Part shown: one piece after another, positions 1 through 64,000 of the stretch | How positions within the stretch are numbered: position 1 is the first letter of the stretch | How the letters are laid out: each line of letters opens with the position of its first letter | NCBI RefSeq assembly: GCF_001485575.1 | Contig: NZ_BCNB01000002.1 | Span: 186,001 to 250,000 of the forward strand | From: Haloarcula sp. CBA1127 | Lineage (GTDB): Archaea > Halobacteriota > Halobacteria > Halobacteriales > Haloarculaceae | Length of the DNA stretch: 64,000 bases | Direction: 5' to 3' | Position numbers and translations under genes: made by a program | Notes under the pieces: model-generated | The model's input: the letters and a program-made list of their open reading frames with translations, nothing else | Told to the model about the DNA's origin: nothing | Database searches by the model: none

Positions 1-84
1 TCGGAGACGGCCGGCTGTAACCTCCCCGAGAACCCGGAGCAGACCCAGTACACCCCGGTGGACTACTACGAGGAGGCCGAGTAG
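1..84 (+). CDS. C-terminal tail of a urea-type ABC transporter substrate-binding protein (partial)
   Basis: Only the last 27 codons are inside the window, in frame from base 1 to the TAG at 82-84. The tail ends in a tyrosine- and glutamate-rich stretch (VDYYEEAE). On sequence alone this tail cannot be identified. Its position two bases before urtB, in the same direction, is where the urea-binding lipoprotein UrtA sits in urt operons, so that role is inferred from context. Confidence 0.55.
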   Translation, partial: SETAGCNLPENPEQTQYTPVDYYEEAE

Positions 85-86
85 GG

Positions 87-1025
87 ATGGTAAACGGGAT
101 CAACCTCGCGCTTCAGTTCCTCGATAGCTTCGCGTTCATCGTGCTCGCCGCGGCGGGGTTGGCCATCATCTTCGGGATCATGGGCGTCATCAATCTGGCA
201 CACGGGGAGTTCATCCTCATCGGTGCCTACACCGCGACGCTGGCCGTGACGCAACTCGGCCTCCCGCTCGTCGTGGCGATGCTCGTCGGCGGTCTGGTCA
301 CTGGCCTCTTCGGGATTCTAACCGAGCGGGTGATTATCTCCGGAGCCTGGCCCAATTACATCAGTCAACAGACGCTGGGCCGCGATATCATTGAACCGCT
401 GTACGACCGTCTGGCCGATTCGATGGTTGCCACGTTTGGACTCAGCCTGATACTGACTCAGGGGGCCCGAATCCGCTTTGGCAACTCAATCGACCAGATA
501 GCCACGCCGTTCGGCGCAATCTCGTACGGGGAGTTCTCGTACTCGACGTACCGAATCGTCCTGGCCGGCGTCAGCATCGGGCTGCTTCTGGCCACCTACT
601 ACCTGTTCACCCGGACCGACTTCGGGATGCGCGCTCGGGCGACGATACAGGACAAGGAAACGGCACAGGCCATGGGCGTCAACACCGACCGGATGTATAT
701 GCTGACGTTCGGCATCGGCTCGGCGCTCGCTGGGCTGACCGGTGCGCTGTTCGCCCCGGTCATCTCGATGCAGCCGACGCTGGGCGACCAGTTCTTGGTC
801 GAGGCGTTCGTCGCCGTCGTCGTCGGCGGGCCGAGCGTCGTCCTCGGGACCGCGCTGTCGGGAGGCGTTCTCGGGGCGATTCTGGCCACGTTCTCGAACC
901 TCTACGGGACGTTTATCGGCCGTATCGCGCTGCTGGTCGCCGCGCTCATCGCGCTCCGGTTCCTCCCCGACGGTATCACCGGGTTCATCGAACAACTGCG
1001 GCAACGGAGACAGGAGAGCGACTAG
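87..1025 (+). CDS. urtB: Urea / branched-chain amino acid ABC transporter permease, UrtB-like
   Basis: This 312-residue integral membrane protein belongs to the LivH/UrtB permease family and would form one half of the membrane channel. Hydrophobic segments run through its length. The family motif GVINLAHGEFILIGAY lies near residues 33-48, and the cytoplasmic coupling loop (RARATIQDKETAQAMGVN) lies near residues 180-197. The start at 87 comes two bases after the previous stop, with a GAGG-type ribosome site inside the preceding gene. UrtB rather than LivH is inferred from the UrtD- and UrtE-like ATPases that follow. It would import urea as a nitrogen source, probably to feed urease encoded outside the window. 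Confidence 0.85.
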   Translation: MVNGINLALQFLDSFAFIVLAAAGLAIIFGIMGVINLAHGEFILIGAYTATLAVTQLGLPLVVAMLVGGLVTGLFGILTERVIISGAWPNYISQQTLGRDIIEPLYDRLADSMVATFGLSLILTQGARIRFGNSIDQIATPFGAISYGEFSYSTYRIVLAGVSIGLLLATYYLFTRTDFGMRARATIQDKETAQAMGVNTDRMYMLTFGIGSALAGLTGALFAPVISMQPTLGDQFLVEAFVAVVVGGPSVVLGTALSGGVLGAILATFSNLYGTFIGRIALLVAALIALRFLPDGITGFIEQLRQRRQESD

Positions 1026-2180
1026 ATGTCGAGAAACAGTGCAAACGGCGAGGCGAACAGGTCGCTCCCGGGCCGGCTTCGCAGCCGGTTCGAGGGGCCA
1101 AACACTATCGGGGAATCGCGCGGGTTCTGGGTCGGCTTCGCCGTCGCCGTGGCAGCCCTTGTCGTCTACCCGGCCTTCGGTGACGGCTCACAGCTGTCGC
1201 TGTTCATGGTGCTGGCCCTGCTGGGGCTTTCGCTGTCGGTCGTCTGGGGCTACTCGGGCGTACTGAGTTTCGGGCAGGTCGTCTTCTTCGGCATCGGGGC
1301 CTACACGTTCGGCGTCGTCTCGATCAACTTTGCGACCCCGGGCGGTATCACGGCCGCTGTCATCGCTGGCGTCATCGGTGGCGGTGTCAGCGCGGCGATA
1401 CTGGGCTACTTCATGTTCTACGGCGGGGTGCGAGACGTCTACGTCACCATAATCACGCTCGTCTCGACGATAGTCATGCACACGTTCATGGCCCAGACCG
1501 CCGGGTCCGAGTGGGCCATCGGCGAGGCAGCACTGGGCGGGTTCAACGGGATGCCGGACATCCCGCTGCTGACGCTCGGCATCGAAGGTGCATCCTACCA
1601 GTTCATCTACAACCCGTTCCCGATGCGGGTCGTTGGTATCGGCTCGTTCGAAATCAGCCCGTTCTACTACCTCGTCCTCCTCCTGCTAGTCGGGACGTAC
1701 CTCGGGTTGCGGGTCCTCGTCAATTCGGACTACGGGCGCGTGATGGTCGCCGTCCGAGAGGACGAGGACCGCACCGAGATGTTCGGCTACAACGTGACCC
1801 GCGTCAAGTTCGTCGTGTTCACGCTCGGCGGAGCGCTGGCGGGTCTGTCCGGCGTACTGTACGCCGCACGGAACGTCTACATCGACCCGACCGTGTTTTC
1901 GCTGCTGTTCGCAACGTTGCCGGTCATCTGGGTGAGTATCGGCGGTCGAAAGAGCCTGCTCGGGGCCGTCGTCGCAACGCTCGCCATCGAATACCTCCGC
2001 ATCTCGATGGCGGGTGAGCTGGCGCTGGTCCTGCTTGGCACTCTACTGCTGGTGACGATCCTGGTCCTTCCGAGCGGCTTCGTTCCGTGGCTCCACGGGC
2101 AGATCGTCGAAACCCGGTTCGGCCCGGGCGAAGCCGGCGGGGCTAGCGCACCCGACGCGCCGAGTGAGGTGAGTGACTAA
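1026..2180 (+). CDS. urtC: Urea / branched-chain amino acid ABC transporter permease, UrtC-like
   Basis: This 384-residue permease is the second membrane subunit (LivM/UrtC family). It starts immediately after urtB with no spacer and overlaps urtD by one base, so the genes are certainly co-transcribed. The N-terminal 35 residues are hydrophilic. The LivM-type motif VVWGYSGVLSFGQVVFFGIG lies around residues 72-91, and the coupling-loop motif VREDEDRTEMFGYN around residues 243-256. At least eight hydrophobic segments are visible, and the tail is small and acidic. The length fits UrtC, which is longer than UrtB. Confidence 0.85.
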   Translation: MSRNSANGEANRSLPGRLRSRFEGPNTIGESRGFWVGFAVAVAALVVYPAFGDGSQLSLFMVLALLGLSLSVVWGYSGVLSFGQVVFFGIGAYTFGVVSINFATPGGITAAVIAGVIGGGVSAAILGYFMFYGGVRDVYVTIITLVSTIVMHTFMAQTAGSEWAIGEAALGGFNGMPDIPLLTLGIEGASYQFIYNPFPMRVVGIGSFEISPFYYLVLLLLVGTYLGLRVLVNSDYGRVMVAVREDEDRTEMFGYNVTRVKFVVFTLGGALAGLSGVLYAARNVYIDPTVFSLLFATLPVIWVSIGGRKSLLGAVVATLAIEYLRISMAGELALVLLGTLLLVTILVLPSGFVPWLHGQIVETRFGPGEAGGASAPDAPSEVSD

Positions 2181-2986
2181 TGAGTGATACTGAAACCGAC
2201 TCCGAAATCGACTCGCTTGGACCGAACGTCCGGCAAACCGCTGCGGAACTGGCAACGGGTGACAGAACGGAGACACTGCTACAGACTGACGGGCTCGTCA
2301 AGCAGTTCGGCGGGTTTACTGCCACCGACGACGTGGACTTCTCGGTCGCCGAGGGGGAGCTACGCTGTCTCATCGGCCCAAACGGCGCTGGCAAGTCAAC
2401 GCTACTGAACCTGATTACCGGGACGTACGAGGCCAGCGACGGCAGTATCTACTACAACGGCCACGACATCACTGACCTCGACCCACATGAGCGGGTCTCT
2501 CGCGGTATCAGTATGAAATTCCAGGTCCCGTCCGTGTACGGTGACCTGAGTGTCAGAGAGAACGTCAGGCTCCCCGTCCAGCAGTTCGCCGACGGGGAGG
2601 AGCGGCGGCGGCTGGTCGCCGAGGCTATCGAGGCTGCGGGCCTTACCGGCTACGAAGACGTTGCTGCGTCGCAACTCTCACACGGCCAACAACAGCAACT
2701 GGAAATCGGGATGGCTGCCGCGCTGGAACCCGACCTGCTCCTGCTGGACGAGCCGGTCGCCGGCCTCGACGTGGCCGAACGCGAAGCTATTGCCGAGCGG
2801 ATCAGGCGGCTCAACGAAGAGGAAGGGATCGCCTTCATCGTTATCGAACACGACACCGACTTCGTCGCGAGCATCGCCGAAGAAGTGACCGTCCTGCACA
2901 ACGGTGAGGTGTTCCGCGAGGGGCCGATTGAAGAAATCGAATCCGACCCAGAGGTCCAGCGGATATATCTGGGAGGTGAGTCATGA
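2180..2986 (+). CDS. urtD: Urea ABC transporter ATP-binding protein, UrtD-like
   Basis: This is a 268-residue ATPase of the LivG/UrtD family with an extra hydrophilic N-terminus of about 35 residues. Walker A is GPNGAGKST (near residue 76), preceded by GELRCLI, a form characteristic of UrtD. KFQVPSVYGDLSV sits in the Q-loop region. The signature is LSHGQQQQLEIGMA, Walker B is LLLLDEPVAGLD, and the switch histidine is in VIEHD. The stop overlaps the start of the next gene by four bases. It would hydrolyse ATP on the cytoplasmic face together with UrtE. Confidence 0.88.
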   Translation: MSDTETDSEIDSLGPNVRQTAAELATGDRTETLLQTDGLVKQFGGFTATDDVDFSVAEGELRCLIGPNGAGKSTLLNLITGTYEASDGSIYYNGHDITDLDPHERVSRGISMKFQVPSVYGDLSVRENVRLPVQQFADGEERRRLVAEAIEAAGLTGYEDVAASQLSHGQQQQLEIGMAAALEPDLLLLDEPVAGLDVAEREAIAERIRRLNEEEGIAFIVIEHDTDFVASIAEEVTVLHNGEVFREGPIEEIESDPEVQRIYLGGES

Positions 2987-3684
2987 TGCTCGAACTCGAC
3001 GAGGTTTCTGCAGCCTACGACACAACGCCGATACTGCGGGATGTGGATCTCTCCGTTGACGAGGGCGAAATCGTCGGCGTGATGGGGAAAAACGGCGTCG
3101 GCAAGACGACACTCCTGAAGACGGTGATGGGCTTGCTGGAGCCCAGCGAGGGGACCATCAGCTACGATGGCGTTGATGTGACCGACGCGAGCGCCGACGA
3201 GCGTGCCCGGGCCGGTATCGGCTACATCCCGCAGGGCCGGGACGTGTTCCCCAAGCTAACCGTCGAACAGAACATCAGGATGGGCGAGACCATCCGGTCG
3301 GACAGCGACGAAACGCTGTACGACCAGATATACGATTACTTCCCCGTGCTCGAAGAGCGAGCCAGTCAGGAAGCCGGAACGCTCTCGGGCGGGCAACAGC
3401 AGATGCTCGCCATCGGTCGCGCACTGGTGTCGAATCCTGACTTGCTCTTGCTCGATGAACCGTCCGAGGGCATCCAGCCCTCTATCGTCGACCAGATCAG
3501 CCAGGATATGCAGACAATCAACGACGACCTCGGGACGACGATTCTGTTCGTTGAGCAGAATCTCGGAGTCATCCGTGAGATGGCCGACCGCTGTTACGCG
3601 ATGGAGCGTGGCACGGTGGTTGACGAACTCGGTCCGTCGACTATTGCCGACGAGGACGCGATTGCGGAGTACCTCGCGGTCTGA
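2983..3684 (+). CDS. urtE: Urea ABC transporter ATP-binding protein, UrtE-like
   Basis: This 233-residue ATPase of the LivF/UrtE family is last in the operon. Walker A is GKNGVGKTT, the motif YIPQGRDVFPKLTVEQNI is the UrtE/LivF-specific Q-loop stretch, the signature is LSGGQQQMLAIGRAL, and Walker B is LLLLDEPSEGIQP. It overlaps urtD by four bases (ATGA). The length matches UrtE (about 230 residues). No sequence for an accessory regulator follows; 178 bases separate it from the next gene. Confidence 0.88.
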   Translation: MMLELDEVSAAYDTTPILRDVDLSVDEGEIVGVMGKNGVGKTTLLKTVMGLLEPSEGTISYDGVDVTDASADERARAGIGYIPQGRDVFPKLTVEQNIRMGETIRSDSDETLYDQIYDYFPVLEERASQEAGTLSGGQQQMLAIGRALVSNPDLLLLDEPSEGIQPSIVDQISQDMQTINDDLGTTILFVEQNLGVIREMADRCYAMERGTVVDELGPSTIADEDAIAEYLAV

Positions 3685-3862
3685 GACGGACTGCCGTCGC
3701 CGTTCCACGCCGCTGGCACCCGCCTTCGGACGGTCGTCTGCGGAATGACGCGTGGCGGTTCGGACGCAGGCTGAACTGTCGGCTGTCTAGTTCCTTCATA
3801 ATCAAGTGCAAGCAACCGAATCAACAGGAACTTGAGTACCCACTGAACAGACCTGTACACGA

Positions 3863-5278
3863 ATGTCCGATCGTGACTCATGGATATCGAATCTTGGTTT
3901 CGTGCTTGCCGCCGTCGGCGGTGCGGCAGGTCTGGGGAACATCTGGCGGTTCCCGTGGCTGACCGCCGGAAACGGTGGCAGTGCGTTCCTCATCGTCTAC
4001 CTGCTCGTCGTCGTCGGCATCGGCGTCCCGGGACTACTCGCTGAGTTCGTCCTCGGACGCTGTGGCCGACAGACGCCGACTGCGGCGTTGCGCTCGCTCA
4101 CCGGCTCCCGCTGGGGGTCGTGGCTGGGCGCGTTCAATGTCCTCACAACGCTCGTCATCCTCTCGTTCTACTCTGTCGTCGGCGGGTGGATCCTTCGCTA
4201 CACGCTCGTCTCACCGGTTGGGACGTACTTCGGGCAGCCCCAGCAGTACTTCGGGGCAATGAGCTTTGGCCTCGAAGCGGTCGCCTTTCACCTGCTGTTC
4301 CTCGGTATCGTTGCCGCCATCGTCTTCTTTGGCATCAGCAACGGTATCGAACGCGTCTCGAAGGTGATGCTCCCCGGCGTCGTGATTATCCTGCTCGGCC
4401 TCGCGGTGTGGACGGCCACTCAGCCGGGGACGGCCGCCGGCTACGCGTTCTATCTCAGTTTCGACGCCGAATACCTCGCTGGGAACTTCCTGAGCGTCAT
4501 CGGGCCAGCGGCGGGACAGGCGCTGTTCACGCTCTCGCTTGGTGCTGGAGTGATGCTGACGTACGCCTCGTATCTGGACGACAACGCATCGCTCCCGCGA
4601 GATACACTCGTCATCGCGGTCTCGAACACGTTCATCGGAGTTCTCGCCGGGCTGGTCGTCATTCCGCTGCTGTTTTCTCAGGGCGTCGACCCCGGGCAGG
4701 GCGGTCCCGGTGCGCTGTTTGTCGCGCTGGCGACGGCGTTTGCGACGCTACCGGGCGGTGAACTCGTCGCGACCGCGTTCTTTGCGACCGTGCTGATGGC
4801 TGCGGTGACCAGTGGTATCAGCCTGCTTGAAACGCCGGTGGCAACGCTCGTCGACAGCTTTGGCGTCCCACGACGCCGGGCGACAGTGCTGGTTTCGGTC
4901 CTGCTCGCGGTTACTGGGAGCGGGCTGTCACTCACAAGCTCGGTGTTCCAGTTCGTCTCTGGCACGCTCGCAGACCTGATGTTGACCGTTGGGCTGTTCG
5001 CGTTCACTGTCATCGTCGGCTGGCTGCTGCGCGGGGACGCGCTGGCCGAGTTCCGCGCCGGAACCGACCGTTTCGAATGGCTAGCTAGACCGTGGCTCCT
5101 AACCGTTAGCTGGGTTCTCCCCGTCGTCGTGTTGTTCCTGTTGACGAACACGCTCGCGTCGCTCGCCGGAATCTTGCTGGGACTCGGCGGTCGAGCGATT
5201 ATCGCGGTCATCGGCACCGTCGCCCTGGCTGTCGTCGTTCGAAACGGAAGCCGGAGCGACCGGCTGAGTTCGCACTAG
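3863..5278 (+). CDS. Sodium-dependent transporter, neurotransmitter:sodium symporter (SNF) family
   Basis: This 471-residue polytopic membrane protein carries the family's N-terminal signature, GLGNIWRFPWLTAGNGGSAF near residues 22-41, which forms the Na+ and substrate site in TM1. About eleven to twelve hydrophobic segments follow, as in LeuT-fold bacterial and archaeal members. It would import an amino acid or related osmolyte using the sodium gradient; the substrate cannot be read from sequence. The gene stands alone, 178 bases after the urt operon. The final residues are short and basic, without extra domains. Confidence 0.85.
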   Translation: MSDRDSWISNLGFVLAAVGGAAGLGNIWRFPWLTAGNGGSAFLIVYLLVVVGIGVPGLLAEFVLGRCGRQTPTAALRSLTGSRWGSWLGAFNVLTTLVILSFYSVVGGWILRYTLVSPVGTYFGQPQQYFGAMSFGLEAVAFHLLFLGIVAAIVFFGISNGIERVSKVMLPGVVIILLGLAVWTATQPGTAAGYAFYLSFDAEYLAGNFLSVIGPAAGQALFTLSLGAGVMLTYASYLDDNASLPRDTLVIAVSNTFIGVLAGLVVIPLLFSQGVDPGQGGPGALFVALATAFATLPGGELVATAFFATVLMAAVTSGISLLETPVATLVDSFGVPRRRATVLVSVLLAVTGSGLSLTSSVFQFVSGTLADLMLTVGLFAFTVIVGWLLRGDALAEFRAGTDRFEWLARPWLLTVSWVLPVVVLFLLTNTLASLAGILLGLGGRAIIAVIGTVALAVVVRNGSRSDRLSSH

Positions 5279-5337
5279 TCCGACTGTCCTGACTCGGTCT
5301 TTCTCCAGAAGCCGCCTAGTCGGTGTCCGTGTCACGC

Positions 5338-5442
5338 ATGGCTACGGACCACGACAATCTCGAACCACTCGACCCTGAAATGGTGGTAAAATTATTCACC
5401 GACTACAAGTCGATGACTCTCTCTGTCACAGCTTACCGTTGA
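5338..5442 (+). pseudogene. Possible scrap of an integrase N-terminus (34 codons)
   Basis: A 34-residue open frame begins ATG at 5338 and ends TGA at 5440-5442. Its middle (NLEPLDPEMVVKLFTDYKS) resembles the first residues of the SAM-like domain in haloarchaeal tyrosine recombinases, where LEPLDPE-type sequences are followed by a short helix. No catalytic domain follows on any frame. It may be a fragment left after an integration event, or a chance frame. The rest of 5279-5496 shows nothing recognisable. Confidence 0.3.
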
Positions 5443-5496
5443 AGATCAGCCCTGTCCAGACAATGTCTTTTGACATTCCGTGGCCGTCGGCTGTCG

Positions 5497-6197
5497 TTAG
5501 CACTCTTCGCAACTGCAGTAGCGCTCGCAGACGGGGTTAGCGCAGTCGGGACTGCGCGCTGAGCAGAACTCCCGGCCGTGGGTAATAAGCAGAACGTGCA
5601 GCGGGTAGGTCAGTTCGTCGGGAATGATTGCGTCTAGCTCGTCGTGGGCGCGCTTGTTCGTTGCTGATTCGGTTACCAGCCCGAACCGCTTGGAGACCCG
5701 CTCGACGTGGGTGTCGACAGCCATTGTCGGCTTCCCGAAGTGGAAGTTCAGGACGACGCTGGCGGTCTTTGGGCCGACGCCCTTGATATCGGTGAGCCAG
5801 CCTTTCGCCTCGTCGGTTGGCATGGCGTCAAGGAAGGCAAGAGAATAGGCCCCACCGGTTTCCTCGCGGATGGCCGCAAGCGCCCGCTGAATGCGGGCGG
5901 CTTCTGGTCGGGGAGCCCTGCGACGCGGATGGTGTCGGCCAGTTCGTCGTGGTCTGCCGCTTCAATAGCTTCGAAGTCGCTGTATGCGGTGAACAGCGCC
6001 TCAGAGGCTCGGCGTGTATTCTCGTCGGCTACGTTTTGTGAGAGAATCGTCGTCACGAGCTGTCGAACTCCCTCGCCAGGGTCGGCGCTGGCGTCGGCGC
6101 CGTGGTCGCTTGTGCGTTCGACCGGGCCGTGCAGCGAGACGAGGTCGTCGTGGAGGTCACGAACACCGGCGGCGTCCCACTCTTCAGTCGTCGACAT
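5497..6197 (-). pseudogene. nth: Endonuclease III, interrupted by a one-base frameshift
   Basis: The enzyme removes oxidised pyrimidines from DNA and nicks the abasic site. The first part (start ATG at 6197, MSTTEEWDAAG) carries LVTTILSQNVADENT and runs to DQK near 5903. The second part resumes one base out of register and reads IKGVGPKTASVVLNFHFGK, then VDTHVERVSKRFGL with the catalytic aspartate, then a cysteine cluster near the C-terminus (first spacing C-x6-C). Adding a single base at about 5900-5901 (minus-strand AAG CCG to AAG GCC GCC) joins both parts into a 233-residue protein of normal length. All motifs are otherwise intact. Either the mutation is recent or the base is a sequencing error. 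Confidence 0.85.
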
Positions 6198-6507
6198 ATT
6201 CCCTGCCAAGGCCCAGACCGACTTCAAGACACCGTCCTCGTTCGGTTTCGACTTGCGCCGGTCCACGCTGACTCTATACCTTGCCAGAGACTCTTTTCGA
6301 CGGTGCTACACCACTCACCAGACTGTGAGTAGGGAACAGCAAGATCGGTATCGGGGCTATCTACCCGGGCAACCCCTCAGCCATTATCAGCAACTGCGCT
6401 TAGCGATGGGGCGAGGACAGTCATAGACGGCTTCGCCTGAGCCGACTGAGATATAGGTGTCATTGAGTGTGAATACCTTCTTACCCACACGAAGTGAATG
6501 GCCATGT

Positions 6508-7272
6508 ATGGGGATGCGCTGTGAACTCTTTGGACATGAATTTGGAGACTCAAAGATAGAGGAGTCGTACGATGAAGGCGAGCGCGGCACTGTTCTAACC
6601 GTTCGGGAATACAGGGCTTGCCAGCGATGTGGACATATCCACCATATCTCTGAGAATCGAGGCTTGATATCCACCATAGCAGAATCGAAAGCAAATGACG
6701 AGCGGTCGGACGATGCCGAATACACAGCCGAAACCGAGCGGCAAGTGGAACGGAGAGAGAATGCAGAGGACGAGACCGGGGCGACGGACACGGGTCAGCC
6801 GGCGGAAACGGAACCGACCGATGCTCCCGAATCGACAGCGAACGCGCCGGACACGGTCGCGGACCCACCCTCGGATACGGAAGTGAGTGAGGCATCCGCG
6901 GCGGTGACCGCATCGACACCACCGGAGCGGACTGACGATGCCGTAATACTGTCTGAATCAGCGACACAAGAGCCAGATGACGACGGCTCCACGCCGCCGA
7001 ATAGCGACGATGCAGTCATCATTGATGATGCTTCAGACACTGCGCACCCGTCGTCTGAAACTTTCGAAGAATCAGGTACTGAAAACGACCAAGACGAGAG
7101 TTTGCACACAGCGGACGACCTAGAGAGTACGACAACTGACTCGGATCCTACATATCGGTGCCCAAGATGTGAGTTCGAACTCCCAGTGAGTGAACCGTCA
7201 TTCTTTAGCGGTGATGTCTGTCCACAGTGTCGAGTCGGCTACCTCGAGGACACATCGGACAGCGAGTCGTAA
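6508..7272 (+). CDS. Haloarchaeal two-zinc-ribbon protein with long acidic linker
   Basis: The protein has about 254 residues in three parts. An N-terminal domain (MGMRCELFGHEFGD..., then YRACQRCGHIHHISENR) has a CxxC knuckle and a conserved haloarchaeal look. The middle, about 130 residues, is very rich in D, E, S and T and looks disordered. The C-terminal zinc ribbon reads CPRCEFELPV...CPQCRVGYL. An upstream in-frame ATG at 6457 would add a non-conserved stretch; the ATG at 6508 (or 6514) starts at the conserved domain. No enzymatic motif is visible. A role in nucleic-acid or protein binding is only a guess from the ribbons. It opens the salactin neighbourhood. Confidence 0.7.
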   Translation: MGMRCELFGHEFGDSKIEESYDEGERGTVLTVREYRACQRCGHIHHISENRGLISTIAESKANDERSDDAEYTAETERQVERRENAEDETGATDTGQPAETEPTDAPESTANAPDTVADPPSDTEVSEASAAVTASTPPERTDDAVILSESATQEPDDDGSTPPNSDDAVIIDDASDTAHPSSETFEESGTENDQDESLHTADDLESTTTDSDPTYRCPRCEFELPVSEPSFFSGDVCPQCRVGYLEDTSDSES

Positions 7273-7340
7273 GCCTTCGACGGGACGTGCCCCCCAGAGA
7301 GGTGGTCACCGTGGAATATGATCTTGCAGTGAGCGCCCGC

Positions 7341-8020
7341 TCAATAGTTCTGGAACAGCAGTTTTCGCACGTCATCTTTCGTCCGTGCGCTCACTGTTGA
7401 ACCGTCGGGGAGCGTGACTTCGTATGGTTCGTCGGTTTCATCTGACCGAGTCCACTTTTCGTCATGTTCAGTCAGCAAACGGTTAGCGACCGACAGGGTG
7501 TCTCCCGGGTGTTGTTGGGCTCGGCTGCGTCACCGGTTTCGACGGCATCGGGTGTTGGACCAGCCTGTGCCGACGTATCGCTTTGTGTGCTCTCGTGTCC
7601 GTCGCTTGGCGTATCCGCTGACTTCTTTTGACCAGTAGCGGCCCCTTCTCCATCACCTTCGTTCGCTCTCGTATCGGGGTCGATATCTGCAAGGCGAGTC
7701 GCGAGTTCACTCGTCCCAAGCGCCGAGAGCAGTTTCCCTCGCATCTCGTCGGCTTCAATACCGCTTCCGGGGACCTCCGGCACCTCGGACGCGATGTGTT
7801 GGAGTTCCGGATACTCAGCTGAGGCGATTCGCTCGTAGTCGGGACGGCTCAGGCCTTGCTCGCCTTCAAGCTGGTCCGGCGGTGTGTATGTATCGAGGAG
7901 GTAGTCCACGACATCTTGCGTACGAATATGACCGTACGTCTCGATGAACGCATCTTCAAGCTCCTCTTGAATTGCCGTTAAATCCGCCTGTTGTGTGTCC
8001 GTAATCTCGATCTCCGGCAT
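7341..8020 (-). pseudogene. Conserved haloarchaeal acidic protein, frameshifted near its C-terminus
   Basis: The start at 8020 (MPEIEITDTQQ) is fixed by a GGAGG ribosome site five bases upstream, in preference to the ATG at 8032. An N-terminal helical region (AIQEELEDAFIETYGH...VVDYLLDTYTPP) is followed by a disordered, S/T/D/E-rich linker. The frame then stops at 7472. One base out of register the sequence continues without a start codon as TLSVANRLLTEHDEKWTRSD, then YEVTLPDGSTV...TKDDVRKLLFQNY, ending TGA at 7341. Adding one G to the GGG run (plus strand CCC at 7504-7506) restores a 226-residue protein. Function is unknown. The N-terminus could be a small dimerisation or DNA-associated helical domain. 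Confidence 0.65.
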
Positions 8021-8113
8021 TGCCTCCAACATCGGTCGCCCAACTCATAACTCGTTCCCTAGAGGGGGAGAACTGACGGAACCATTGTATAGCAGAGACA
8101 CGCATACTCTGGT

Positions 8114-8587
8114 ATGCGGTGCCCCCGCTGCGATTCCGACCTCAGCACGTACACGCTTGCAACCGGCAACCAGACAGCGATCGTCTGTGAATCGTGCGGC
8201 TTCGCAGACCTCTCTACGTCCCATCACAACGAGGTATCTCCTCCAGAGTCCTGGGAATTCGCTTTTGCCCGGTTCAACCAGCATCCTGATTCTACCCCTG
8301 GGAAACCCGAGAATACTGGCCGGACACCCAGTGTCCCGATTCCAGAGAGTGACGAATCCACAGACCGACCAGAGTTCTCGCTTGAACAGGCTGGTGTTGC
8401 GGTCGGCATCTCTCTGGGGTCTGATACTAACACGTTCCGACAGGACGCTGCTGACGAGTTGAACCGCGTTATCGACGAGAGCGAAAGTGAATCAGGTGGA
8501 GACGGTACAGCCAACCTTGACGAGAACGATGTGGACAGTCAAAAGGCGGACACTGAAGCCGACGAAAACGGCGACGAAACTGAGTAA
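8114..8587 (+). CDS. Zinc-ribbon protein with acidic tail
   Basis: The protein has 157 residues. The N-terminus (MRCPRCDSDLSTYTL...IVCESCGFADL) is a compact CxxC...CxxC zinc ribbon. The middle (WEFAFARFNQ, then FSLEQAGVAVGISLGSDTNTF) is moderately conserved in appearance, and the last 40 residues are almost entirely D, E, S, N and G. No catalytic motif is present. It is divergent from the frameshifted gene at 7341-8020 and convergent with the actin-like gene, which ends 90 bases downstream. The ribbon is well supported; function is unassigned. Confidence 0.7.
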   Translation: MRCPRCDSDLSTYTLATGNQTAIVCESCGFADLSTSHHNEVSPPESWEFAFARFNQHPDSTPGKPENTGRTPSVPIPESDESTDRPEFSLEQAGVAVGISLGSDTNTFRQDAADELNRVIDESESESGGDGTANLDENDVDSQKADTEADENGDETE

Positions 8588-8677
8588 CGCCCACCGTCGG
8601 TTGTGTTATCTGGAACGAGGACCAAGCACAGATCTTGGCTGATGTCGGCGAGCAGCGCGTCGATGCGGGAGTAACCG

Positions 8678-9706
8678 TTACTCAGCGGAGGTGTCAGATT
8701 CTTCGGTCTGCTCGGTTTGCCCTTCGCGCTCTTCTTCCGACCGCGCTGCGACGAGTGCTCCCTGTGCAACGCTATACAGTGGATTCTCGGCCTGGCGGAC
8801 ATCGCTGATCGAGAATGGTATCTCGGAGTCATTGATCCGCTCGGCGAACAACTCTTCAAAGCCATCAGGACTCGATGTCCCACCAGTCACAACGACCGGG
8901 ACATCCAATCCTTCCTCGACATCTTCCTCATCAACTTCACTGATGATGTTTTCGATAACATAGTCGAGGAGATTGTCGTAATAGATGCTCAGCGCACCCT
9001 CAATACCACCGACATCCGTCTCAAAGTTGAGTGCGAAGTCTTCTTCCTTGACCGAGGTAACCTTATCTACGGGCGTGCCGGTCGCCTGTGCAGCTTGCTC
9101 GTCGATCCAGTCACCACCGCGTGCGATAGAGAACTTCATTACGGGGACTGCATAGTACGACAGACAAACGTTGGTCATCCCAGCGCCAAAGCTGATTCCG
9201 AGGCCAGTGAACTCACGATTTGCGAGCTCCGAGTAGATGACGGCCATCCCCTCATTGATCGGCTCTGGGCTGTATCCCATATCAGTAAGGAGTGACTCAA
9301 CCGTCTTTTGATGATACAGCGTCGACACATCGGCGTCGATGGGGTCTGCAGGAACCGAGAAAAACAGCCGCTCATTCGGGTACTCCGGTTGTCCAACCAC
9401 CTGTTCAGTGATGAGCTTAATCATCGGAATTGCTGATTGCTCGTCGCTTGAGAGAATCCCGGCCTGCATCGGTCGGCGCGTCTCCTCGCTGAAGATGTTC
9501 GCGAAATTCAGGGCGTCATCGCCAACAATATAGACCCGATCATCCTTGCGGATGTGGAGAACGTCACTTCTCGACAGCATTTGTTCGGCCATATCGCTGT
9601 AGTCAATTTCAACGAAGGAGTTCCGTTGCTGCACGAATACTGTTTCGTTACCATCTTGACGTGCAGACAGGAGGTTCATCGTACCGACATCGAGACCTTG
9701 AGGCAT
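8678..9706 (-). CDS. Actin/MreB-superfamily ATPase, salactin-like
   Basis: The protein has 342 residues. Visible actin-fold motifs are phosphate-1 GLDVGTMNL (residues 4-12), phosphate-2 [15 protein letters not shown] (near 166-180) and the adenosine loop [15 protein letters not shown] (near 274-288). The tail is acidic and E/T-rich. Halobacterium salactin, a dynamically unstable filament-forming actin homologue, is the closest described type I can place it with, from general pattern rather than alignment. A GGAGGA ribosome site lies about 11 bases before the ATG at 9706, with an AT-rich TATA-like stretch (TATATTATAG) further up. It should form cytoplasmic filaments and may act in shape, polarity or DNA positioning. 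The adjacent membrane-protein gene runs in the same direction. Confidence 0.78.
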
Positions 9707-9872
9707 ACAGTTGTATTCCTCCTACCAAGTTGAAAAAACTAGCCTATAATATAGAACAAATTACAACTTACGTACCAACTGTGGAGCGAAAGAAGTGTAA
9801 GGATATACTAACATGGTAAAACCAACCCAACAAAACCGCCACAGTAGACGGTATACGGACCAATCAGACTGT

Positions 9873-10829
9873 TTACTCGAAAAACAATGACCGAAGGCGG
9901 CTCATAAGACCCTTCTGCTCTTCGACACCAGTCTCTACATCATCGTCTTCGGCCTGCTCATTCCGGAACTCGGTAAGGGCGTTGACCTGCTCTTCGGTTC
10001 CAGTGCTTCGATCCGTCTTTGATTGGCCACCCTGCAACTGCCTGAGGCCATCTACTGCGTCGTCAACATCGTCGCTGTCGGCCCGTGTCGTGGTCGCCTC
10101 GGAATTCTCGATGGCCGTCTGGTCGAGGTCGGAGTCTGTGTCCGGCATATCCAGATTCAGCCGCTTGGTCTTTGGCTGTTGTTCGACGCCGCCCCAGGAT
10201 AGCTCCGCCCCTTCCATCGCTTGCTTTATGTCGCTGTCTACGTCTGCTTTGCTGACTGACTCTGACTCACTCTCGGCCGACTCAACCGGCTCGGCTGACT
10301 CAGCTGGCGTTGTCGCTCGCTCGAGGTAATGTGCGACCAGTGCCGCTCCTGTCGAAGCTACAAGTGTAACTAGGCCAGTAGCGTAGACGCTGATCGTCCA
10401 GACGCTCCCGTTGATTCCCTCACTGGTCGTCCACCCGTACGGAAAAACGTCAACCAGAATCACAGTTGCAGCAAGACAGAACACTGCGCCAGCGGCGCTG
10501 ATAACTCGGGTCTTCAAACCCACTGGGAGGAGCACGACGACGCTCAATAGCACGGAGGGCAGTCCAATGAACCCGACGACGAGTGCGACCTCTCGGATCT
10601 GCCAGTACAGCGTACTCCCGGATTCCAGAGCGTTACTGTACAAAAAGAGGCCGAATCCGACAACGGCCAGGGTGACTCCAGCGAAGAAGAGGCCAAATCC
10701 GACGTAGATGTCTCGCTCTTTAGCTGGCTCGCCGATATAGTCGTGATAAGCCGACCTGAGCCTGTCGCGATAGCCCGACACAGGATCGGCAGATTCGGGG
10801 GACCTGTTCGATGTAGATGCAGGGCTCAT
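9873..10829 (-). CDS. Haloarchaeal membrane protein with long acidic cytoplasmic tail
   Basis: The protein has 318 residues. A hydrophilic N-terminus ends in YRDRLRSAYHDYIGEPAKER. Four to five hydrophobic segments then span about residues 45-175, and a D/E/S/T-rich tail of about 140 residues follows, ending in GLMSRLRSLFFE, a short amphipathic basic patch. No transporter or enzyme motif is visible. It lies 166 bases upstream of the salactin-like gene on the same strand. A membrane platform with a flexible tail next to a filament gene suggests, but does not prove, a scaffold or anchor. The start at 10829 is preceded by an AT-rich stretch about 20-30 bases away. Confidence 0.65.
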   Translation of the reverse strand: MSPASTSNRSPESADPVSGYRDRLRSAYHDYIGEPAKERDIYVGFGLFFAGVTLAVVGFGLFLYSNALESGSTLYWQIREVALVVGFIGLPSVLLSVVVLLPVGLKTRVISAAGAVFCLAATVILVDVFPYGWTTSEGINGSVWTISVYATGLVTLVASTGAALVAHYLERATTPAESAEPVESAESESESVSKADVDSDIKQAMEGAELSWGGVEQQPKTKRLNLDMPDTDSDLDQTAIENSEATTTRADSDDVDDAVDGLRQLQGGQSKTDRSTGTEEQVNALTEFRNEQAEDDDVETGVEEQKGLMSRLRSLFFE

Positions 10830-11036
10830 TCAATTTGTTATTTTGTTCGGATGGGTGTTAAAGATGAGCTTACCCCTTCTCACTCAATCTTGCTTACGAT
10901 AATTCGAGCCGAAAGCCGCACTATTCACGGCGGAAATAAAGCCGACACATTGGGGTTTCCACGCCTGTTAGACAAATCTACTGGCAGAGTATGCCTGCGA
11001 GAACAGGTCGTCCGCTGAATCCTACTCTCCCAACGT

Positions 11037-11070
11037 GGGAATCCTCGCGCTTCAGCAGGGAAGGTCTCAA
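11037..11070 (+). repeat. Degraded IS200/IS605 (TnpB-type) right-end / guide-RNA scaffold remnant
   Basis: GGGAATCCTCGCGCTTCAGC followed by AGGGAAGGTCTCAA has the form of the conserved right end of haloarchaeal TnpB elements, where GGGAATCC and a GC-rich hairpin precede a GTCAA-type end. The second arm of the hairpin is degraded and no tnpB frame is left upstream. The rest of 10830-11093 contains a promoter-like AT tract for the minus-strand membrane gene and otherwise nothing identifiable. The call is from memory of the family's ends, not alignment. Confidence 0.4.
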
Positions 11071-11093
11071 GCAGGGCAAGGCGACACGTCGGT

Positions 11094-11444
11094 TCAGGGA
11101 CGTGAGGGAGTCACTCCCTGTTCAATGGTGACCCTGTCGTTTTGAATGTGGATGAAGATTGTCTGTTCAGGCTCATCAGAGACTGTGACGGCAGCGACTG
11201 ACTCGTGCTGTCCGTCGAGAACGGCCTTAACCTTGTAAATGCCATCCTGTAACAAACTGACCGAACAACCCGACTGACCTGCCAGAAGGTGATAGTGTGC
11301 TGTATGACACCAGTCCTCGTCGTCGTATATTTCTATGTGGATGTCATGCTTGGCGTCGGTGGCGTTTCTGATGTGGAGGTCTTCGCGTGCTAAGCGCCAC
11401 TCTTCACTGGTCGCCGAGAGGAGTGTCCGACTGTTGGAGGGCAT
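11094..11444 (-). CDS. Hypothetical small beta-rich protein
   Basis: This is a 116-residue acidic protein without signal peptide or membrane segment. Alternating hydrophobic residues (LHIRNATDAKHDIHIEIYDD, YKVKAVLDGQ, TIFIHIQNDRVTIEQG) predict a beta-sandwich of the kind found in small secreted-protein-like or filamentation domains. No motif names it. An AT-rich tract with a TATA-like ATATATATCTTAAG lies about 25-45 bases before the start on the minus strand, suggesting its own promoter. It is divergent from the small winged-helix gene at 11569. Confidence 0.5.
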   Translation of the reverse strand: MPSNSRTLLSATSEEWRLAREDLHIRNATDAKHDIHIEIYDDEDWCHTAHYHLLAGQSGCSVSLLQDGIYKVKAVLDGQHESVAAVTVSDEPEQTIFIHIQNDRVTIEQGVTPSRP

Positions 11445-11568
11445 GTCGACATCGTGTCTATGTTATAGCTGAAATATATATCTTAAGAATAAATAGCGAG
11501 AATACACATCAGCAGTATCCAACTCACATATATGCGAACAACCACTACTCGGCGATTGCTACTTATTC

Positions 11569-11784
11569 ATGTCTAACTTAGCGAAGCAGATTCTCAAGAT
11601 ACTGGAAGCACAGGGAAATGAAATGGCGTCTGTGATGTACGTGCTTGACCAGTTAGAGAAGGCGGAGACTCAGTTCTCCATGGCGGAGTTTGATCAGACG
11701 GTTGACCAACTTCGTAGAGATGGCGTTGTCCGTGTCACGAACAGTTCTGACCCCCGGAATAACTGGCAGCTCCAACGACGGTAG
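11569..11784 (+). CDS. Small winged-helix-like protein
   Basis: This is a 71-residue protein with the layout of a minimal winged helix: LAKQILKILEAQGN, then VMYVLDQLEKAETQFS, then AEFDQTVDQLRRDGVVRVTN and a short strand NNWQLQRR. The hydrophobic spacing fits helix-turn-helix plus wing. No sensor domain is attached. It could be a DNA-binding regulator or a protein-interaction module. It is divergent from the beta-rich hypothetical gene 124 bases away, and the spacer is AT-rich. Confidence 0.5.
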   Translation: MSNLAKQILKILEAQGNEMASVMYVLDQLEKAETQFSMAEFDQTVDQLRRDGVVRVTNSSDPRNNWQLQRR

Positions 11785-12179
11785 CAGCCCGATAAGAGCC
11801 ATATTGTGGGACGCAGTTGCTGATGTGGTGTGATGGAAGGCTCCGAGTAAATGTGGGTAGCTCCTCGATACGGGCTTCGAGTTCTGCAATCTCACCCTGT
11901 AACTGCTCTCTCTTGTCGTCTGCAGCGCCGCTGGCTGCAAGACAGTCTTTCGGATCTCGGAGGTTGGTCCCCGTAGTTTCCGCAGCAACATCGGCTTTCC
12001 CCGGAAGAGGCTTGGAACCGTGAGATCTCAGCGTCCCGCACGACGTTGGTATGGGTTGGACACAGTTCTCTAACCAGTATTGTCCATGTGCCTGATGCCG
12101 GCTCTGCGGCTGTGGCCACTCACTCTGGCGGCGGTCGTACCACGTCGGATTTTTATCTGTCCATCATTATCATAATTAT
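11785..12179 (-). other. Intergenic stretch with a decayed coding remnant
   Basis: On the minus strand about 11810-12020 an open frame without a start codon reads GTNLRDPKDCLAAS and then KREQLQGEIAELEARIEELP, a clear amphipathic coiled-coil heptad pattern. It looks like the eroded tail of a lost gene rather than an active one. Just before 12180 the plus strand has a TATA-like GGATTTTTATC, the probable promoter of the MaoC gene. Nothing else was recognised. Confidence 0.35.
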
Positions 12180-12623
12180 ATGCAATTTTACGAGGATGTC
12201 GCAGTCGGCGACGTGCGCCAGTCGGACGGATACACCGTGTCGAAATCCGAGATTGTCGAATTTGCTGAGAAGTACGACCCGCAACCGTTCCACACCGACG
12301 AGGAGGCAGCGAAGGACTCAGTCTTTGGCGGGCTAGTCGCCTCTGGGTGGCAGACCGCCGCGATCTGTATGCGTCTCAACGTCGAGACCAGCGAGGACAT
12401 GGCAACACAGGCTGGCGTCGGCGTCGACAATCTCCGCTGGCACCAGCCACTTCAGCCCGGTGAGACGCTACGATTACGAACCGAAATCATCGACAAACGC
12501 CCCTCTGACAGTGATCCGAGTCGGGGATACCTCACCGCCCGCTACGAAGGTCTGAATCAGGACGACGAACTGGTTATTTCATACGAGGCGACAGCCATCA
12601 TTCGCCGCGAGACCGACGAGTGA
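12180..12623 (+). CDS. MaoC-family (R)-specific enoyl-CoA hydratase / dehydratase
   Basis: This is a 147-residue single hot-dog-fold protein. The MaoC active-site stretch is FAEKYDPQPFHTDEEAA (residues about 29-45), in which the aspartate and histidine (D..PFH) are the catalytic pair, followed by GGLVASGWQTAAI, the family's conserved glycine/serine region. It would add water to trans-2-enoyl-CoA to give (R)-3-hydroxyacyl-CoA, for example for polyhydroxyalkanoate or acyl-CoA metabolism; the exact substrate is not readable. The gene is monocistronic. A TATA-like element about 25-30 bases upstream and no room for a ribosome site suggest a leaderless message. Confidence 0.85.
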   Translation: MQFYEDVAVGDVRQSDGYTVSKSEIVEFAEKYDPQPFHTDEEAAKDSVFGGLVASGWQTAAICMRLNVETSEDMATQAGVGVDNLRWHQPLQPGETLRLRTEIIDKRPSDSDPSRGYLTARYEGLNQDDELVISYEATAIIRRETDE

Positions 12624-12778
12624 CGACACAGCCAAGCGCTGTGGGCGAACTGTCAATAACGCGAAACCTATCGTTTTGAGCCGTGTTCTGGCTCACACCT
12701 CAGACAGCTTCGCTCCCGCTGCAACACTTCTCGCCTCAGTCATTGGCTGGCAAGGCAGACGCACGCCTACGCCTTCGG

Positions 12779-13537
12779 TTAGGTCGCACTACGTTCGGCC
12801 GTGACCTGCTTGACGTTCGCCTCGACAACATTTTCGATGATCGCTTCACCTGCCTCGGTGGTTGCCGCTGTCGGGTCACCGAGGACACCGTTTTCTGTGA
12901 TTGATTTGAACCCTTCGCTTAGCAACCGAGCCGGCGAAATGTCACCTTCAGGCCCGGATTCGATAGCCTCCGTCCTGATGAGTCCCTCATCGATAGCTAG
13001 TACAATCGCTGTTTCGGCGGCCCCGGCGTGAATAACATCCTGCTCGTACTCGATACCGGCCTTGCTGAGTCCCTCATTCAGCAATTGCTTGTGTTCATCG
13101 AGGTCAGCGAGCGGAATTACTGCGGCTTCGAGGTCACGTGCGATGTCTGGTGCCACGGTTTTGACCGGCCCGAAGTTCCCACCGTGGGTCGGGACAAGCA
13201 CGATGTGTTCGAAGCCGTGGGTATCGAGTGACCTGCAGTACGATCGGATGACATCCATCAATGTCTCGGGTGGAACGGTTATCGTTCCGGGGAACTCCAT
13301 GTGATGTCCCGAGCATCCGGGGCGGATCGTGGGGGCGGCAAGAGCATCACCCATCTCGACCGCCATTCGGCGCGAGAGTTCATCCCCATCTAGTGTATCC
13401 ATATTCAGCGGCAGGTGTGGGCCGTGTTGTTCGATTGAACCGACAGCTATGATCACTGTCCGTGTTCCGTTTTCGAGTGCAGACTCAATTTCTGGCCATG
13501 CCAGTTCCTCAAGACACACTGACCTGCGAGAAGACAT
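12779..13537 (-). CDS. Creatininase-family amidohydrolase
   Basis: This is a 252-residue metal-dependent hydrolase. Family motifs are VGSIEQHGPHLPLNMDTLDG (metal-binding E, H and D; residues about 34-53), GCSGHHMEFPGTI and VPTHGGNFG. The start at 13537 (MSSRRSVCLEE) is chosen over 13564 because a TATA-like GGTATTTGG lies about 25 bases upstream and the conserved domain begins soon after. Members include creatininase, mycofactocin peptidase MftE and the formamide hydrolase of F420/riboflavin synthesis (ArfB); which reaction applies here cannot be told. It is transcribed alone, convergent with the MaoC gene. Confidence 0.8.
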   Translation of the reverse strand: MSSRRSVCLEELAWPEIESALENGTRTVIIAVGSIEQHGPHLPLNMDTLDGDELSRRMAVEMGDALAAPTIRPGCSGHHMEFPGTITVPPETLMDVIRSYCRSLDTHGFEHIVLVPTHGGNFGPVKTVAPDIARDLEAAVIPLADLDEHKQLLNEGLSKAGIEYEQDVIHAGAAETAIVLAIDEGLIRTEAIESGPEGDISPARLLSEGFKSITENGVLGDPTAATTEAGEAIIENVVEANVKQVTAERSAT

Positions 13538-13667
13538 TGATGTCAGTTGTCTGTCTTGACCCAAATACCTGCCGAACCCTGCACACGATTACCCATCAGC
13601 GGGTCCGGGTCCACCGTTAGATTGCCCTTTGTACTGATTTTCGTCCTGTCGGGCCAGTAACCCGATG

Positions 13668-13808
13668 TTAGCTTTCTACACAGTCAGTGCAGCGGCCAGC
13701 GCCGGGTAGCGAGGGCCCGCCACATTCTGTGCACGCGTCAAGGCCTGCGCTGGGCTTCTCCCGTGGGACAGGTATTGTATCCAGGGCTTTTCGCAACCGC
13801 TTTTTCAT
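13668..13808 (-). CDS. 46-residue basic zinc-ribbon protein
   Basis: From ATG at 13808 the protein reads MKKRLRKALDTIPVPREKPS, then DACTECGGPSLPGAGRCTDC. It has a basic N-terminal helix and a C-terminal CxxC...CxxC zinc site. A TATA-like TATTAAAATAC lies about 20-30 bases upstream, matching a leaderless transcript from this ATG and excluding the longer frame that extends upstream through the promoter. Haloarchaea encode many such micro-zinc-finger proteins, some affecting biofilm formation or swarming. The specific function is unknown. Confidence 0.6.
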   Translation of the reverse strand: MKKRLRKALDTIPVPREKPSAGLDACTECGGPSLPGAGRCTDCVES

Positions 13809-14004
13809 GTAGCGTAGTATTGTAGTCAAGTATTTTAATATTTGGGGAGAATATCCGATTAGTGGTGTAATTAAGTGAGAAAAATAGCCACAGTCTTGGA
13901 TGAATGTGCCGCGATACCGTCTTGTATGTGAGAAATCAACCAAAATATGTCTAGTCTGGCGACGCTACACTTTGTACCCGTACCGATGGACGAATCATGT
14001 GGGG

Positions 14005-15153
14005 TCAGACTGTCTTGCCAGCTTTCGTGGCCGTCCCAATGTCCGAGAATATGAATTTGGTTTCTTCGGGAGTCGTTTCTACGTCGCCCTCCCAGCCATG
14101 CCCAGAAACGACTCGCTCTACGATTAGGAGGCCAAGGCCGACTCGATTTTGGCCGAACGAGCCACCAAACACCGACTTTGCTATCGGCTCCGGTAGTTCA
14201 GGCCCGTCATTACTGACTTCAAATCCGGTCTCTGTGCCCCGGACCGTGACTGTCACATCCTTGCCACAGTGCTCTTTGACATTACGGAACAGGTTCTCGA
14301 ATAATTGCTGGAGACGCGACCTGTCAGCCATAATCGTGCGACTATCAGAGATGGTCAATGTGGCGTTCGGCGGCGAAACGATATCCCATGCGTCACGTGC
14401 AATCGCCGCGATATCGACCGGCTCTCGCTCTCCGACATCTGCACCGTCGCGGGCCAGTGAGAGTGTATTTGTAATGAGTGTCTCAATCCGGTCTAAAGAG
14501 TCAAGCACTGTGTGTAAGTGCGTCGCAACTGCGTCCGGCGCGGATTCCAAGGCATATTCTGTGTATCCGATCGCGGCCGTCAGTGGGTTCCGAATATCGT
14601 GTGCAAGCACCCCAGCGAACTCGTTGAGTCGCTCATTTTGCGCTTCGACGGTCTGGTAGTGTTTGTGCCGCTCTATTTCGTAGCTAATCCACTGCGTCAA
14701 TAGCTCGACGAACCGTTGTTCCTGGTCTCCAAAATCGCGCTCCCGAGGGGTATCATCAGAGTAACAGAGCGTTCCATATGCTTCACCGTCGACCAGTATT
14801 GGGGCACCGATATAACACTGCAACCCAGTGGCCTCTACAGCGATATCATCAGCATATTTCGAGGCGTCCGCATCAGATACAATGAGCATTTCGCGGTCCT
14901 TGACAACGTGCCGGCACCACGTTTCGTCAAGATTGTGGACTGTCCCGACTGCGTAGTCGCCCGTCTCAACAGTTGACCCAACGACACTATACTCGCCTTC
15001 AGCTGTGTATGAGAGCACTCCGTAGGCCAGCCCCAGTCGATCACGTCCGATTGTTATCGCCTGCTCGATTTTTTCATCTAATGCCAATGAGCGATCTGTG
15101 CCGAGTTCATACAGGTCTCGAAAGTAATCGTCAGCATCGGCTGACATAGCCAT
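14005..15153 (-). CDS. GAF-domain sensor histidine kinase
   Basis: This is a 382-residue soluble kinase. A GAF domain occupies about residues 20-165 (VLSYTAEGEYSVVGSTVETG, IGAPILVDGEAYGTLCYSD). The HisKA box has phosphoacceptor H185 in LAHDIRNPLTAAIGY. An N-box follows (LFENLFRNVKEHCG), and a G-box (VGLGLLIVERVVSGHGWEGD) completes an HATPase domain. There are no transmembrane segments, so it senses a cytoplasmic signal. It is the last gene of the operon 18128-14005, starting 17 bases after the glycosyltransferase stop. The response regulator at the head of the operon is its obvious partner. An alternative start is 15147. Confidence 0.85.
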   Translation of the reverse strand: MAMSADADDYFRDLYELGTDRSLALDEKIEQAITIGRDRLGLAYGVLSYTAEGEYSVVGSTVETGDYAVGTVHNLDETWCRHVVKDREMLIVSDADASKYADDIAVEATGLQCYIGAPILVDGEAYGTLCYSDDTPRERDFGDQEQRFVELLTQWISYEIERHKHYQTVEAQNERLNEFAGVLAHDIRNPLTAAIGYTEYALESAPDAVATHLHTVLDSLDRIETLITNTLSLARDGADVGEREPVDIAAIARDAWDIVSPPNATLTISDSRTIMADRSRLQQLFENLFRNVKEHCGKDVTVTVRGTETGFEVSNDGPELPEPIAKSVFGGSFGQNRVGLGLLIVERVVSGHGWEGDVETTPEETKFIFSDIGTATKAGKTV

Positions 15154-15170
15154 TTGATTACATATATTTC

Positions 15171-16607
15171 TCAGCTATCTTCATGGTTTTCAACGCTGAA
15201 CCCGCCTCGCTCCATGACGCCCCAGCTATCTACCCCGCGGAAATACTCAAGAAGCCCCTGCCAGGCCACGATAGTCTTCCACTGTCGGTAACCAAAGTTC
15301 TCCAGCACGCCGTACCACAGTAATCGTCCTATCTGCCGTGGGTCTTCATATCGGTTGAAACTCCAGACTTCGCTGAACACGCCGAACCATGACAGGAAGA
15401 TACCAAACCCAGTCGTAAGCAAAAAGAAAACAATGACAAATTCGATGCTCAACACCCCAAAGTACCACGCAAGCGGGAGAATAATGTAGCCTAGCCCCTC
15501 GATAAGTGGACCAAACACCTCCGCTGCGACAAAGAACGGAAGAATGACTGTTCCGACGCGGCCGTACGATGGGTTGAATAGCATTCCTCGATTCGTGACA
15601 ACCGTCTCAACCATTCCACGGAACCAGCGACGGCGCTGGCGGCCGAGCATGCGTCTATTGCTTGGAACTTCCGTCCAGGCGACTGGCTCGGGCACAAAAT
15701 CAACAGTGTATTCCCGTCCTTCGTCGGTCAGATACCGGTGAAGGCGAACGATGATGTCGAAGTCTTCTGTAATCGTGTCATGGCGATAGCCACCGATCTC
15801 GCGGACAACGTCGGTTCGGAAGAGCCCGAACGCACCCGAGATGAGAATTAATCCTTTGAGCCGATTGAGTCCGAGTCGACCGGAGTAGAACGCACGGAGA
15901 TACTCCATTACCTGTAGTCCTGGGAGCCCAGTCTTCGGAAGCTTCACCTCTTTGACGAGGCCATCCTTGACAATACATTCGTTTGCTACTCTGATGACGC
16001 CGCCTGTCGCCACTGTCGTCCCCGGCCGCTTGAGAAACGGTTTGACGATCTGCAATAATGCATCTCTGTCGATAATCGTATCCGAATCGACCGCACAGAA
16101 CAGCGCCATCTCTGTCAGCCAGATACCGGCATTGAGTGCGTCACTCTTGCCCCCGTTTGCCTTGTCAACAACCAATAGCTCCTCGTATCGGGTTGACCGG
16201 TATGTCCCGTGTATCTCTTCGCTGGGCACTTCGAATGGCACGGCTGCCTCGATTTCTTCGAGTTCAAACCGTTCGATCAATCTCTCAAGCGTCTCATCAG
16301 TTGACCCATCGTTGACGACGACAACCTCGAGTTCTGGGTAGTTCAGCGACAGCATCGACTGGACACTCTCTTCAATCGTCGCTGCCTCGTTGTAGGCTGG
16401 AACGACAAGCGCAATCCCTGGATAAAACGGGCTGGCAAACCGCCTGAACGGCTCATCCCAGTTTGCTTCACGCACGTCGTCGCGCAACTCGAACAGAGCC
16501 AGAATATGGAGACAGAGATAATAGCCGTTTACTACGAGATAGTAGGCAAGAATGAACAGCCCAATTGCGCCAAACACTGAGACGGCCAGATGAGTCGTTG
16601 AATGCAT
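15171..16607 (-). CDS. Membrane-bound processive family-2 glycosyltransferase
   Basis: This 478-residue protein resembles PgaC/hyaluronan/cellulose-synthase-type enzymes. It has an N-terminal membrane helix (about 10-38), then the catalytic domain with VVVNDGSTDE (DGS near 100-102), the DSD metal motif (174-176), TED (280-282) and QRRRW (324-328). Several C-terminal hydrophobic segments would form the export pore. The QxxRW-type motif marks processive polymerisation of a beta-linked polysaccharide from a nucleotide sugar. It lies three bases after the HEAT-protein gene and before the kinase gene, so production is probably switched by the two-component pair. The polymer cannot be deduced. Confidence 0.85.
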   Translation of the reverse strand: MHSTTHLAVSVFGAIGLFILAYYLVVNGYYLCLHILALFELRDDVREANWDEPFRRFASPFYPGIALVVPAYNEAATIEESVQSMLSLNYPELEVVVVNDGSTDETLERLIERFELEEIEAAVPFEVPSEEIHGTYRSTRYEELLVVDKANGGKSDALNAGIWLTEMALFCAVDSDTIIDRDALLQIVKPFLKRPGTTVATGGVIRVANECIVKDGLVKEVKLPKTGLPGLQVMEYLRAFYSGRLGLNRLKGLILISGAFGLFRTDVVREIGGYRHDTITEDFDIIVRLHRYLTDEGREYTVDFVPEPVAWTEVPSNRRMLGRQRRRWFRGMVETVVTNRGMLFNPSYGRVGTVILPFFVAAEVFGPLIEGLGYIILPLAWYFGVLSIEFVIVFFLLTTGFGIFLSWFGVFSEVWSFNRYEDPRQIGRLLWYGVLENFGYRQWKTIVAWQGLLEYFRGVDSWGVMERGGFSVENHEDS

Positions 16608-16610
16608 TAG

Positions 16611-17738
16611 TTATCCCTGGGTGGCCCGGGTGTGGCCCCGGGCGACACTATCGTATGATACGTGTTCACTGCTCCATTCCCAGGCAGCGCCGAGAATAGC
16701 TGGTCCACTACGACCGATTTGATCCTGTCGTCGCACCAGTGCGTTCGTTCCACGGACTAACGCCCGTGGATCCTCTTCGGAAACAAGCGCATAGAGAAGG
16801 ATTGTCACTGCCTCTTGATCGCCCCATGAACCCAGCATCTCGTAGACAGCACCCCGAACACGCGGCGAGGAATCAGCCGTGGCCCGGGCCAGAAACCGTG
16901 AATCTCGAAGCTCCGGTCGCCAGCCGAAACTGCCAAGTGCACTTGCTGCGGCCGCTCGTACACCCTCGTCATCAGCCTCCAAATTGGATGTCAACCAAGA
17001 TACATCTGCTGTGCGAATGCCGGTTCCGAGTTGTCCGTGAACGAGTAACACTTGCGCCAACAGTGCATCTGACCACGCCTCGTACCGGTTTGCTGCAAGT
17101 GCAAACATCGTATCGGGGGCCTCCCGTGCAAGCCGATACAGCGTATCTTGACCAAAGACACTGAACTCCGTTGTCGCCCCATCTAGCAGTAACTCGACGC
17201 CCTCTGCGGGGGAATCCAACTGTCCGGTCTGAAAGAGCAGACGCGCAACGGCCGCTCGCTCGGCCTGTGTCGTTGGCTCGTAAGATGCCGCATGATACGG
17301 GTCTGGATCATCTAGTCTGATGAGCCACGTTAATGCCTGTAATCGAACGAACGTATGACCACGTTCTAAATCAGACCGGGCGTCATCTGGGATGCCCAAC
17401 GCGGCACCGAGCTGCTTGAGCGAGTCGGCTTCGCTCCCGTCAAGCTCACGAAGATACTCTGCTAGAAGTTCCGTCGCGACGCTCCGTTCTGTCTTCGAAA
17501 GAGTAGGGACCCATTCGTCCCACTTTGATTCTGGTGCAAAGGCTCTGCTGAGTAGCTCGTCTTGTACGTCCGAGCGCACACGACTCCGCTGTGTGGCCTT
17601 GAGATACCGGTAGCTCGACAGCCCCATTGTGAGTGCAAGCGAGACTATGAGTCCGATTCCAACGAGGAGTCCTATAACAGCGAGGATGACACTGATGGGT
17701 ACGGAATACTCACCTACCGCCACAGCACCCTGCATCAC
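16611..17738 (-). CDS. Membrane-anchored HEAT-repeat protein
   Basis: This 375-residue protein has an N-terminal transmembrane segment at about 15-38 (VILAVIGLLVGIGLIVSLAL). Helical HEAT-like repeats follow from about residue 80 to 360, for example LEADDEGVRAAAASALGSFG and ADSSPRVRGAVYEMLGSWG. Such repeats usually bind proteins. In the operon it sits 12 bases after the response regulator and three bases before the glycosyltransferase, so a scaffold linking signalling to the synthase is likely. No catalytic residues are visible. Confidence 0.75.
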   Translation of the reverse strand: MMQGAVAVGEYSVPISVILAVIGLLVGIGLIVSLALTMGLSSYRYLKATQRSRVRSDVQDELLSRAFAPESKWDEWVPTLSKTERSVATELLAEYLRELDGSEADSLKQLGAALGIPDDARSDLERGHTFVRLQALTWLIRLDDPDPYHAASYEPTTQAERAAVARLLFQTGQLDSPAEGVELLLDGATTEFSVFGQDTLYRLAREAPDTMFALAANRYEAWSDALLAQVLLVHGQLGTGIRTADVSWLTSNLEADDEGVRAAAASALGSFGWRPELRDSRFLARATADSSPRVRGAVYEMLGSWGDQEAVTILLYALVSEEDPRALVRGTNALVRRQDQIGRSGPAILGAAWEWSSEHVSYDSVARGHTRATQG

Positions 17739-17750
17739 CGGTACTCCTGT

Positions 17751-18128
17751 TCACGCTGTCGCATATCTTCGAACCCGAGCTAGTAGCTCTTGCGCACGAA
17801 ACGGCTTGGTGACATAATCATCCGCGCCGGAGTCAAACCCCTCCAGTACGTGCTCTTCCTGCCCACGAGATGTGAGCATGACAATGGGTAAGTCCGAACG
17901 CACTGCCAACTCACCACCCCGGATCATCCGTAGTAGTCGGGTCCCGTCGAGACGCGGCATCATCACATCACAAATAACCAGTGCTGGTTCATACCCCGTA
18001 TCAAGCAGATCGGCCGCGGCCTGTCCGTCCTCACAGACGCGGACAGCGTATCCCGCACTCTCCAATCGGTGGGTGAGCAACTGCCGAAGTGTTTCATCGT
18101 CATCAACTACGAGTATTTCATCACCCAT
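17751..18128 (-). CDS. Single-domain response regulator
   Basis: The protein has 125 residues, consisting of a receiver domain alone. The acidic pocket is VVDDDE at the N-terminus. The phosphoacceptor is D54 in VICDVMMPRLDG, the switch threonine is T86 in MLTSRG, and the conserved lysine is K108 in YVTKPF. With no output domain it must act by protein contact, presumably on the HEAT protein or the synthase encoded downstream in the same operon. It is the first gene, and the 109-base spacer to the divergent glycosidase-like gene holds the promoters for both directions. Confidence 0.88.
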   Translation of the reverse strand: MGDEILVVDDDETLRQLLTHRLESAGYAVRVCEDGQAAADLLDTGYEPALVICDVMMPRLDGTRLLRMIRGGELAVRSDLPIVMLTSRGQEEHVLEGFDSGADDYVTKPFRAQELLARVRRYATA

Positions 18129-18237
18129 TTGTTGTTGTCGCTAATATATGCAGAGTCAAAAGTCCGTCTAATAATATATCAGTGGCTAGTAATTACTATC
18201 CATTAGAGAGCAATAGAGTAATCAGATACAGAACCAT

Positions 18238-20400
18238 ATGCTATCTATGGAACGTCGCCGCTTTCTCGCATCTGTCGGTGTGACTGGGGCTGCTGGTGTT
18301 GCGGGGTGTTTAAGCGAGAACGGTAATCAACCGATGTTTCAGGTCCGTCGGAAAGGGTTTGAGCGACTCACTGACGACGGGTATGAACCGCTGACCGTTC
18401 GTGGCCTGAACATTGGTATGGCAAAGCCCGGCTATTTCCCAGGGTCGGCAGCCATTACACGGGACGAATACGACCGCTGGATAGCGGATATCGGCGCTAT
18501 CGCCAATGTGATACGAACGTATACGATTCATCCTCCCGAGTTCTATCACGCCCTTGCAGCGTACAACGCGGATGCAACCGATCCGCTGTACCTCTTGCAG
18601 GGAACGTGGGTACCACACGAGCCACTAGTCACCGCAGGCGATGCAACCAGCATCTCAGACACAGTCGATCAGGAGCTACAGCGTACCGTGGACGCTGTCC
18701 ACGGTGACACGACTCTTCCGGACCGACCCGGGCATGCTGGTGGTGTCTACGATACTGATGTTCACGAGTGGCTTCTGGGGTATTTATTCGGTATCGAGTG
18801 GCCACCATCCGTCGTTGAGGCAACGAACCAAGCCAACGACGCTGGGACGTACAGCGGGTCGTACGTACAAAGTGATGGGAGTGCCTTCGAGCGGTGGCTT
18901 GCGGAGCGGTTAGACGGTACTGTCGCTCACGAAACAACCAACCATGACTGGCAAGCCCCTGTCGGGTTCGTCAACTGGGTGACGACTGATCCGCTGGAGC
19001 ATCCGTATGAGCCATTTGTCGACGAAGATTCAGTCACGATTGACCCGGATACTGTAACCACAACTGATGCGTTCGATCCGGGCACGTTTGCGGCCTACCA
19101 CGTCTACCCGTACTATCCCGACCTGCTCAATGAAACACCGGACTACGTCGACTTTATTGACCACCGTGGTGAGCCCAATAGCTACGCCGGCTACCTCAAT
19201 GACCTAGTCAGTGTGACAACCCATCCACTCCTCATCGCTGAGTTCGGAGTACCGAGTTCACGGGGTATCGCACACCGTGACGTACATGGGCGTCATCAGG
19301 GCCAACATACTGAGCAGTCCCAAGGCGAGATCGTTGCGGCGATGTACGAGGACATCGTCAAAGCAGGCACCGCAGGCGGCGTTGCGTTCGCGTGGCAAGA
19401 CGAGTGGTTCAAGCGGACGTGGAATCTCGATGCCCGCTCGGTCCCCGGTCGCCGTCCGTACTGGTCAAACATTGAGACTCCCGAACAGCGATTCGGATTG
19501 TTGGCGTTTGAGCCGGAGAATGCGGTTTCCCTGTCCGGCAACAGCTCAGACTGGGACGACGCCACTGTCATCAAGCCACAAACAGCAGCCGACGTTCCAG
19601 CCGATCACCAACTCGAGGAGCTTCGCATCTCACACAGTCTGGAAGGATTAGAGATGCGAGTAACGCTCGGTGACGTAGCTGACCCGATGGACTGGAGTCG
19701 GGTGAACATCATCCTGACAGTTGGACTACGTGGGCAAGAGACGCCTCTCCCACTCAATACGGGTGCGACAGCCGCTGCTGACTTTGTCGTTCACCTGCGT
19801 GGACCAGCGACATCCCGTCTGCTGGTCCAGTCGTCGTTCGACGCGTTCGCCCGCGAATTCGGTTCTCAGGCGGGCGTACCACTGCAGGAATATCGTGACG
19901 GAACGGCGGGGTTCGTTCCCGTACGCGAGCCTATCAATCGTGGATACACCGTCCCAGCGACAGGCGATGCCGTTCCATTTGAGGCCGTCGAAACGGGCCA
20001 GCTCACCTACGGGAACGGGGACCCATCATCGCCCAATTACAATTCGCTCACCGATGTCCACGTCAGTCCAGTAGACCGAACAGTCGAGGTGCGACTGCCC
20101 TGGATTCTACTCAACGTTGCTGATCCGTCAACCAAACAGCGAATCGCATCGGACTGGTCCGACGGTCTTGAAACAACGTCTTTCGAGACAGTGACAGTTG
20201 GCGCTGCAACGTATCGTCCGACCACAGATGGACGACAGGCGCAGACTATCGATGGCACAACAAATCTCATAGACGCTCTCCCCGGACGCAACGGTACGAC
20301 AGTGGACACAGCCACGTACAGCTGGGAACAGTGGAACCAGCCATCATATACCGAGCGATTAAAACAATCATATGACGTTTTGCAGAACTCGTGGAGTTAG
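18238..20400 (+). CDS. Exported glycosidase-like lipoprotein of the polysaccharide locus
   Basis: This 720-residue protein starts with a Tat-type signal (ERRRFLASVGVTGAAG) and a lipobox (VAGC near residue 22), so it should be anchored outside the membrane. The next 400 residues look like a TIM-barrel glycoside hydrolase: LTVRGLNIGMAKPGYFPG, VIRTYTIHPPEFYHAL, NWVTTDPLEHP and LLIAEFGVPSSRG, where the glutamate of AEFG fits a catalytic nucleophile, then AFAWQDEWFKRTWN. The C-terminal 280 residues are beta-rich. Similar modules accompany bacterial glycosyltransferase-2 operons, where they trim or modify the polymer. It is divergent from the kinase-controlled operon. Starts at 18238 or 18247 are both possible. 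Confidence 0.7.
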   Translation: MLSMERRRFLASVGVTGAAGVAGCLSENGNQPMFQVRRKGFERLTDDGYEPLTVRGLNIGMAKPGYFPGSAAITRDEYDRWIADIGAIANVIRTYTIHPPEFYHALAAYNADATDPLYLLQGTWVPHEPLVTAGDATSISDTVDQELQRTVDAVHGDTTLPDRPGHAGGVYDTDVHEWLLGYLFGIEWPPSVVEATNQANDAGTYSGSYVQSDGSAFERWLAERLDGTVAHETTNHDWQAPVGFVNWVTTDPLEHPYEPFVDEDSVTIDPDTVTTTDAFDPGTFAAYHVYPYYPDLLNETPDYVDFIDHRGEPNSYAGYLNDLVSVTTHPLLIAEFGVPSSRGIAHRDVHGRHQGQHTEQSQGEIVAAMYEDIVKAGTAGGVAFAWQDEWFKRTWNLDARSVPGRRPYWSNIETPEQRFGLLAFEPENAVSLSGNSSDWDDATVIKPQTAADVPADHQLEELRISHSLEGLEMRVTLGDVADPMDWSRVNIILTVGLRGQETPLPLNTGATAAADFVVHLRGPATSRLLVQSSFDAFAREFGSQAGVPLQEYRDGTAGFVPVREPINRGYTVPATGDAVPFEAVETGQLTYGNGDPSSPNYNSLTDVHVSPVDRTVEVRLPWILLNVADPSTKQRIASDWSDGLETTSFETVTVGAATYRPTTDGRQAQTIDGTTNLIDALPGRNGTTVDTATYSWEQWNQPSYTERLKQSYDVLQNSWS

Positions 20401-20507
20401 CTTGCTGTGAAACCCCCGCGTTCGTGCCCACATGGCGACTCGTTCATGTCCACGGCAGCGTTAACTACAGCATGGCCCGTCAGCACAGGGCTAAAAAAGA
20501 CACACAA

Positions 20508-20960
20508 TCACTGCTGTCCGACAGCGCGGCCTGACCGTTCCTGGGCTTTCAGTGACCACACGTTAGGATTCTCCTGCAGTTCGTACTCAGAGAGAAGGTT
20601 TGACTGGTACGCGTTATCAGCGAGTGACTCACGTGCGCTGTCCCATTCGTCGATTTCGATGCGGTTGAGCGGTCCGGAGACAATCACACTCCGCCATGCA
20701 CCATCTTGACCAATATCGAAGGTGGTAAAACTCGCGACATCCGTCTGTTCCGCGTAACTTTCTTTCCGGAGTTCGGTGGTTGCGCCCAAAAACACGAAAT
20801 ACAGGGTGTCCTCTCCGTCGTACCCGAAGGATAGCGGCACGCCGTATGGCACTCCCTCAGCGGCCATCGACAGCACACCAACACCTCTCTCAGTTAGTAC
20901 CTCATCAATGACCGATTCTTCCAATTCCGCGCCCAACAAGGGTTGGTAATCTGAACTCAT
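20508..20960 (-). CDS. Pyridoxamine 5'-phosphate oxidase-like flavin-binding protein
   Basis: This is a 150-residue split-beta-barrel protein. The core reads VGVLSMAAEGVPYGVPLSFG, TLYFVFLGATTELRKE and SFTTFDIGQDGAWRSVIVSG, the usual spacing for FMN- or F420-binding members such as NimA-like proteins. The start at 20960 (MSSDYQPLLGAELEE) is chosen because the upstream extension is not conserved-looking and would overlap the promoter region. It probably binds a flavin cofactor in the cytoplasm; the substrate is unknown. It is divergent from a small winged-helix gene, 184 bases away. Confidence 0.75.
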   Translation of the reverse strand: MSSDYQPLLGAELEESVIDEVLTERGVGVLSMAAEGVPYGVPLSFGYDGEDTLYFVFLGATTELRKESYAEQTDVASFTTFDIGQDGAWRSVIVSGPLNRIEIDEWDSARESLADNAYQSNLLSEYELQENPNVWSLKAQERSGRAVGQQ

Positions 20961-21144
20961 AGCTAAAATATGTTCTTGATACTGGATTAAGCTATGATAG
21001 GATTCCCAGAACCTCGGAATTCGAGTCTTGATTAACGACCCGGGGGAGCGCAGGCCACCACTATAACAGATAACGACCAACACTACCCCTGTCATTTGCT
21101 ACCTGAGTACAAGACTTTGTTACCTGTCAGTCCGAACAGGCGGT

Positions 21145-21369
21145 ATGGCGATCGACCCACTGACAAACGACGAAGTTCTGGCGGTCCTTGAAGACTGTGA
21201 GGCGACGGCGGTCCCGACAGCACACATCTCTGCACGTCTGTCGGCCCCGAAACCGTATGTCACGACACACCTCCAACAACTCGCGTTGAAGGGATTAGTC
21301 GGGTTCAACACACACAGAGGCGTTCGCCGCTGGCGGCTCACAACCGCCGCAAGGGAAGCCTGTGAGTAA
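21145..21369 (+). CDS. Small winged-helix DNA-binding protein
   Basis: This 74-residue protein reads as a single winged helix: NDEVLAVLEDCEATAVPTAH, then the recognition-helix region LSAPKPYVTTHLQQLALKGL, then a wing VGFNTHRGVRRWRLTTAAR. The layout is ArsR/MarR-like and is common in haloarchaea as orphan regulators. Its neighbour across a divergent spacer is the flavin-binding protein, which it may control. Preceding bases include a CTGTCAG tract but no clear ribosome site. Confidence 0.6.
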   Translation: MAIDPLTNDEVLAVLEDCEATAVPTAHISARLSAPKPYVTTHLQQLALKGLVGFNTHRGVRRWRLTTAAREACE

Positions 21370-21440
21370 AGCAGAGTCGAACCTTCCTGCTGTCGTCTGG
21401 GCACGACTGCTTCACAGAACGCTGGGCTGTGAGCACACGG

Positions 21441-21872
21441 CTATGCGTCGGTGCGTATATCCCGATCAACAGCGTTTCTGGCAAGCTTTTCGAAGTGGTC
21501 TTTCGCGTCGTCTGCCAGCACGTAGCGCTCGTGGACATCATCCGGCTCTCTGCCGCGCCCACTCGCCAGGCCAACGACATGCGCGATTTTCTCGTAGTTT
21601 TCCCTGACGAGGGAGCCGACGAGATCGGGGAGCCCGGCGCGGCCGGCGAGTTCTTCGGCGGCTGCCCGCCCCGCGTACACCTGCTTTGTCGGCCGATCGA
21701 CCAGCACCATCGCAAACGGTGGCTCCTCGAACTGGGCCGTCAGAAACGACTGGGCCGACTCATCGTACCACGAGATCGCGCCGATATCGTCGACCTGCTC
21801 CAGAGCTTTCGCAGCCACCGAGCAGTACGGGCATTCGCCGTCGTAGATGAGAACCGAACTAAAACGAGCCAT
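21441..21872 (-). CDS. DCC-family thiol-disulfide oxidoreductase (DUF393)
   Basis: This is a 143-residue thioredoxin-fold-like protein with the family's signature YDGECPYCS (active cysteines C14 and C17). It also has ISWYDESAQSF and the characteristic VDRPTKQVYAG followed by a helical C-terminus. The family is widespread, but no substrate is established. It probably exchanges disulfides in the cytoplasm. It is convergent with the winged-helix gene. The start at 21872 is close to the motif, as usual for this family, with an AT-rich spacer upstream. Confidence 0.8.
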   Translation of the reverse strand: MARFSSVLIYDGECPYCSVAAKALEQVDDIGAISWYDESAQSFLTAQFEEPPFAMVLVDRPTKQVYAGRAAAEELAGRAGLPDLVGSLVRENYEKIAHVVGLASGRGREPDDVHERYVLADDAKDHFEKLARNAVDRDIRTDA

Positions 21873-22084
21873 GTACCCACTAGGGGTTCTCGACGCATAT
21901 ATCGTTGGATTGGGAGGGCCGTAGGTAGTGTCAGTGGCCAGTTCGGACCGCGACCTGTCTGCCTTTGTCTCCCAGAACTATCCTCGCATGAGCCGAAGTT
22001 GTGTGCCGACTCTTGCCCTGTTGTTTGGCGCAGTCGGCTGTGCAATCAGTTCGTTCATACGTCACTAGCTATCACCATAGAATA

Positions 22085-23383
22085 ATGCCCTCCCCCGGAC
22101 GGATTCTCCATACAGAGGATAGCCGTCGGACGGAACTACTCGGCACTATCGTTTCGAATTCGCTTCCGATCGTCGGTGTTGCGTTTCTCGACTGGAGTGC
22201 GGCTGCATTGCTGTTTCTCTATTGGTTTGAGCTTGGCGTCGACTCGGTCTGGGCACTCGTCCGGGCAGTGTTCGCCGGTCGCCCGCCGGAGATCGAAACT
22301 GGAACCTTGCTTATCGGACCGCTGGCACAACGGCAGTTCTCCCTCGCTATCCCGCGAACCGATCTGCGAGTCTATCTCACGACACTGCTCGTACTCCCAA
22401 TTACTGTCCTAATCTTGGCTGCCGTCTGGTTGTTTACTGGGGCCTTGCTGATCGGCCCGCTGCCGGAACCCGGCACGGAGACGGTAACTGGTGTGCTGCT
22501 GGCAACTGTCGGAATTTTCGTTCTGACGGGCATCACTACGGTACGGAATTACTTCTACAACGGCGCATATCGGAAACATAACTCGACGACGGCGTTTCGT
22601 GGCCTGTTACCCCGGATAGTAACCGTCTTTTTCGGCGGCATACTCACGCTGACACTGATAACAGCAGCTACGGAGGGGCCTGAAGCAGAACTCGGCAGTC
22701 TCGACCCGACTGTTGTTGGACTGCCGCTGGTACTCATGGTCGTCTGCTTCAAATTCACGTCTGACCTCCTGGGCGTCTACAGCGACCGTCTTGCCGTCTA
22801 TTTCAAGTCGTACGATCAGGAATACGGCTGGCAAACGGCCCCGCCGAAGGCACGATCTATCGACAGGACGCTCGCTGATGCACATGAGTGCGTTCGCCCG
22901 GTTCGCTGGGGCCGAGTCATCGGCGGCCTCCTCCGATTCCCATATCACCCAGGCAGCCTGTTTATCGGTGGTATGGGGCTGCTTGTTGCGGTCCTGTTTG
23001 CAATCGGCAGTGCCTGGGATATCGTCGCCGTGATCGTTGTCGCAAGCGTTAGCATCCCGGTTTTCCTGCTGTGTCTCGATCAGCTATTGCGATACGGAAC
23101 AATCGAATACCGAATCGACGCTGACGCTGGTGTGCTCGTCGCATATGACCGTCTGTTTGGCACGGCACTCTGGCGCATCGAGTCATGGGAGGAACGCAGC
23201 CTCCGCGTTGAGAAAACGCCGCTTGATTCACTGCTCGGAACGGAGACGGTTACTATCGAACACGCTGAAGGCGAGTATATACTGCCACATTTGCCTGGTA
23301 CCGCCTCAATCGTCGCGGTGTTTGACCGACAGCCAGACCAGTCAGAACAGATACTCCCCGGTCGGGCTGGATTACTCGGGTAA
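22085..23383 (+). CDS. Polytopic membrane protein, DUF6498-type
   Basis: The protein has 432 residues with about eight hydrophobic segments. The N-terminal stretch VAFLDWSAAALLFLYWFELG, then VDSVWALVRAVFAGRPPE, resembles the haloarchaeal DUF6498 family, in which a W/F-rich helix is followed by an amphipathic segment. A soluble C-terminus of about 80 residues contains alternating strands. The start at 22085 follows directly after an AT-rich tract, whereas an upstream extension to 22001 lacks membrane or conserved features. Function is unknown. It is convergent with the next membrane-protein gene. Confidence 0.6.
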   Translation: MPSPGRILHTEDSRRTELLGTIVSNSLPIVGVAFLDWSAAALLFLYWFELGVDSVWALVRAVFAGRPPEIETGTLLIGPLAQRQFSLAIPRTDLRVYLTTLLVLPITVLILAAVWLFTGALLIGPLPEPGTETVTGVLLATVGIFVLTGITTVRNYFYNGAYRKHNSTTAFRGLLPRIVTVFFGGILTLTLITAATEGPEAELGSLDPTVVGLPLVLMVVCFKFTSDLLGVYSDRLAVYFKSYDQEYGWQTAPPKARSIDRTLADAHECVRPVRWGRVIGGLLRFPYHPGSLFIGGMGLLVAVLFAIGSAWDIVAVIVVASVSIPVFLLCLDQLLRYGTIEYRIDADAGVLVAYDRLFGTALWRIESWEERSLRVEKTPLDSLLGTETVTIEHAEGEYILPHLPGTASIVAVFDRQPDQSEQILPGRAGLLG

Positions 23384-23412
23384 GTCGTTTGAGTGGCCTG
23401 TGGCGGACTTCG

Positions 23413-24039
23413 TTATCCATCATCGGCGACCGTGTTGTCGGTCCATAGGTCATAGCCGACGACCAGCGCCATGCCACTCGTCGGAATAATCAACAGTAGC
23501 CTGCCAACGGGTGAGAAATCAATGCCGGCCATCGAGAGACCGATGTATGCCACAGCCAGTACCGGTGGGACAGTGAGTGCAGCACCGAGTCGAGTGCTGT
23601 CCGCCCGGAGGTAGCCAGTGCCCCAGCCGACGAGTCCCAGGAGAATGAGTGGGATCGCAAGAGCCCAGATGAGGAACGCGGTGAGCTCTCTACCGATATC
23701 GTTTGTCCCGGCTGTTGTGAACAACAGCGTTCCGAGCAAGCAGGCTCCGGCCCCAACGAGAGCACTGAATGCGAACACGCGCTGTAAGCGAGACATCGAC
23801 GCGCTGTCACGCCTGAGTACTGTGCCCAGCCCGACTAACAGCAGCGCATTCGCGCTTATGATGAGTCCCGGTCTGAGCGTCCGTTGCACCCAAATTGCGC
23901 TAAACGGCGGTGGGTTGAACACATACGAATCACCCGGTCGCGGTGTCGGCCAAAGTTCGAGCGGCACTGCGGTGATGAGCAGACAGACTGCACTCAACCC
24001 AAGCAGCGGACCGGCGAGCCGATATGAGCGACGCCACAT
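23413..24039 (-). CDS. Six- to seven-pass membrane protein, DUF998-like
   Basis: This is a 208-residue, very hydrophobic protein with regularly spaced helices: LAGPLLGLSAVCLLITAVPL, RPGLIISANALLLVGLG, VFAFSALVGAGACLLGTLLF and further segments. The organisation resembles DUF998-type membrane proteins, but no motif settles it. It begins six bases after the PQQ-propeller lipoprotein gene, so the two are likely co-transcribed. Function is unknown. Confidence 0.55.
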   Translation of the reverse strand: MWRRSYRLAGPLLGLSAVCLLITAVPLELWPTPRPGDSYVFNPPPFSAIWVQRTLRPGLIISANALLLVGLGTVLRRDSASMSRLQRVFAFSALVGAGACLLGTLLFTTAGTNDIGRELTAFLIWALAIPLILLGLVGWGTGYLRADSTRLGAALTVPPVLAVAYIGLSMAGIDFSPVGRLLLIIPTSGMALVVGYDLWTDNTVADDG

Positions 24040-24045
24040 GGTAGG

Positions 24046-25269
24046 TCACTCACCTCCGAGGGCCACGACGGTTCCGTCCGGCGACACGCCCACGATTCCG
24101 CCATCGAGTACCGCCAGTGAGACTGCCTGATACTCGGTCGGATACTGCCATACTGCCTCGCCGAGGCGCGTGGTGAACGCGGTGAGGCCATCATCAGACT
24201 GGAACGTAAACACAGCGTCATCAGCCGCGGCAGTCACCGCGCCACCGAGATTGATTTCCGAGCACCACCGGGGCTCTGGTGGTCCGTTTTCGACGCGGTC
24301 GAAGGCGAACGTCGCGCTGGCGGACTCACCCGGGCGCTCAATCGCATACACGCTATCGGGCGTCACGACCGGGAACTCGAGTGATCGTCTGTCGTCGAGA
24401 CGCCACTGCTCGGTCCCGTCGGTAAGTGACCGGCCTATCAGGTCGCCGTACGTGTTGCTCACATAGACGGTCCCATCAGAGACGACGGGATAGCCCTCAG
24501 GTCGGTCCGAGTGTTCCCACTGGACCTCGCCAGTTGCGGCGTCTACCGCCACTATCTCCTGGCCCGCAATAATGACGGTGTCGTCAGCTACGGCCAGCCT
24601 CGTCCCGTCGGCGGTCGCCGTCCACTGCCGGCGTCCGTCGTCGGTCGCAAATCTCGCTACCCCGTCAGTCGTGGGGACGAACAGGGCGTCGTCAGTCACC
24701 GCTGGAACGCCTGCCCCGGCCGTGTCGGTGTTTCGCCACGCAACTGCTCCGTCCGCAACCTCGAATGCAGCGATACCGTCTGTCGTCGTGAGAAAGACGC
24801 GACTGTTAGCTATCACCGGTGGCGCTGGTTCGTCTCCAATGTCGACCACTGACGGAACCGTCGCCGGTGTGAGATCGCGCCGCCACTGTTCTTCGCCGTC
24901 ACGGAGCGATAGGGCGACGACACCGGTCGCTGTCGTTAGCACGACAGTTCCGTCGGCGACGACCACCGCGCTTGCACCGGTGGTTTCACCGTCACCAGAC
25001 GATGTTGAAATATCTGCGCGCCATCTGACCGATGGTGTCGTGGTTTCCATCCCGACTGGCGCATAGCCCGTGTTCGTCGCGTCGAACCGCGGCGAGGGCC
25101 ACGAGCCGTCGGGCACTGTCTCGAAGCCGGAACTGTCGATATCCGGTTCGACTGTATGTGATGGGTCTGGTGCGCCGTCGTCAGGGCACGACGACGAACA
25201 GCCAGCGATACCGGCGACTGATCCGGTGGCGACCATTCCGAGGAATGTCCGCCGCAACGTGGAGGGCAT
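24046..25269 (-). CDS. PQQ-type beta-propeller lipoprotein
   Basis: The protein has 407 residues. The N-terminus has a Tat motif (LRRTFLGMVATGSVAG) and a lipobox (IAGC, Cys near residue 24). The rest consists of repeats of about 40 residues with the propeller signature, for example VVALSLRDGEEQWRR, IAAFEVADGAVAWRNT and IVAVDAATGEVQWEHS. No catalytic PQQ dehydrogenase residues are evident, so a BamB-like or substrate-sensing surface role is more likely than a redox one. It is first of a two-gene operon. The spacer upstream contains an AT-rich GATAAAAAATGTTAAG, probably the promoter. Confidence 0.78.
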   Translation of the reverse strand: MPSTLRRTFLGMVATGSVAGIAGCSSSCPDDGAPDPSHTVEPDIDSSGFETVPDGSWPSPRFDATNTGYAPVGMETTTPSVRWRADISTSSGDGETTGASAVVVADGTVVLTTATGVVALSLRDGEEQWRRDLTPATVPSVVDIGDEPAPPVIANSRVFLTTTDGIAAFEVADGAVAWRNTDTAGAGVPAVTDDALFVPTTDGVARFATDDGRRQWTATADGTRLAVADDTVIIAGQEIVAVDAATGEVQWEHSDRPEGYPVVSDGTVYVSNTYGDLIGRSLTDGTEQWRLDDRRSLEFPVVTPDSVYAIERPGESASATFAFDRVENGPPEPRWCSEINLGGAVTAAADDAVFTFQSDDGLTAFTTRLGEAVWQYPTEYQAVSLAVLDGGIVGVSPDGTVVALGGE

Positions 25270-25466
25270 CGACTGCCTGTTCTGATAGCTCGATAAAAAA
25301 TGTTAAGGCGATATCCCACCGTGCAGAAAATTCAACCTCCGGTTGTCCAGAAGACTCACACACATTCTGAGCAACAGTGTTGGAGACTCCTGCTCTACTA
25401 TTGTTCGAGGCTCACTTCGCAGGCAAATCCAGCAAAACTTAGTAAATCACTCCCAATAGCGGTTCT

Positions 25467-25679
25467 ATGGCCGAAACGACACTCGCAACCATAGACGAAC
25501 TGCTGGAGGGCGCTTTCGAAGACGTGGACGACCCCGAAGTCCGATACAAACTCAGAAGTGCGCGACAGCTTCTGCAAGTAGTTCAACAGCGACAGGATAT
25601 CGTGGACGAAGCCATCGATACTGCCGTCGAAGACGAAGAGATCCTGAAAAACCTCCGCGACCTCGGCTATACCGAGTGA
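25467..25679 (+). CDS. Small acidic helical haloarchaeal protein
   Basis: This is a 70-residue protein with a helix-rich acidic composition: IDELLEGAFEDVDDPEVRYK, LRSARQLLQVVQQRQDIVDE and DEEILKNLRDLGYTE. No cysteine, membrane or catalytic motif is present. Spacing suggests two or three helices in a bundle. It precedes the MTH865-family gene by 61 bases, in the same direction, but has its own upstream AT-rich stretch. Haloarchaea-specific; function unknown. Confidence 0.6.
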   Translation: MAETTLATIDELLEGAFEDVDDPEVRYKLRSARQLLQVVQQRQDIVDEAIDTAVEDEEILKNLRDLGYTE

Positions 25680-25740
25680 TGCGTGACTACGACTGTTGGC
25701 ACAGAACAAGCCTTTTGTCTCTCTCGACCAAGTCACCAGT

Positions 25741-26004
25741 ATGACAGAAGACACCGCTGAGCAGCTTAGAGCAGAACTAGAGGCGGTTTTCACCAGTGCC
25801 GAATACCCCGTCGAGGAACCGATGGAACTGGTGCCAGTGCTGCCGGACGGCCCGAGTACGACATTCGAAGCAGGGGATGTCCGCGTCGGGGTGATGGATT
25901 TCGGCACGGAATACGCCGAGTATCAGGACTATCCCTACGAGACGGCTGCGGCCCTTGTCGACGATCTGATGGCCGGCTTTCGGGAAGAAGGGCTGTTCGA
26001 CTGA
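25741..26004 (+). CDS. MTH865-family protein
   Basis: This 87-residue protein matches the MTH865-like family, small EF-hand-like helical proteins found in methanogens and haloarchaea: TAEQLRAELEAVFTSAEYPV, then LVPVLPDGPSTTFEAGDVRV, then a helix LVDDLMAGFREEGLFD. The start at 25741 (MTEDTAEQ) is preferred to 25696, which would add residues not seen in the family. No reaction is established for the family. Confidence 0.75.
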   Translation: MTEDTAEQLRAELEAVFTSAEYPVEEPMELVPVLPDGPSTTFEAGDVRVGVMDFGTEYAEYQDYPYETAAALVDDLMAGFREEGLFD

Positions 26005-26107
26005 GCGGGACTTCCCTCACACTGCCTGAGATGGGTATTCCCCACCTAGCAGTAGCTAAAGAAGTTGTGTCGACAACAGCTACAACGGTATTCGCGGTGG
26101 GACTGTC

Positions 26108-26305
26108 TCAGGTCTCTGCGTCGTACCCCGCGTCCTCCACGACGCTGATGAGTTGCTCTGTGCTGACGTCGCCGTCGACAGACACCTGTCCGGCATCTTT
26201 GTCGGCTTTTGCGCCTTGGACACCAGCGAGCGCCTCGATGGCCTCCTCGACGGTCTGCTCACAGTGACCACAACTCATCCCTTCGACGGTCAACGTCGTA
26301 GACAT
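26108..26305 (-). CDS. Heavy-metal-associated (HMA) domain protein, copper-chaperone-like
   Basis: This 65-residue single-domain protein has MSTTLTVEGMSCGHCEQTVE, with the metal-binding CxxC and the preceding methionine, followed by the HMA beta-alpha pattern ending VEDAGYDAET. It would bind Cu(I) or a similar soft metal and pass it to a P-type ATPase, as CopZ does. No ATPase gene is next to it here. The UspA gene follows further along on the same strand, with an AT-rich gap between. Confidence 0.88.
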   Translation of the reverse strand: MSTTLTVEGMSCGHCEQTVEEAIEALAGVQGAKADKDAGQVSVDGDVSTEQLISVVEDAGYDAET

Positions 26306-26769
26306 AGCAGTTTTGACGAAGGATGCGCAGGACTTCTGGGTTACGACTTACCCGCCAGAACATCAATAAATAGTACCATCTGAATAAGAATATTCAACAT
26401 CAATATATCAATAGATAATTATATATGTATTAGATTGTTACCGATACTGAGCTCTGTGCTCAACACAGGAGCGTATCGAACCGTTCCGGAGTCACGCCCA
26501 GTGGCGCTCGGCCAGTTTCGCCGATAGTGCATCAACTCGCAGAGTCCGGTTCTGACCGAGCTACAGTCAGTACCGTCGAGGCGTATCCGTGGCTCGTGCA
26601 GCCGATTGGCAGCGGGTCCGGTCTAAGAGCGATCGCGGCTGTTGGAACTTTTAAGCGGCAGTTGGAGGTATTGTCCTGGCCTGCTCAAGTCGTACAACAG
26701 TCCATCGACCCCGTAACAACCGCTTTCGACGGAGAACTGCTTGCGGCCAGTGTGTGACTACAAACGCTC
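26306..26769. other. 464-base intergenic region, AT-rich core
   Basis: Bases 26365-26440 are strongly AT-rich (runs such as AATAAATAG and ATATATGTATTAG) and stand out from the GC-rich surroundings. The part at 26527-26757 is open in one plus-strand frame of 76 codons, but the product (LVQPIGSGSGLRAIAAVG...) has no family character and no ribosome site, so I do not call it a gene. The AT tract may be promoter DNA for the minus-strand HMA gene or an eroded insertion. Confidence 0.4.
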
Positions 26770-27204
26770 CTAGTCCGACTCGGAAATGTCAACAGTGAGT
26801 ACCGGAACGGACGACTTCGTGACGACCTTCTGCGCTGTACTCCCGAGCATGTTCTTTTCGTACTTGTCTGCCTGCGTTCCCATCGTAATCAGGTCGATGT
26901 CGGCGTCTGTAACGTACGATACGATGCGGTCTGCTGGCTTCCCCCGCTGGATAGCTGTCGAAACCTCGATTCCTTCCTGTTCCAGTGTGTCCCGGACTGC
27001 CGACGTGGCCTCTTCGCCCTCCGTTCGCAGGTTCTCCAGTACCTCGTCCTGCATCTCGTCATCCATCGACAGGAACGCTCGGTCGTCGACAACATACAGC
27101 GCGTGGACGGTGACATCCCGCCCGTCGGCAATATCGATTGTGTGTTCCAGTACCTGCTCCATTGACGCACTCCCATCCGTTGGAACGAGAATATCGCTAT
27201 ACAT
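26770..27204 (-). CDS. Universal stress protein (UspA family)
   Basis: This is a 144-residue single Usp domain. The N-terminal strand is MYSDILVPTDGSASMEQVL. The ATP-binding region near the C-terminus reads LITMGTQADKYEKNMLGSTAQKV, followed by VPVLTVDI. The G-x2-G-x9-G-(S/T) pattern is only approximately met (MGT...LGSTAQ), so nucleotide binding is likely but not certain. Cytoplasmic; stress role inferred from the family. The gene stands alone, with an upstream TATA-like element for the minus strand near 27220-27235. Confidence 0.85.
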   Translation of the reverse strand: MYSDILVPTDGSASMEQVLEHTIDIADGRDVTVHALYVVDDRAFLSMDDEMQDEVLENLRTEGEEATSAVRDTLEQEGIEVSTAIQRGKPADRIVSYVTDADIDLITMGTQADKYEKNMLGSTAQKVVTKSSVPVLTVDISESD

Positions 27205-27324
27205 CGTTCGTACAAATCAAGTTGTCACAAACATCCCTTTCGATTCTGTTCAGCCATCGCAAACACGGAAGCCGTACCACGATTGTGGCGGACAATGCTC
27301 GGTTCAGGCCTGCGTGGCACCGAC

Positions 27325-28680
27325 TTAGAGATAGCCGAGTCGCTCCAACCGCGACTTGAGGTCTACGTCGTCGAAGCCATCGATATCGTATTCTGCCATT
27401 TCGTCCTCCCCGGACGCGAGTTGAGTGATTTCGAGCGTCTCACTTTGCGCTGCGGAGTCCGCGACAACGTCCGACGGTGGGCGGTCGATAGGTGTTCCGT
27501 CGCTGGGCTCGGACCGCCGGCCCCGCACGACCGCTTCGTACTCATCCTCGCCCCACGCTGCGCGCTTGTAGACGGTGTCACCGGGTCCGTCCCGGTACAC
27601 GAGCGACGCCGGCTGTCGGAACCGGTCCGGTTCGTCAGTGTACTGCTCGGCGTACTCCGCCGTCTGCCCGGTCGGTGGTGCCTGATATGCAGTCGTCTGC
27701 CCGTCCGGTGCGACGAACCATCCGGAGTCGTCCGCTTCGCCGTCGAAGGCAGCCAGCACGGCGTCGGGAAACCGCGACAGCGTCGCCAGGGACTCGATTC
27801 GCTGTCCCTCGGTCTGCCCCGGACCTCGGACGACCAGTGGGACGTGAAACAGTTCCTCCTGTGTCCCCATCCCGTGCATGACGGCCGGTGGCTCTGTGGC
27901 CGCCTGTGGCGGCTCTCCGAACCCATCACCGTGGTCCGACGTGATGACCACGAGCGTGTCGTCCAAAACGCCGCGTGCTTCCAGGTCACCGATGACCTGC
28001 TCCAGAATGGCGTCGGTCTGTCGAATCGCCCCGTCGTACAGCGGTTCGAGCAGTTGTCCGACGCCAGCCGGGAGTTGCTCCCCGTAGACGCTCCACTCCC
28101 ACTTGATTGGGAGTTCGTCGTGCATTCCCCAGTACAGGTTCGCGCCCCACTCGTCGTAGGCGTCCCGAGTCGCGTACGGCATATGCGCGTCCATCAGATT
28201 GAGGCACGCGGCCCAGGACTCCGTTTGCTCGTCAATCCACTCTGTCAGCCTATCGGCGTACCAGAACCCGTCGACACCGTTGCGGGTCTCGGACGGGTCG
28301 TCAACGTCCGTCGAATCAGGCCGTTCCGTGACGACGGTCTCGAAGCTGTCACTGAGCCCAGATGGGTGAACTGTGAGATACGGGTTCTCGGTGAATACGC
28401 CGGTCTCGTAGCCTTCCTCATCAAGGAAATCAAAGATGGTCTGGCCGGGTTGCAGGCGCTCGGTAATCTGGAGTTCGTGGCTCTCGGACGGCACACCGGT
28501 GAACAGGCTTGTATGGGCCGGCAGCGACCAGCTCGCGGTCGTCCGTGCCTGCGTGTACACCGTCGCCTCACGACCGAATTCTTCGAGGAAGGGTGTGGTC
28601 TTGCGCCGATGACCTAACAGCGAGGTGTTCGCCGCGCGTACGCAGTCAAGAACGACGAGTAACACGTTTGGCCGACCCAT
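27325..28680 (-). CDS. Sulfatase-family hydrolase with non-canonical active-site motif
   Basis: This 451-residue protein has the alkaline-phosphatase/sulfatase fold. It begins MGRPNVLLVVLDCVRAANTS (D12 is a metal ligand) and carries SWSLPAHTSLFTG around 50-62. The usual C/S-x-P-x-R maturation motif is S52-L-P-A-H56 here, with histidine in place of arginine. A metal-binding block TLVVITSDHGDGFGEP lies at about residues 233-248. With Ser and no Arg, formylglycine formation is doubtful, so it may be a phosphodiesterase- or phosphatase-like relative. No signal peptide is present; the protein appears cytoplasmic. It is monocistronic. Confidence 0.8.
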   Translation of the reverse strand: MGRPNVLLVVLDCVRAANTSLLGHRRKTTPFLEEFGREATVYTQARTTASWSLPAHTSLFTGVPSESHELQITERLQPGQTIFDFLDEEGYETGVFTENPYLTVHPSGLSDSFETVVTERPDSTDVDDPSETRNGVDGFWYADRLTEWIDEQTESWAACLNLMDAHMPYATRDAYDEWGANLYWGMHDELPIKWEWSVYGEQLPAGVGQLLEPLYDGAIRQTDAILEQVIGDLEARGVLDDTLVVITSDHGDGFGEPPQAATEPPAVMHGMGTQEELFHVPLVVRGPGQTEGQRIESLATLSRFPDAVLAAFDGEADDSGWFVAPDGQTTAYQAPPTGQTAEYAEQYTDEPDRFRQPASLVYRDGPGDTVYKRAAWGEDEYEAVVRGRRSEPSDGTPIDRPPSDVVADSAAQSETLEITQLASGEDEMAEYDIDGFDDVDLKSRLERLGYL

Positions 28681-29053
28681 TGTCAGGCTTTAGGAGGTCT
28701 TCACGGCAAAAGTATGTTCTGTAACCGTTCTCTCTCACAACGGCACTGGTGTTCCATCTCGACCCATCTGTGAATCACATCGACCACTCGGAACAGAGCC
28801 AGTCGGTTATTCAGCGGTTGCCGGCGGAGAACTCTTCTATCAGTAAGCGCCAGATTCACCGCTTGTTGCCGTTACAAACCTCCAACCATTTTGACACAGC
28901 CCGTCACTTCTTGGACTATGCCAGAAATTCAAGACACAGGCTCTGTTGCAATCAGCGGTAAGTGTTAGTTTTGTATTCCGGCCGTCCAGTACAGGGGACA
29001 ATTCTATCAACAAGTCTTTTAATTGGATCATCTGACACCTAGAAGAGTCGCCC
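28681..29053. other. 373-base intergenic region with short inverted sequences
   Basis: The stretch has no convincing gene. GGCTCTGTTGC at 28939-28949 resembles the end of some IS6-family elements, and AACAGAGCC at 28792-28800 is its inverse complement, but the two face outward rather than inward, so a complete element is not present. The minus-strand sulfatase promoter probably lies within its first 60 bases and the plus-strand lipoprotein promoter (CTTTTAATTGG near 29010) at its end. Confidence 0.35.
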
Positions 29054-29554
29054 ATGGTCCTTCGTCGAAGAAAGTACCTCCAATTCCTTCCAATATTGAC
29101 GACTCCGGTTGTTTCGGGATGTAGCCAGCAAAATGAGTCGCCTTCGGTTATTCTTCGGATGGTACGGATCATCAATCTCTCCGAGACGGAGTTACCGGTT
29201 GAACTGACTGCGGTGGATGACACAGGAACGGCTGTTGGGCTATATACCGGACAGATCGGAACTCAAGGACCGACTGCAGGGGATGGTGAAGTTGTCCTCC
29301 AGCCGAGTGAAATTATGGAGCCGCTCCAGTACGATTATTACCTCACAGTCTCCGGGTCCCAGCGGGCAAAAATTATCGCTAAAAGCCTCAAATCCGCCTA
29401 TCAGAGCGAGTCGTCCGAACAGGTTGTGGGATGTGTAGAACTCAGTTTCGCCATTCGTGATCCAACTACCGATGCCGAAGTGTGGGGTGACTACACGTTC
29501 TGGGAACGTTGCGAGACTGCCCCTGGGACAGTCGATCCCACGACCAGTTCCTGA
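29054..29554 (+). CDS. Hypothetical lipoprotein with Tat-like signal
   Basis: The protein has 166 residues. The N-terminus (LRRRKYLQFLPILTTPVVSG followed by Cys) combines an RR-type signal, a short hydrophobic stretch and a lipobox, so the mature protein would be lipid-anchored. The remainder is beta-rich (VILRMVRIINLSETELPVEL, YYLTVSGSQRAKIIAK) with two further cysteines near the C-terminus (VVGC and ERCE). No family was recognised. It is a single gene, with a TTTTAATTGG TATA-like box about 40 bases upstream. Confidence 0.6.
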   Translation: MVLRRRKYLQFLPILTTPVVSGCSQQNESPSVILRMVRIINLSETELPVELTAVDDTGTAVGLYTGQIGTQGPTAGDGEVVLQPSEIMEPLQYDYYLTVSGSQRAKIIAKSLKSAYQSESSEQVVGCVELSFAIRDPTTDAEVWGDYTFWERCETAPGTVDPTTSS

Positions 29555-29697
29555 ACTGCAAAATACGCACCTTTTACCGACCGGCTATTCCATCCTATTT
29601 TCTATCTGAAAAATGGGATTTCAGTAGAGCCAAGACACAGTGTGCCAGACCCTGCGGGAGTATATTTTATGTGGGTCGACAGTCTGATGAGTAATAC

Positions 29698-30096
29698 GTG
29701 GTCAAATCAACGGTCCGGTTTCCCGAAGCGGTGATGGACTGCGTCGAGGAGATGGTAGCGGAGGGTGTCTTCTCGAACAAGTCCGAGTTTCAGCGGTTCG
29801 CCGTTGAGTACGTCCTTTCGGAAATCGAGGACTACGAACCCGAGATGGTTGATTTTGACGAACTCCAGAAAGAGGTCTTCCAGCACCAGCCGGCTTCCAG
29901 CGGGGCCGAGATGTCGCCGGAGATCAACGAGAACTTCTACGAGAACGCGGCGCGCGTCCGGCAGTTCGCGATTCGCGGGGACATCGAGACGGCAGAAGAG
30001 TACATCGACACTGCGTACCCCGTGACAGACCCTCGCTGCTTACTGCTTGACGACTTGCTCGAATCCTATCGACAGCACGACACCGAGGACGAATAA
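29698..30096 (+). CDS. Ribbon-helix-helix (CopG-type) DNA-binding protein
   Basis: The protein has 132 residues with a GTG start at 29698, just in front of the conserved strand. The N-terminus KSTVRFPEAVMDCVEEMVAE, then FSNKSEFQRFAVEYVLSEIE is a typical RHH fold (strand, helix, helix). The C-terminus, about 75 residues, is acidic and helical (NENFYENAARVRQFAIRGDI, EEYIDTAYPVTDP). No ATG is better placed. A TATA-like TATATTTTAT lies about 28 to 35 bases upstream. It probably regulates a nearby promoter, but no operator was found. Confidence 0.75.
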   Translation: MVKSTVRFPEAVMDCVEEMVAEGVFSNKSEFQRFAVEYVLSEIEDYEPEMVDFDELQKEVFQHQPASSGAEMSPEINENFYENAARVRQFAIRGDIETAEEYIDTAYPVTDPRCLLLDDLLESYRQHDTEDE

Positions 30097-30161
30097 GTCG
30101 CTTCCCGGAGCCGATACTCGATTCCCTCGTCGCATCACCGATTGAACTATTCTACGGCGCG

Positions 30162-31235
30162 TCAGTCGTCGTCAGCGCGGGCCTCTGGCGTCGCCTCTGA
30201 GCGTGGCCCGGCGGCGTGTCCCTCGTGCGTCAGCGCTGTCGCGAACAGTTCTTCTGAGACTGCGGGAACGTCCACGTCTTCAACCGCACCCTCGGACTCA
30301 ATGTCGTCGACTGAACGAGGGTACTTCCTGAGGTCTTTGTGGATCGCGATGCCCGCGTCTGCGCCTTCGCCCATGGCGATCGGGATCTGGTTGTGGCCCG
30401 GCGTCAGGTCGCCGACGGCGTAGACGCCGGAGACACTGGTCTCGCCGTGGTCGTCGACGGCCACAGTCCCGTCGTCGTTTCTATCGAGCCCCAGTTCATC
30501 GGCCAGTTCCGCGTGGTAGTCCGACCCCAGCATCGGGAAGCCACCCTTGTACTCCCGAACGCTTCCGTCCTCGAATTCGTACGCTGATAGCCAGCCGTCG
30601 TCGTCGGTCTGCTTCCCAGAGAGCTCCGTCTCGATGATTTCGACTGGGTGATTGTCGAGCATCGTCTGCGTCTCGTCGCTCCATTCCGGCGTTTCGCCGC
30701 GAGTCAGGATGTCAACGTCGTCGGTGTAGTTCAGCATAATCATCGCGACGTGGGCCGCGGCTTCGCCGGTCCCCATCACGAACACCGGCTCGCCGACGAA
30801 CATGAACGCGTCACAGTGGAGACACCAGTGGAGCCCTTTCCCGGTCCGCGGCAGCGGCGGGTCCGGACGTTCGTCGGCGAACCCGGTCGCCAGGACAACT
30901 CGCTTGACCACCAGTTCGCCGTCGCTCGTCGTTACGGTGAATCCGTCCTCGTCGCTGTCGGCGAGTGGCTCGACCGACTCCACGAAGCCCCGCTCGTAGG
31001 TCCCGCCGTAATCCTGCACCTGTTCGCGTGCCGTCTCCAGGAACTCGTTCCCCGAAACGTCCTCGGTGACGCCGATGACGTTGTGGGTGTCGGTCATCAT
31101 CGCAGCGCGGCCCCCACCACGGTTGATAACAACCGTGTCCATCCCCAGTCGGGAGGTGTATAGTGCGCTCGTCAGTCCGGCCGGCCCACCGCCGACCACG
31201 GCCACATCATAGTCGAACTGCCCATCGGTATACAT
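30162..31235 (-). CDS. Thioredoxin-reductase-like FAD/NAD(P) oxidoreductase
   Basis: The protein has 357 residues. The FAD dinucleotide motif is DVAVVGGGPAGLTSALYTSR near the N-terminus, the redox cysteines are in HWCLHCDAFMFVG (CxxC near residues 147-150), and the second nucleotide motif is VFVMGTGEAAAHVAMIM. The C-terminal FAD motif is SGVYAVGDLTPGHNQIPIAM. The start at 31235 follows a TATA-like GTTTTTATTCC about 27 bases away; an upstream extension is not supported. It would reduce a thioredoxin-like partner or another disulfide. It precedes no operon partner. Active-site order is normal. Confidence 0.85.
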   Translation of the reverse strand: MYTDGQFDYDVAVVGGGPAGLTSALYTSRLGMDTVVINRGGGRAAMMTDTHNVIGVTEDVSGNEFLETAREQVQDYGGTYERGFVESVEPLADSDEDGFTVTTSDGELVVKRVVLATGFADERPDPPLPRTGKGLHWCLHCDAFMFVGEPVFVMGTGEAAAHVAMIMLNYTDDVDILTRGETPEWSDETQTMLDNHPVEIIETELSGKQTDDDGWLSAYEFEDGSVREYKGGFPMLGSDYHAELADELGLDRNDDGTVAVDDHGETSVSGVYAVGDLTPGHNQIPIAMGEGADAGIAIHKDLRKYPRSVDDIESEGAVEDVDVPAVSEELFATALTHEGHAAGPRSEATPEARADDD

Positions 31236-31354
31236 TATCATAAAACACGTGCTCAAGGAATAAAAACAGCAGAACAGCGGCCATCGACACAGTAATCTGT
31301 CACTGGTGACTGACTTCTTGAGCAACGCGAACGACAGGCTCGCTGGCCCCTGTC

Positions 31355-32029
31355 TCACCCAGGACCGAGGGCTGCGATGTCGGCCCCGACCGTCGCCTGT
31401 GCATCAGCCGGGTTCGGATCACTGTCAGCCAGATGCGTCCATTCGTGGGCAGGCAGCGCCGACAGGTGGTCAGTGATCGCTGTGCTGTACGGCGTCGCTT
31501 TCACGGTGCTCTCCTTGTTACCCCAGATGTGGTTGATGACGGTCATCGAATCGATGCGTATCTCGACCGATTCCGGATCACATCGTGCCACCAGTGCTTG
31601 CAGCCCGAGCTGGAGGGCAGCGTATTCGGCGACGTTGTTGTTCGTCCGGGAGCCGACCGGACGCCCGAGTCGGGCGATCGGTGTCTCATCAGCCTGAATC
31701 ACAGCACCGGCTCCAGCCGGTCCGTTACTGTGCGCGCTGCCGTCCACATAGAGAACTACCTGTGACGCGGCGGAAGTAGCCGCGCTCTGCTGTGCCGGGG
31801 GCGGGCCAGATTCGATAAGCTCGTCGATTGCGGTCCGTATTTCATCAGCAGTGGTCTCCGGGTCGAACAGGCCACCGTAGCCAGCGACGGCAGCATTGAT
31901 CGCATCGATAGCGGGGGTGAGTTCGTATCGATACAGGGCCAAGAGCTCGTCGACCCGCGTCGCCAGCGGCGAGAGCGTCTCCGCTGGCAGACGCTCTCTA
32001 TCACCTGCTGGCTGATTGTGACGGTCCAT
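31355..32029 (-). CDS. rnhA: Ribonuclease HI with N-terminal helical extension
   Basis: The protein has 224 residues. The first 85 residues are helical and unrelated to the catalytic domain. RNase H follows with D96 (VVLYVDGSAHSN), E135 (NNVAEYAALQLG), D160 (VEIRIDSMTV) and D209 (NPADAQATV), which is the full D-E-D-D set. It would remove RNA from RNA-DNA hybrids, including primers and R-loops. N-terminal extensions are known in several haloarchaeal and bacterial RNase HI proteins and may bind hybrid duplex. Same direction as the oxidoreductase, 119 bases before it. Confidence 0.85.
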   Translation of the reverse strand: MDRHNQPAGDRERLPAETLSPLATRVDELLALYRYELTPAIDAINAAVAGYGGLFDPETTADEIRTAIDELIESGPPPAQQSAATSAASQVVLYVDGSAHSNGPAGAGAVIQADETPIARLGRPVGSRTNNNVAEYAALQLGLQALVARCDPESVEIRIDSMTVINHIWGNKESTVKATPYSTAITDHLSALPAHEWTHLADSDPNPADAQATVGADIAALGPG

Positions 32030-32173
32030 CAGTGATGCGTAGCTGCGGGCGGGTAAAAGACACTTCGCCGCGACAGGCCCAACGGGCGGTCGGCGTACGA
32101 ATATCTCTCCAATGACTGGAACTTTCGGATGGGAGCCAAAATAAGCCGTCGCTGCCTACTGGATAGATATCTG

Positions 32174-32503
32174 ATGACCGTCGACCGGATTGAAGTAAGC
32201 CATACCGCTGCAGAGAAAGCTGACCGATATCTCACGCCGGAGCAACTCAAGACCGTGCTGCGGGAACACACCGGCTACGTGTGCCGACGCGCGTCACCGA
32301 ACCACGACGACCTGTACCCGGACAACGAATTTACACTGCGCGGTGAGTTTTACGGACTACAGCTTGACATCGTTTTTGCCGTCGAAAGCGACCATGTTGC
32401 AGTCATTACACAGATGTCACAGCACAGCGACAGTTTGCGCGGACAGTTCTACGAGTACGTCGGCGACACCGCTGAGGATGCCGTCAAACACGCTCGGTCG
32501 TAG
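32174..32503 (+). CDS. Hypothetical 109-residue protein
   Basis: From the ATG at 32174 the product begins MTVDRIEVSHTAAEKADRYL. Three to four strands alternate with helices (LDIVFAVESDHVAVITQMS, LRGQFYEYVGDTAEDAVKH). The single cysteine (YVCRRASPNHDD) is not a zinc site. No family was recognised. The start at 32129 would add residues unlike a real N-terminus. It is divergent from the RNase H gene, and a TATA-like GATATCTG precedes it closely. Confidence 0.55.
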   Translation: MTVDRIEVSHTAAEKADRYLTPEQLKTVLREHTGYVCRRASPNHDDLYPDNEFTLRGEFYGLQLDIVFAVESDHVAVITQMSQHSDSLRGQFYEYVGDTAEDAVKHARS

Positions 32504-32576
32504 AGCGCATGAATTCAACGGACTGTCTGCAGTTGGGACCGCAGTTAACAGCCCTGAGACCGTATCCCTAGCCACA

Positions 32577-33785
32577 ATGGACAGACGGACCTTCCTTGCT
32601 GCGAGCGGGCTCTCGGTCGCAGGGACACTCGCGGGCTGTAGTGCTCCCAGTGACGACCAGCAAGGGGACGGCGATACAGCCACGGATTCCGGGCAGACCG
32701 ACGATGCAGCGACCGCTGTGACTGTCGAAACCGTCGTCGATGGGCTCGAATCCCCATGGAGCATCACCTCGCTGCCTGATAGCTCGCAATTGTTGGTCAC
32801 AGAGCGCGTCGGCCGCGTGGTGCTGGTCGATTCTGGAGACGGAACAATCACGCCTGTCACTGGCGCACCGTCGGTGTACGCGAGCGGCCAGGGCGGGATG
32901 CTCGATACGGCGCTCCATCCCGACTTTCCGGACCCGGCGTGGGTGTATCTGACATATTCGAAGGCCAACGACAGCGGTGAGTCGGCCACACATCTGGGCC
33001 GTGGTCGCCTGAACGTGGCTGACGCGCAGTTCGAGGCGTTTGAACAACTGCACGTCGCAGAGCCGTTTGTCGACTCAGACGGACACTTCGGGTCTCGCGT
33101 CGTGTTCGGCCCGGACGAGTTGGTGTACATGACTGTTGGCGACAGACAGTTCAAGGACTTCGGGCCCGACCACGTCGCGCAGGACCGGACGAACGAACTC
33201 GGGACCACACTTCGGCTGACGCCCTCGGGTGAGATTCCCGAGACGAATCCGTTCACCGACGACCCGGACGCGGTCGATTCGATATTCAGCTACGGTCACC
33301 GCAACGCCCAGGGGATGACCGTCCACCCCGACACGGGAGCCATTTGGCAGGCCGAGTTCGGCGAGCAAGACGGCGACGAAATCAACATCGTCAAACGGGG
33401 CGCCAACTACGGCTGGCCGGTCGCCGACGAGGGCTGTACCTACGGCAGCGGCGACCCTATCGGCGTCAGCCACGCGGACCGGGACGATGTCGTGGCACCG
33501 GTCTATTCGTGGGACTGCGGATCAGGTGGGTTCCCGCCCAGCGGGACGACTTTCTACACCGGTGACGCCTTCCCGGAGTGGACCGGCGACTTGCTCGTCG
33601 GCGGGCTGGCATCGCAATACCTCGCCCGGTTCACCGTCGACGGGCGAACGGTCGAAGAAGCGACGCCCCTCCTCGACGACCGCGGGTGGCGCATCCGCGA
33701 CGTGGTGGTCGAACCCGAAACCGGATCCGTCCTCGCTGCAATCGACTCGTCGGACGCACCTATCGTGCGACTCCATCCGACCTGA
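32577..33785 (+). CDS. PQQ-dependent glucose/sorbosone dehydrogenase-family lipoprotein
   Basis: The protein has 402 residues. The Tat-type signal DRRTFLAASGLSVAGTLAGC ends in a lipobox Cys near residue 21. A six-bladed GSDH propeller begins at about residue 48 with ETVVDGLESPWSITSLPDSS and continues with GMLDTALHPDFPDPAWVYLT, YGHRNAQGMTVHPDTGAIWQ, EFGEQDGDEINIVKRGANYG and GTTFYTGDAFPEW. The sugar-acid catalytic histidine would fall in GHRNAQ. It should oxidise a sugar outside the membrane if PQQ is available; PQQ synthesis is not shown here. Monocistronic. Confidence 0.85.
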   Translation: MDRRTFLAASGLSVAGTLAGCSAPSDDQQGDGDTATDSGQTDDAATAVTVETVVDGLESPWSITSLPDSSQLLVTERVGRVVLVDSGDGTITPVTGAPSVYASGQGGMLDTALHPDFPDPAWVYLTYSKANDSGESATHLGRGRLNVADAQFEAFEQLHVAEPFVDSDGHFGSRVVFGPDELVYMTVGDRQFKDFGPDHVAQDRTNELGTTLRLTPSGEIPETNPFTDDPDAVDSIFSYGHRNAQGMTVHPDTGAIWQAEFGEQDGDEINIVKRGANYGWPVADEGCTYGSGDPIGVSHADRDDVVAPVYSWDCGSGGFPPSGTTFYTGDAFPEWTGDLLVGGLASQYLARFTVDGRTVEEATPLLDDRGWRIRDVVVEPETGSVLAAIDSSDAPIVRLHPT

Positions 33786-33974
33786 ATCGGCCAAATCGGC
33801 GACAACTAGTGACCGGCGAACCGTCCACGGAATTCGAACGGGTGTCGGAGAGATACGTCAGATGTGAGCGGGGGCCGTTCTGATCCTATAGATCCATACA
33901 GATTCCTGTCAGGTAGACCCGGTTAGCGAGCCCCGTACCGCGTCATTTTTGCTTCTGAACGCGCTACACTGGCT

Positions 33975-34148
33975 GTGAATCAGACTGCGATTCTGCACGC
34001 CGCGTTCGGAGTACTGATCGTCGCAGGGTTCCTCGTTTCGGCACCACTGAGCTATGGCCTGTACGGGCTGGGAGCTGCCTGTTTCATCGCCGGCATCGTA
34101 CTTGCACGGCGGGATAGCGACGGATCGGAAACTGCCGATAGCGTCTGA
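33975..34148 (+). CDS. 57-residue two-helix membrane protein
   Basis: A GTG-initiated frame reads NQTAILHAAFGVLIVAGFLV, then LSYGLYGLGAACFIAGIVLA and ends RRDSDGSETADSV. Two hydrophobic helices are separated by a short loop and followed by a positively charged then acidic tail. The length and layout match small haloarchaeal membrane proteins. It has no named family. The start is at 33975 and the stop TGA is at 34146-34148. It has a moderate chance of being a real gene, given the clean hydrophobic pattern. Confidence 0.5.
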   Translation: MNQTAILHAAFGVLIVAGFLVSAPLSYGLYGLGAACFIAGIVLARRDSDGSETADSV

Positions 34149-34662
34149 TATCGGGAACGCGACATGGGGTCCGGTATCAGGATAAGGCAGAGTGGTTTGC
34201 GGGGCTGTACTGCTCTACCGATATGAACGCCTGTGAGGGTAGTCGCCGTCGGGAGTCTCGGCTTCCTCGGTGGAACTGAGCGGTTCCTTGGGCTTGATTG
34301 GGTCGCCCGATTCGAGTCCCTTTTCGGCGAGTGCATACCCCCCCATGACCCCGATGATGAGTCGGTTGGCCAGCCCACTGGTGATTGAAGCGCTCCCTCT
34401 CGGGAGTAGCTATTATGGGGCTGACACCTGATGCCGAAGCATGGACCGGCGAACGCGGCGACGAGTAAGCCGAGGACGAGAAGCAGCGAGACCCTGAAAG
34501 TGATACTCTACATACCACTTCGAATGCAGGCATAATGGCCTGTTCATTTGTCACTGGCGTCTGCGGTCCGGTCTGGGTCAACCGCCCGGTTACTGTTGCC
34601 TGCGGTATCAGTCACACATTTCGTCGGCGGTTTTATTCGACAGGTGAAACTATCACTGTCAT
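34149..34662 (-). other. Intergenic region with a possible decayed small membrane protein
   Basis: On the minus strand the frame 34215-34409 reads GLANRLIIGVMGGYALAEKG, then LESGDPIKPKEPLSSTEEAE, with a glycine-zipper-like hydrophobic patch, ending TAG at 34215. The only good start is ATG at 34346 (43 residues), but the similarity to a real protein extends before it, up to an in-frame stop at 34410-34412. In another frame, VSLLLVLGLLVAAFAGPCFG looks like a signal peptide. A CCCCCCC run at 34338-34344 could mark a frameshift. This is treated as a remnant, not a gene. Confidence 0.35.
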
Positions 34663-36093
34663 ATGACTGATCAGCCTGTCGATGTCGAACCGGGGGGAGA
34701 GAACGTCGCCGGTGAGGCACCTGCCGAGGAGCCGGAATCCGTCACCGACGATGCAGTCGTTCACGACGACGACGTCGAACTCGAACGGACTATCGGGCTG
34801 GTCGGCGGGCTGGCAATCGGAATCGGAACGATGATCGGAGCCGGAATCTTCGTGTTTCCAGGGCTGGCGGCCGCCAACGCTGGGCTCGCAGCCACGCTCT
34901 CCTTTACGATTGGTGGCCTGATAGCGTTGCTTGTGGCGCTGCCGACCTCCGAACTCGCCACGGCGATGCCCCGGAGCGGTGGCGGATACTACTTCATCTC
35001 GCGGGGGATGGGGACGGCCTACGGCGCAATCGTCGGCCTCGGGCTGTGGCTGGGCCTGATGTTCGCCTCGGCGTTCTATTTGGTCGGGCTCGGTCACTAC
35101 GCGAGCGCCGTGTTCGCCGAGCTCAACGTCGCGCTCCCGTTCAGCCCGGTCATCGGCATCGGGCTGTTGTTCGGGGTCGCACTGACTGCATTGAGTATCG
35201 GCGGCACGGAAAACACCGCGAAGATTCAGAACGTGGTGGTCGGTATCCTTCTCGTAGTGCTGACGGGCTTCCTTTCCTACGGTGTCCTCGACGCTGTGGG
35301 CGTATTTGGTGGCGGCACCGTGCCCGAGCAGTTCTTCTCGAAAGGATACATCCCAGTGTTGACGACCGCTGCCCTCGTGTTCACGTCGTATCTGGGGTTC
35401 GCTCAGGTCGCAACTGTCGCGGGTGAAATCAAACAGCCGGGTCGGAACCTCCCGCTGGCGATGGTCGGCTCGGTCCTGATCGTCACTGTCTTTTACGTTG
35501 TCACGATTTTCGTCGCGACCAGCGCGTTCGGTGCTGATCGCCTGGGGGAGTTCGGAGAGACTGCGATGGTCGAAGTCGCCCGTGAGTTCCTCGGGTTGCC
35601 CGGGGCGGTCGCGATTCTGGGTGCCGGTCTGTTGGCGACGTTTTCGAGCGCGAACGCGTCGATTCTCAGTGCCTCGCGGGCGGTGTACGCTCTGAGCCGC
35701 GATGCCTTGCTCCCCAGAAAGGCAAGCGAGGTCAACCTCCGGTACGGCACACCACACGTCGCACTGCTCTCTGCTGGCGGCCCGATTCTCGTCCTCATCG
35801 CGACTGGCCGGGTCGAACTCCTCGCCGAAGTCGCCTCGTTCCTCCACCTGATTATGTACGGGCTGATGTGTATCGCCCTGATCGTGTTGCGCCGTCGGAA
35901 CCCGGAGTGGTACTCGCCGAGCTATCAGGTGCCGGGCTATCCGGTGGTCCCGGCCGTGGGCGCACTCGCGAGTTTCGGACTGATCGTCTTCATGCAGCCC
36001 GCGTCAATCGGTATCGGCATCGTGGTCATGCTCGCCTCGTATCTCTGGTATCGTTATTACGCTGGGGACGTGACACTCAAAGGAGACATCTGA
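34663..36093 (+). CDS. APC-family amino acid permease
   Basis: This 476-residue membrane protein has a 40-residue acidic N-terminus. TM1 carries [20 protein letters not shown], the classic APC signature with a GAGI unwound segment, and about eleven further helices follow. It would import amino acids or polyamines using proton or sodium coupling. It ends three bases before the gene for a double UspA protein, so they are one operon. Haloarchaeal APC permeases often carry C-terminal or neighbouring Usp domains that may gate uptake. Confidence 0.85.
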
Positions 36094-36095
36094 TT

Positions 36096-36830
36096 ATGAC
36101 GGACCGACCATCGATACTCGTCCCGCTCCGCGTGCTCGAAGGGGAATCGGTCCCCGAGGGTGTCCCCGAACTTCTCGCACACGCCCACGTGGTCCTGCTG
36201 GGGTATCACGTCATCCCGGAACAGACTGCTCCCGGACAGGCGCGGATGCAGTTCGAGGACCGGGCCACGGAACGGCTTGATGACTACGAGGAGATGTTTG
36301 AGGAAGCCGGAGCCACCGTCGAGCGGCGACTCGTGTTCACCCACGACGGCCAGAAGACCATCGACCGCATGATTGCTGAGCACGACTGCATGGCTGTCCT
36401 CGTTCCGAACGCGACGGGGCCGGTCGAAGACGTGCTGGTCCCAGTCCGCGGGGCCATCGGGGTTGACCGCCTTGCCCGTGTCGTCGCGAGTGTGTTCGGA
36501 GAGATGGACGCCGACGTGACGTTGTATCACGTTGCCGATGAGGACACGACGGACGACGACATTCAGACACTGCTCGGCGGGCTGGCGGACCGGCTGGCGG
36601 AATTCGGCATGGACCCCTCGACTATCGAGACGCGGATCGACCGCGACCGGAACCCCCTTGACGCAATTGTGGACGTAGCTAATTCGTTTGACACGGTCGT
36701 GATGGGTGAAACCGACCCGTCGCTGGCGACGTTCGTGTTCGGGATGCCAGCCAATCAAGTCGCAAACCGATTTCTTGGGCCTGTGTTCGTCGCCCAGCGT
36801 GAACGCCCTTCAGCGGACGAAGACGAGTAA
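36096..36830 (+). CDS. Double universal stress protein coupled to the permease
   Basis: The protein has 244 residues with two Usp-like halves. The first reads SILVPLRVLEGESVPEGVPE and contains MIAEHDCMAVLVPNATG. The second reads VEDVLVPVRGAIGVDRLARV and ends DTVVMGETDPSLATFVFGMP, which approximates the ATP-binding loop. The stop of the permease and this start are separated by two bases. The likely role is to modulate the transporter with nucleotide or stress state. The G-x-G-type loop is only partial in both halves, so ATP binding is uncertain. Confidence 0.8.
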   Translation: MTDRPSILVPLRVLEGESVPEGVPELLAHAHVVLLGYHVIPEQTAPGQARMQFEDRATERLDDYEEMFEEAGATVERRLVFTHDGQKTIDRMIAEHDCMAVLVPNATGPVEDVLVPVRGAIGVDRLARVVASVFGEMDADVTLYHVADEDTTDDDIQTLLGGLADRLAEFGMDPSTIETRIDRDRNPLDAIVDVANSFDTVVMGETDPSLATFVFGMPANQVANRFLGPVFVAQRERPSADEDE

Positions 36831-36893
36831 CACAGCCTGATCCAGCAGCTGGTCGGCTGGATAGCTGTCGGTGTCCGCGCTCCTGTCATGCCC

Positions 36894-37439
36894 TCAGTGC
36901 CCCACCGCCCACGGATAGCCACCCGTCGCCGCGTGGGCGTGGTCGTGTTCACCGTCCGCTGTGCGCTCGTCTGCGCTGGTTCGCACAACGTCGTCGACCC
37001 GAAGGATCTGCGTCACAACGGCGACTGCTCGTTGTAGTGCACTCCTGAACACCGTGGACGGTTCCAGAATACCCGCGTCAATCATGTCGCGGGGATGGCC
37101 ATCGGGGCCGACACCGACCGTTCCCGATCCGTTGTAGTGTCGCTGTTTTATCGCTGTTAGCGTACCCAGTGGGTCCGTGCCCGCGTTCGTGGCCAGTGTG
37201 CGCGGAATCGCTTCCAGCGCGGCGCTAAACCCGTCGAAGACAAGCTGGGTCCGGTCCGATATCCTGCGGGACAGCGTGGAGAGATCCATTGCCAGGCCGG
37301 TCGGCACCGCACCGCCGCCCGGAACGAGCGCGCCGTCATCGAGTGTGACACGAGTAACATCGATACAGTCAGCGACGATACGGCGGACTTCCTCTGCGAC
37401 GTGATTTGAGCGGAACTCACCGGAGAGTACGCGGTACAC
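36894..37439 (-). pseudogene. 5'-truncated thermosome (group II chaperonin) remnant
   Basis: About 180 residues match the C-terminal third of thermosome subunits: VAEEVRRIVADCIDVTRVTL, DDGALVPGGGAVPTGLAMDL, FDGFSAALEAIPRTLATNAG, DPLGTLTAIKQRHYNGSGTV, then ILEPSTVFRSALQRAVAVVT and LRVDDVVRTS. A histidine/acidic tail ends in GGYPWAVGH. The N-terminal two thirds (ATP-binding and apical regions) are missing, and an in-frame stop lies about 14 codons upstream of the GTG at 37439. The reading frame itself is intact, so a truncated product is possible but not a functional chaperonin ring subunit. Confidence 0.75.
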
Positions 37440-37642
37440 AGTGCCCCGGTAACACGTGATGAGAATGCCAATGTGCGCCTCGCCTCAGTTCACCGGCGTC
37501 TGACCGGGTCCGGAAACTGTCTCTTTCACTGTGCTGTGGTTTTGCTCATTCCCACAGTCAGAAACCACGCGAAAGCAGTCGAACGACGGTTTACGAGAAT
37601 CACACCAGATTCTCCAAATATTTGAGGGCACAAGTACTGCGT

Positions 37643-38320
37643 ATGCGCCGACGGACGCTTCTCAAATCGACGGGTGCGGTTGGAACAATTGTTGGAGTCG
37701 CCGGCTGTCTTGGCGGTGGTCGCTTCGGCGATTCGAATCCTAACGTCGTCCTCGAAGAGCCCGACCGGGAGTTCGAGAGCAGCGACCTTCCGTATCCCGC
37801 ATGGGGGGAACAGATTCCCGACGTGCGTGTCGCCACACCGACCGCATCCCGCGAGGTTCGACTGCGCGATATTGAAACGCCGACGCTCCTCACGTTCTTC
37901 TATAGTCACTGCCAGACGGTGTGTCCAGTTCTCATCTCGACGCAGCGAAACATTCAGAGCCACGCACAGAACAACGGCTACGCCGCTGGCGTCCGGTTCC
38001 TCCCGATGACGTTCGACCCCGCCCGTGATACCGCAGAACGGCTCGGAGTGTACGCTGACAAGATGAACGTCGATGCCGACAGCGAAAGCTGGCAGTTCCT
38101 TCGACCGGCGTCGAAGCAGCGGGCGAAGGCTGTCATACAGGACCAGTTCGGGGTTATGTTCCAGCGAACTGAACCCGAGGATATGGATATGTATATGTTC
38201 ACGCACACAGCACTGACGCTTCTGGTCAACGCTGATGGGTACGTCGAGCGTGCCTACCGCTCGAAGTCACCGGACGAAGGCACAATCATTGCTGACCTGG
38301 AAACGGTGAGAACCGCGTGA
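37643..38320 (+). CDS. SCO1/SenC-family copper-binding lipoprotein
   Basis: This is a 225-residue protein with a Tat-type signal (RRRTLLKSTGAVGTIVGVAG and lipobox C22). The SCO motif TFFYSHCQTVCPVL has C90 and C94 for Cu binding, and the third ligand is H188 in MFTHTALTLLVN. These proteins insert copper into the CuA site of cytochrome oxidase, outside the membrane. The start at 37643 is selected so the RR signal begins at residue 2. It forms an operon with the following thioredoxin-like and CcdA genes (4-base overlap, then one base). Confidence 0.85.
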   Translation: MRRRTLLKSTGAVGTIVGVAGCLGGGRFGDSNPNVVLEEPDREFESSDLPYPAWGEQIPDVRVATPTASREVRLRDIETPTLLTFFYSHCQTVCPVLISTQRNIQSHAQNNGYAAGVRFLPMTFDPARDTAERLGVYADKMNVDADSESWQFLRPASKQRAKAVIQDQFGVMFQRTEPEDMDMYMFTHTALTLLVNADGYVERAYRSKSPDEGTIIADLETVRTA

Positions 38321-38844
38321 ACCGCCGGCAGGTCGTTGCGGCGATGACCGGGCTCGGCCTCACCGGCGGAAGTCTCTGGGTTGCCCAGAATGGGTTATCG
38401 GGTATCCAACCGCGGGACACAGACCAGCTTCCGGTTCGCGTTGAGACGCTCGATGCACGCGGCTCGTCGGCAGGCGAAACAGCCGTGCCGACGCCGGGAA
38501 CCGTCACGGTAGTCGACCTCTTCGCTACGTGGTGTGCACCCTGTGACGACCAGCTCCGGATACTAAACGCGATGCAGCCCGAGTACGCTGACGTGTCGTT
38601 CGTCTCAGTGACGAACGAGCGGCCCAGCGAGACATTAACGAGGGCTGACATCAGCGAGTGGTGGAACCGGAACGGCGGTGCCTGGACTGTCGGCCTTGAC
38701 CCCGGCAGCGAGTTGCTGGCGGCACTTGGGGCGGACGGACTCCCGTACATCGCGATTACTGACGAAAGCGGGACCGTCCAGTTCGGCCACAGTGGGCTTG
38801 CCGGGGAAGAGACGCTTCGAGACGAACTCGACGCACTGGTGTGA
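38317..38844 (+). CDS. Exported TlpA/ResA-like thioredoxin-fold protein
   Basis: The protein has 175 residues. The GTG start overlaps the stop of the sco gene by four bases. A signal-like hydrophobic segment (AAMTGLGLTGGSLWVAQNG) follows an RR pair. The thioredoxin active site is FATWCAPCDDQL (C73 and C76), and the cis-proline region is LPYIAITDESG. It would keep the cysteines of the copper or haem partner reduced, with electrons supplied by CcdA. Its position directly in front of ccdA supports this partner role. Confidence 0.82.
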   Translation: MNRRQVVAAMTGLGLTGGSLWVAQNGLSGIQPRDTDQLPVRVETLDARGSSAGETAVPTPGTVTVVDLFATWCAPCDDQLRILNAMQPEYADVSFVSVTNERPSETLTRADISEWWNRNGGAWTVGLDPGSELLAALGADGLPYIAITDESGTVQFGHSGLAGEETLRDELDALV

Positions 38845-38845
38845 G

Positions 38846-39505
38846 ATGGCCGGAGCTGCCGTACTCGGGACACTTGCATTCGCCGCGGGCGCAGGCATCA
38901 CGACGTTTTTCGCGCCGTGTGCGTTCCCGCTTCTCCCGGGGTACATCGGGTACTACATGAACGAGAGCGATCGGGATGTCGGTATGCTACCACCTGCCAC
39001 TGCCGCTGCTGGCGGGGCGCTTGTCGCGCTTACCCTCGTCGCGCTGCTCGTCCTCGCACTCGGGCAGCCACTGAAAAACGCACTCCCGATGCTCGAACCG
39101 GTGATCGGACTCGGTCTGATCGCGTTCGGCGTCGTGATGCTCCTGAACAGGGAGCCCGAACTCCGCGTCCCGTTACCAGCACGACCGGCATCCGTAACCG
39201 GATTCGGTGTGTTCGGGGCTGTGTACGCGGTCGCTGCAGCGGGCTGTGTCGTGCCGCTGTTCTTCGGTGTGGTCTCCCAGGCTCTCGCATTGCCAGTCCG
39301 CGCAAGCGTTCTCGTACTGGCGGTGTACGCGCTCGGGGTCGCGCTTCCGCTCGTGGGTGTGACACTCCTTGCGGGCGTTGGAATCAGTCTCTGGCGCACC
39401 TTCGGAAAGTACCTGCAACGGATACACCAGATCGCAGCCGTCGTGATGATACTCGCCGGCGGCGGACAGATTTACCTCGCAGTGTTCGAACTCGGCGTGG
39501 TGTAG
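38846..39505 (+). CDS. CcdA-type cytochrome c biogenesis / thiol-disulfide membrane protein
   Basis: This 219-residue protein with six hydrophobic segments belongs to the CcdA/DsbD-beta family. The conserved cysteine-proline pair is FAPCAFPLLPGYIGYY near residue 25, and the second cysteine lies in VAAAGCVVPLFFG near 131. These cysteines carry electrons from thioredoxin through the membrane to the TlpA-like protein encoded just before. It is one base from the upstream stop and closes the operon. The start at 38846 is tight after the TGA. Confidence 0.85.
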   Translation: MAGAAVLGTLAFAAGAGITTFFAPCAFPLLPGYIGYYMNESDRDVGMLPPATAAAGGALVALTLVALLVLALGQPLKNALPMLEPVIGLGLIAFGVVMLLNREPELRVPLPARPASVTGFGVFGAVYAVAAAGCVVPLFFGVVSQALALPVRASVLVLAVYALGVALPLVGVTLLAGVGISLWRTFGKYLQRIHQIAAVVMILAGGGQIYLAVFELGVV

Positions 39506-39639
39506 TTTCAATCGAGCGGCGGCTGGCTCCTCGCGGACAACTGCCTGTTCGCTGTTCCTCCCATCGACAGCGACAGACCAACGATGTGGCTACGAACACT
39601 TCGATACAGAACGGTGACGCTGTCTGGGTGTGCGTGGTA

Positions 39640-39667
39640 CCGACGCAAGCTACAGTGGGTTGCGTCG
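39640..39667. terminator. Inverted repeat between the ccdA operon and the 5S rRNA gene
   Basis: CGACGCAA at 39640-39647 and TTGCGTCG at 39660-39667 form a perfect 8-base stem with a 12-base loop. It lies 135 bases after the ccdA stop and about 30 bases beyond the 3' end of the minus-strand 5S gene. It could be a bidirectional processing or termination signal, but there is no adjacent T-run, so this is tentative. Confidence 0.3.
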
Positions 39668-39697
39668 CTCATCGGCACGTAGGAATAGGTATGAATG

Positions 39698-39819
39698 GTG
39701 GCGGCGAACCGGATTTCCCAGAGGCTCGCGCACTCCAGTACTCCCCGGAACGCTGGCGGGCTTATCTTCCGTGTTCGGGATGGGTACGGGAGGCAACCCC
39801 GCCGCTGTGGCCGCCTGTA
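39698..39819 (-). rRNA. rrf: 5S ribosomal RNA, solitary copy
   Basis: On the minus strand the sequence contains the haloarchaeal 5S landmarks in order: AGGCGGCCACAGCGGCGGGG, then CCCGTACCCATCCCGAACAC, GGAAGATAAGCCCGCC, and GTACTGGAGTGCGCGAGCCT, then CTGGGAAATCCGGTTCGCCG. The two ends pair (GGCGGCCAC with its complement at the other end). Ends are set to about 122 bases by the helix. No 23S end lies upstream and no tRNA-Cys downstream. A TATA-like CTTATAAGTG lies about 25-32 bases before the 5' end. Haloarchaeal operon copies, as I remember them, differ at a few positions, for example CCTGCG and GGTCAG where this has CCAGCG and GGGGAG. Confidence 0.88.
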
Positions 39820-39838
39820 TGATATTTCTCTTGGCCAC

Positions 39839-39852
39839 ACTTATAAGCGTAG
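39839..39852 (-). promoter_or_regulatory. TATA-like box of the solitary 5S gene
   Basis: Plus strand CACTTATAAGCG, read on the minus strand as CGCTTATAAGTG, is a near-perfect archaeal TATA element. Its spacing to the 5S 5' end (about 25-30 bases) is right for TBP/TFB-driven initiation directly at or near the mature end. This argues for independent transcription. No upstream BRE was assigned with certainty. The rest of 39853-40037 shows only a hairpin at 39959-39978 (CCGCCGA...TCGGCGG). Confidence 0.55.
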
Positions 39853-40037
39853 CTACTTGGAGACAAGAACTACCCGAACGTAGTTCGGCCGCTTAATAGC
39901 ACAGCATCGAAGGCCGCACGATATGACTCGGTTTGGCGCTCTGTTTCAGAGTCCTGACCCGCCGACCATGATCGGCGGTGTCGGAGAGATTTGGGGTTTC
40001 GCTACGATCCTGGCGGGTACAGAACGCAGCTAGCCGC

Positions 40038-40655
40038 TCACTCAAACCGGCCGTTGAAGACGATTTTGTCCAGCGGCTTCCGACTGCTCGGCTCTTCTCG
40101 CTCTTTCAGGTCGTCAGGTAGCGTCTCGGGGTCGGCGCGCTCACCGACAGCGACCATCGCTTCGGCGTCGAATTCGTCTTCGGGGACGCCCAGAGTGTCG
40201 TGAATTCGGTCCCAGTCGAAGCCTGCCATTGGATGAACAGCCAGATCGCGCCGAGTGCCTTCGAGAGCGAGATTCTGCCACGCAGCGCCGGTATCGAAAG
40301 AGCGCGTCACAGCAGGTTCGCCGTTGTGGTCGAGTGTGACCTTCGAGAAGACGGCGATAAGTGCGCCGGCGTCGCGTGCCCAGGAGCGGTTGGCTTCGTT
40401 CAGCAGACCGAGGAAGGCGTCCCACTCGTCGTCTTCGCGGGTGGCGTAAACAAACCGCCAGTGCTGATTGTTGAACGCGGACGGGGCCCAGCGTGCGGCT
40501 TCAAACAACGAATGGAGGTCATCGTTAGCGAGCGAGTCACCAGTCATCGCACGCGGTGACCAGCGATTGACAAAGAGCGGGTCGACGTTGTGGACCGGGT
40601 CACGGTGTTGAGCAACTTCGTCGTCAAGATTGTGGCCGATATTCGTCTGCGACAT
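40038..40655 (-). CDS. Nitroreductase-family oxidoreductase
   Basis: This is a 205-residue FMN-dependent enzyme. The N-terminus VNRWSPRAMTGDSLANDDLH is the family's RxSxR-type FMN phosphate site, followed by LFEAARWAPSAFNNQHWRFV. Later come GAAWQNLALEGTRRDLAVHP and GVPEDEFDAEAMVAVG, matching the C-terminal dimer part. It would use NAD(P)H to reduce nitro or quinone compounds. The start at 40655 lies right after AT-rich ATATATAATG; a TATA-like ACATAAGCG lies about 30 bases further. Confidence 0.85.
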   Translation of the reverse strand: MSQTNIGHNLDDEVAQHRDPVHNVDPLFVNRWSPRAMTGDSLANDDLHSLFEAARWAPSAFNNQHWRFVYATREDDEWDAFLGLLNEANRSWARDAGALIAVFSKVTLDHNGEPAVTRSFDTGAAWQNLALEGTRRDLAVHPMAGFDWDRIHDTLGVPEDEFDAEAMVAVGERADPETLPDDLKEREEPSSRKPLDKIVFNGRFE

Positions 40656-40896
40656 TATATATCGTCGTTCGGTTCCCACGCTTATGTACTTCTGGCAACA
40701 TAAATACAATCAGGTGACATCGATGTTATCTTCGGGTAATTATCAAAGGATATGGCATGAGATAGCACAGATCTATACAGCCGATTAAACCAGGGCGCGA
40801 CCGCTATCGTATATTCCAAATGGACACATCAGAATCAGTTTACTCGGATCAGAATCGAGGATTGCGTTTGAATTGCGACTATACCCAGAGAGCTGA

Positions 40897-42222
40897 TCAG
40901 CGACCAGACGAAGGGACGCCGAGTGAGACGCCGGCAAGGAAGATTGGCAGGCCACCGATCGCAACAGCGGCAGCGCTGGCCGTTGCCACGGGAATGAAAA
41001 GCACGCCCAGCCCAAACGGCGCAGGCAGTATTGGGAGGACCGGCAGCATCGACAGCACGAACCCGATGGCGGCCGTCTTCATCGCCAGCCGGCGGTTCCC
41101 GTGGCCGACTGCGTACCCGGCCGGGAGAAGCACAAACGCAGGTCCAAGAACCAACAGCGTTGACACCGGGAACGTGAACCCATCTCCGACAACCATCGGC
41201 GCCGCCGCTATCGTCACTCCGAGCGCGATGCCCGCGCCGACTACTGCGCCGCCAACGACCGCCCGATAGCTTGTGCGCTCACGGACACGCTGCTGAGAAA
41301 GGGCTATTCCACACACGAACAGCGCGGTGCCACCGCCGAACAGCGGTGCTGCTGTGCCACCCAGCCGTATAACGCCCGCCGCTCCGAGAAGCGACAGGAC
41401 AGCCGCCAGCGCGCCGACGCCGGCGAATACGATGCCCGCGGAGTCTCGGACTTGTTTCAAATCCCAATCAAGCCAGTCAACGCCCCCGGCAGCAGCGCCG
41501 ATCAAGAGGGTAAACACCGCTGCGGGGAGCGTGATGTATGCGAGCGCCTTCATCGCCATCACGGGACCGAGAAGTGTTCCGACCGCGAGTAGACTCAACA
41601 GCGGCCCAATGGCCGTATTCTGGGGAACGAACGTCACAACACGCCCGTCGTTGAGTTCGGTCAGCGTCATCCGCTGTCCGTCGTCTGAGAGGGTTGCACC
41701 GTCGATGGACCTCCCGACCCGCATTCCATCGGGAGCCACGACGACAAGCCGGTCAGCACCGAGGCCATCGAGGTTTCGATAGCCGTAGGCTTCAGTAAAC
41801 TCGCCAGTTCGGACCGTCCCACCGACGGACTGCTGGGCGAAGTCAGCCTCGCGGTAGCGTAGCGTTATGACGCCATCGCCGGAAACATTTGCGCTCAGGA
41901 GTTCGGTGTCCCACATCGCCCTGTCGGCGATAGCGGTCCGGAGGCTCTCGTTTGCTCGAAGCCGTGCAACACCTTCTGCGTTAGACAGACGATTGTGGAC
42001 GACCCACGTCGCGCTTCCGTTGTTGTTGACGGCGACGGTTGCATTGCTGTGTGTGACAGTGACCGACACACCATGAGACTCGGCCGTCGATTCAAAGGTG
42101 TCTCCGCAGGCGTCACACAGCGGCCGCGGTGGGGGCGCTGCGCCAGCGGGCATGGCGATACAGAGGAGCGACGCACAGACCAGACAGAGGAGGGCAAGGT
42201 GGTGGAGTCGATGCGGGGCCAT
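40897..42222 (-). CDS. Secreted-domain / multipass membrane protein of unknown function
   Basis: The protein has 441 residues. A signal peptide (LALLCLVCASLLCIAMPAGA) is followed by CDACGD with two cysteines. A beta-rich extracellular domain runs to about residue 195 (VTVTHSNATVAVNNNGSATW, RYREADFAQQSVGGTVRTGE). At least seven transmembrane helices fill the C-terminal 230 residues. No enzyme motif is visible. It could be a surface sensor or exporter component. It is a single gene between the nitroreductase and a short hypothetical frame. Confidence 0.6.
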   Translation of the reverse strand: MAPHRLHHLALLCLVCASLLCIAMPAGAAPPPRPLCDACGDTFESTAESHGVSVTVTHSNATVAVNNNGSATWVVHNRLSNAEGVARLRANESLRTAIADRAMWDTELLSANVSGDGVITLRYREADFAQQSVGGTVRTGEFTEAYGYRNLDGLGADRLVVVAPDGMRVGRSIDGATLSDDGQRMTLTELNDGRVVTFVPQNTAIGPLLSLLAVGTLLGPVMAMKALAYITLPAAVFTLLIGAAAGGVDWLDWDLKQVRDSAGIVFAGVGALAAVLSLLGAAGVIRLGGTAAPLFGGGTALFVCGIALSQQRVRERTSYRAVVGGAVVGAGIALGVTIAAAPMVVGDGFTFPVSTLLVLGPAFVLLPAGYAVGHGNRRLAMKTAAIGFVLSMLPVLPILPAPFGLGVLFIPVATASAAAVAIGGLPIFLAGVSLGVPSSGR

Positions 42223-42369
42223 GTCGCATATCTATCCTGTCATGTGTTAAGAGATATCGATTACTCAAACAACGATTATACCAACACGGACAGCAGGTGA
42301 CACTTCGGCCAATACATATCTGACAAGTATACCGCTCACTACATATCGCGTCCGCTATGCCGGCCGGAG

Positions 42370-42558
42370 TCAACTTTCGGCGGTATCAATGTGGTTACTG
42401 AGCGGAGCCCACGCCGTCACTGCTTCGTCGAGTACCCCTGACGCACACTCCACCACATTGGGAGACGTACAGTGGATACTGTCGAATCCGCTATCGCGTT
42501 CGCGGTCGCTGGTCAGAAACGCGGTCTCGCCGTCGATGAGGCTGATACTGTAGGGCAC
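42370..42558 (-). CDS. Small hypothetical protein (62 residues)
   Basis: The frame from ATG at 42558 reads MPYSISLIDGETAFLTSDRE, then SGFDSIHCTSPNVVECASGV and ends WAPLSNHIDTAES. The composition is haloarchaeal and codon use is normal, but no family is certain. A TATA-like element is not obvious. The call is tentative. The flanking bases 42223-42369 and 42559-42671 show no other gene; AT-rich GTTCTTATTTAGTATAAC near 42613-42630 is a likely promoter for the following ABC genes. Confidence 0.4.
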   Translation of the reverse strand: MPYSISLIDGETAFLTSDRERDSGFDSIHCTSPNVVECASGVLDEAVTAWAPLSNHIDTAES

Positions 42559-42671
42559 AGATTCGTCAACTTAGATGCACGTATTTGTGAACCCGCTGTC
42601 AGATAATCTGGGATGTTCTTATTTAGTATAACAGCTTATACGGACAGAACTACGATAGTGGAAAGAACTCC

Positions 42672-43421
42672 GTGACAGCAATCGAGATCGAATCACTCCG
42701 GAAGTCCTACGGCGACGTAACCGCGATAGCAGACCTCTCGCTCAGCATCGACGATGGTGAGTTTTTCGGACTGCTCGGGCCGAACGGCGCCGGCAAGACC
42801 ACGACGATGGAGATCCTCACCGGGCAACTCAGTCCGGACAGCGGGCAGGTGTCGGTGCTCGGTGTCGACCCGGCAACGCAGCCAACAGCGGTCCGCGAAC
42901 GAGCGGGGATTCTCCCTGAAAAAGAGTCACCGCCGAGTTTCATGACGCCGCGCGAGTACTTCGACTTCGTCGGTGCTATCCGGGATATGCCCGACGACGA
43001 AGTGACAGCGCAGACCGAGTCGTGGGCCGACCGGCTTGGCTTTACCGAGAAGCTCGACACGCTGTCCTCGGACCTTTCGCGGGGCCAACAGCAGAAAGTG
43101 ATGATCGCCGGTGCGTTCTTCCACGAGCCTGCTGTCGTGTTCATCGACGAACCGCTGGCGAATCTCGACCCAATCGTTCAGGAGCGGGTCAAGCGCTTCC
43201 TGCGTTCGTATCGGGACGCCGGCAACACCATTGTCGTCACAACACACGACGTAGATGTCGCCGCCGAACTCTGTTCGCGGGTCGGCATCATGTACGGCGG
43301 CGACCTCGTCGCCGATGTCCGACCGGCGGAACTCGATGCGGATGTAACGCTCCTCGACGTGTTTCTGGACAACGTCGACGCGACAGTGGAGCAGGGAGCG
43401 AAACCGCTGACACATGAGTGA
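42672..43421 (+). CDS. ABC exporter ATP-binding protein
   Basis: This is a 249-residue ATPase of the CcmA/ABC-2 type. Walker A is GPNGAGKTTT, the signature is LSRGQQQKVMIAG (Arg replaces one Gly of LSGGQ), Walker B is VVFIDEPLANLD, and the H-loop is VTTHD. The start is a GTG at 42672; alternative upstream codons lack a promoter context. It overlaps the following permease by eight bases. The substrate of the exporter is unknown. Confidence 0.85.
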   Translation: MTAIEIESLRKSYGDVTAIADLSLSIDDGEFFGLLGPNGAGKTTTMEILTGQLSPDSGQVSVLGVDPATQPTAVRERAGILPEKESPPSFMTPREYFDFVGAIRDMPDDEVTAQTESWADRLGFTEKLDTLSSDLSRGQQQKVMIAGAFFHEPAVVFIDEPLANLDPIVQERVKRFLRSYRDAGNTIVVTTHDVDVAAELCSRVGIMYGGDLVADVRPAELDADVTLLDVFLDNVDATVEQGAKPLTHE

Positions 43422-44847
43422 CGGACGGGCGCGCAGGGTGTTCGTCGAAATGCTTCGTGAGGAGTGGCGACTCCACAGTCGGCTCTTCCGCGGCAGTCAC
43501 TTCTCCCTGTTTCCGGTATTCATCTGTCTGCTCGCTGGAGGCGCAGCCAAACTTCTCGCTGTTACCGGGACCGAACCGGAAACCGTGTTCGCCGGCCTCC
43601 ACGCACTGGTGTTCGTTTTCGGTCTCCACACGGGGTCTATCGGCTTTGTGGGACGGGATGCCCTCCGGAACCTCCTCGGTGATATGACGCTGCTGGTCTT
43701 TTCGGCCCGCACGCTCCCGCTATCGCAGAACACGCTGCTGGGACTGTTCGTCATCAAGGACAGTGTCTACTATGCAGTGCTGTTTCTGCTGCCGATCTCT
43801 CTTGGAACGGTGCTTGCAGTCATCGGAGCCGTCGGGCCCCTCCTCGTAGCTGAGACTGTCTCCCTTCTGTGGACGACCCTGGCACTGACGTTCGTCTTCG
43901 GGATGGGAACGACGATTGCGGCCCTCGGTCTCGCTGGCCGCGGCGTTCCCGGTCTGGCGCTACTTTCGGCCCCACTCGTCGCCGTTGGTGCAGCGCTGGC
44001 AAGTGGTGTCGATATCGTCTCCTACACCCCCTACGGTCTGTTTCTCGCCCAGACCCCTGTGCGGGCCGGAGCTACGGTTGCCAGTATCCTGATCGTCTTT
44101 CTGCTCAGCGCTGCCACCTTCGATGCGACCGCGCCCCGCCCCACCCGAACGGTCGAACCGGCCTTTCGCCGCTGGTGGCGACGGATCGGTGACCCAGTTG
44201 CGACCAAGAGCCTGCTTGACATCCACCGAAGCGCTGGCGGGTTCGGGAAAGTCCTCTTTTCGGCCGCGGTGCTGTTCGGCGTCACTGCCGCATTGGTCGA
44301 TTTCGCCGGACAGATTACGGGTGTGCCGCCGTCGACCGGTATCTCATTCGGCGCGATTCTCGGGCTCTCGGGATTTACCACCTACAACTGGCTCACCCAA
44401 TCCGACGACGTGAGCCTGTATTTCGCCCACCCACTCTCTGTGAAAGCCGTTTTTGCGGGGAAATTCCGGGCGTTCCTCCTGCTCGGCCCGCTGGTCGGAC
44501 TCGCGTTCTACGCACTCGCACTCGTCTGGCGGGGCGGGTCGGTCGCCGAGGCGGCCGTCGGGGCCGTCCTGCTCGTCGGCGTTGCCTGCTACATCTTCGG
44601 TACCACTGTGTACCTCACCGGCCTCTCTCCGAACGAGTTCCTCTTCGATACAGCCCTGTTCGCTGTTTTCGGCGCGGCAATGGTCCTTCCGCTAGTCCCG
44701 ATCCTTATCGCCGGGTTCGCCATCTCGCCGCTGTCTGGGACCTTGCTTGCCGCGCTCGGTGGATTTGGTGGCGTCCTGGGCGCTGTCGGTGTCGGCCTTT
44801 ACGGTCGGTCGCTACCGAAGTGGTCGAACCGGTATCAACAGGCGTGA
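43414..44847 (+). CDS. ABC-type exporter membrane protein
   Basis: The protein has 477 residues with about twelve hydrophobic segments in two similar halves. The first half begins after a 30-residue N-terminus (LREEWRLHSRLFRGSHFSLF). The second half resembles the first (WWRRIGDPVATKSLLDIHRS before a new helix set). It lacks a typical substrate-binding subunit, so it is an ABC-2-like exporter with the ATPase encoded upstream (8-base overlap). Haloarchaea carry several such pairs of unknown cargo. Confidence 0.75.
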   Translation: MSDGRARRVFVEMLREEWRLHSRLFRGSHFSLFPVFICLLAGGAAKLLAVTGTEPETVFAGLHALVFVFGLHTGSIGFVGRDALRNLLGDMTLLVFSARTLPLSQNTLLGLFVIKDSVYYAVLFLLPISLGTVLAVIGAVGPLLVAETVSLLWTTLALTFVFGMGTTIAALGLAGRGVPGLALLSAPLVAVGAALASGVDIVSYTPYGLFLAQTPVRAGATVASILIVFLLSAATFDATAPRPTRTVEPAFRRWWRRIGDPVATKSLLDIHRSAGGFGKVLFSAAVLFGVTAALVDFAGQITGVPPSTGISFGAILGLSGFTTYNWLTQSDDVSLYFAHPLSVKAVFAGKFRAFLLLGPLVGLAFYALALVWRGGSVAEAAVGAVLLVGVACYIFGTTVYLTGLSPNEFLFDTALFAVFGAAMVLPLVPILIAGFAISPLSGTLLAALGGFGGVLGAVGVGLYGRSLPKWSNRYQQA

Positions 44848-45015
44848 ACTGCAAAAGCGGTCGTCTGTGACGACGAACAGAACACAACCCACCGAAATGC
44901 ATCGGTAACGCGGTCGATGTAACCGAATGCGGGCTCCGTGGTATCGCTGTTGGAGCCCTGCCCTGAATATATTCGCACAAAGGCTCTCTACAGTAGCTAG
45001 TGATCGATAGATCGC

Positions 45016-45249
45016 ATGGCAGAACCGCAACTCGATCTTCGAGAGATTCCACCGCCGAAGCGACACCCGAAGATCTTCGATGCGTTCGAGGAACTGGACA
45101 GCGGAGAAGCACTGACGATAATTAACGACCACGAACCGACACCGCTCTATCACCAGATGGCCGCGGAGCGACAATCGTTCGACGCCGAGGGCTACACTGT
45201 CGACTGCATCGGTCCGAACGAGTTCATCGCGACCCTCCCGAAGAAGTAG
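45016..45249 (+). CDS. DUF2249 family protein
   Basis: This is a 77-residue protein with the typical DUF2249 pattern: LDLREIPPPKRHPKIFDAFE, LDSGEALTIINDHEPTPLYH, then a short helix QMAAERQSFDAEGYTV. Family members are common in haloarchaea and denitrifiers, often next to respiratory or metal genes; no reaction has been established. It is a single gene. The region between 44848 and 45015 shows only a plausible promoter. Confidence 0.85.
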   Translation: MAEPQLDLREIPPPKRHPKIFDAFEELDSGEALTIINDHEPTPLYHQMAAERQSFDAEGYTVDCIGPNEFIATLPKK

Positions 45250-45352
45250 CCTGCGACCGAGGTGGAAAAACTGGCTACGCCGACTGAGTGAGTGTGGTCA
45301 TTGCGTGGCCGGCGTGACAAAGCACTTACAAAGCGATATAGAACCGTCTTCT

Positions 45353-46228
45353 ATGGTTCCTGCCCGTCCTACCCGCGATCAGATCCCGGCCCTCTTGTTA
45401 ATACTGGCCGGGATCGGTCTCGTGTTGTTCGCTGGCATCCAGATCTATGACCACTCCCGGACTCAGCACACATACTCCATCTCCGAACCTGACCGCGATA
45501 TCTACCGGTACGGGGACCTCTCAGATGGTGGCCAAGAGCTGGTCAGGACAGCACACAATACCTCCGGTGAAGCCGCAGTCTCCGCGGAGGAGCTGGACGC
45601 AGCCACGGAGTTCCGTCCCGATTACGGCCCGACAATCGTTGCGGTCGATGGCACGTATTACTGTATTGATGCCGACCGCGGCCCTCGGGATGACGGGGGG
45701 ACTGTGACTAGCGACAGAGGCTGTGAGAACCTCATCTTCGGCACGGGTCCCGTCGTCCACGACTTCGAGTCGCTGTCACCACAGGCTCAGGACGTGGTGT
45801 CACAGGCACTTGCTGACTCCGACAATGAGGTCTCAATCTACGGTGACTCACCGCCAGAGTTCGAGGGCGGCTCCGATGCCCCGTCGCTCAACGAGGGCAT
45901 CTACTACATCCAGTACCAAGGGGAGTACTATCAACTCGATGTCGTCAGCAGGGGCGGTCTGGGCGTCGCGTTCCTGATACAGTTCCTGTTTTTCACTGGC
46001 TTTGTTGGACTGTGCCTTGCGGTTGTCGGCGCAGTCAGCTTCTCCCGCCGACAGGTGTTGGTTCCGACGGCCCTGCTCGTCGGGCTGGTTCTGGTCCTCG
46101 GTCTGTTCGCTACCCGAAACGCCGACCTGCTGCCGGTTGAGTTCGTCCTCTTCGACCTCGGTATCGAGTTCGTCGTCATCATTGGGGGACTTGTCGTCGT
46201 CTGGGTAGCGTACACCCGGCTGCGATAA
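45353..46228 (+). CDS. Membrane protein with extracytoplasmic domain
   Basis: The protein has 291 residues: one N-terminal transmembrane helix (LLLILAGIGLVLFAGIQIYD), then an extracytoplasmic acidic domain of about 160 residues with two cysteines (TYYCIDADRG, RGCENLIFG), then about three helices at the C-terminus. The start at 45353 is preferred to the GTG at 45305 because a TATA-like CTTACAAAGC is about 27 bases upstream. No family is certain. The pair of cysteines could form a disulfide. Confidence 0.6.
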   Translation: MVPARPTRDQIPALLLILAGIGLVLFAGIQIYDHSRTQHTYSISEPDRDIYRYGDLSDGGQELVRTAHNTSGEAAVSAEELDAATEFRPDYGPTIVAVDGTYYCIDADRGPRDDGGTVTSDRGCENLIFGTGPVVHDFESLSPQAQDVVSQALADSDNEVSIYGDSPPEFEGGSDAPSLNEGIYYIQYQGEYYQLDVVSRGGLGVAFLIQFLFFTGFVGLCLAVVGAVSFSRRQVLVPTALLVGLVLVLGLFATRNADLLPVEFVLFDLGIEFVVIIGGLVVVWVAYTRLR

Positions 46229-46298
46229 TCCGAACGAACACCAGTGATCGCATCGCGGTTTCCGAATAGCTTTTGTTTGTCAGTATTGGGACTGGGAT

Positions 46299-47135
46299 AT
46301 GGACCGTCGGACTGCGAGGCTACTGAACGGCGTGCTGGCGCTATGCTGTCTCGCGCTCGTCTTCGCCGCTGTGTATCCGTTCACCACTGTCGACCCTCAC
46401 TCGAAGAAACCGGTCGATGAACGGTTCACGGTGCCCGAGTCCGACGACTACCGGGCGACGGGAGCGATTGTTGCGGATAGTGAGACAGCACTCGAATTCG
46501 AGGGTGCTGTGACCGCTGACGGCGGGCGCTACCTGCACATTGACGAAGGTGATGTCAGAACCGAACACTTTCAGGCATCGTCGGGCGACCCGGTCTACAG
46601 TCGTATCGTTGTCGAGGATGACGGCAGTACCGACCGACGACGAGAGCAGATCCAGAGCGATACTGATCGGGAACTCCTCCGGGAAAGTCGGACTGACGAC
46701 GTTGTCACGTTCATTGTCAAACAGGAGACAAACGATCTGGCGGACAAGGTCTCGGGAGCGGCGTCGGTCGTCGTCAGGAGCCTGTATGTCATTAGATACG
46801 AGCGGGAAGCCGACACCTCTCAAGATGTGACCGTCTACAAGCCGAAAAACGGCTGGTACGAAGGAGTGGAACCGTACCACATCACCGGGACTACGGGGAA
46901 AGTACAAACAGTCGGTGACACGACTGCCGTTCGCTCCGCGACGGTTACGTGGGACCAGACAAGGCCCGCAGGGACGTATGCAGAACTCGCCCTGGTCAGG
47001 CTGACAGCCGATGCCCCGAAGACGTTCGACATCTCTTTCGAGTTCAAGTCGGGCGAGACGACAGTGACTCGGCCGGCGTGGGTCACCGAGGTCCGAACCG
47101 GAGCGGAGGCCGGACAGTCACGGAACTCATCGTAA
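46299..47135 (+). CDS. Membrane-anchored extracytoplasmic protein, hypothetical
   Basis: The protein has 278 residues. A hydrophobic segment (LNGVLALCCLALVFAAVYPF) near the N-terminus anchors or exports it; the rest is acidic and beta-rich (TGAIVADSETALEFEGAVTA, VVTFIVKQETNDLADKVSGA). No motif names it. It follows the previous membrane protein by 70 bases in the same direction, so both may be co-transcribed, and both share an N-terminal helix plus external domain layout. Confidence 0.55.
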   Translation: MDRRTARLLNGVLALCCLALVFAAVYPFTTVDPHSKKPVDERFTVPESDDYRATGAIVADSETALEFEGAVTADGGRYLHIDEGDVRTEHFQASSGDPVYSRIVVEDDGSTDRRREQIQSDTDRELLRESRTDDVVTFIVKQETNDLADKVSGAASVVVRSLYVIRYEREADTSQDVTVYKPKNGWYEGVEPYHITGTTGKVQTVGDTTAVRSATVTWDQTRPAGTYAELALVRLTADAPKTFDISFEFKSGETTVTRPAWVTEVRTGAEAGQSRNSS

Positions 47136-47338
47136 CGGGAAGGCTATCCTGTACGGTCTGTGTGGACCCGTCACACCCTTGCGAACCGTGCGAGAGTGAC
47201 GACGAGGCGTTGTCGAGACTGGGGATGCAGGCAGCAGGGTGGCAACTGCGTTTCGGCGTTCTCTCCACGAGCTGAAAGTGCGATTCTGCCGTGTGTATGG
47301 TCGGTTTTTATTTCTCTCCCTGTGAACGTTCGGACAGC

Positions 47339-47890
47339 ATGGCATCCTACGACGCGTTTGACCCGGCCGTCGAAATCAAGGGGCAAACGGTACTCACGAT
47401 AGTCGAGGCGGCGATGGGGAAGTTCTCGGATGAGTACCGGGAACGGGCGCTAACGGCGCTCGCTGCCGAGGGAATCACCGAACCGGCGGCTGACGAGTGG
47501 TACCCACAGCAGGCCTGGCTGAACGCGTTCGAGACGATTGCCGATGACCTGCAACCGCACGTCCTCGACCGACTCGGCGAACAGATCCCTCACGTCGCGG
47601 ATTGGCCGGACGACTTTGATACTGTTCCGGCGGGCCTCCGGTCCATAGACGAGGCTTACCAGCGGAATCACCGTGGCGGAGACATCGGGCAGTACCGCTT
47701 CGAATCCGTGGGCGACCGGACCGGCGAGGTGACGTGTGAGAACCCGTATCCGTGCCCGTTCGACCGTGGCCTCATCCGGGGCGTCGCCCAGCAGTACGCG
47801 CCGGTCGACGCGTTCGTGTTCCTCGAAGAAACGGGCGAGACGTGTCGCCGGAACGGAGACGATACGTGTACCTACACCGTCTACTGGTAA
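47339..47890 (+). CDS. V4R/HNOB-like ligand-binding protein
   Basis: This is a 183-residue soluble protein. The C-terminal part CENPYPCPFDRGLIRGVAQQ, then FVFLEETGETCRRNGDDTCT, TYTVYW resembles the 4-vinyl reductase (V4R) ending with conserved cysteines. The N-terminal 80 residues are helical (VEIKGQTVLTIVEAAMGKFS). Such domains bind small hydrophobic ligands or metals. The start at 47339 follows a TATA-like GGTTTTTATTTC by about 27 bases. It is convergent with the GbsR-type regulator; functional linkage is not shown. Confidence 0.6.
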   Translation: MASYDAFDPAVEIKGQTVLTIVEAAMGKFSDEYRERALTALAAEGITEPAADEWYPQQAWLNAFETIADDLQPHVLDRLGEQIPHVADWPDDFDTVPAGLRSIDEAYQRNHRGGDIGQYRFESVGDRTGEVTCENPYPCPFDRGLIRGVAQQYAPVDAFVFLEETGETCRRNGDDTCTYTVYW

Positions 47891-47898
47891 CACGGTGA

Positions 47899-48402
47899 CT
47901 ACTGCTCGTACGCTTCAAGCGCCTCGCGGAGTTCGGCGGCCGAGTACTCTGATGTGAGCTGTACGATCTCTTCTAGGTCTTCGTACGTCTCGCGGAGGTT
48001 TCGAACCCGCTCTTGCTCGCGAGTATCTGCCGGCACTTCCTCTTCCGCCCGGCGGATGGTCCGGAGCGTCGTCTGAACTTCCCGTTGGATGTACTGCTGG
48101 AACACGTCCTGCAGGATGAACCAGACCTCCCGCTCGGCCTCGAACCGGACTCGCCTGCCGCCTCCTTCCGACGACCTGCGGTGGATGAGCCCGATACGCG
48201 ACAGCGTCCGTGTGACGTTACTCACCGTCGATTTTGCGTAGCCAGTTTTGTCGACCAGTTCTGGGATAGAGAGCGGCTCTGCAGCGAAGTACAGCACACC
48301 GTAGATGCGCCCGGCACTTCGGCTGAGGCCGTACACTTCGGCCGATTGCTCCATCGATTCGATGACGCGTTCCCGTGCGACCGAACTGTCAGCATCACTC
48401 AT
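47899..48402 (-). CDS. GbsR/MarR-type transcriptional regulator
   Basis: This is a 167-residue winged-helix protein. The core is GLSRSAGRIYGVLYFAAEPL, then IPELVDKTGYAKSTVSNVTR, then TLSRIGLIHRRSSEGGG, characteristic of GbsR. A long helical C-terminus (FQQYIQREVQTTLRTIRRAE) probably mediates dimerisation. In bacteria GbsR regulates osmoprotectant genes in response to choline. No such gene is adjacent; the 144-base spacer to the divergent ArsR-type gene holds its promoter. Confidence 0.8.
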   Translation of the reverse strand: MSDADSSVARERVIESMEQSAEVYGLSRSAGRIYGVLYFAAEPLSIPELVDKTGYAKSTVSNVTRTLSRIGLIHRRSSEGGGRRVRFEAEREVWFILQDVFQQYIQREVQTTLRTIRRAEEEVPADTREQERVRNLRETYEDLEEIVQLTSEYSAAELREALEAYEQ

Positions 48403-48546
48403 GTATCCGAGCTGACTGCCCTGTTTGCCACGTTCTGCTGTGTCATATCTCTGGCTATTACTTCCGTAAGTATTAAATTGTTTGATTGGTTTGTTCGGAT
48501 TGAGCCGAACAAACAGAAACGATCGCCGAGACCCTCCCTACAACCC

Positions 48547-48900
48547 ATGGCAAGCGCTTTCCCACACCACCCACCGGTTGACTATGCACCCCGAGAGCAG
48601 ACGAACGTCGTAGTCAACGGTACCGAGCCGACTGATGTTCTCCAGATCCTTTCATCCGAGGCCGCTCAGGAGATACTTGGGGCGGTCAGAGACGAACCGC
48701 GGACCGCATCGGATATCGCGGACACAGTCGACCGCTCGCTCCAGAGCGTCTCCTATCACCTCGACCGTCTCTGTGAAGCTGACCTTATCGAACCCGCCGA
48801 AACGTGGTACTCGGAGAAAGGGACGGAGATGACAGTGTATGCTCTCGCCACGGAACGACTCGTCGTGCAGTTCGGTGACAGCACTGACCGGTCCGTGTAG
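48547..48900 (+). CDS. ArsR-type winged-helix regulator
   Basis: The protein has 117 residues. A short N-terminal arm is followed by LQILSSEAAQEILGAVRDEP, RTASDIADTVDRSLQSVSYH and LDRLCEADLIEPAETWYSEK, a normal ArsR winged helix. The wing carries GTEMTVYALATERLVVQF. There is no metal-binding cysteine pair, so the effector is unlikely to be arsenic. The start at 48547 is set by the domain limits. It is divergent from the GbsR-type gene. Confidence 0.78.
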   Translation: MASAFPHHPPVDYAPREQTNVVVNGTEPTDVLQILSSEAAQEILGAVRDEPRTASDIADTVDRSLQSVSYHLDRLCEADLIEPAETWYSEKGTEMTVYALATERLVVQFGDSTDRSV

Positions 48901-49022
48901 CGTCACTAGCTGGTTCGAGCACTGCCTGTTCCCGGAAGTCTGCAGTCAGGTTCGGACAGCTTTGTTTCCGCTGCCGAGACAGAGACAAACAGACCTATTG
49001 GACCGCTTTTCGTACGCCGAAT

Positions 49023-49898
49023 ATGGACGACGGGACGGGCGCGGAACGAACGAAGGCGACAGTCCTAGAGCGGGTTTCGAGCGTACTGGACGCCGACGCT
49101 CACGACGCGATGGAACTCGACGGCGGGGAAGTCGGGTCGGTCTACCGTGTGTCGTTTCACGACCGTCCTGATGTGGCGGTGAAAGTCGACAACTCGCCGC
49201 TCGGAATTGAGGCGGCAATGCTTCAGTATCTCGACCGTGACACGCCCCTCCCCGTTCCAGAGATCCTCCACGTCGAACCGGAACTGCTCGTCCTGTCGTT
49301 TATCGGCGGCGACGGCCGATTCGACGAGCGGGCTGAACGCGACCTCGCACGCCACGTCGCGGCTCTCCACGACATCTCGGCTGACGCGTTCGGCTTTCCG
49401 TTCGATACCCTCTCGGGCCCGTTCAGTCAGTCGAACCCGTGGACCGATTCGTGGATCGATTTCTTCCGCGAGCAACGGCTCCTCCCTTTTGCAACAGCCG
49501 CACGGAACGATGGAGTCCTGCCAGCCGTAGAGTTCGACCGAGTGCAGCGACTGGCGGAAACGCTCGATGCTCGCCTCGTCGAACCGGCCACGCCGTCGTT
49601 GTTGCACGGCGATATCCATCCCGGAAACACTGTAGTAGCTGACGGAACCATACGGGCCGTCCTTGACCCAGCGATTTATTTCGGCCACGCTGAAGTTGAC
49701 TTGGCGTACGTCGACCGACTGGATTCGATTGGGGCCGCGTTCTACGACGAATACCGACAACACCGCGACATCTCTGCAGGGTACTTCAAAGAGCGACGCG
49801 ACGTGTATGTCGCCTTTCACGCGCTGGAGAACGTCCGGTTTTTCGGCGAGGACGGACTCCCGAGGCTCGAACGTGCGTTAGACCGTCTCGGAATGTAA
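49023..49898 (+). CDS. Fructosamine-kinase-like protein (APH fold)
   Basis: This is a 291-residue kinase-fold protein. GGEVGSVYRVSFHDRPDVAV supplies the glycine loop and the following lysine of VAVKVD is the ATP lysine. LHGDIHPGNTVVADG is the catalytic loop with the HGD motif, and LDPAIYFGHAEVDLAYVDRL is the metal-binding DPA motif typical of fructosamine kinases. It would phosphorylate a ketosamine to repair glycated proteins or amino acids. Single gene, transcribed toward the sugar porter. Confidence 0.8.
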   Translation: MDDGTGAERTKATVLERVSSVLDADAHDAMELDGGEVGSVYRVSFHDRPDVAVKVDNSPLGIEAAMLQYLDRDTPLPVPEILHVEPELLVLSFIGGDGRFDERAERDLARHVAALHDISADAFGFPFDTLSGPFSQSNPWTDSWIDFFREQRLLPFATAARNDGVLPAVEFDRVQRLAETLDARLVEPATPSLLHGDIHPGNTVVADGTIRAVLDPAIYFGHAEVDLAYVDRLDSIGAAFYDEYRQHRDISAGYFKERRDVYVAFHALENVRFFGEDGLPRLERALDRLGM

Positions 49899-49942
49899 AA
49901 AAGACGCAACCGGTGGCCTCGCCGACTGTTCCGATGGCCGGC

Positions 49943-51322
49943 TCAGTCAGCCAGCGAGATGTTTTGCCGGAGGTCGTCTTCGATTGCCTCGAGCGTCCGG
50001 CCCTTGGTTTCGGGGACGTAGCGGTAGACAAACAGCAGTCCCGCGAGACTGCAGAGGCCGAACAGCCAGAACGTCGCAGAGGTTCCGACGCCGTCAGTCA
50101 GGACGGGGAACGTCAGCGACACGAGGAGATTTGCACCCCAGTTGGCGACGGTGACGACGCCCATCGCCGACCCGCGAACGGAAAGCGGGTATATTTCTGA
50201 GATCAGGAGCCAGAAGACCGGGCCGAGGCCGATCGCGAAAAAGGACACGAACAGCATCAGACTGATCGTGGCGATGATGCCGAGGCCGCCTTCAAGCCCG
50301 GGAAGGTAAAACACGGTGCCGAGGACGGCGAGGGTTGCAACCATTCCACCGACACCGACAAGCAGGAGTCGGCGTCGACCGACGCGGTCGACGAGCATGA
50401 TCGCTACGACCGTCATCACGACGTTAATTGTCCCGATACCGACTGTCGCGAGGATCGAGGCCACATTTCCGAGGCCAGTGGACTCGAGAATTGTCGGGGC
50501 GTAATAGATGACCGCGTTGATACCGGTGATCTGCTGGAAGACGGCGAGTCCGAGTCCGACCACGAGCGCTGGGCGAAGCCACGGAGCTAGCAGGTCCCGA
50601 ATGCCGGTTTCGGACTGTGTTTCGACGGTCTCTTGGATCTCGTCGAGTTCCTGCTCGACACCGTCGGACCGCGTTCGCTTGAGCACGGCTCTGGCCTCGT
50701 CTTTCCGCCCATGCTCGAAGAGCCAGCGTGGGCTCTCGGGCATTTTCAGAATACCAATAGCGAGCACGATGGCCGGGACCATCCCGGCACCGAGCATCCA
50801 GCGCCACGCGCCAGCGTCGGCGAACGCGTAGTTGACGAAATACGAGAGCAGGATTCCGGTGGTAACCATGAGCTGATTGAGCGAGGTGAGTCCGCCACGG
50901 ATCTCTGGTGGTGCAATTTCGGAGATGTACAGCGGACCGACAATCGACGCGAAGCCGATAGCGACGCCGTCGATAAGCCGACCGGCGACGAGGACGGGGA
51001 CGGTCGGCGCGACAGCCATCGTGAACGACCCGACGAAGAACACGATGGCCGCAATGAGGATGAGTCGACGGCGACCGAGGCGGTCGGCTAACTGGCCACC
51101 CACGGCCGCACCGGCCGCGGCCCCGGCCATCGCGCCACTGACGATGATCCCCTCGACAAGCGGCGACATGACGAACGAGTCCTGGATGAACAGGAACGCG
51201 CCCGAGATGATCCCGGTGTCGAACCCGAACAACAGTCCGTTCAGCGCGGCTAACGCGGAGACGACGTAGACGAACCGGTCGCCGTCACCGCGGAGGACGT
51301 TTTGAATGGTGGCTGTGGACAT
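49943..51322 (-). CDS. Sugar porter of the major facilitator superfamily
   Basis: The protein has 459 residues with twelve hydrophobic segments. The sugar-porter signatures are visible: GFDTGIISGAFLFIQDSF near the start, GGQLADRLGRRRLILIAAIV after TM2, PESPRWLFEHGRKDEARAVL before the central loop, VDRVGRRRLLLVG after TM8, and VPETKGRTLEAIE at the end. It imports a hexose or pentose with protons. The gene stands alone, convergent with the fructosamine-kinase-like gene. Confidence 0.88.
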   Translation of the reverse strand: MSTATIQNVLRGDGDRFVYVVSALAALNGLLFGFDTGIISGAFLFIQDSFVMSPLVEGIIVSGAMAGAAAGAAVGGQLADRLGRRRLILIAAIVFFVGSFTMAVAPTVPVLVAGRLIDGVAIGFASIVGPLYISEIAPPEIRGGLTSLNQLMVTTGILLSYFVNYAFADAGAWRWMLGAGMVPAIVLAIGILKMPESPRWLFEHGRKDEARAVLKRTRSDGVEQELDEIQETVETQSETGIRDLLAPWLRPALVVGLGLAVFQQITGINAVIYYAPTILESTGLGNVASILATVGIGTINVVMTVVAIMLVDRVGRRRLLLVGVGGMVATLAVLGTVFYLPGLEGGLGIIATISLMLFVSFFAIGLGPVFWLLISEIYPLSVRGSAMGVVTVANWGANLLVSLTFPVLTDGVGTSATFWLFGLCSLAGLLFVYRYVPETKGRTLEAIEDDLRQNISLAD

Positions 51323-51430
51323 CTATGTAAAATTCACTCGAATCTGTGTAAAAGTCTTTCCAAGTCTTTTCGCACGACGTCGGAGCCACTGAGAGACACC
51401 TGTGGCAGGCTGTACCAGAAAACGGTGCCG

Positions 51431-52636
51431 CTATTCGTCTCTACCGTCGTTGATAATTGTCGCGAGGTGCTCCCGGTCGAATAGGTGCGCCTCTGTGAAC
51501 TCCTCGGGGAAGTACCGCTTCGCGTACCGTTCGATCATGAATAGGTTATGGAGCGGGCCGGCGTAGATCGGGCCGCCGCGAAACACCCTGTCATTCTGGA
51601 CGGCCCGCAACCGACTGCCCACTTCGTGGTCTTTCATATAGGCGAGTACTGAGTTCTCGAATTCCTCACGGGTCTTCCCTTCGCGATGGTATCGCAGAAG
51701 GAGTGAGTCCGGATCTATCTCAAGCAACGTCTCGTAATCGAGTGATTCCGAGCCGGAGTATCCTTCGACGCCGGTATCAGCAAAGGCGTCGGAAATTCCG
51801 AGCGTCTGGAAGTGTTCCTTGTTGGCTCCGCTCCCGCTGATCCGATACGGCGTGAACGCTTCCGGCTCCTCGCCGGCGAACATGAGCGCGGCGTTCGGTC
51901 GCTGCTCCGGTGCTGGGAGCCGAGCCTGCACCGTTTCGACCAGTTCGTCGTGGATTGAACGGATCGCCTCGAAGCGCGCCCGTTCCTGAACCATCTCAGC
52001 CACTTTCTCGAACGCCTCGTACAGCGAGTAGTACCGGTAGTCGTGCCAGTCGTCGGTCCGCCGGAAGATGAGGTTCCCGAGAAACGGTGCGACGTTCTCC
52101 CGAATCTCTGCGAGGTCCGACTGATTCCACGCCCCAAGCCAGTCGATAAGTGCGTTGGGATCGATGAGGTGCAGGTCTGCGTCCATCTCGTAGAACGGTT
52201 CTTTCGAGACGCCGTCGTTCCAGAGCTGTGTGAGCCCGTCGAGGTCAATAGACACTCCATCAAGCTCCTCATAGTGCAGCGTCTTGTACCGTCCACGGTA
52301 CCAGATCGACTGTACTGCGTCGCCGTGACCGAGCGCGACCAGCATATCGATGTAGTCCGCGGTGAACGGAGCGATTGTCTCGGGCACAGTTTCGAACTCG
52401 ACGGTTCCGACTGGCTCCATCGTCACTGAATACGCCCCGTCGGAAGTCGCTGGATCGGTCTCAGTACGGCCCGTTCCGGTCCCTGTGGTCCTGTCGCTGC
52501 CCTCGGTCACCGAAGACTCCTGACCACTATCGCCCGAACAACCGGCGAGTAATCCACCGAAGGCGAGTGTCCCACCGCCTTTCACGACTTCTCTTCGCGT
52601 CGGTCGTTCGAACGTCGCCCCGTCCGAGTCAGTCAT
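51431..52636 (-). CDS. Iron-siderophore-type substrate-binding lipoprotein (third copy)
   Basis: The protein has 401 residues. The Tat-like signal (RREVVKGGGTLAFGGLLAGC) ends in a lipobox, and a T/S-rich spacer follows. The two-lobed helical-backbone binding fold of the FepB/BtuF group follows: YSVTMEPVGTVEFETVPETI, ADYIDMLVALGHGDAV, FLGNLIFRRTDDWHDYRYYS and AVQNDRVFRGGPIYAGPLHN. It overlaps the preceding copy by four bases and closes the three-gene operon. It probably captures iron chelates at the cell surface. No permease or ATPase gene lies nearby. Confidence 0.8.
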   Translation of the reverse strand: MTDSDGATFERPTRREVVKGGGTLAFGGLLAGCSGDSGQESSVTEGSDRTTGTGTGRTETDPATSDGAYSVTMEPVGTVEFETVPETIAPFTADYIDMLVALGHGDAVQSIWYRGRYKTLHYEELDGVSIDLDGLTQLWNDGVSKEPFYEMDADLHLIDPNALIDWLGAWNQSDLAEIRENVAPFLGNLIFRRTDDWHDYRYYSLYEAFEKVAEMVQERARFEAIRSIHDELVETVQARLPAPEQRPNAALMFAGEEPEAFTPYRISGSGANKEHFQTLGISDAFADTGVEGYSGSESLDYETLLEIDPDSLLLRYHREGKTREEFENSVLAYMKDHEVGSRLRAVQNDRVFRGGPIYAGPLHNLFMIERYAKRYFPEEFTEAHLFDREHLATIINDGRDE

Positions 52637-53814
52637 TCGAACTCACCCGTGACGATATCGGCGATTTGCTGTCGGTCGAAGGTCTCGGTGTCGGAGGTCA
52701 CGTCGCCGAAGATATCGGGATAGAGCTGTTGGGCTGCCCGTTCGGCCAAAAAGAAGCTGTGAATCGGCCCCTGTCGGAGGTAGCCACCGCGATACACGCG
52801 CCCGTTCTGTACTGCGGTCAGTTGACTGCCGACGCTGTGGTCCTGCATGAACTGCAGGACGGTCTCCCGGAACTCGGTCGCAGATTTCCGCTCGTGGCCG
52901 CGAATGAGGAGAACGTCTGGATCGACCGATAGCAGGGTTTCGTAGTCGTATTCGCCCCGATTGGTCGTACTGAGGTTCTGAATATCGGTTCCGGCAAGCG
53001 CATCAGTAACGCCGAGGTCACGCCATTGCTTCTTGCTCGTGCCCTTGTCGTTCAGTCGATAGGGCGAGAACGACTCCGGCTCGTTGGTGCCCTCGTAGGT
53101 GAGGAGGACGTTCGGACGCTCCTCGGTCGGCGGGAGTTGGCTCTGGAGGTCCGCGATGTAGTCGTCGTGTAGCTGTTTGAACGCCTCGTACCGTGCCTGT
53201 TCCTGGAAGACCTCCGCGACTTTCTCGAAGGCCTGATAGAGTGTGTAATACCGGTAGTCGTGCCAGGCATCCGAACGACGGAATATCAGATTCCCGATGA
53301 ACGGAGCGACGTTTTCAGCGATTTCGTCGACGTCCGACTGCGACCAGTCGAACCAGTTGACGAGCATCTGTGGGTCATAGAGGTGCACGTCGCTGTCGAG
53401 TTCGTAAAACTCCTCTTTCGTCCGGACCTCCGGGTTCGCGTCAATCGTCTCTTGATCGACGGAAACACCGGGAAGCTCATCGTAGACGTACGTGTAGTAG
53501 CGGTCCGCTCCGCCGATACCTGTGAGGCCATCGGCCTGCCCGAGGGCCACGCCCATATCAGCGTAAGCGCCACCGTAGGGAAGCCATCGCTCGGGAACCG
53601 TCTGGAACGTAACGTCGCCCACCGGCTCCATGGTGACGGTATATGACTCCGTCTCGGTCGCCGTGGCTGTCTCTTTATCCTCGGTAGCGGTGGATTCTGA
53701 GACTGCATCGCCGGCACATCCGGCGAGCAAACTGCCACCCGCAATTATCCCAGCACCCTTGATATAGTCCCTACGTGTCGGTTGTCCACGCGGCGTTTTT
53801 TCGGCGTCAGTCAC
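52633..53814 (-). CDS. Iron-siderophore-type substrate-binding lipoprotein (second copy)
   Basis: The protein has 393 residues and is clearly paralogous to the copy that follows. The signal TRRDYIKGAGIIAGGSLLAG with a lipobox Cys is followed by a T/E-rich spacer, YTVTMEPVGDVTFQTVPERW, AYADMGVALGQADGLTGIGG, FIGNLIFRRSDAWHDYRYYT and AVQNGRVYRGGYLRQGPIHS. It overlaps both neighbours by four bases. The conserved DWHDYRYY-type motif in copies two and three, DAYDYYT in the first, indicates divergence of ligand. Probably regulated by the palindromes at 55061-55110. Confidence 0.8.
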   Translation of the reverse strand: MTDAEKTPRGQPTRRDYIKGAGIIAGGSLLAGCAGDAVSESTATEDKETATATETESYTVTMEPVGDVTFQTVPERWLPYGGAYADMGVALGQADGLTGIGGADRYYTYVYDELPGVSVDQETIDANPEVRTKEEFYELDSDVHLYDPQMLVNWFDWSQSDVDEIAENVAPFIGNLIFRRSDAWHDYRYYTLYQAFEKVAEVFQEQARYEAFKQLHDDYIADLQSQLPPTEERPNVLLTYEGTNEPESFSPYRLNDKGTSKKQWRDLGVTDALAGTDIQNLSTTNRGEYDYETLLSVDPDVLLIRGHERKSATEFRETVLQFMQDHSVGSQLTAVQNGRVYRGGYLRQGPIHSFFLAERAAQQLYPDIFGDVTSDTETFDRQQIADIVTGEFE

Positions 53815-55055
53815 TGTCCTGCACCCGTGATTATGTCAGCGACCCGCTGGCGGTCGAACAGCTGTTCCTCGGCGGGGATTTCGGGGTACGGATCACCGTC
53901 GACGTAGCCCGGCCACTCGCCGAACTGGTTGGGGTACAGCTGTTTCGCGGTCATCTCAGTCTGGAACAGGTTCAGAATCGGACCCTGCCGACGGGCACCT
54001 TGCGCGTATATCCGCCCCTCTTGGACAGCAGTGATTTCCTTTGTAACCTCATTGTCCGCCAGTTGTGACCGAATATCGTCGAGATTGTGGGACCCCGCCA
54101 TTGGCCCGAGGACGAGCAGTACGTCTGGATCAGCTTCGAGAAGTAGTTCGGTGTCGAGTGTAATATTCCGGCCGTCGTCGCCGTACCCGTCACCGACAGC
54201 ATCGGCCAACGCATCGGTCGCACCCAGCGGGCGGGTGTGAGCAGCGTAGTAGCCCGGGTGGTTCATCTTATAGCCCCAGATTTTCTCCCCGGATGTGGAC
54301 AACAGGACCAGTGCCGCGCTCGGCCGTTCACTTTCCGACGGCAGGCCCGCGTTGATAGTTTGCAGCATCGAATCACGGACAGATACGAACGCCGCATATC
54401 GGTCCCTTTCCCGAAAGACCTCCGCGATCTTTCCGAAGATTTCCCAGAGCGTATAGTAGTCGTACGCATCAGCCCAGTCTGATGGTGGGTCCTGTTGCGT
54501 GCCGCTGAGCGTGTTCCCGAACCACGGGCCAACGTTCGATTCTATCTCCCGGAGGCTGTTGTTGTCCCATCCCTCCGCTGTCGCAACCTTCGCCGGGTCA
54601 GCTATGTGGACATCGCTATCGAGTTCGTAGAGCTTCTCTTTTGACGGTGGCCACGAAGAGTACAGGCCCTCCCAGTCGATTGAGACGCCTTCCAGTCGGT
54701 GGAGGAACTTCTGATACAGCGATTGGTGGTATTCGGGTGCGTGCATTGCGTTGATCGCATCCTCTCGACCGAGTGCGACCAGCATATCCACGTGGTGGCC
54801 CAGTATCGTGAACACACTCTGGGGAACCGATTCGAAGTCGACGGTTCCCATGGGCGACATTGTAACAGCGTATCCATCCTCAGCCGTCGTCGGTTCGGCC
54901 GTTGATTGGCCTCCTGTGCCTGTCTGTGTCGGGGCTGCTTCTGATCCGGACTGACTTGCACAGCCCGCTAGCAAGCCACCACCCACCACCGCGCCGCTGT
55001 ACTTCATGTAGTCACGTCTCGTCGGGCCCTCGCGATTCATGTCATATCTCGACAT
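53811..55055 (-). CDS. Iron-siderophore-type substrate-binding lipoprotein (first copy)
   Basis: The protein has 414 residues and is first in the operon. The signal TRRDYMKYSGAVVGGGLLAG ends in a lipobox Cys near residue 32. The fold parts are YAVTMSPMGTVDFESVPQSV, GHHVDMLVALGREDAINAMH, WADAYDYYTLWEIFGKIAEV and AVQEGRIYAQGARRQGPILN. It is the most diverged of the three. The ATG at 55055 comes about 25 bases after a TATA-like ATGTATTTTTAGG on the minus strand, so a leaderless message is likely. A DtxR-type palindrome lies between that TATA and the start. Confidence 0.8.
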   Translation of the reverse strand: MSRYDMNREGPTRRDYMKYSGAVVGGGLLAGCASQSGSEAAPTQTGTGGQSTAEPTTAEDGYAVTMSPMGTVDFESVPQSVFTILGHHVDMLVALGREDAINAMHAPEYHQSLYQKFLHRLEGVSIDWEGLYSSWPPSKEKLYELDSDVHIADPAKVATAEGWDNNSLREIESNVGPWFGNTLSGTQQDPPSDWADAYDYYTLWEIFGKIAEVFRERDRYAAFVSVRDSMLQTINAGLPSESERPSAALVLLSTSGEKIWGYKMNHPGYYAAHTRPLGATDALADAVGDGYGDDGRNITLDTELLLEADPDVLLVLGPMAGSHNLDDIRSQLADNEVTKEITAVQEGRIYAQGARRQGPILNLFQTEMTAKQLYPNQFGEWPGYVDGDPYPEIPAEEQLFDRQRVADIITGAGQ

Positions 55056-55060
55056 AAATG

Positions 55061-55074
55061 TTAGGCCAGCCTAA
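55061..55074. promoter_or_regulatory. DtxR/IdeR-type operator, proximal copy
   Basis: TTAGGCCAGCCTAA is a perfect 5-4-5 palindrome of the form TTAGG-N4-CCTAA, the half-site pattern of DtxR, IdeR and haloarchaeal iron regulators. It overlaps the region between the TATA-like sequence and the start of the first binding-protein gene, the position expected for repression when iron is plentiful. Confidence 0.7.
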
Positions 55075-55096
55075 AAATACATAACTGCTTCGGAAT

Positions 55097-55110
55097 TTAG
55101 GCGCGCCTGA
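55097..55110. promoter_or_regulatory. DtxR/IdeR-type operator, distal copy
   Basis: TTAGGCGCGCCTGA matches the same TTAGG-N4-CCTAA pattern with one changed base in the second half. It is centred 36 bases (about 3.5 helical turns) from the proximal copy and lies upstream of the TATA-like element, so the pair brackets the promoter core. Two sites suggest cooperative binding or looping. Confidence 0.6.
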
Positions 55111-55351
55111 AAACAAAAGCCTGCGACAGACTTAGCCCAGCTATCCCAACTGCTGGTCGCTTGCTGCGCTTTCATCCCGGACCTGCTCATTGACAGAGCC
55201 ATCTCAGTACTGTCATACCAGACTCAGGTCTGACCCATCGATTGACAATGTGTCAAGAGCCATTGAAATCTCCTCGTCAGTGGTACTAGCCACAACAGCG
55301 CTATTGGGGGAACGTACAACAGTAAAGTGTCCTTGCTGTGGACACACTAGT

Positions 55352-55825
55352 ATGGCTGACGAGGAAATCGACGACGTGGACAGAGCAATTCTGTACGCAT
55401 TACAGGAAGATGCTCGAAATATGTCGTCCGGGGACATCGCAGAGCGAACCGATACGTCCGACAGCACCGTCCGCAAGCGCATCAACCATCTGGAGTCCAG
55501 CGAGGTAATCAAAGGCTACAGCGCTGATGTTGACTATCAGCAGGCGGGCTACCCGCTCCGGATGTTGCTCTACTGCACTGCATCGATTCCCGAGCGAGGC
55601 GATTTAATCCCCGAAATTCTGGCGATCGACGGTGTGGTATCGGTACAGGAACTGGTCACCGGCGAGGAGAACCTCCTCGTGACGGCTGTCGGCGAATCGG
55701 ATAGCGATATCACGCCCGTCGCGCAGGCACTTCTCGATATGGGCCTAACCGTGGCCGACGAAGTACTTGTCCGGAGTCACGAGACGACGCCCTTCGGTAA
55801 GTTCGATTCCGAGAACGAGAGCTAG
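55352..55825 (+). CDS. Lrp/AsnC-type transcriptional regulator
   Basis: The protein has 157 residues. The N-terminal helix-turn-helix is DDVDRAILYALQEDARNMSS, then GDIAERTDTSDSTVRKRINH. The C-terminal RAM-type domain contains RMLLYCTASIPERGDLIPEI and VQELVTGEENLLVTAVGESD. The start at 55352 follows an ACTAGT tract; the upstream in-frame extension has no helix-turn-helix character. The gene lies between the iron operon and dabBA and is divergent from the former. It could regulate either, but no operator is assigned. Confidence 0.82.
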   Translation: MADEEIDDVDRAILYALQEDARNMSSGDIAERTDTSDSTVRKRINHLESSEVIKGYSADVDYQQAGYPLRMLLYCTASIPERGDLIPEILAIDGVVSVQELVTGEENLLVTAVGESDSDITPVAQALLDMGLTVADEVLVRSHETTPFGKFDSENES

Positions 55826-56263
55826 CTGCGAGCGGGGCTGCTGTTGCGGAGTTGTTTGCCGGACGACTGCGCCCACGGGACTACACGGCCTGACACGTCA
55901 TCGAAGTAACTGCCGCGCTTCTATCACGGTCTGATTTTCGAACTGCCCCAACGAACAGTTTGGTAATATCGCCCCTTCTCGATATCCAATTCGCCTCTGA
56001 GAGCCGAACCTGTGTGCATATCAGCAGGGGACTCGCCGTCCAGGAAGTTTGCCGATACAGGCTGTGAAGCACCTGGCTACTACCACGGTAGTGCTTGTCG
56101 ACGGAGCATCAGACACAAAACCATAATGTTCTATAATCCACTTCTTTTGGAACAAATTGGTAGTATAGAAGGATTTAATAACCAGTCCGTTCGCAGTAGG
56201 GATGAAGACAACCAGAATCGGTCGATCACATTCCGCGATTACCGTGATCGGCCACGAACAACG
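55826..56263 (+). promoter_or_regulatory. Promoter and leader region of the dabBA operon
   Basis: In this 438-base spacer a TATA-like TTTAATAA at 56174-56181 predicts a start near 56203 and a leader of about 60 bases. TTCTATA (about 56129) and TATAGAA (56164-56170) form a 7-base inverted repeat just upstream and could bind a regulator. A short palindrome CTACCACGGTAG lies near 56078. The rest has no gene: open frames through this section cross the promoter. Confidence 0.45.
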
Positions 56264-57751
56264 ATGTCAGGACGCAACTCACCGAAGACGGTTGGATCAC
56301 TCCCGGACACGACGGCTGACTCGCCGCTCGTGCCCGTCGCACTCACATGGCTCGTGTGGTCGATGTTTGCCGCGAGCATTGCTGTGCTTGCCGTCCGAAT
56401 CCGAACCGGGTTTGTCTGGGAGATACCCGGCGCGGTTGCCATTGATGGGCTGACCGTCCTGATGTGGGTGGTCGTCACCTTCTTCAGCGGTATCGTTCAC
56501 AGCTATTCGCGCCGCTATCTGGCGGGCAGTCGCCTCAAACCCTCCTTTTTCGCCACCGTGTTCGGATTCACGGTGGTTGTGATTGGGCTGGTCGCGGCTG
56601 ACCACCTCGCCCTGTTCGGTGCGCTGTGGCTCGCGATGGGGCTGCTGATGGCGAAACTCATCGGTATCGTCAGCGGCTGGGACCAGGCACAGGCGGCTGC
56701 GACGGTCGCCCGCAAGTACTTCATCGCCAGTAGCGCGCTTCTCGGCGTCGCGCTGACGGCACTGTGGTGGGCGACTGGCGCGACTACGGTCTCCGGAATT
56801 GCGGCGGCTGCCGACACGCTTGCCGGTCCAGTGTGGCTGGTCGCCGCTGGCGCGCTCGTGCTCGCCGCAATGATTCAGTCCGCCCTGCTTCCGTTCCACG
56901 GCTGGCTCCTCTCCTCGATGACCGCACCAACGCCTGCCTCCGCGCTGATGCACGCCGGGTTCGTCAATGCGGGCGGCATTCTGTTGACTCGCTTTGCCCC
57001 GGTCATCACCGTCGACCCCGCGCTCATGCTCGCAATCGTTGCTGTCGGCGGTGCTAGCGCCATTGGCGGGAAGCTCCTGAAATCAGTTCAGACGGACATC
57101 AAGGGCAAGCTCGGCTGTTCAACGGTCGGTCAGATGGGATTCATGATTATGCAGGCCGGCCTCGGCTTCTTCGGGGCTGCTATCACCCACCTCATCTTGC
57201 ACGGTTTCTACAAGGCCTACCAGTTCCTCAGTGCCGGCGGACAGGTCGAACACACGAGCCCGAGCGAGGGGACGCCGCACACGATAGGAACGACGACGAG
57301 CGTCGTCGGTATCGTCGTCACACTGCTGACCGGCATCGCCGGTGGCGCGGTGTTTGCAGTGCTGACAGGGAAAGGGACGACGGTCGACAGCGGCCTCCTG
57401 CTGACCTTCTTCGTGGTGTTCACGACGCTCCATGCGGCCCGCAACGCCGTCCAGCACACCTCGCTTCCGACCGCGGCCCGTTACGGGGCCGTCCCAGTGG
57501 TCTTCTTCCCGGCTATCGTCATCTACGCCGCGGTCTATACGGGCGTTTCGGGGCTCATGCCTGTTAGCCCGGCAACGACCGAACTGACCCTGCTCCACGG
57601 CATCATCGCCGTCGTCTTCGTCGGCATCTACACCGGCATCGAGACTGGGGTTCACGAGCGCAGTCAGCGTCTCTACGTAGCGCTGTTGAACGCCGGCCAG
57701 CCGTCGGCCGACACCGTGCTGACCACGACGGAGGACTACAATGAGTACTGA
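56264..57751 (+). CDS. dabB: DabB, membrane subunit of an inorganic-carbon transporter
   Basis: This is a 495-residue proton-conducting NuoL-family membrane protein. Motifs include VVTFFSGIVHSYSRRYLAGS near the N-terminus, QSALLPFHGWLLSSMTAPTP, then ALMHAGFVNAGGILLTRFAP, the lysine-containing KLLKSVQTDIKGKLGCSTVG and GAAITHLILHGFYKAYQFLS. About thirteen helices are visible. The start at 56264 fits the first helix and the leader. The gene overlaps dabA by 11 bases. In the Dab system, DabB is thought to couple cation flow to DabA, which takes up CO2 and traps it as bicarbonate. Confidence 0.85.
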   Translation: MSGRNSPKTVGSLPDTTADSPLVPVALTWLVWSMFAASIAVLAVRIRTGFVWEIPGAVAIDGLTVLMWVVVTFFSGIVHSYSRRYLAGSRLKPSFFATVFGFTVVVIGLVAADHLALFGALWLAMGLLMAKLIGIVSGWDQAQAAATVARKYFIASSALLGVALTALWWATGATTVSGIAAAADTLAGPVWLVAAGALVLAAMIQSALLPFHGWLLSSMTAPTPASALMHAGFVNAGGILLTRFAPVITVDPALMLAIVAVGGASAIGGKLLKSVQTDIKGKLGCSTVGQMGFMIMQAGLGFFGAAITHLILHGFYKAYQFLSAGGQVEHTSPSEGTPHTIGTTTSVVGIVVTLLTGIAGGAVFAVLTGKGTTVDSGLLLTFFVVFTTLHAARNAVQHTSLPTAARYGAVPVVFFPAIVIYAAVYTGVSGLMPVSPATTELTLLHGIIAVVFVGIYTGIETGVHERSQRLYVALLNAGQPSADTVLTTTEDYNEY

Positions 57752-60146
57752 ATCCACCATCCACGACAGTATCGACACCGCAGCGACCACCGTCGGCTCC
57801 CTCTGGCCCATCCACTCGTTCGTGACGGCAAACCCCCTCGCGGGGTTCGAGGACCAGCCTTTCAGTGAGGCGGTCACACAGGCAGCCGACCTGTTGGGCG
57901 GCCGTGGCTACCCCAGCACGGAGACGTTCCGTGCGGCGCTGCAGCGCGGCCAGATAGACCCGGAGATCCTCGATGCGGAACTCTCCGAGGCTGGCTACGA
58001 GAACGACCCTGAGATACTGCTTGACCGGATGGCCGAAGCGACAGATACCACGGACAGTGACTCCGGCACTGCCACGGAGCGCGTCGACCAAGTGTTGGCA
58101 AAATGGCTGTCAGCGTTCCTCGATGAGGGGAGCGCCCACTGGTCGATGCCGAACCGCGAAGCTGGGTTCTACGCTGCATTCCGTGGGATTGCCGAACACG
58201 ACAGCGAAATCCCGGATGAAGGGATTATTGCCGAACTGCCTGAATCGCCCATTGAGACCATCGAGACCGTGCTTGCATCGCACCCTGAGAGTCAATGGGC
58301 CCCCATCTTCGAGGAGCAACTGGCCGCTCTCCCTGGCTGGACGGGACTCATCAAGCAGCGTGCCGACGACGAGGGCGCGTGGCAGTCGACGTACCCGATT
58401 TCGCTGGCTGGATACCTCGCGGCTCGTCTGGCCTTACTAGATGCCGTCGGTGCTGCCATCGCTCCCTCGAACGACAGCATCGACCCGGACCCGGCTGCCG
58501 AACTCGCCGGGGCGTTCCTGCGTGCCTGGGAAGCGAGCTACCGCGGCGACCTCGTCGAGACCGTCGCTGCGGAGAGCCAGTCGCTGGCTGACAGCGACAG
58601 TTCGGGCCGCCCAGACGCACAAATGGTCTTCTGTATCGATACCCGCTCGGAGATAATCCGCCGCCATATCGAGGCCGCGGGCGACTACGAGACCCACGGG
58701 TACGCCGGCTTCTTCGGCATTCCAATGGAGTATCAGGGCTACGACACCGATGTGTCGGTCGACGCTTGCCCTCCGATTCTCGACCCGCAGCACCACGTCA
58801 CCGACGTGCCGACCGACGACGATACCCAAGAGAGCCACGACCGCTGGTCGGGCATCCGTGAAACCGCCGATGAAATCATCGAGACGCTAGAGGCCAACGC
58901 CGCTACGGCCTACGGCTTCGTCGAAACTGCAGGGAGCGGGTACGGCCTCGCGCTCGCGGCCCGCACGCTTGTCCCCGGACGCGTGCACGACCTATTCGAT
59001 GCGGCTGATGGCTCGGTGCCCGACGATCACGAGTTCTGTGACCCGCTCGTCCACCACCAGCACACCTACACCGGTGATCTGCCGGTGGGGCTGACCACCG
59101 AGGAGAAAGTCGAGTACGCCGCCACCGCGTTCGACTTGATGGGCTGGGAGACGTTCAGTCGCCTCGTCGTCTTCACCGGGCACGCCAGTGAGACGACCAA
59201 CAACCCCTACGATTCGAGTCTGGACTGTGGTGCCTGCGCCGGCAACCCTGGCGGCCCGAACGCCCGCGTGCTGGCGGCGATTTGTAACGACACCGAAGTC
59301 CGGTCCACGCTCCGCGACCGCGGCTTCGAGATTCCCGACGACACCGTCTTCATCGCCGGCGAACACAACACGACGACTGACGAAGTGGAACTGTATGACA
59401 GCGCCGTGCCCGAGAGCCACGCCGCCGACCTCGACCAGTTGCGCGCCGACCTCGCCACCGCTCGCGAGAACGCGGCTGCAGAGCGTGCCGAATCGATGGG
59501 GAGCGACGCATCGTCGGGGGTCAGCGAAACGGAACGCCGCGCCGCCGACTGGGCAGAGACCCGCCCTGAGTGGGGCCTGGCTGGCAACGCTGGCTTCGTT
59601 ATCGGCCCCCGCGAACTGACGAGCGATGTCGACCTCGACGGCCGCGCCTTCCTCCACTCCTACGACTGGTCGACCGACCCTGACGGCAAGTCGCTGAAGG
59701 CGATACTCACCGGGCCGATGGTCGTCACGCAGTGGATCAACACCCAGTACTACTTCTCGACGATCGACAACGCCGTCTACGGGAGCGGGTCGAAGGTGAC
59801 TCACAACCCTGTCGGCAACGTCGGCGTCTACCAGGGCAACGGCGGCGACCTGATGACCGGCCTCCCGCTACAGTCGCTCATGGCTACTGATGACGACTCC
59901 CATCACCAGCCGCTCCGCCTCTCGACGGTTATCCACGCTCCGGTCGACCGCGTCAACGGCGTCCTCGCTGACCACCCGGAACTGGCGGAACTACTCGACA
60001 ACAATTGGCTCTCGCTGACAGTCGTCGATCCCACGCAGGACCACCGTGCCTTCCAGTACGAGCATGACTTGGAGTGGTCGCCTGTGTCTGAGTTGTCCGA
60101 AGCTGAAGCGCCGGAACCGATCGCACCCGCGGCAGCAGACGACTAG
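57741..60146 (+). CDS. dabA: DabA, beta-carbonic-anhydrase-like subunit of the inorganic-carbon transporter
   Basis: This is an 801-residue DUF2309 (UPF0753) protein. It contains the zinc and active-site residues described for DabA in order: C298 and D300 (MVFCIDTRSEIIRRHIE), H481 (FTGHASETTNNP) and C496 (LDCGACAG). The H-to-C spacing of 15 is the same as in characterised DabA. A GGAGG ribosome site precedes the ATG by about seven bases. The N-terminus (GSLWPIHSFVTANPLAGFED) is family-typical. It is the peripheral catalytic subunit on the cytoplasmic face of DabB. Confidence 0.9.
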   Translation: MSTESTIHDSIDTAATTVGSLWPIHSFVTANPLAGFEDQPFSEAVTQAADLLGGRGYPSTETFRAALQRGQIDPEILDAELSEAGYENDPEILLDRMAEATDTTDSDSGTATERVDQVLAKWLSAFLDEGSAHWSMPNREAGFYAAFRGIAEHDSEIPDEGIIAELPESPIETIETVLASHPESQWAPIFEEQLAALPGWTGLIKQRADDEGAWQSTYPISLAGYLAARLALLDAVGAAIAPSNDSIDPDPAAELAGAFLRAWEASYRGDLVETVAAESQSLADSDSSGRPDAQMVFCIDTRSEIIRRHIEAAGDYETHGYAGFFGIPMEYQGYDTDVSVDACPPILDPQHHVTDVPTDDDTQESHDRWSGIRETADEIIETLEANAATAYGFVETAGSGYGLALAARTLVPGRVHDLFDAADGSVPDDHEFCDPLVHHQHTYTGDLPVGLTTEEKVEYAATAFDLMGWETFSRLVVFTGHASETTNNPYDSSLDCGACAGNPGGPNARVLAAICNDTEVRSTLRDRGFEIPDDTVFIAGEHNTTTDEVELYDSAVPESHAADLDQLRADLATARENAAAERAESMGSDASSGVSETERRAADWAETRPEWGLAGNAGFVIGPRELTSDVDLDGRAFLHSYDWSTDPDGKSLKAILTGPMVVTQWINTQYYFSTIDNAVYGSGSKVTHNPVGNVGVYQGNGGDLMTGLPLQSLMATDDDSHHQPLRLSTVIHAPVDRVNGVLADHPELAELLDNNWLSLTVVDPTQDHRAFQYEHDLEWSPVSELSEAEAPEPIAPAAADD

Positions 60147-60402
60147 GCTGGTCCGAACAGGCGGTCTCTGGAACTGATGTCACACTAACTCTTTGCAGTT
60201 CTAAAATAGAATTTCGAAATAGGCATCTACTTGAGAAGGGTATATTCTGCACGAACCTATCTCAATTAGAAGTATATATCTACTTATACGGCAAATCAAA
60301 ACGATACAGGCACAAAAAAGATATATTAGGCGAATTTTACTGGCAAATGAGGGACTTGTAATATTATCCTGCAGCGTTCCGTTCCCATCCAAGTAGTATG
60401 AG
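60147..60402. other. AT-rich spacer between dabA and the luciferase-like gene
   Basis: Bases 60200-60370 are much richer in A and T than the flanks (for example AAGTATATATCTACTTATAC and AAAAAAGATATATTAGG). No gene is visible. The two genes converge here, so it is not a promoter for either; the tract may be a terminator zone or an eroded insertion. ACCTATCTCA and AGTATATATC stretches show no perfect inverted repeat of useful length. Confidence 0.35.
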
Positions 60403-61431
60403 TTAGCGCGGTGTGAGGCCAACACCGTCTGCGAGCAACTCGTGGGAGCGGAGCGCGTCAGCGTGGTCGCCGACGACGTGCTGGATCATCACCTCGTCGA
60501 CTCCGACGCGATCAGACAGCTGTTCGAGAAGGGCATCGAGTGTCTCCGGACTGCCGGAGATGGCTCGTGGCCACTCACCGGTATCCAGCGTGGCAGGCGT
60601 CGGTTCGGGTACGGCCCCAAGCTCGTCGATCGCTTCCTCGACAGATGGAGTCGTGCCAACGACCCCTCGCTCCATCCGCTTGAACGACGCTTCGGCCACG
60701 GCGCGGAGCCGCGCCGCTTCCTCGTCGGTCTCGGCACAGACCGCGTTCACCGCGACCATTCCCTGTGGCTCGTCGACGCTCCCGGCCAACTGCGAGGATT
60801 CGAAGTGGTTCCGGTACTCCTCAAACGAACGGGTGGCCAACTTCGGTCGAATGAACGCGGCGAAACAGTAGCGCAGGCCGAGCTTGCCAGCCAGCGCGGC
60901 GCTCGACGGGCTTGAGCCGAGAACCCACGGAACAGGCGTCTCCGCATCTGAATGGGGGATTTCGAGATCACTGTACGCGTGTCCGTCCGGGTAGCTGTCG
61001 TAGAGGTGCGAAACGACGGCCTCGATTTTTTCGGCGTGGTCTTCATCGGGGTTTCGGACGCGGCGGTCCGTCCCGAGTGCTCGGTCGACGGCTGGAGAGC
61101 CGTTGGCTCGTCCAAGCCCTGCGTCGATGCGTCCCGGAGCAAGCGCGTCGAGAGCGCCGAACAGCTCCGCGACTTTGAACGGACTGTAGTGGTTGAGGAG
61201 GACCGCACCTGACCCGAGTCGGATGGAGTCGGTTTCGGCGGCGAGGTTGCCGAGCAGTACCTCGGGTGTTGTTCCGGCGAGCTTGTTCCCCATCCCGTGG
61301 TGTTCCGCCACCCAGAACCGGGAATAGCCGAGGCGTTCGGCCTGCTGGGCTGCGTCGACGGTGTTCGCATACGCGTCAGCCGCGGTTCCGTCATTCGGAA
61401 CCGGAGAGAGATCGACGATTGAGAGGTCCAT
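60403..61431 (-). CDS. LLM-class flavin-dependent oxidoreductase (luciferase-like)
   Basis: This 342-residue TIM-barrel flavin enzyme begins MDLSIVDLSPVPNDGTAADA. GYSRFWVAEHHGMGNKLAGT contains the characteristic EHHG motif. GSGAVLLNHYSPFKVAELFG, the alkanal-monooxygenase-like ADSIRLGSG environment and GRIDAGLGRANGSPAVDRAL follow. The C-terminal region has GSPETLDALLEQLSDRVGVD. It would oxidise an unidentified substrate with FMN or F420. The start at 61431 is chosen from the conserved N-terminus over 61443. It is convergent with dabA. Confidence 0.82.
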   Translation of the reverse strand: MDLSIVDLSPVPNDGTAADAYANTVDAAQQAERLGYSRFWVAEHHGMGNKLAGTTPEVLLGNLAAETDSIRLGSGAVLLNHYSPFKVAELFGALDALAPGRIDAGLGRANGSPAVDRALGTDRRVRNPDEDHAEKIEAVVSHLYDSYPDGHAYSDLEIPHSDAETPVPWVLGSSPSSAALAGKLGLRYCFAAFIRPKLATRSFEEYRNHFESSQLAGSVDEPQGMVAVNAVCAETDEEAARLRAVAEASFKRMERGVVGTTPSVEEAIDELGAVPEPTPATLDTGEWPRAISGSPETLDALLEQLSDRVGVDEVMIQHVVGDHADALRSHELLADGVGLTPR

Positions 61432-62102
61432 ATCCGCCCACAACGGTGGCGAGGTTTAACCGTTCGGCTACTCACAGTGCGTGGGTATCTCACTCGGGCA
61501 ACCCACTTTGGTGGTCCAGAAAACCGAACTCATTGGGTTCAAAGTTATCAGCCACACTTTTACATGGTAGACCGTATCAGCGCTGCCTCCGGAATTGCAT
61601 CAGAAGTTATGCATATTCCAAGATTGCTGTATCTACTAGTAACACAATATAATATGACATAGCATGATATTTAAATATGCTATATTTACTGATTTTTCCA
61701 GCCTTTTATCTCAGCACAGTACCGGATACAGATCAAGCGATATCATGCTCTTGGTTTTGCGCGTTTTTGCGTACAGCAAAACAGATAGGATTGAATCCAT
61801 ATTATACGGGGACAGTTGCCTTGTACACACAGCAGTTATTGGTCTTTGATGATGTGTATTGCGCAAATATATCTATAATAGTTGTCTATGTCTGTACCAA
61901 TCTCGAAACCAGAATAAATCCTCCGAATATATGACTATCTTATTTGCGACGCTGTGCCTCACCAGTATCATCCGATCCCCACAGAAGTGGTACATATGAC
62001 AGGTATCGGTACGAGATGACGCAGCGCTAGGTAATCGACTGCAACCATAGTCCTGTTAAAGGTGGACAGTGCTGTGAGCACTGTCGGTAAACCGCTGTTC
62101 GT
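61432..62102. other. 671-base low-GC intergenic region
   Basis: The region is far richer in A and T than the rest of the window, especially 61600-61940. Features seen are a palindromic ATATTTAAATAT at about 61669-61680 and several TATA-like tracts, one of which should serve the minus-strand luciferase-like gene. Open frames are short and cross AT tracts without a family pattern. It may be a decayed insertion or a regulatory island. Near 62055 begins the hairpin described separately. Confidence 0.35.
62065..62085. terminator. Hairpin after the HEAT / zinc-ribbon gene
   Basis: GACAGTGCT at 62065-62073 and AGCACTGTC at 62077-62085 form a perfect 9-base stem with a 3-base loop. It lies about 18 bases past the minus-strand stop at 62103, with a TTTAACAGG tract beyond it on that strand. 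This placement suits a terminator or mRNA 3'-end protector, although archaeal termination usually relies on T-runs. Confidence 0.45.
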
Positions 62103-63107
62103 TTACAGTGGGGTGCCACAGCCCGGGCACAGCGGGGGACCGGATTCGGGGAGTGAAAGCCCGCAGTGTGGGCATCCGCCATCGCCTTCCGGCGTCCGGA
62201 TTTCTGAGACGATGTCGGCTGTCTGCGTGCGGATTGCATCTCTCGCGGCTATACCCGCGAAGCCCTCAGCAGGTTCTGCCCCGCGATACCGGGAGAGAGC
62301 GAACTGGGCTCGCTCTGCAACAAACTCCTCGTCCACGGCGAGCCTTTCGAGGTGTGCTTGCGGGAACGCCTCCATGCTATCAGTGCCGGCAAGCAATCCC
62401 AGCGCTTCGGCCGCTCGTCCACGGACGTATCTGCTTTCGTCTTCGAGGCACGAGACAAGTACTTCCTTGGCGTCTGCAAGCCGTTCGGGACACGCAGAAC
62501 CGATAACGACGAGTGTTGTGCTCAGGTGATATCGAACTAATTCGCTGTCTGCTTGAAGATGCTCGGCGAGTGAGTCGACTTGATAGCGGAGTCTGTCGGG
62601 ACTACCCAGGGCCACATGGACCAGCGCCTTCGCCAATTTCTCTGTTACTTCTGGTTTGTCGAACTCTAGACCGATACGAAGGTCTGCCACGACCGCAGGC
62701 GAGACGACGGCGTCGGGATGGTCGACGGCGACGTAGCCCAGCGCCTCTGCACACCGAGCACGAACGTAGTAGAACCCTGACTCATCCGCCAGTCGCTCGG
62801 CAAGCGTTGGGACAACCGGAACCACGCTGTCCGGCGCGCCCTCGCTGATCGTGACGACCAATTTCGCTGTCGTGAGCCGTGTTGGCCGCTCGCTGTCCTG
62901 TAAAAAATCGGTGAGCGATGGCAGTACGCCGTCGAACAGTTCCGGCTGCTCGTCGGCAGCCGCTTTGAGTGACCGCAAGCACGCCTGTTGGGTAGCCGGT
63001 CCGGCTGTCGAAAGCCGCTCAAGTGCTGCCAGTGCGTCAGCCTCTTTCCCTTGTTCAAGCAATGTTGCAATCTCTGTGTCTGGAGGTCCACTGGGTCGGT
63101 CGTCCAT
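62103..63107 (-). CDS. HEAT-repeat protein with C-terminal zinc ribbon
   Basis: The protein has 334 residues. HEAT-like helical repeats run from about residue 15 to 265 (KEADALAALERLSTAGPATQ, RPTRLTTAKLVVTISEGAPD, SRYVRGRAAEALGLLAGTDS). The C-terminus is a zinc ribbon, CPHCGLSLPESGPPLCPGCG. The start at 63107 (MDDRPSGPP) is chosen over 63140 because the upstream stretch is basic and unlike the rest. It likely works as a soluble protein-binding scaffold. It is unrelated in neighbours to the HEAT protein of the polysaccharide locus. Confidence 0.7.
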   Translation of the reverse strand: MDDRPSGPPDTEIATLLEQGKEADALAALERLSTAGPATQQACLRSLKAAADEQPELFDGVLPSLTDFLQDSERPTRLTTAKLVVTISEGAPDSVVPVVPTLAERLADESGFYYVRARCAEALGYVAVDHPDAVVSPAVVADLRIGLEFDKPEVTEKLAKALVHVALGSPDRLRYQVDSLAEHLQADSELVRYHLSTTLVVIGSACPERLADAKEVLVSCLEDESRYVRGRAAEALGLLAGTDSMEAFPQAHLERLAVDEEFVAERAQFALSRYRGAEPAEGFAGIAARDAIRTQTADIVSEIRTPEGDGGCPHCGLSLPESGPPLCPGCGTPL

Positions 63108-63460
63108 CGGTCCGTTGTCGGTGTTTCTTCGAGAACGCACAAAACCTCTTGCCTCTCAGTCATTGCTTGATCTGAAAACAACTGCTTAGCGTTGAATCTG
63201 CGATACCGTGAGTAATGTATCATCTGGTAGTGGATTCTTCATAGGCATATCTATCTGTCGAATATATCGATACGGAATACCAGGATTTGGTTATGTTATG
63301 GGTGCCGCTTCTATGAACACTGATCGTGATGTGCCCAAGTTCACAACATTGCAGTCACTGTAGGCTACCTTCTGAGTCACATTTTAGTATGAACTTGTCG
63401 GACGTCCATTCGTTTCAGACAAAAACTAAATGATGATGTAGGTTTACGGTTCGCGTATAG
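63108..63460. other. 353-base intergenic region upstream of the LutC-like gene
   Basis: Divergent spacer between the HEAT protein (minus) and the lut-type operon (plus). It contains AT-rich stretches (TATCTATCTGTCGAATATAT near 63250 and AAAAACTAAATGATGATG near 63421), the latter giving a plausible TATA-like element about 30 bases before the start. No gene was recognised in it. Confidence 0.4.
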
Positions 63461-63982
63461 ATGGAAAGCAAACGCGCGTCGTTCGAGGGCGCTCTCGAAG
63501 CCTTGGGTGTGACAGTTGCCAGCACTACTGAATCCGAACTCGAAGCCGCTGTCACCGAGGCGGTCACGGAGCCTGCCGTTGGGGTTGCGCCTGATGAGGC
63601 GGTTGCGGACGAGGCGTTTTCGCTCACAGAGACGCCGGTAACAGTTGACCCGACACCGGTCGCGCTTCGAGAGGCGACCACTGGCGTAACCGAGGCCGAA
63701 CTCGGTATCGGCGACTACGGCTCACTTGTCCTCTCGATGACCGATCAGGCCAGCGAACTCGTGAGCCTGTTTGTCGAGCGCCACGTGGCCATTCTTTACG
63801 AGGAAGACATCCAGCCCGATATGGACGCAGCAGTGGCAGAGTTGGACGAGCGGTTCAACGAAACCGGCGGGAGTGCAATTATCGCAACCGGGCCGAGCGC
63901 GACAGCCGATATGGGCGCGCTGGTCAAGGGCGCACACGGACCCAGAGAGGTCCACGTCATCATCGTAGAGGAGGGTGTGTGA
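63461..63982 (+). CDS. LUD-domain protein, LutC/YkgG-like
   Basis: This is a 173-residue LUD-domain protein. GIGDYGSLVLSMTDQASELV, then VERHVAILYEEDIQPDMDAA and AIIATGPSATADMGALVKGA, then GPREVHVIIVEEG are the usual LutC motifs. In bacteria LutABC oxidises L-lactate. The next gene begins two bases after the stop, as in lut operons. Haloarchaeal lactate or glycolate utilisation is a possible role. It is the start of an operon that continues beyond the window. Confidence 0.82.
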   Translation: MESKRASFEGALEALGVTVASTTESELEAAVTEAVTEPAVGVAPDEAVADEAFSLTETPVTVDPTPVALREATTGVTEAELGIGDYGSLVLSMTDQASELVSLFVERHVAILYEEDIQPDMDAAVAELDERFNETGGSAIIATGPSATADMGALVKGAHGPREVHVIIVEEGV

Positions 63983-63984
63983 CG

Positions 63985-64000
63985 ATGGCAACCGCAGACG
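63985..64000 (+). CDS. Start of a downstream lut-operon gene (partial)
   Basis: ATG at 63985 follows the LutC-like stop with a two-base gap and a GAGG-type sequence about 14 bases upstream. Only MATAD can be read before the window ends. A LutB-type iron-sulfur protein is expected from the usual gene order, but the sequence here cannot confirm it. Confidence 0.5.

Follow-up and report, generated by a model that had tools for sequence, protein, structure and literature searches.

Volactin, the actin-fold protein encoded in this stretch of haloarchaeal DNA, is inherited together with a small set of partner proteins, one of which, a four-helix membrane protein with a motif-bearing tail, is a candidate for the factor that holds volactin filaments at the membrane. 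We refer to the partners as D (a DUF7139 membrane protein), Z (a small zinc-ribbon protein), A (an acidic protein) and E (a small protein found after A in a number of loci), and to the volactin gene as volA; the window is the whole 64,000-nucleotide stretch of Haloarcula sp. CBA1127 that was analyzed. We consider it highly probable that volactin works as a functional module together with D, Z and, in most cases, A, and we favor, at a probability of roughly 0.6, the fuller reading in which D would anchor the filament tips while Z, A and E would regulate the filament or link it to cargo. In Haloferax volcanii, volactin (VolA, HVO_2015) forms dynamic filaments that affect disk formation, are membrane-bound through their tips and bridge the cytoplasm; their binding factors are called unknown, and the hvo_2013 to hvo_2020 region has been flagged as shape-related (PMC10869688).

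Table 1. Module genes, neighboring gene and features of D in the window
Feature	Position	Strand	Remarks
DUF7093 zinc-ribbon protein	6508-7272	+	PF23373, 84 bits; neighbor mainly in Haloarcula, judged outside the module
A, acidic protein, frameshifted	7344-8020	-	Split into 7475-8020 (N-terminal part) and 7347-7496 (C-terminal part, another frame)
Z, small zinc-ribbon protein	8114-8587	+	Convergent with volA; conserved core 8114-8287
volA, volactin, actin-fold ATPase, 342 aa	8678-9706	-	Pfam PF25216
D, volactin-associated DUF7139 membrane protein	9873-10829	-	PF23600; upstream of volA, same strand
D, four transmembrane helices, residues 38-173	10311-10718	-	AlphaFold model, pLDDT about 72-97
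D tail motif 1, DI..AM...ELSWGGVE, residues 200-216	10182-10232	-	
D tail motif 2, VD.qV.GLk.LkGG..KT, residues 255-272	10014-10067	-	
D tail motif 3, STVDDQTaaL.ELReqq, residues 277-292	9954-10001	-	
D C-terminal short helix, residues 305-318, usually basic	9876-9917	-	Helix in AlphaFold model

The five genes that the original prediction placed at 6508-10829, two zinc-ribbon proteins among them, are all there, and its statement that the neighbors have no described function holds, none having been found for any of them in family profiles or literature. The same gene block lies on the 410-kb plasmid pNG700 of Haloarcula marismortui and the 388-kb plasmid pHsi388 of H. sinaiiensis, where the module genes are annotated as hypothetical proteins and where the public annotation of the H. 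marismortui D copy begins 16 codons later. Beside the block, an endonuclease III-like gene (HhH-GPD; window 5497-6266, minus strand) carries a 1-nt deletion in this genome; it is unbroken in pNG700 and pHsi388 and labeled “DNA lyase” in H. marismortui. One Haloarcula sebkhae genome holds the complete module twice, each copy on its own contig (L075, L077).

Judged by its sequence, the actin of this locus is volactin, a known and recently described actin family of haloarchaea. It matches the Pfam Volactin profile (PF25216) at 447 bits against a cut-off of 35, over profile positions 1-321 of 321, and is 74-98% identical to 110 volactins from across the class. The Pfam Salactin profile (PF25229) gives 17.5 bits, under its cut-off of 27.1, and the NCBIfam salactin model (NF053533) 25.5 bits against a cut-off of 400; the true salactin of this genome, at 619 bits, lies on another contig, and BLAST between the two proteins returns short local matches only (the best 26% over 58 residues). 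The sub-cut-off salactin scores, the volactin match and the separate salactin together rule out a salactin identity. The label “salactin-like” in the original prediction thus named the wrong branch, and membership in a different actin branch, which it had listed as evidence against itself, is what we find. All three nucleotide motifs that it reported are recognizable, as phosphate-1, phosphate-2 and adenosine motifs, with the qualification that the phosphate-2 region reads GISFGAGMT, with Ser at the position expected for Asp in 110/110 volactins. MreB and actin have Asp at this position, and the aligned salactin of this genome has Asn. No volactin relatives were found in viral contigs, and a sequence search of volactin against solved structures gave no significant match. 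In archaeon A07HR60 (L128) a second, partial volactin ORF of 189 aa lies +2.0 kb from volA, and a small ORF is repeated downstream of volA, suggesting tandem duplication or insertion.

To examine the gene neighborhood we scanned volactin loci from across the class with models of the neighbors, counting over 94 distinct loci with at least 4.5 kb on each side. De novo clustering of the neighbors used genes from a codon-based caller, as antisense ORFs swamped the clustering of raw ORFs. Near volA we find D in 78/94 loci, Z in 71/94, A in 22/94 and DUF7093 in 7/94; the loci that lack D are mostly from Halorubrum. Three layouts recur: D-volA, then Z (and A) in convergent orientation; Z-A-(E)-D-volA, with all genes on one strand; and (E)-A-Z in divergent orientation to D-volA. 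Gene order has been reshuffled, yet the neighbors remain together. Conservation around homologs of the filament gene, which had been put forward as the check on this gene set, is therefore found around volactin homologs for D, Z and A and is not found for the fourth neighbor, DUF7093. An apparent D-volA fusion in one locus (L109) is instead a frame read-through. In Natronococcus and relatives (L107, L115, L118, L119) there is no Z beside volA; in the two inspected, L107 and L119, the next gene encodes a member of a different family of small proteins (cluster 12), which occurs in ~19 loci, mostly just after volA.

Comparison with Haloferax connects the window to the experimentally studied volactin. 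H. volcanii volactin belongs to the same family (PF25216), and the window copy is about 80% identical to Haloferax copies. The Haloferax gene (L087) is flanked by D and Z as in the window, in the order D, volA, Z, CetZ; given this order and the literature assignment of HVO_2013 to CetZ5 and HVO_2015 to volactin, Z is probably HVO_2014 and D probably HVO_2016. The tubulin-like CetZ gene beyond Z (L087:10677-11879, plus strand) is most likely CetZ5 (HVO_2013), such that actin and tubulin homologs are near neighbors in this locus. The two genera differ in that A accompanies volA in the window and was not found in the volA genomes of the Haloferax genus (g34), and in that the Haloarcula block is plasmid-borne in H. 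marismortui and H. sinaiiensis.

Co-occurrence was assessed for volA, D, Z and A over the same 391 Halobacteria genomes. These genes are present in 233, 232, 226 and 201 genomes, respectively; volA co-occurs with D in 231 genomes, with Z in 225 and with A in 200, each partner occurring in a single genome without volA, and in all three comparisons 157 genomes have neither gene. Fisher p-values for such counts ignore shared ancestry, and agreement within genera is hence the safer evidence: in 13 genera of mixed volA content, D and Z track volA genome by genome in nearly all cases, and within Haloarcula all four genes are present in 16/16 volA genomes and in 0/8 others. The exceptions are G186 (D, Z and A present, volA absent; an assembly of ~180 contigs), G306 (volA present, D and Z absent; ~170 contigs), G060 (where volA matches weakly), G200 (Z absent) and five of the seven genomes of genus g62, which lack Z. 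A is missing from 33/233 volA genomes, including all nine volA-bearing genomes of g34, the group that includes Haloferax; with the Z gaps in g62, this means that neither Z nor A is essential to volactin everywhere. The DUF7093 family occurs in 37/37 genomes tested, volA-bearing or not, which, with its presence at only 7 of the 94 loci, led us to reject it as a module member; it serves as a negative control for co-inheritance. Gained and lost together with volA, D, Z and usually A are strong candidates for a membrane anchor and regulators, bearing in mind that co-inheritance indicates a shared role and not contact. The proposal that adaptor candidates lie beside the filament gene is to this extent supported for D, Z and A, with the actin renamed and DUF7093 dropped.

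D matches DUF7139 (PF23600) at 136 bits against a cut-off of 30, and is distinguished from the rest of that family by its tail. Generic DUF7139 proteins, found in 376/391 Halobacteria genomes, share the four-helix membrane domain with D and are without its WGGVE and LKGG/VDDQT motifs; most of the paralogs encoded away from volA end in the Cys-rich motif YCGNC..HF...C.H...D.ME.C (L153, L158-L177), and the tail of another paralog of the present genome (L156) ends in repeats instead. It thus seems that, within the family, a common membrane domain is combined with interchangeable cytosolic tails. We defined the D subfamily (A1) by the tail motifs WGGVE, LKGG and VDDQT plus the C-terminal helix; window D has all of these marks and scores 378 bits with the subfamily profile, against which paralogs reach only 54-100 bits.

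The earlier description of D as a multipass protein with a disordered acidic tail is accurate as to the four predicted transmembrane helices and the acidity (38 D/E vs 13 K/R over the final 145 residues, which end RLRSLFF), and needs revision in that the “disordered” tail holds conserved linear motifs. The AlphaFold model shows four long helices in the membrane and, at the motifs, short helices within a tail of mostly low confidence, and by the positive-inside rule both termini are probably cytosolic. Across 91 D sequences the tail motifs are approximately as conserved as the membrane domain: in motif 1, D200, G213 and G214 are invariant, with W212 at 99% and V215 at 97%, and in motif 3, L285 is invariant and Q281 97% conserved. 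WGGV occurs in 88/91 D sequences and 0/23 paralogs. The amphipathic basic patch ascribed to the tail end corresponds to a terminal helix of conserved position (R311 89% conserved) that is usually mildly basic, the last 15 residues having a mean net charge of about +1 (range -3 to +6), and whose amphipathicity only modestly exceeds that of shuffles (mean percentile 0.70). Compared with solved structures, D gave no fold match at E <= 0.001, and its sequence matched only short, weak and probably chance stretches of nucleoside permeases.

E, a protein of 69-116 residues that in some genera is encoded after A (in 14 of the examined loci), shares features with the D tail. Its N-terminal helix, M.LLDRLRSWLFG, resembles the D terminal helix, and its motif LDP..VTETR...V..L aligns to the motif 2 region of D in a profile comparison (hhalign; P = 1.7e-4, HH-suite probability 49%), the TR just ahead of motif 2 being part of what is common to both. 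The D tail of one Halorubrum has the sequence ATETRTTSGTVNDAVSELKGLQGG, similar to the ATETR...AVDALK of E. A regular expression for the shared motif matched 27/91 D tails (shuffles 1.7%), and as it was too strict on spacing, the profile comparison was preferred. Downstream of A in another locus (L189, 3451-4242, plus strand) lies a gene for a protein that combines an E-like beginning, MGLLDGVRRWW, with a four-Cys zinc ribbon, the motif TTR...V..L and a C-terminal stretch resembling that of A; it may be a natural fusion of module parts.

Z has residues C3, C6, C25, C28, W47 and R53, invariant in 50 sequences, and an ESW..A..RF stretch; against solved structures its sequence matched generic zinc ribbons and nothing more specific. 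A has a conserved, helical N-terminal part, in some genera a Rho_N-like segment, and a conserved C-terminal domain, and gave no significant match to solved structures by fold comparison or sequence search. That A is a conserved acidic protein broken by a frameshift was correctly foreseen: relative to four intact Haloarcula copies, it has a 13-nt deletion at 7509/7510. As this is the sole copy found in the genome, the strain may lack a working A, unless the deletion is an assembly error.

Of the proteins found here to track volactin, only D is a membrane protein, and it has conserved motifs on its probable cytosolic side; this makes it the best candidate for a tip anchor or nucleator. That it holds the tips of volactin filaments to the membrane is, on balance, the reading we lean toward. 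The D tail motifs would bind volactin, or cap or nucleate filament ends, and D would thereby tie the tips of a cytoplasm-spanning filament to the membrane, while its C-terminal helix would rest against the membrane and keep the tail near it. Z and A would be accessory regulators or cargo adaptors, and E, where present, could be a soluble counterpart of the D tail that associates with the membrane; these roles in regulating or loading the filament are proposed less firmly than that of D. A more specific scheme, in which D and E, as an integral and a peripheral membrane protein, would present the same volactin-binding motif beside a membrane-binding helix and jointly recruit filament ends while Z and A link the other end to nucleic acid, is a long shot, although if true the D/E/Z/A set would be a dedicated membrane-to-nucleoid actin tether unlike bacterial or crenarchaeal sets.

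Among the alternatives, the most serious is that D acts upstream in the rod-disk program, as a sensor or regulator that shares a pathway with volactin and does not contact the filament, with Z and A as transcription factors that control the module. This would suit the weak profile matches of Z to zinc ribbons of the transcription-protein kind, the Rho_N-like segment of A that exceeds the Pfam cut-off in some genera, and the place of volactin and its region in a shape program (PMC10869688). We nevertheless think it unlikely, since generic D paralogs differ from D precisely in the cytosolic tail, the recurrence of the D tail motif in E looks like a shared binding partner and not a sensor, and D has no recognizable DNA-binding domain. 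Very unlikely, and largely refuted, is a passenger block spread on megaplasmids, in which linkage would explain the co-occurrence. The block is indeed found on plasmids, including a 987-kb plasmid of Natrinema thermotolerans besides pNG700 and pHsi388, and its presence is patchy inside genera. However, the genes stay together in inheritance when they are unlinked: in Halorubrum, D, Z, A and E are clustered away from volA (in G006, for example, as one cluster) and Z and A of G153 share a contig with volA at a distance of 1.18 Mb, while in Natrialbaceae such as G192 and G181, A is tens of kb from volA. As co-inheritance persists in the unlinked Halorubrum genes, linkage is not its cause, and the adjacent DUF7093 family does not follow volA. 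A salactin identity for the actin, with its neighbors as a DNA-segregation apparatus, is scarcely credible: both are actin-fold filament proteins and salactin profiles match weakly (17.5-25.5 bits), but the volactin score and the distinct salactin of the same genome contradict it, and volactin works in disk formation whereas salactin of Halobacterium salinarum has a role in DNA partitioning (PMC10869688, PMC10746226).

Overall, the genome comparison puts forward D and Z as candidates, with motif-level predictions, in a genetically tractable archaeon. Volactin has been linked to the change from rods to disks and to the multicellular tissue that compression induces in haloarchaea (PMC10869688, PMC7617734), and an anchor for it would hence matter for the evolution of the actin cytoskeleton. 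We found no description of the co-inherited partner set or of the motif-bearing D tail in the literature searched, which took in few subscription papers. H. salinarum salactin shares with volactin a haloarchaeal origin, an actin fold and filaments that show dynamic instability (PMC10746226); unlike volactin, it belongs to a different family, is pole-anchored and is tied to DNA partitioning, and its gene neighborhood is reported to be poorly conserved whereas that of volactin is conserved. Actins encoded with dedicated adaptors or regulators are familiar from crenactin-arcadin clusters, MreB-MreCD/RodZ and ParM-ParR. The volactin module differs from these sets in that D and A have no significant structure match and Z matches only generic zinc ribbons, and resembles them in its general plan of an actin with dedicated partners.

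Follow-up and report, generated by a model that had tools for sequence, protein, structure and literature searches.

A stand-alone 5S rRNA gene with its own TATA box in one clade of Haloarcula

In Haloarcula sp. CBA1127, we confirmed a 5S rRNA gene that stands alone, apart from the rRNA operons, and that is preceded by its own TATA box. This orphan is probably a functional, independently transcribed gene, whose transcription would start at its own mature 5' end. In the textbook view, haloarchaea obtain their rRNAs in equal supply from a single operon, and Haloarcula marismortui is the source of the classic structure of the 50S subunit. A conserved extra 5S gene that is found throughout a clade, set apart by its promoter and not by its product, is a natural experiment on two questions: whether 5S rRNA ever becomes limiting, and whether ribosomes take up a 5S RNA with a primary 5' end that tRNase Z has not processed.

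The window, that is the whole stretch of 64,000 nucleotides that was analysed, lies on a contig (C2) of 385,856 bases, in a genome of 4.36 Mb and 9 contigs. The orphan occupies positions 39696..39818 of the minus strand (the initial annotation gave no strand), with nucleotide (nt) 1 of the mature RNA at 39818 and nt 122 at 39697, as placed in an alignment of the 50 operonic and 14 orphan copies. It matches Rfam family RF00001 over its full length (positions 1-120; E 2.4e-16) with 83.7 bits against a gathering score of 38, in line with the claim that all landmarks of a 5S rRNA are present, and it is the sole Rfam match in the window at the gathering threshold. Throughout the 64 kb, neither 23S nor 16S rRNA was detected by Rfam at this threshold and no tRNA by ARAGORN, which bears out its description as an orphan without 23S or tRNA around it. 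Elsewhere in the genome there are four other 5S genes (84.4-84.5 bits), each adjoining a 23S gene, and four 16S genes, none of them on C2; the orphan is thus a real, fifth 5S gene.

Upstream of the gene, the TATA-like CTTATAAG that the initial annotation had placed at initiation distance (39840..39847, minus strand) holds TTATA at -28..-24, counted from mature nt 1. Among the 14 orphan copies found in the genus, CTTATA is invariant, TTATA always begins at -28, and the distance to nt 1 is fixed. Around this box, a conserved block from -46 to -14 (39832..39864, minus strand) aligns without gaps in the 14 genomes at a mean pairwise identity of 82% (-46..-37) to 84% (-36..-14), compared to 44% at -70..-47 and 50% at -13..-3. 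On the other side, identity is 98% within the 5S, 71% over +124..+133 and 44% over +134..+153, again without gaps. The putative transcription start (39818..39819, minus strand) is a T at -1, found in all 14 orphans, followed by a purine at +1, the mature nt 1, which is A in 13 and G in one of them; nt 1 is T in each of the 50 operonic copies. The canonical haloarchaeal BRE, CGAAA according to the available text of PMC4983044, is absent before the orphan TATA box.

Selection thus appears, from this pattern of conservation, to hold the promoter. Gene conversion from the operons could help to keep the orphan body intact but not the promoter or nt 1, because the operons lack these features. We rejected the idea that the promoter is common to the rRNA operons, since three of the four operons of this genome contain neither CTTATA nor TAGCTAC in the 1500 bases before 16S, and the fourth contains a single CTTATA at -959 and no TAGCTAC. 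A wider regulon of near-identical promoters was likewise rejected: the own genome holds one match at no more than three mismatches, and a shorter motif at no more than one mismatch gave 9 matches versus 18 for its reversed control. At the stringency used, the promoter motif is unique in the genome.

Whether the same locus occurs in relatives was a check proposed with the initial annotation, and the outcome was positive. Among 32 Haloarcula genomes, 15 loci carry a 5S gene away from both 23S and contig ends, none of them adjoined by a 23S tail, and 14 of the 15 share the upstream block of the window; the same orphan is hence present in 14 of the 32 genomes. In 12 of these it keeps a conserved place next to the same upstream neighbour family, represented in the window by a conserved hypothetical protein (40897..42222, minus strand) that served as synteny marker. 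A thirteenth genome (G016) retains a 45-residue piece of this neighbour just upstream of the orphan, and in the remaining one (G023) the neighbour is on another contig. The local context in the window further comprises a nitroreductase family gene upstream (40038..40709, minus strand; Pfam PF00881, E 1e-19) and, downstream and convergent, a CcdA-type protein (38678..39505, plus strand), which had no match in Pfam and is named after the CcdA annotation of its counterpart in the same gene order on pNG700.

A tree was built for 30 genomes (G017 and G006 were left out) from 1797 bases of the gene for RNA polymerase B'. In it, all 14 genomes with the orphan fall on one side of a branch with a support of 100/100, and the orphan was found in none of the 16 others. 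One gain, with no loss seen, is the simplest history consistent with this tree. A promoter search of 17 genomes, 16 without the shared orphan plus G023, returned a match without mismatches in G023 only and matches with two mismatches in three others. Over 195 genomes of the order, all 9 sampled Haloarcula matched the promoter pattern with 0-2 mismatches, and four genomes outside Haloarcula matched at three mismatches only. A contig scan matched 9 stretches, 6 of them from Haloarcula (six further species) and 3 unrelated, and close plasmid matches came from H. marismortui, H. hispanica, H. sinaiiensis and Haloarcula sp. CBA1115. In the laboratory species H. marismortui (record pNG700) and H. 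hispanica the orphan sits on a megaplasmid, and pNG700 is described as collinear with pHH400 in the part available of PMC3528665. The locus tags of pNG700 skip RR_RS02515 exactly at the position of the 5S; as RNA genes are absent from that feature table, an annotation of the 5S probably exists there already. The 5S genes on four further plasmids of haloarchaea, each adjoined by a 23S tail, are operonic.

A stand-alone 5S could also be a decaying 3' remnant of an rRNA operon that was lost from the megaplasmid. No other rRNA gene lies near the orphan, as such a relic would have it, and relics do occur in the genus: the fifteenth locus, in G007 (L054 7982-8098; G007:C5:135376-135497), is 89.8% identical to an operonic copy, lacks both 23S and the conserved promoter, and is probably decaying; it was not counted among the 14 orphans. 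The orphan, however, is intact in all 14 genomes of the clade while its flanks diverge, its upstream block is not operon spacer, and the constraint on its body equals that on operonic 5S: over nt 3-121, the 14 orphans are 97.9% identical to one another and the 25 operonic copies from this clade 98.2%, so that selection would act on both about equally. The loss of internal pairing that would mark a pseudogene was looked for in the alignment and not seen. We rejected a relic on this conservation and regard it as highly improbable.

As the initial annotation had it, only a few positions differ from the operon sequence: alignment with the operonic copies of the same genome gave four differences from those on contig C6, at nt 1 (T>A), 2 (T>C), 18 (T>C) and 62 (A>G), and five from those on C4, where nt 108 (T>C) is added. 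Because nt 18 and 62 pair with each other, their change is compensatory, reading C-G in the orphans of the window and of H. marismortui and T-A in their operonic copies. No orphan has lost pairing beyond what is seen in operonic copies, which supports the claim that pairing is kept; for the end helix this needs refinement, as nt 1-3/120-122 form no standard pairs in the orphans, nor in most operonic copies.

The initial annotation had further proposed a variant 5S that serves a minority of ribosomes, and this half of the idea was not supported. Between the 14 orphans and the 50 operonic copies of the genus, nt 1 is the sole fixed difference; no position of the body separates the two pools, and most body differences are polymorphisms that also occur in operonic copies. 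Letters private to orphans are few and are found at nt 13 and 41 (both unpaired) and, at the ends, at nt 2 and 122. A specialised 5S marking a distinct class of ribosomes would accord with C41T in two genomes, H. marismortui among them, and A13C in one, and with the divergent rRNA operons for which Haloarcula is known (PMC5368182, available text). Since no body nucleotide is common to the orphans against the operonic copies, we rejected this as the main role and assign it a small probability. The sequences favour the other half of the proposal, a buffer of 5S supply, as the better reading.

This comparison covers 50 operonic copies of the genus. Copies cut by contig ends (L055, L056, L070, L071, L073 and L083), the gapped or cut copies of G005 (L107-L109), loci outside the genus (L110-L119) and weak or partial matches at contig ends were left out; L101, with 75 bases of contig ahead of its 5S, was nevertheless included. 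Operonic 5S copies of G005 that seemed broken were rejected as such, being N gaps in the assembly.

Operonic copies also differ from the orphan in what precedes them. A T-loop-like GGTTCGANTCC stands 11-12 nt upstream of the 5S in all 50 operonic copies and before none of the 14 orphans, which have the TATA box instead. According to Holzle et al. 2008, as cited in the available text of PMC3296008, tRNase Z acts on a tRNA-like structure in Haloferax volcanii to form the 5' end of 5S rRNA, and GGTTCGANTCC fits, by analogy, such a tRNase Z site. When folded, the operonic T-arm segment does not exceed its shuffles in stability (z -0.19), so that this tRNA-like element rests on motif and position. 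For H. volcanii, no transcription start was reported at the operonic 5S genes (PMC4983044, available part). With the T-loop-like element missing and the TATA box spaced for initiation at nt 1, we infer that the orphan transcript begins as mature 5S with a 5' triphosphate.

The mechanism that we propose would run as follows. The TATA box at -28..-24 would be bound by TBP and TFB, and transcription by RNA polymerase would start at mature nt 1, where a purine at +1 follows the T at -1, so that the primary transcript would be 5S RNA at its 5' end from the outset, bearing a 5' triphosphate. Operonic 5S has to be released from a long precursor, which in haloarchaea is done by tRNase Z at an upstream tRNA-like element; the orphan would bypass both the operon promoter and this cut. 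In this way, 5S-protein complexes and 50S subunits would receive ordinary 5S RNA from an added source that could be controlled separately. At the other end, the 3' flank TTCATACCT (39687..39695, minus strand) has the same letters in the operonic copies of this genome, lies in the region of 71% identity among the 14 orphans (+124..+133), and may direct 3' processing or termination. Transcription, the exact start, 3' end formation, incorporation into ribosomes and the supply role are all deduced from sequence, and the presence of the promoter in all sampled close relatives suggests that 5S supply is separately controlled.

The promoter has a further property that hints at dedicated control, namely a dyad centred on the TATA box. 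A symmetry scan detected half-sites GCYAC and GTRGC around it (39834..39853, no strand assigned), with a centre at -25.5 that is the most symmetric of the half-integer centres tested (66% versus a mean of 26%). Read on either strand, the promoter core fits the pattern with 0 mismatches. The half-sites of G027 have exchanged their T and C variants, which fits since both half-sites would read as GCYAC on opposite strands; the right half-site is broken in G023. The dyad stem folds well in the window sequence (z -2.3). We rejected the idea that it serves as a hairpin for processing a read-through transcript: inner pairs are lost in several relatives, and TTATA and its spacing are invariant. The symmetry would suit a dimeric regulator or an unusual contact of TFB with either side of the TATA box. 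More speculatively, and with considerable doubt on our part, GCYAC-N-CTTATA-NNN-GTRGC might be the operator of a dedicated regulator, by which this one Haloarcula clade would have uncoupled 5S supply from 16S/23S synthesis and would switch it under a particular condition. As the same pattern is found on both strands (39834-39853), transcription both ways, antisense to the nitroreductase gene, is conceivable.

A separate promoter with a dyad over its TATA box would also suit a regulatory or decoy RNA, for example a 5S acting in trans or titrating uL5/uL18, whose main use would not be in the ribosome. All features of a 5S are nevertheless under the same constraint as in the operons, which ribosomal use would predict, and nothing points to another target; we consider such a role very unlikely and retain a supply of ordinary 5S RNA as the preferred reading.

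Compared with operonic 5S of Haloarcula and other haloarchaea (16S-tRNA-Ala-23S-5S), the orphan agrees in sequence, in pairing and in the immediate 3' flank. Crenarchaea as a rule have unlinked 5S genes that are transcribed separately, and such genes also occur in Thermoplasma (PMC8339473, available text); like the orphan these have their own promoter, but they are the normal source of 5S, whereas in the euryarchaeon Haloarcula the operons are intact and the orphan is an additional copy. Among bacteria, the stand-alone, expanded 5S of Desulfallas gibsoniae is also outside the operon, which, as far as the available part of PMC7812874 describes it, keeps the front region typical of the regular 5S genes of that organism and is believed incapable of proper binding to the subunit, in contrast to the different promoter and ordinary body of the Haloarcula orphan. 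Orphan 5S rRNA is furthermore a subject of two papers on Francisella, as judged from their listing. The available text on H. hispanica gives three operons, each with a 5S gene, and mentions no orphan (PMC5368182). Within the freely accessible literature that could be searched, no description was found of an orphan 5S in Haloarcula or of a 5S on pNG600 (queried in place of pNG700) or pHH400.

Next to the orphan, some observations were made on operonic 5S genes. Two of the four rRNA operons of this genome lie in the same orientation on C4 (163.5 kb), about 154 kb apart. Some haloarchaeal rRNA operons carry tandem 5S pairs about 190-200 bases apart (L116 889-1193, minus strand; L119 13-319; L198 3808-4117, on a plasmid of N. 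bangense), and in L119 the second 5S is again preceded by a T-loop-like element, GGTTCGATTCC.
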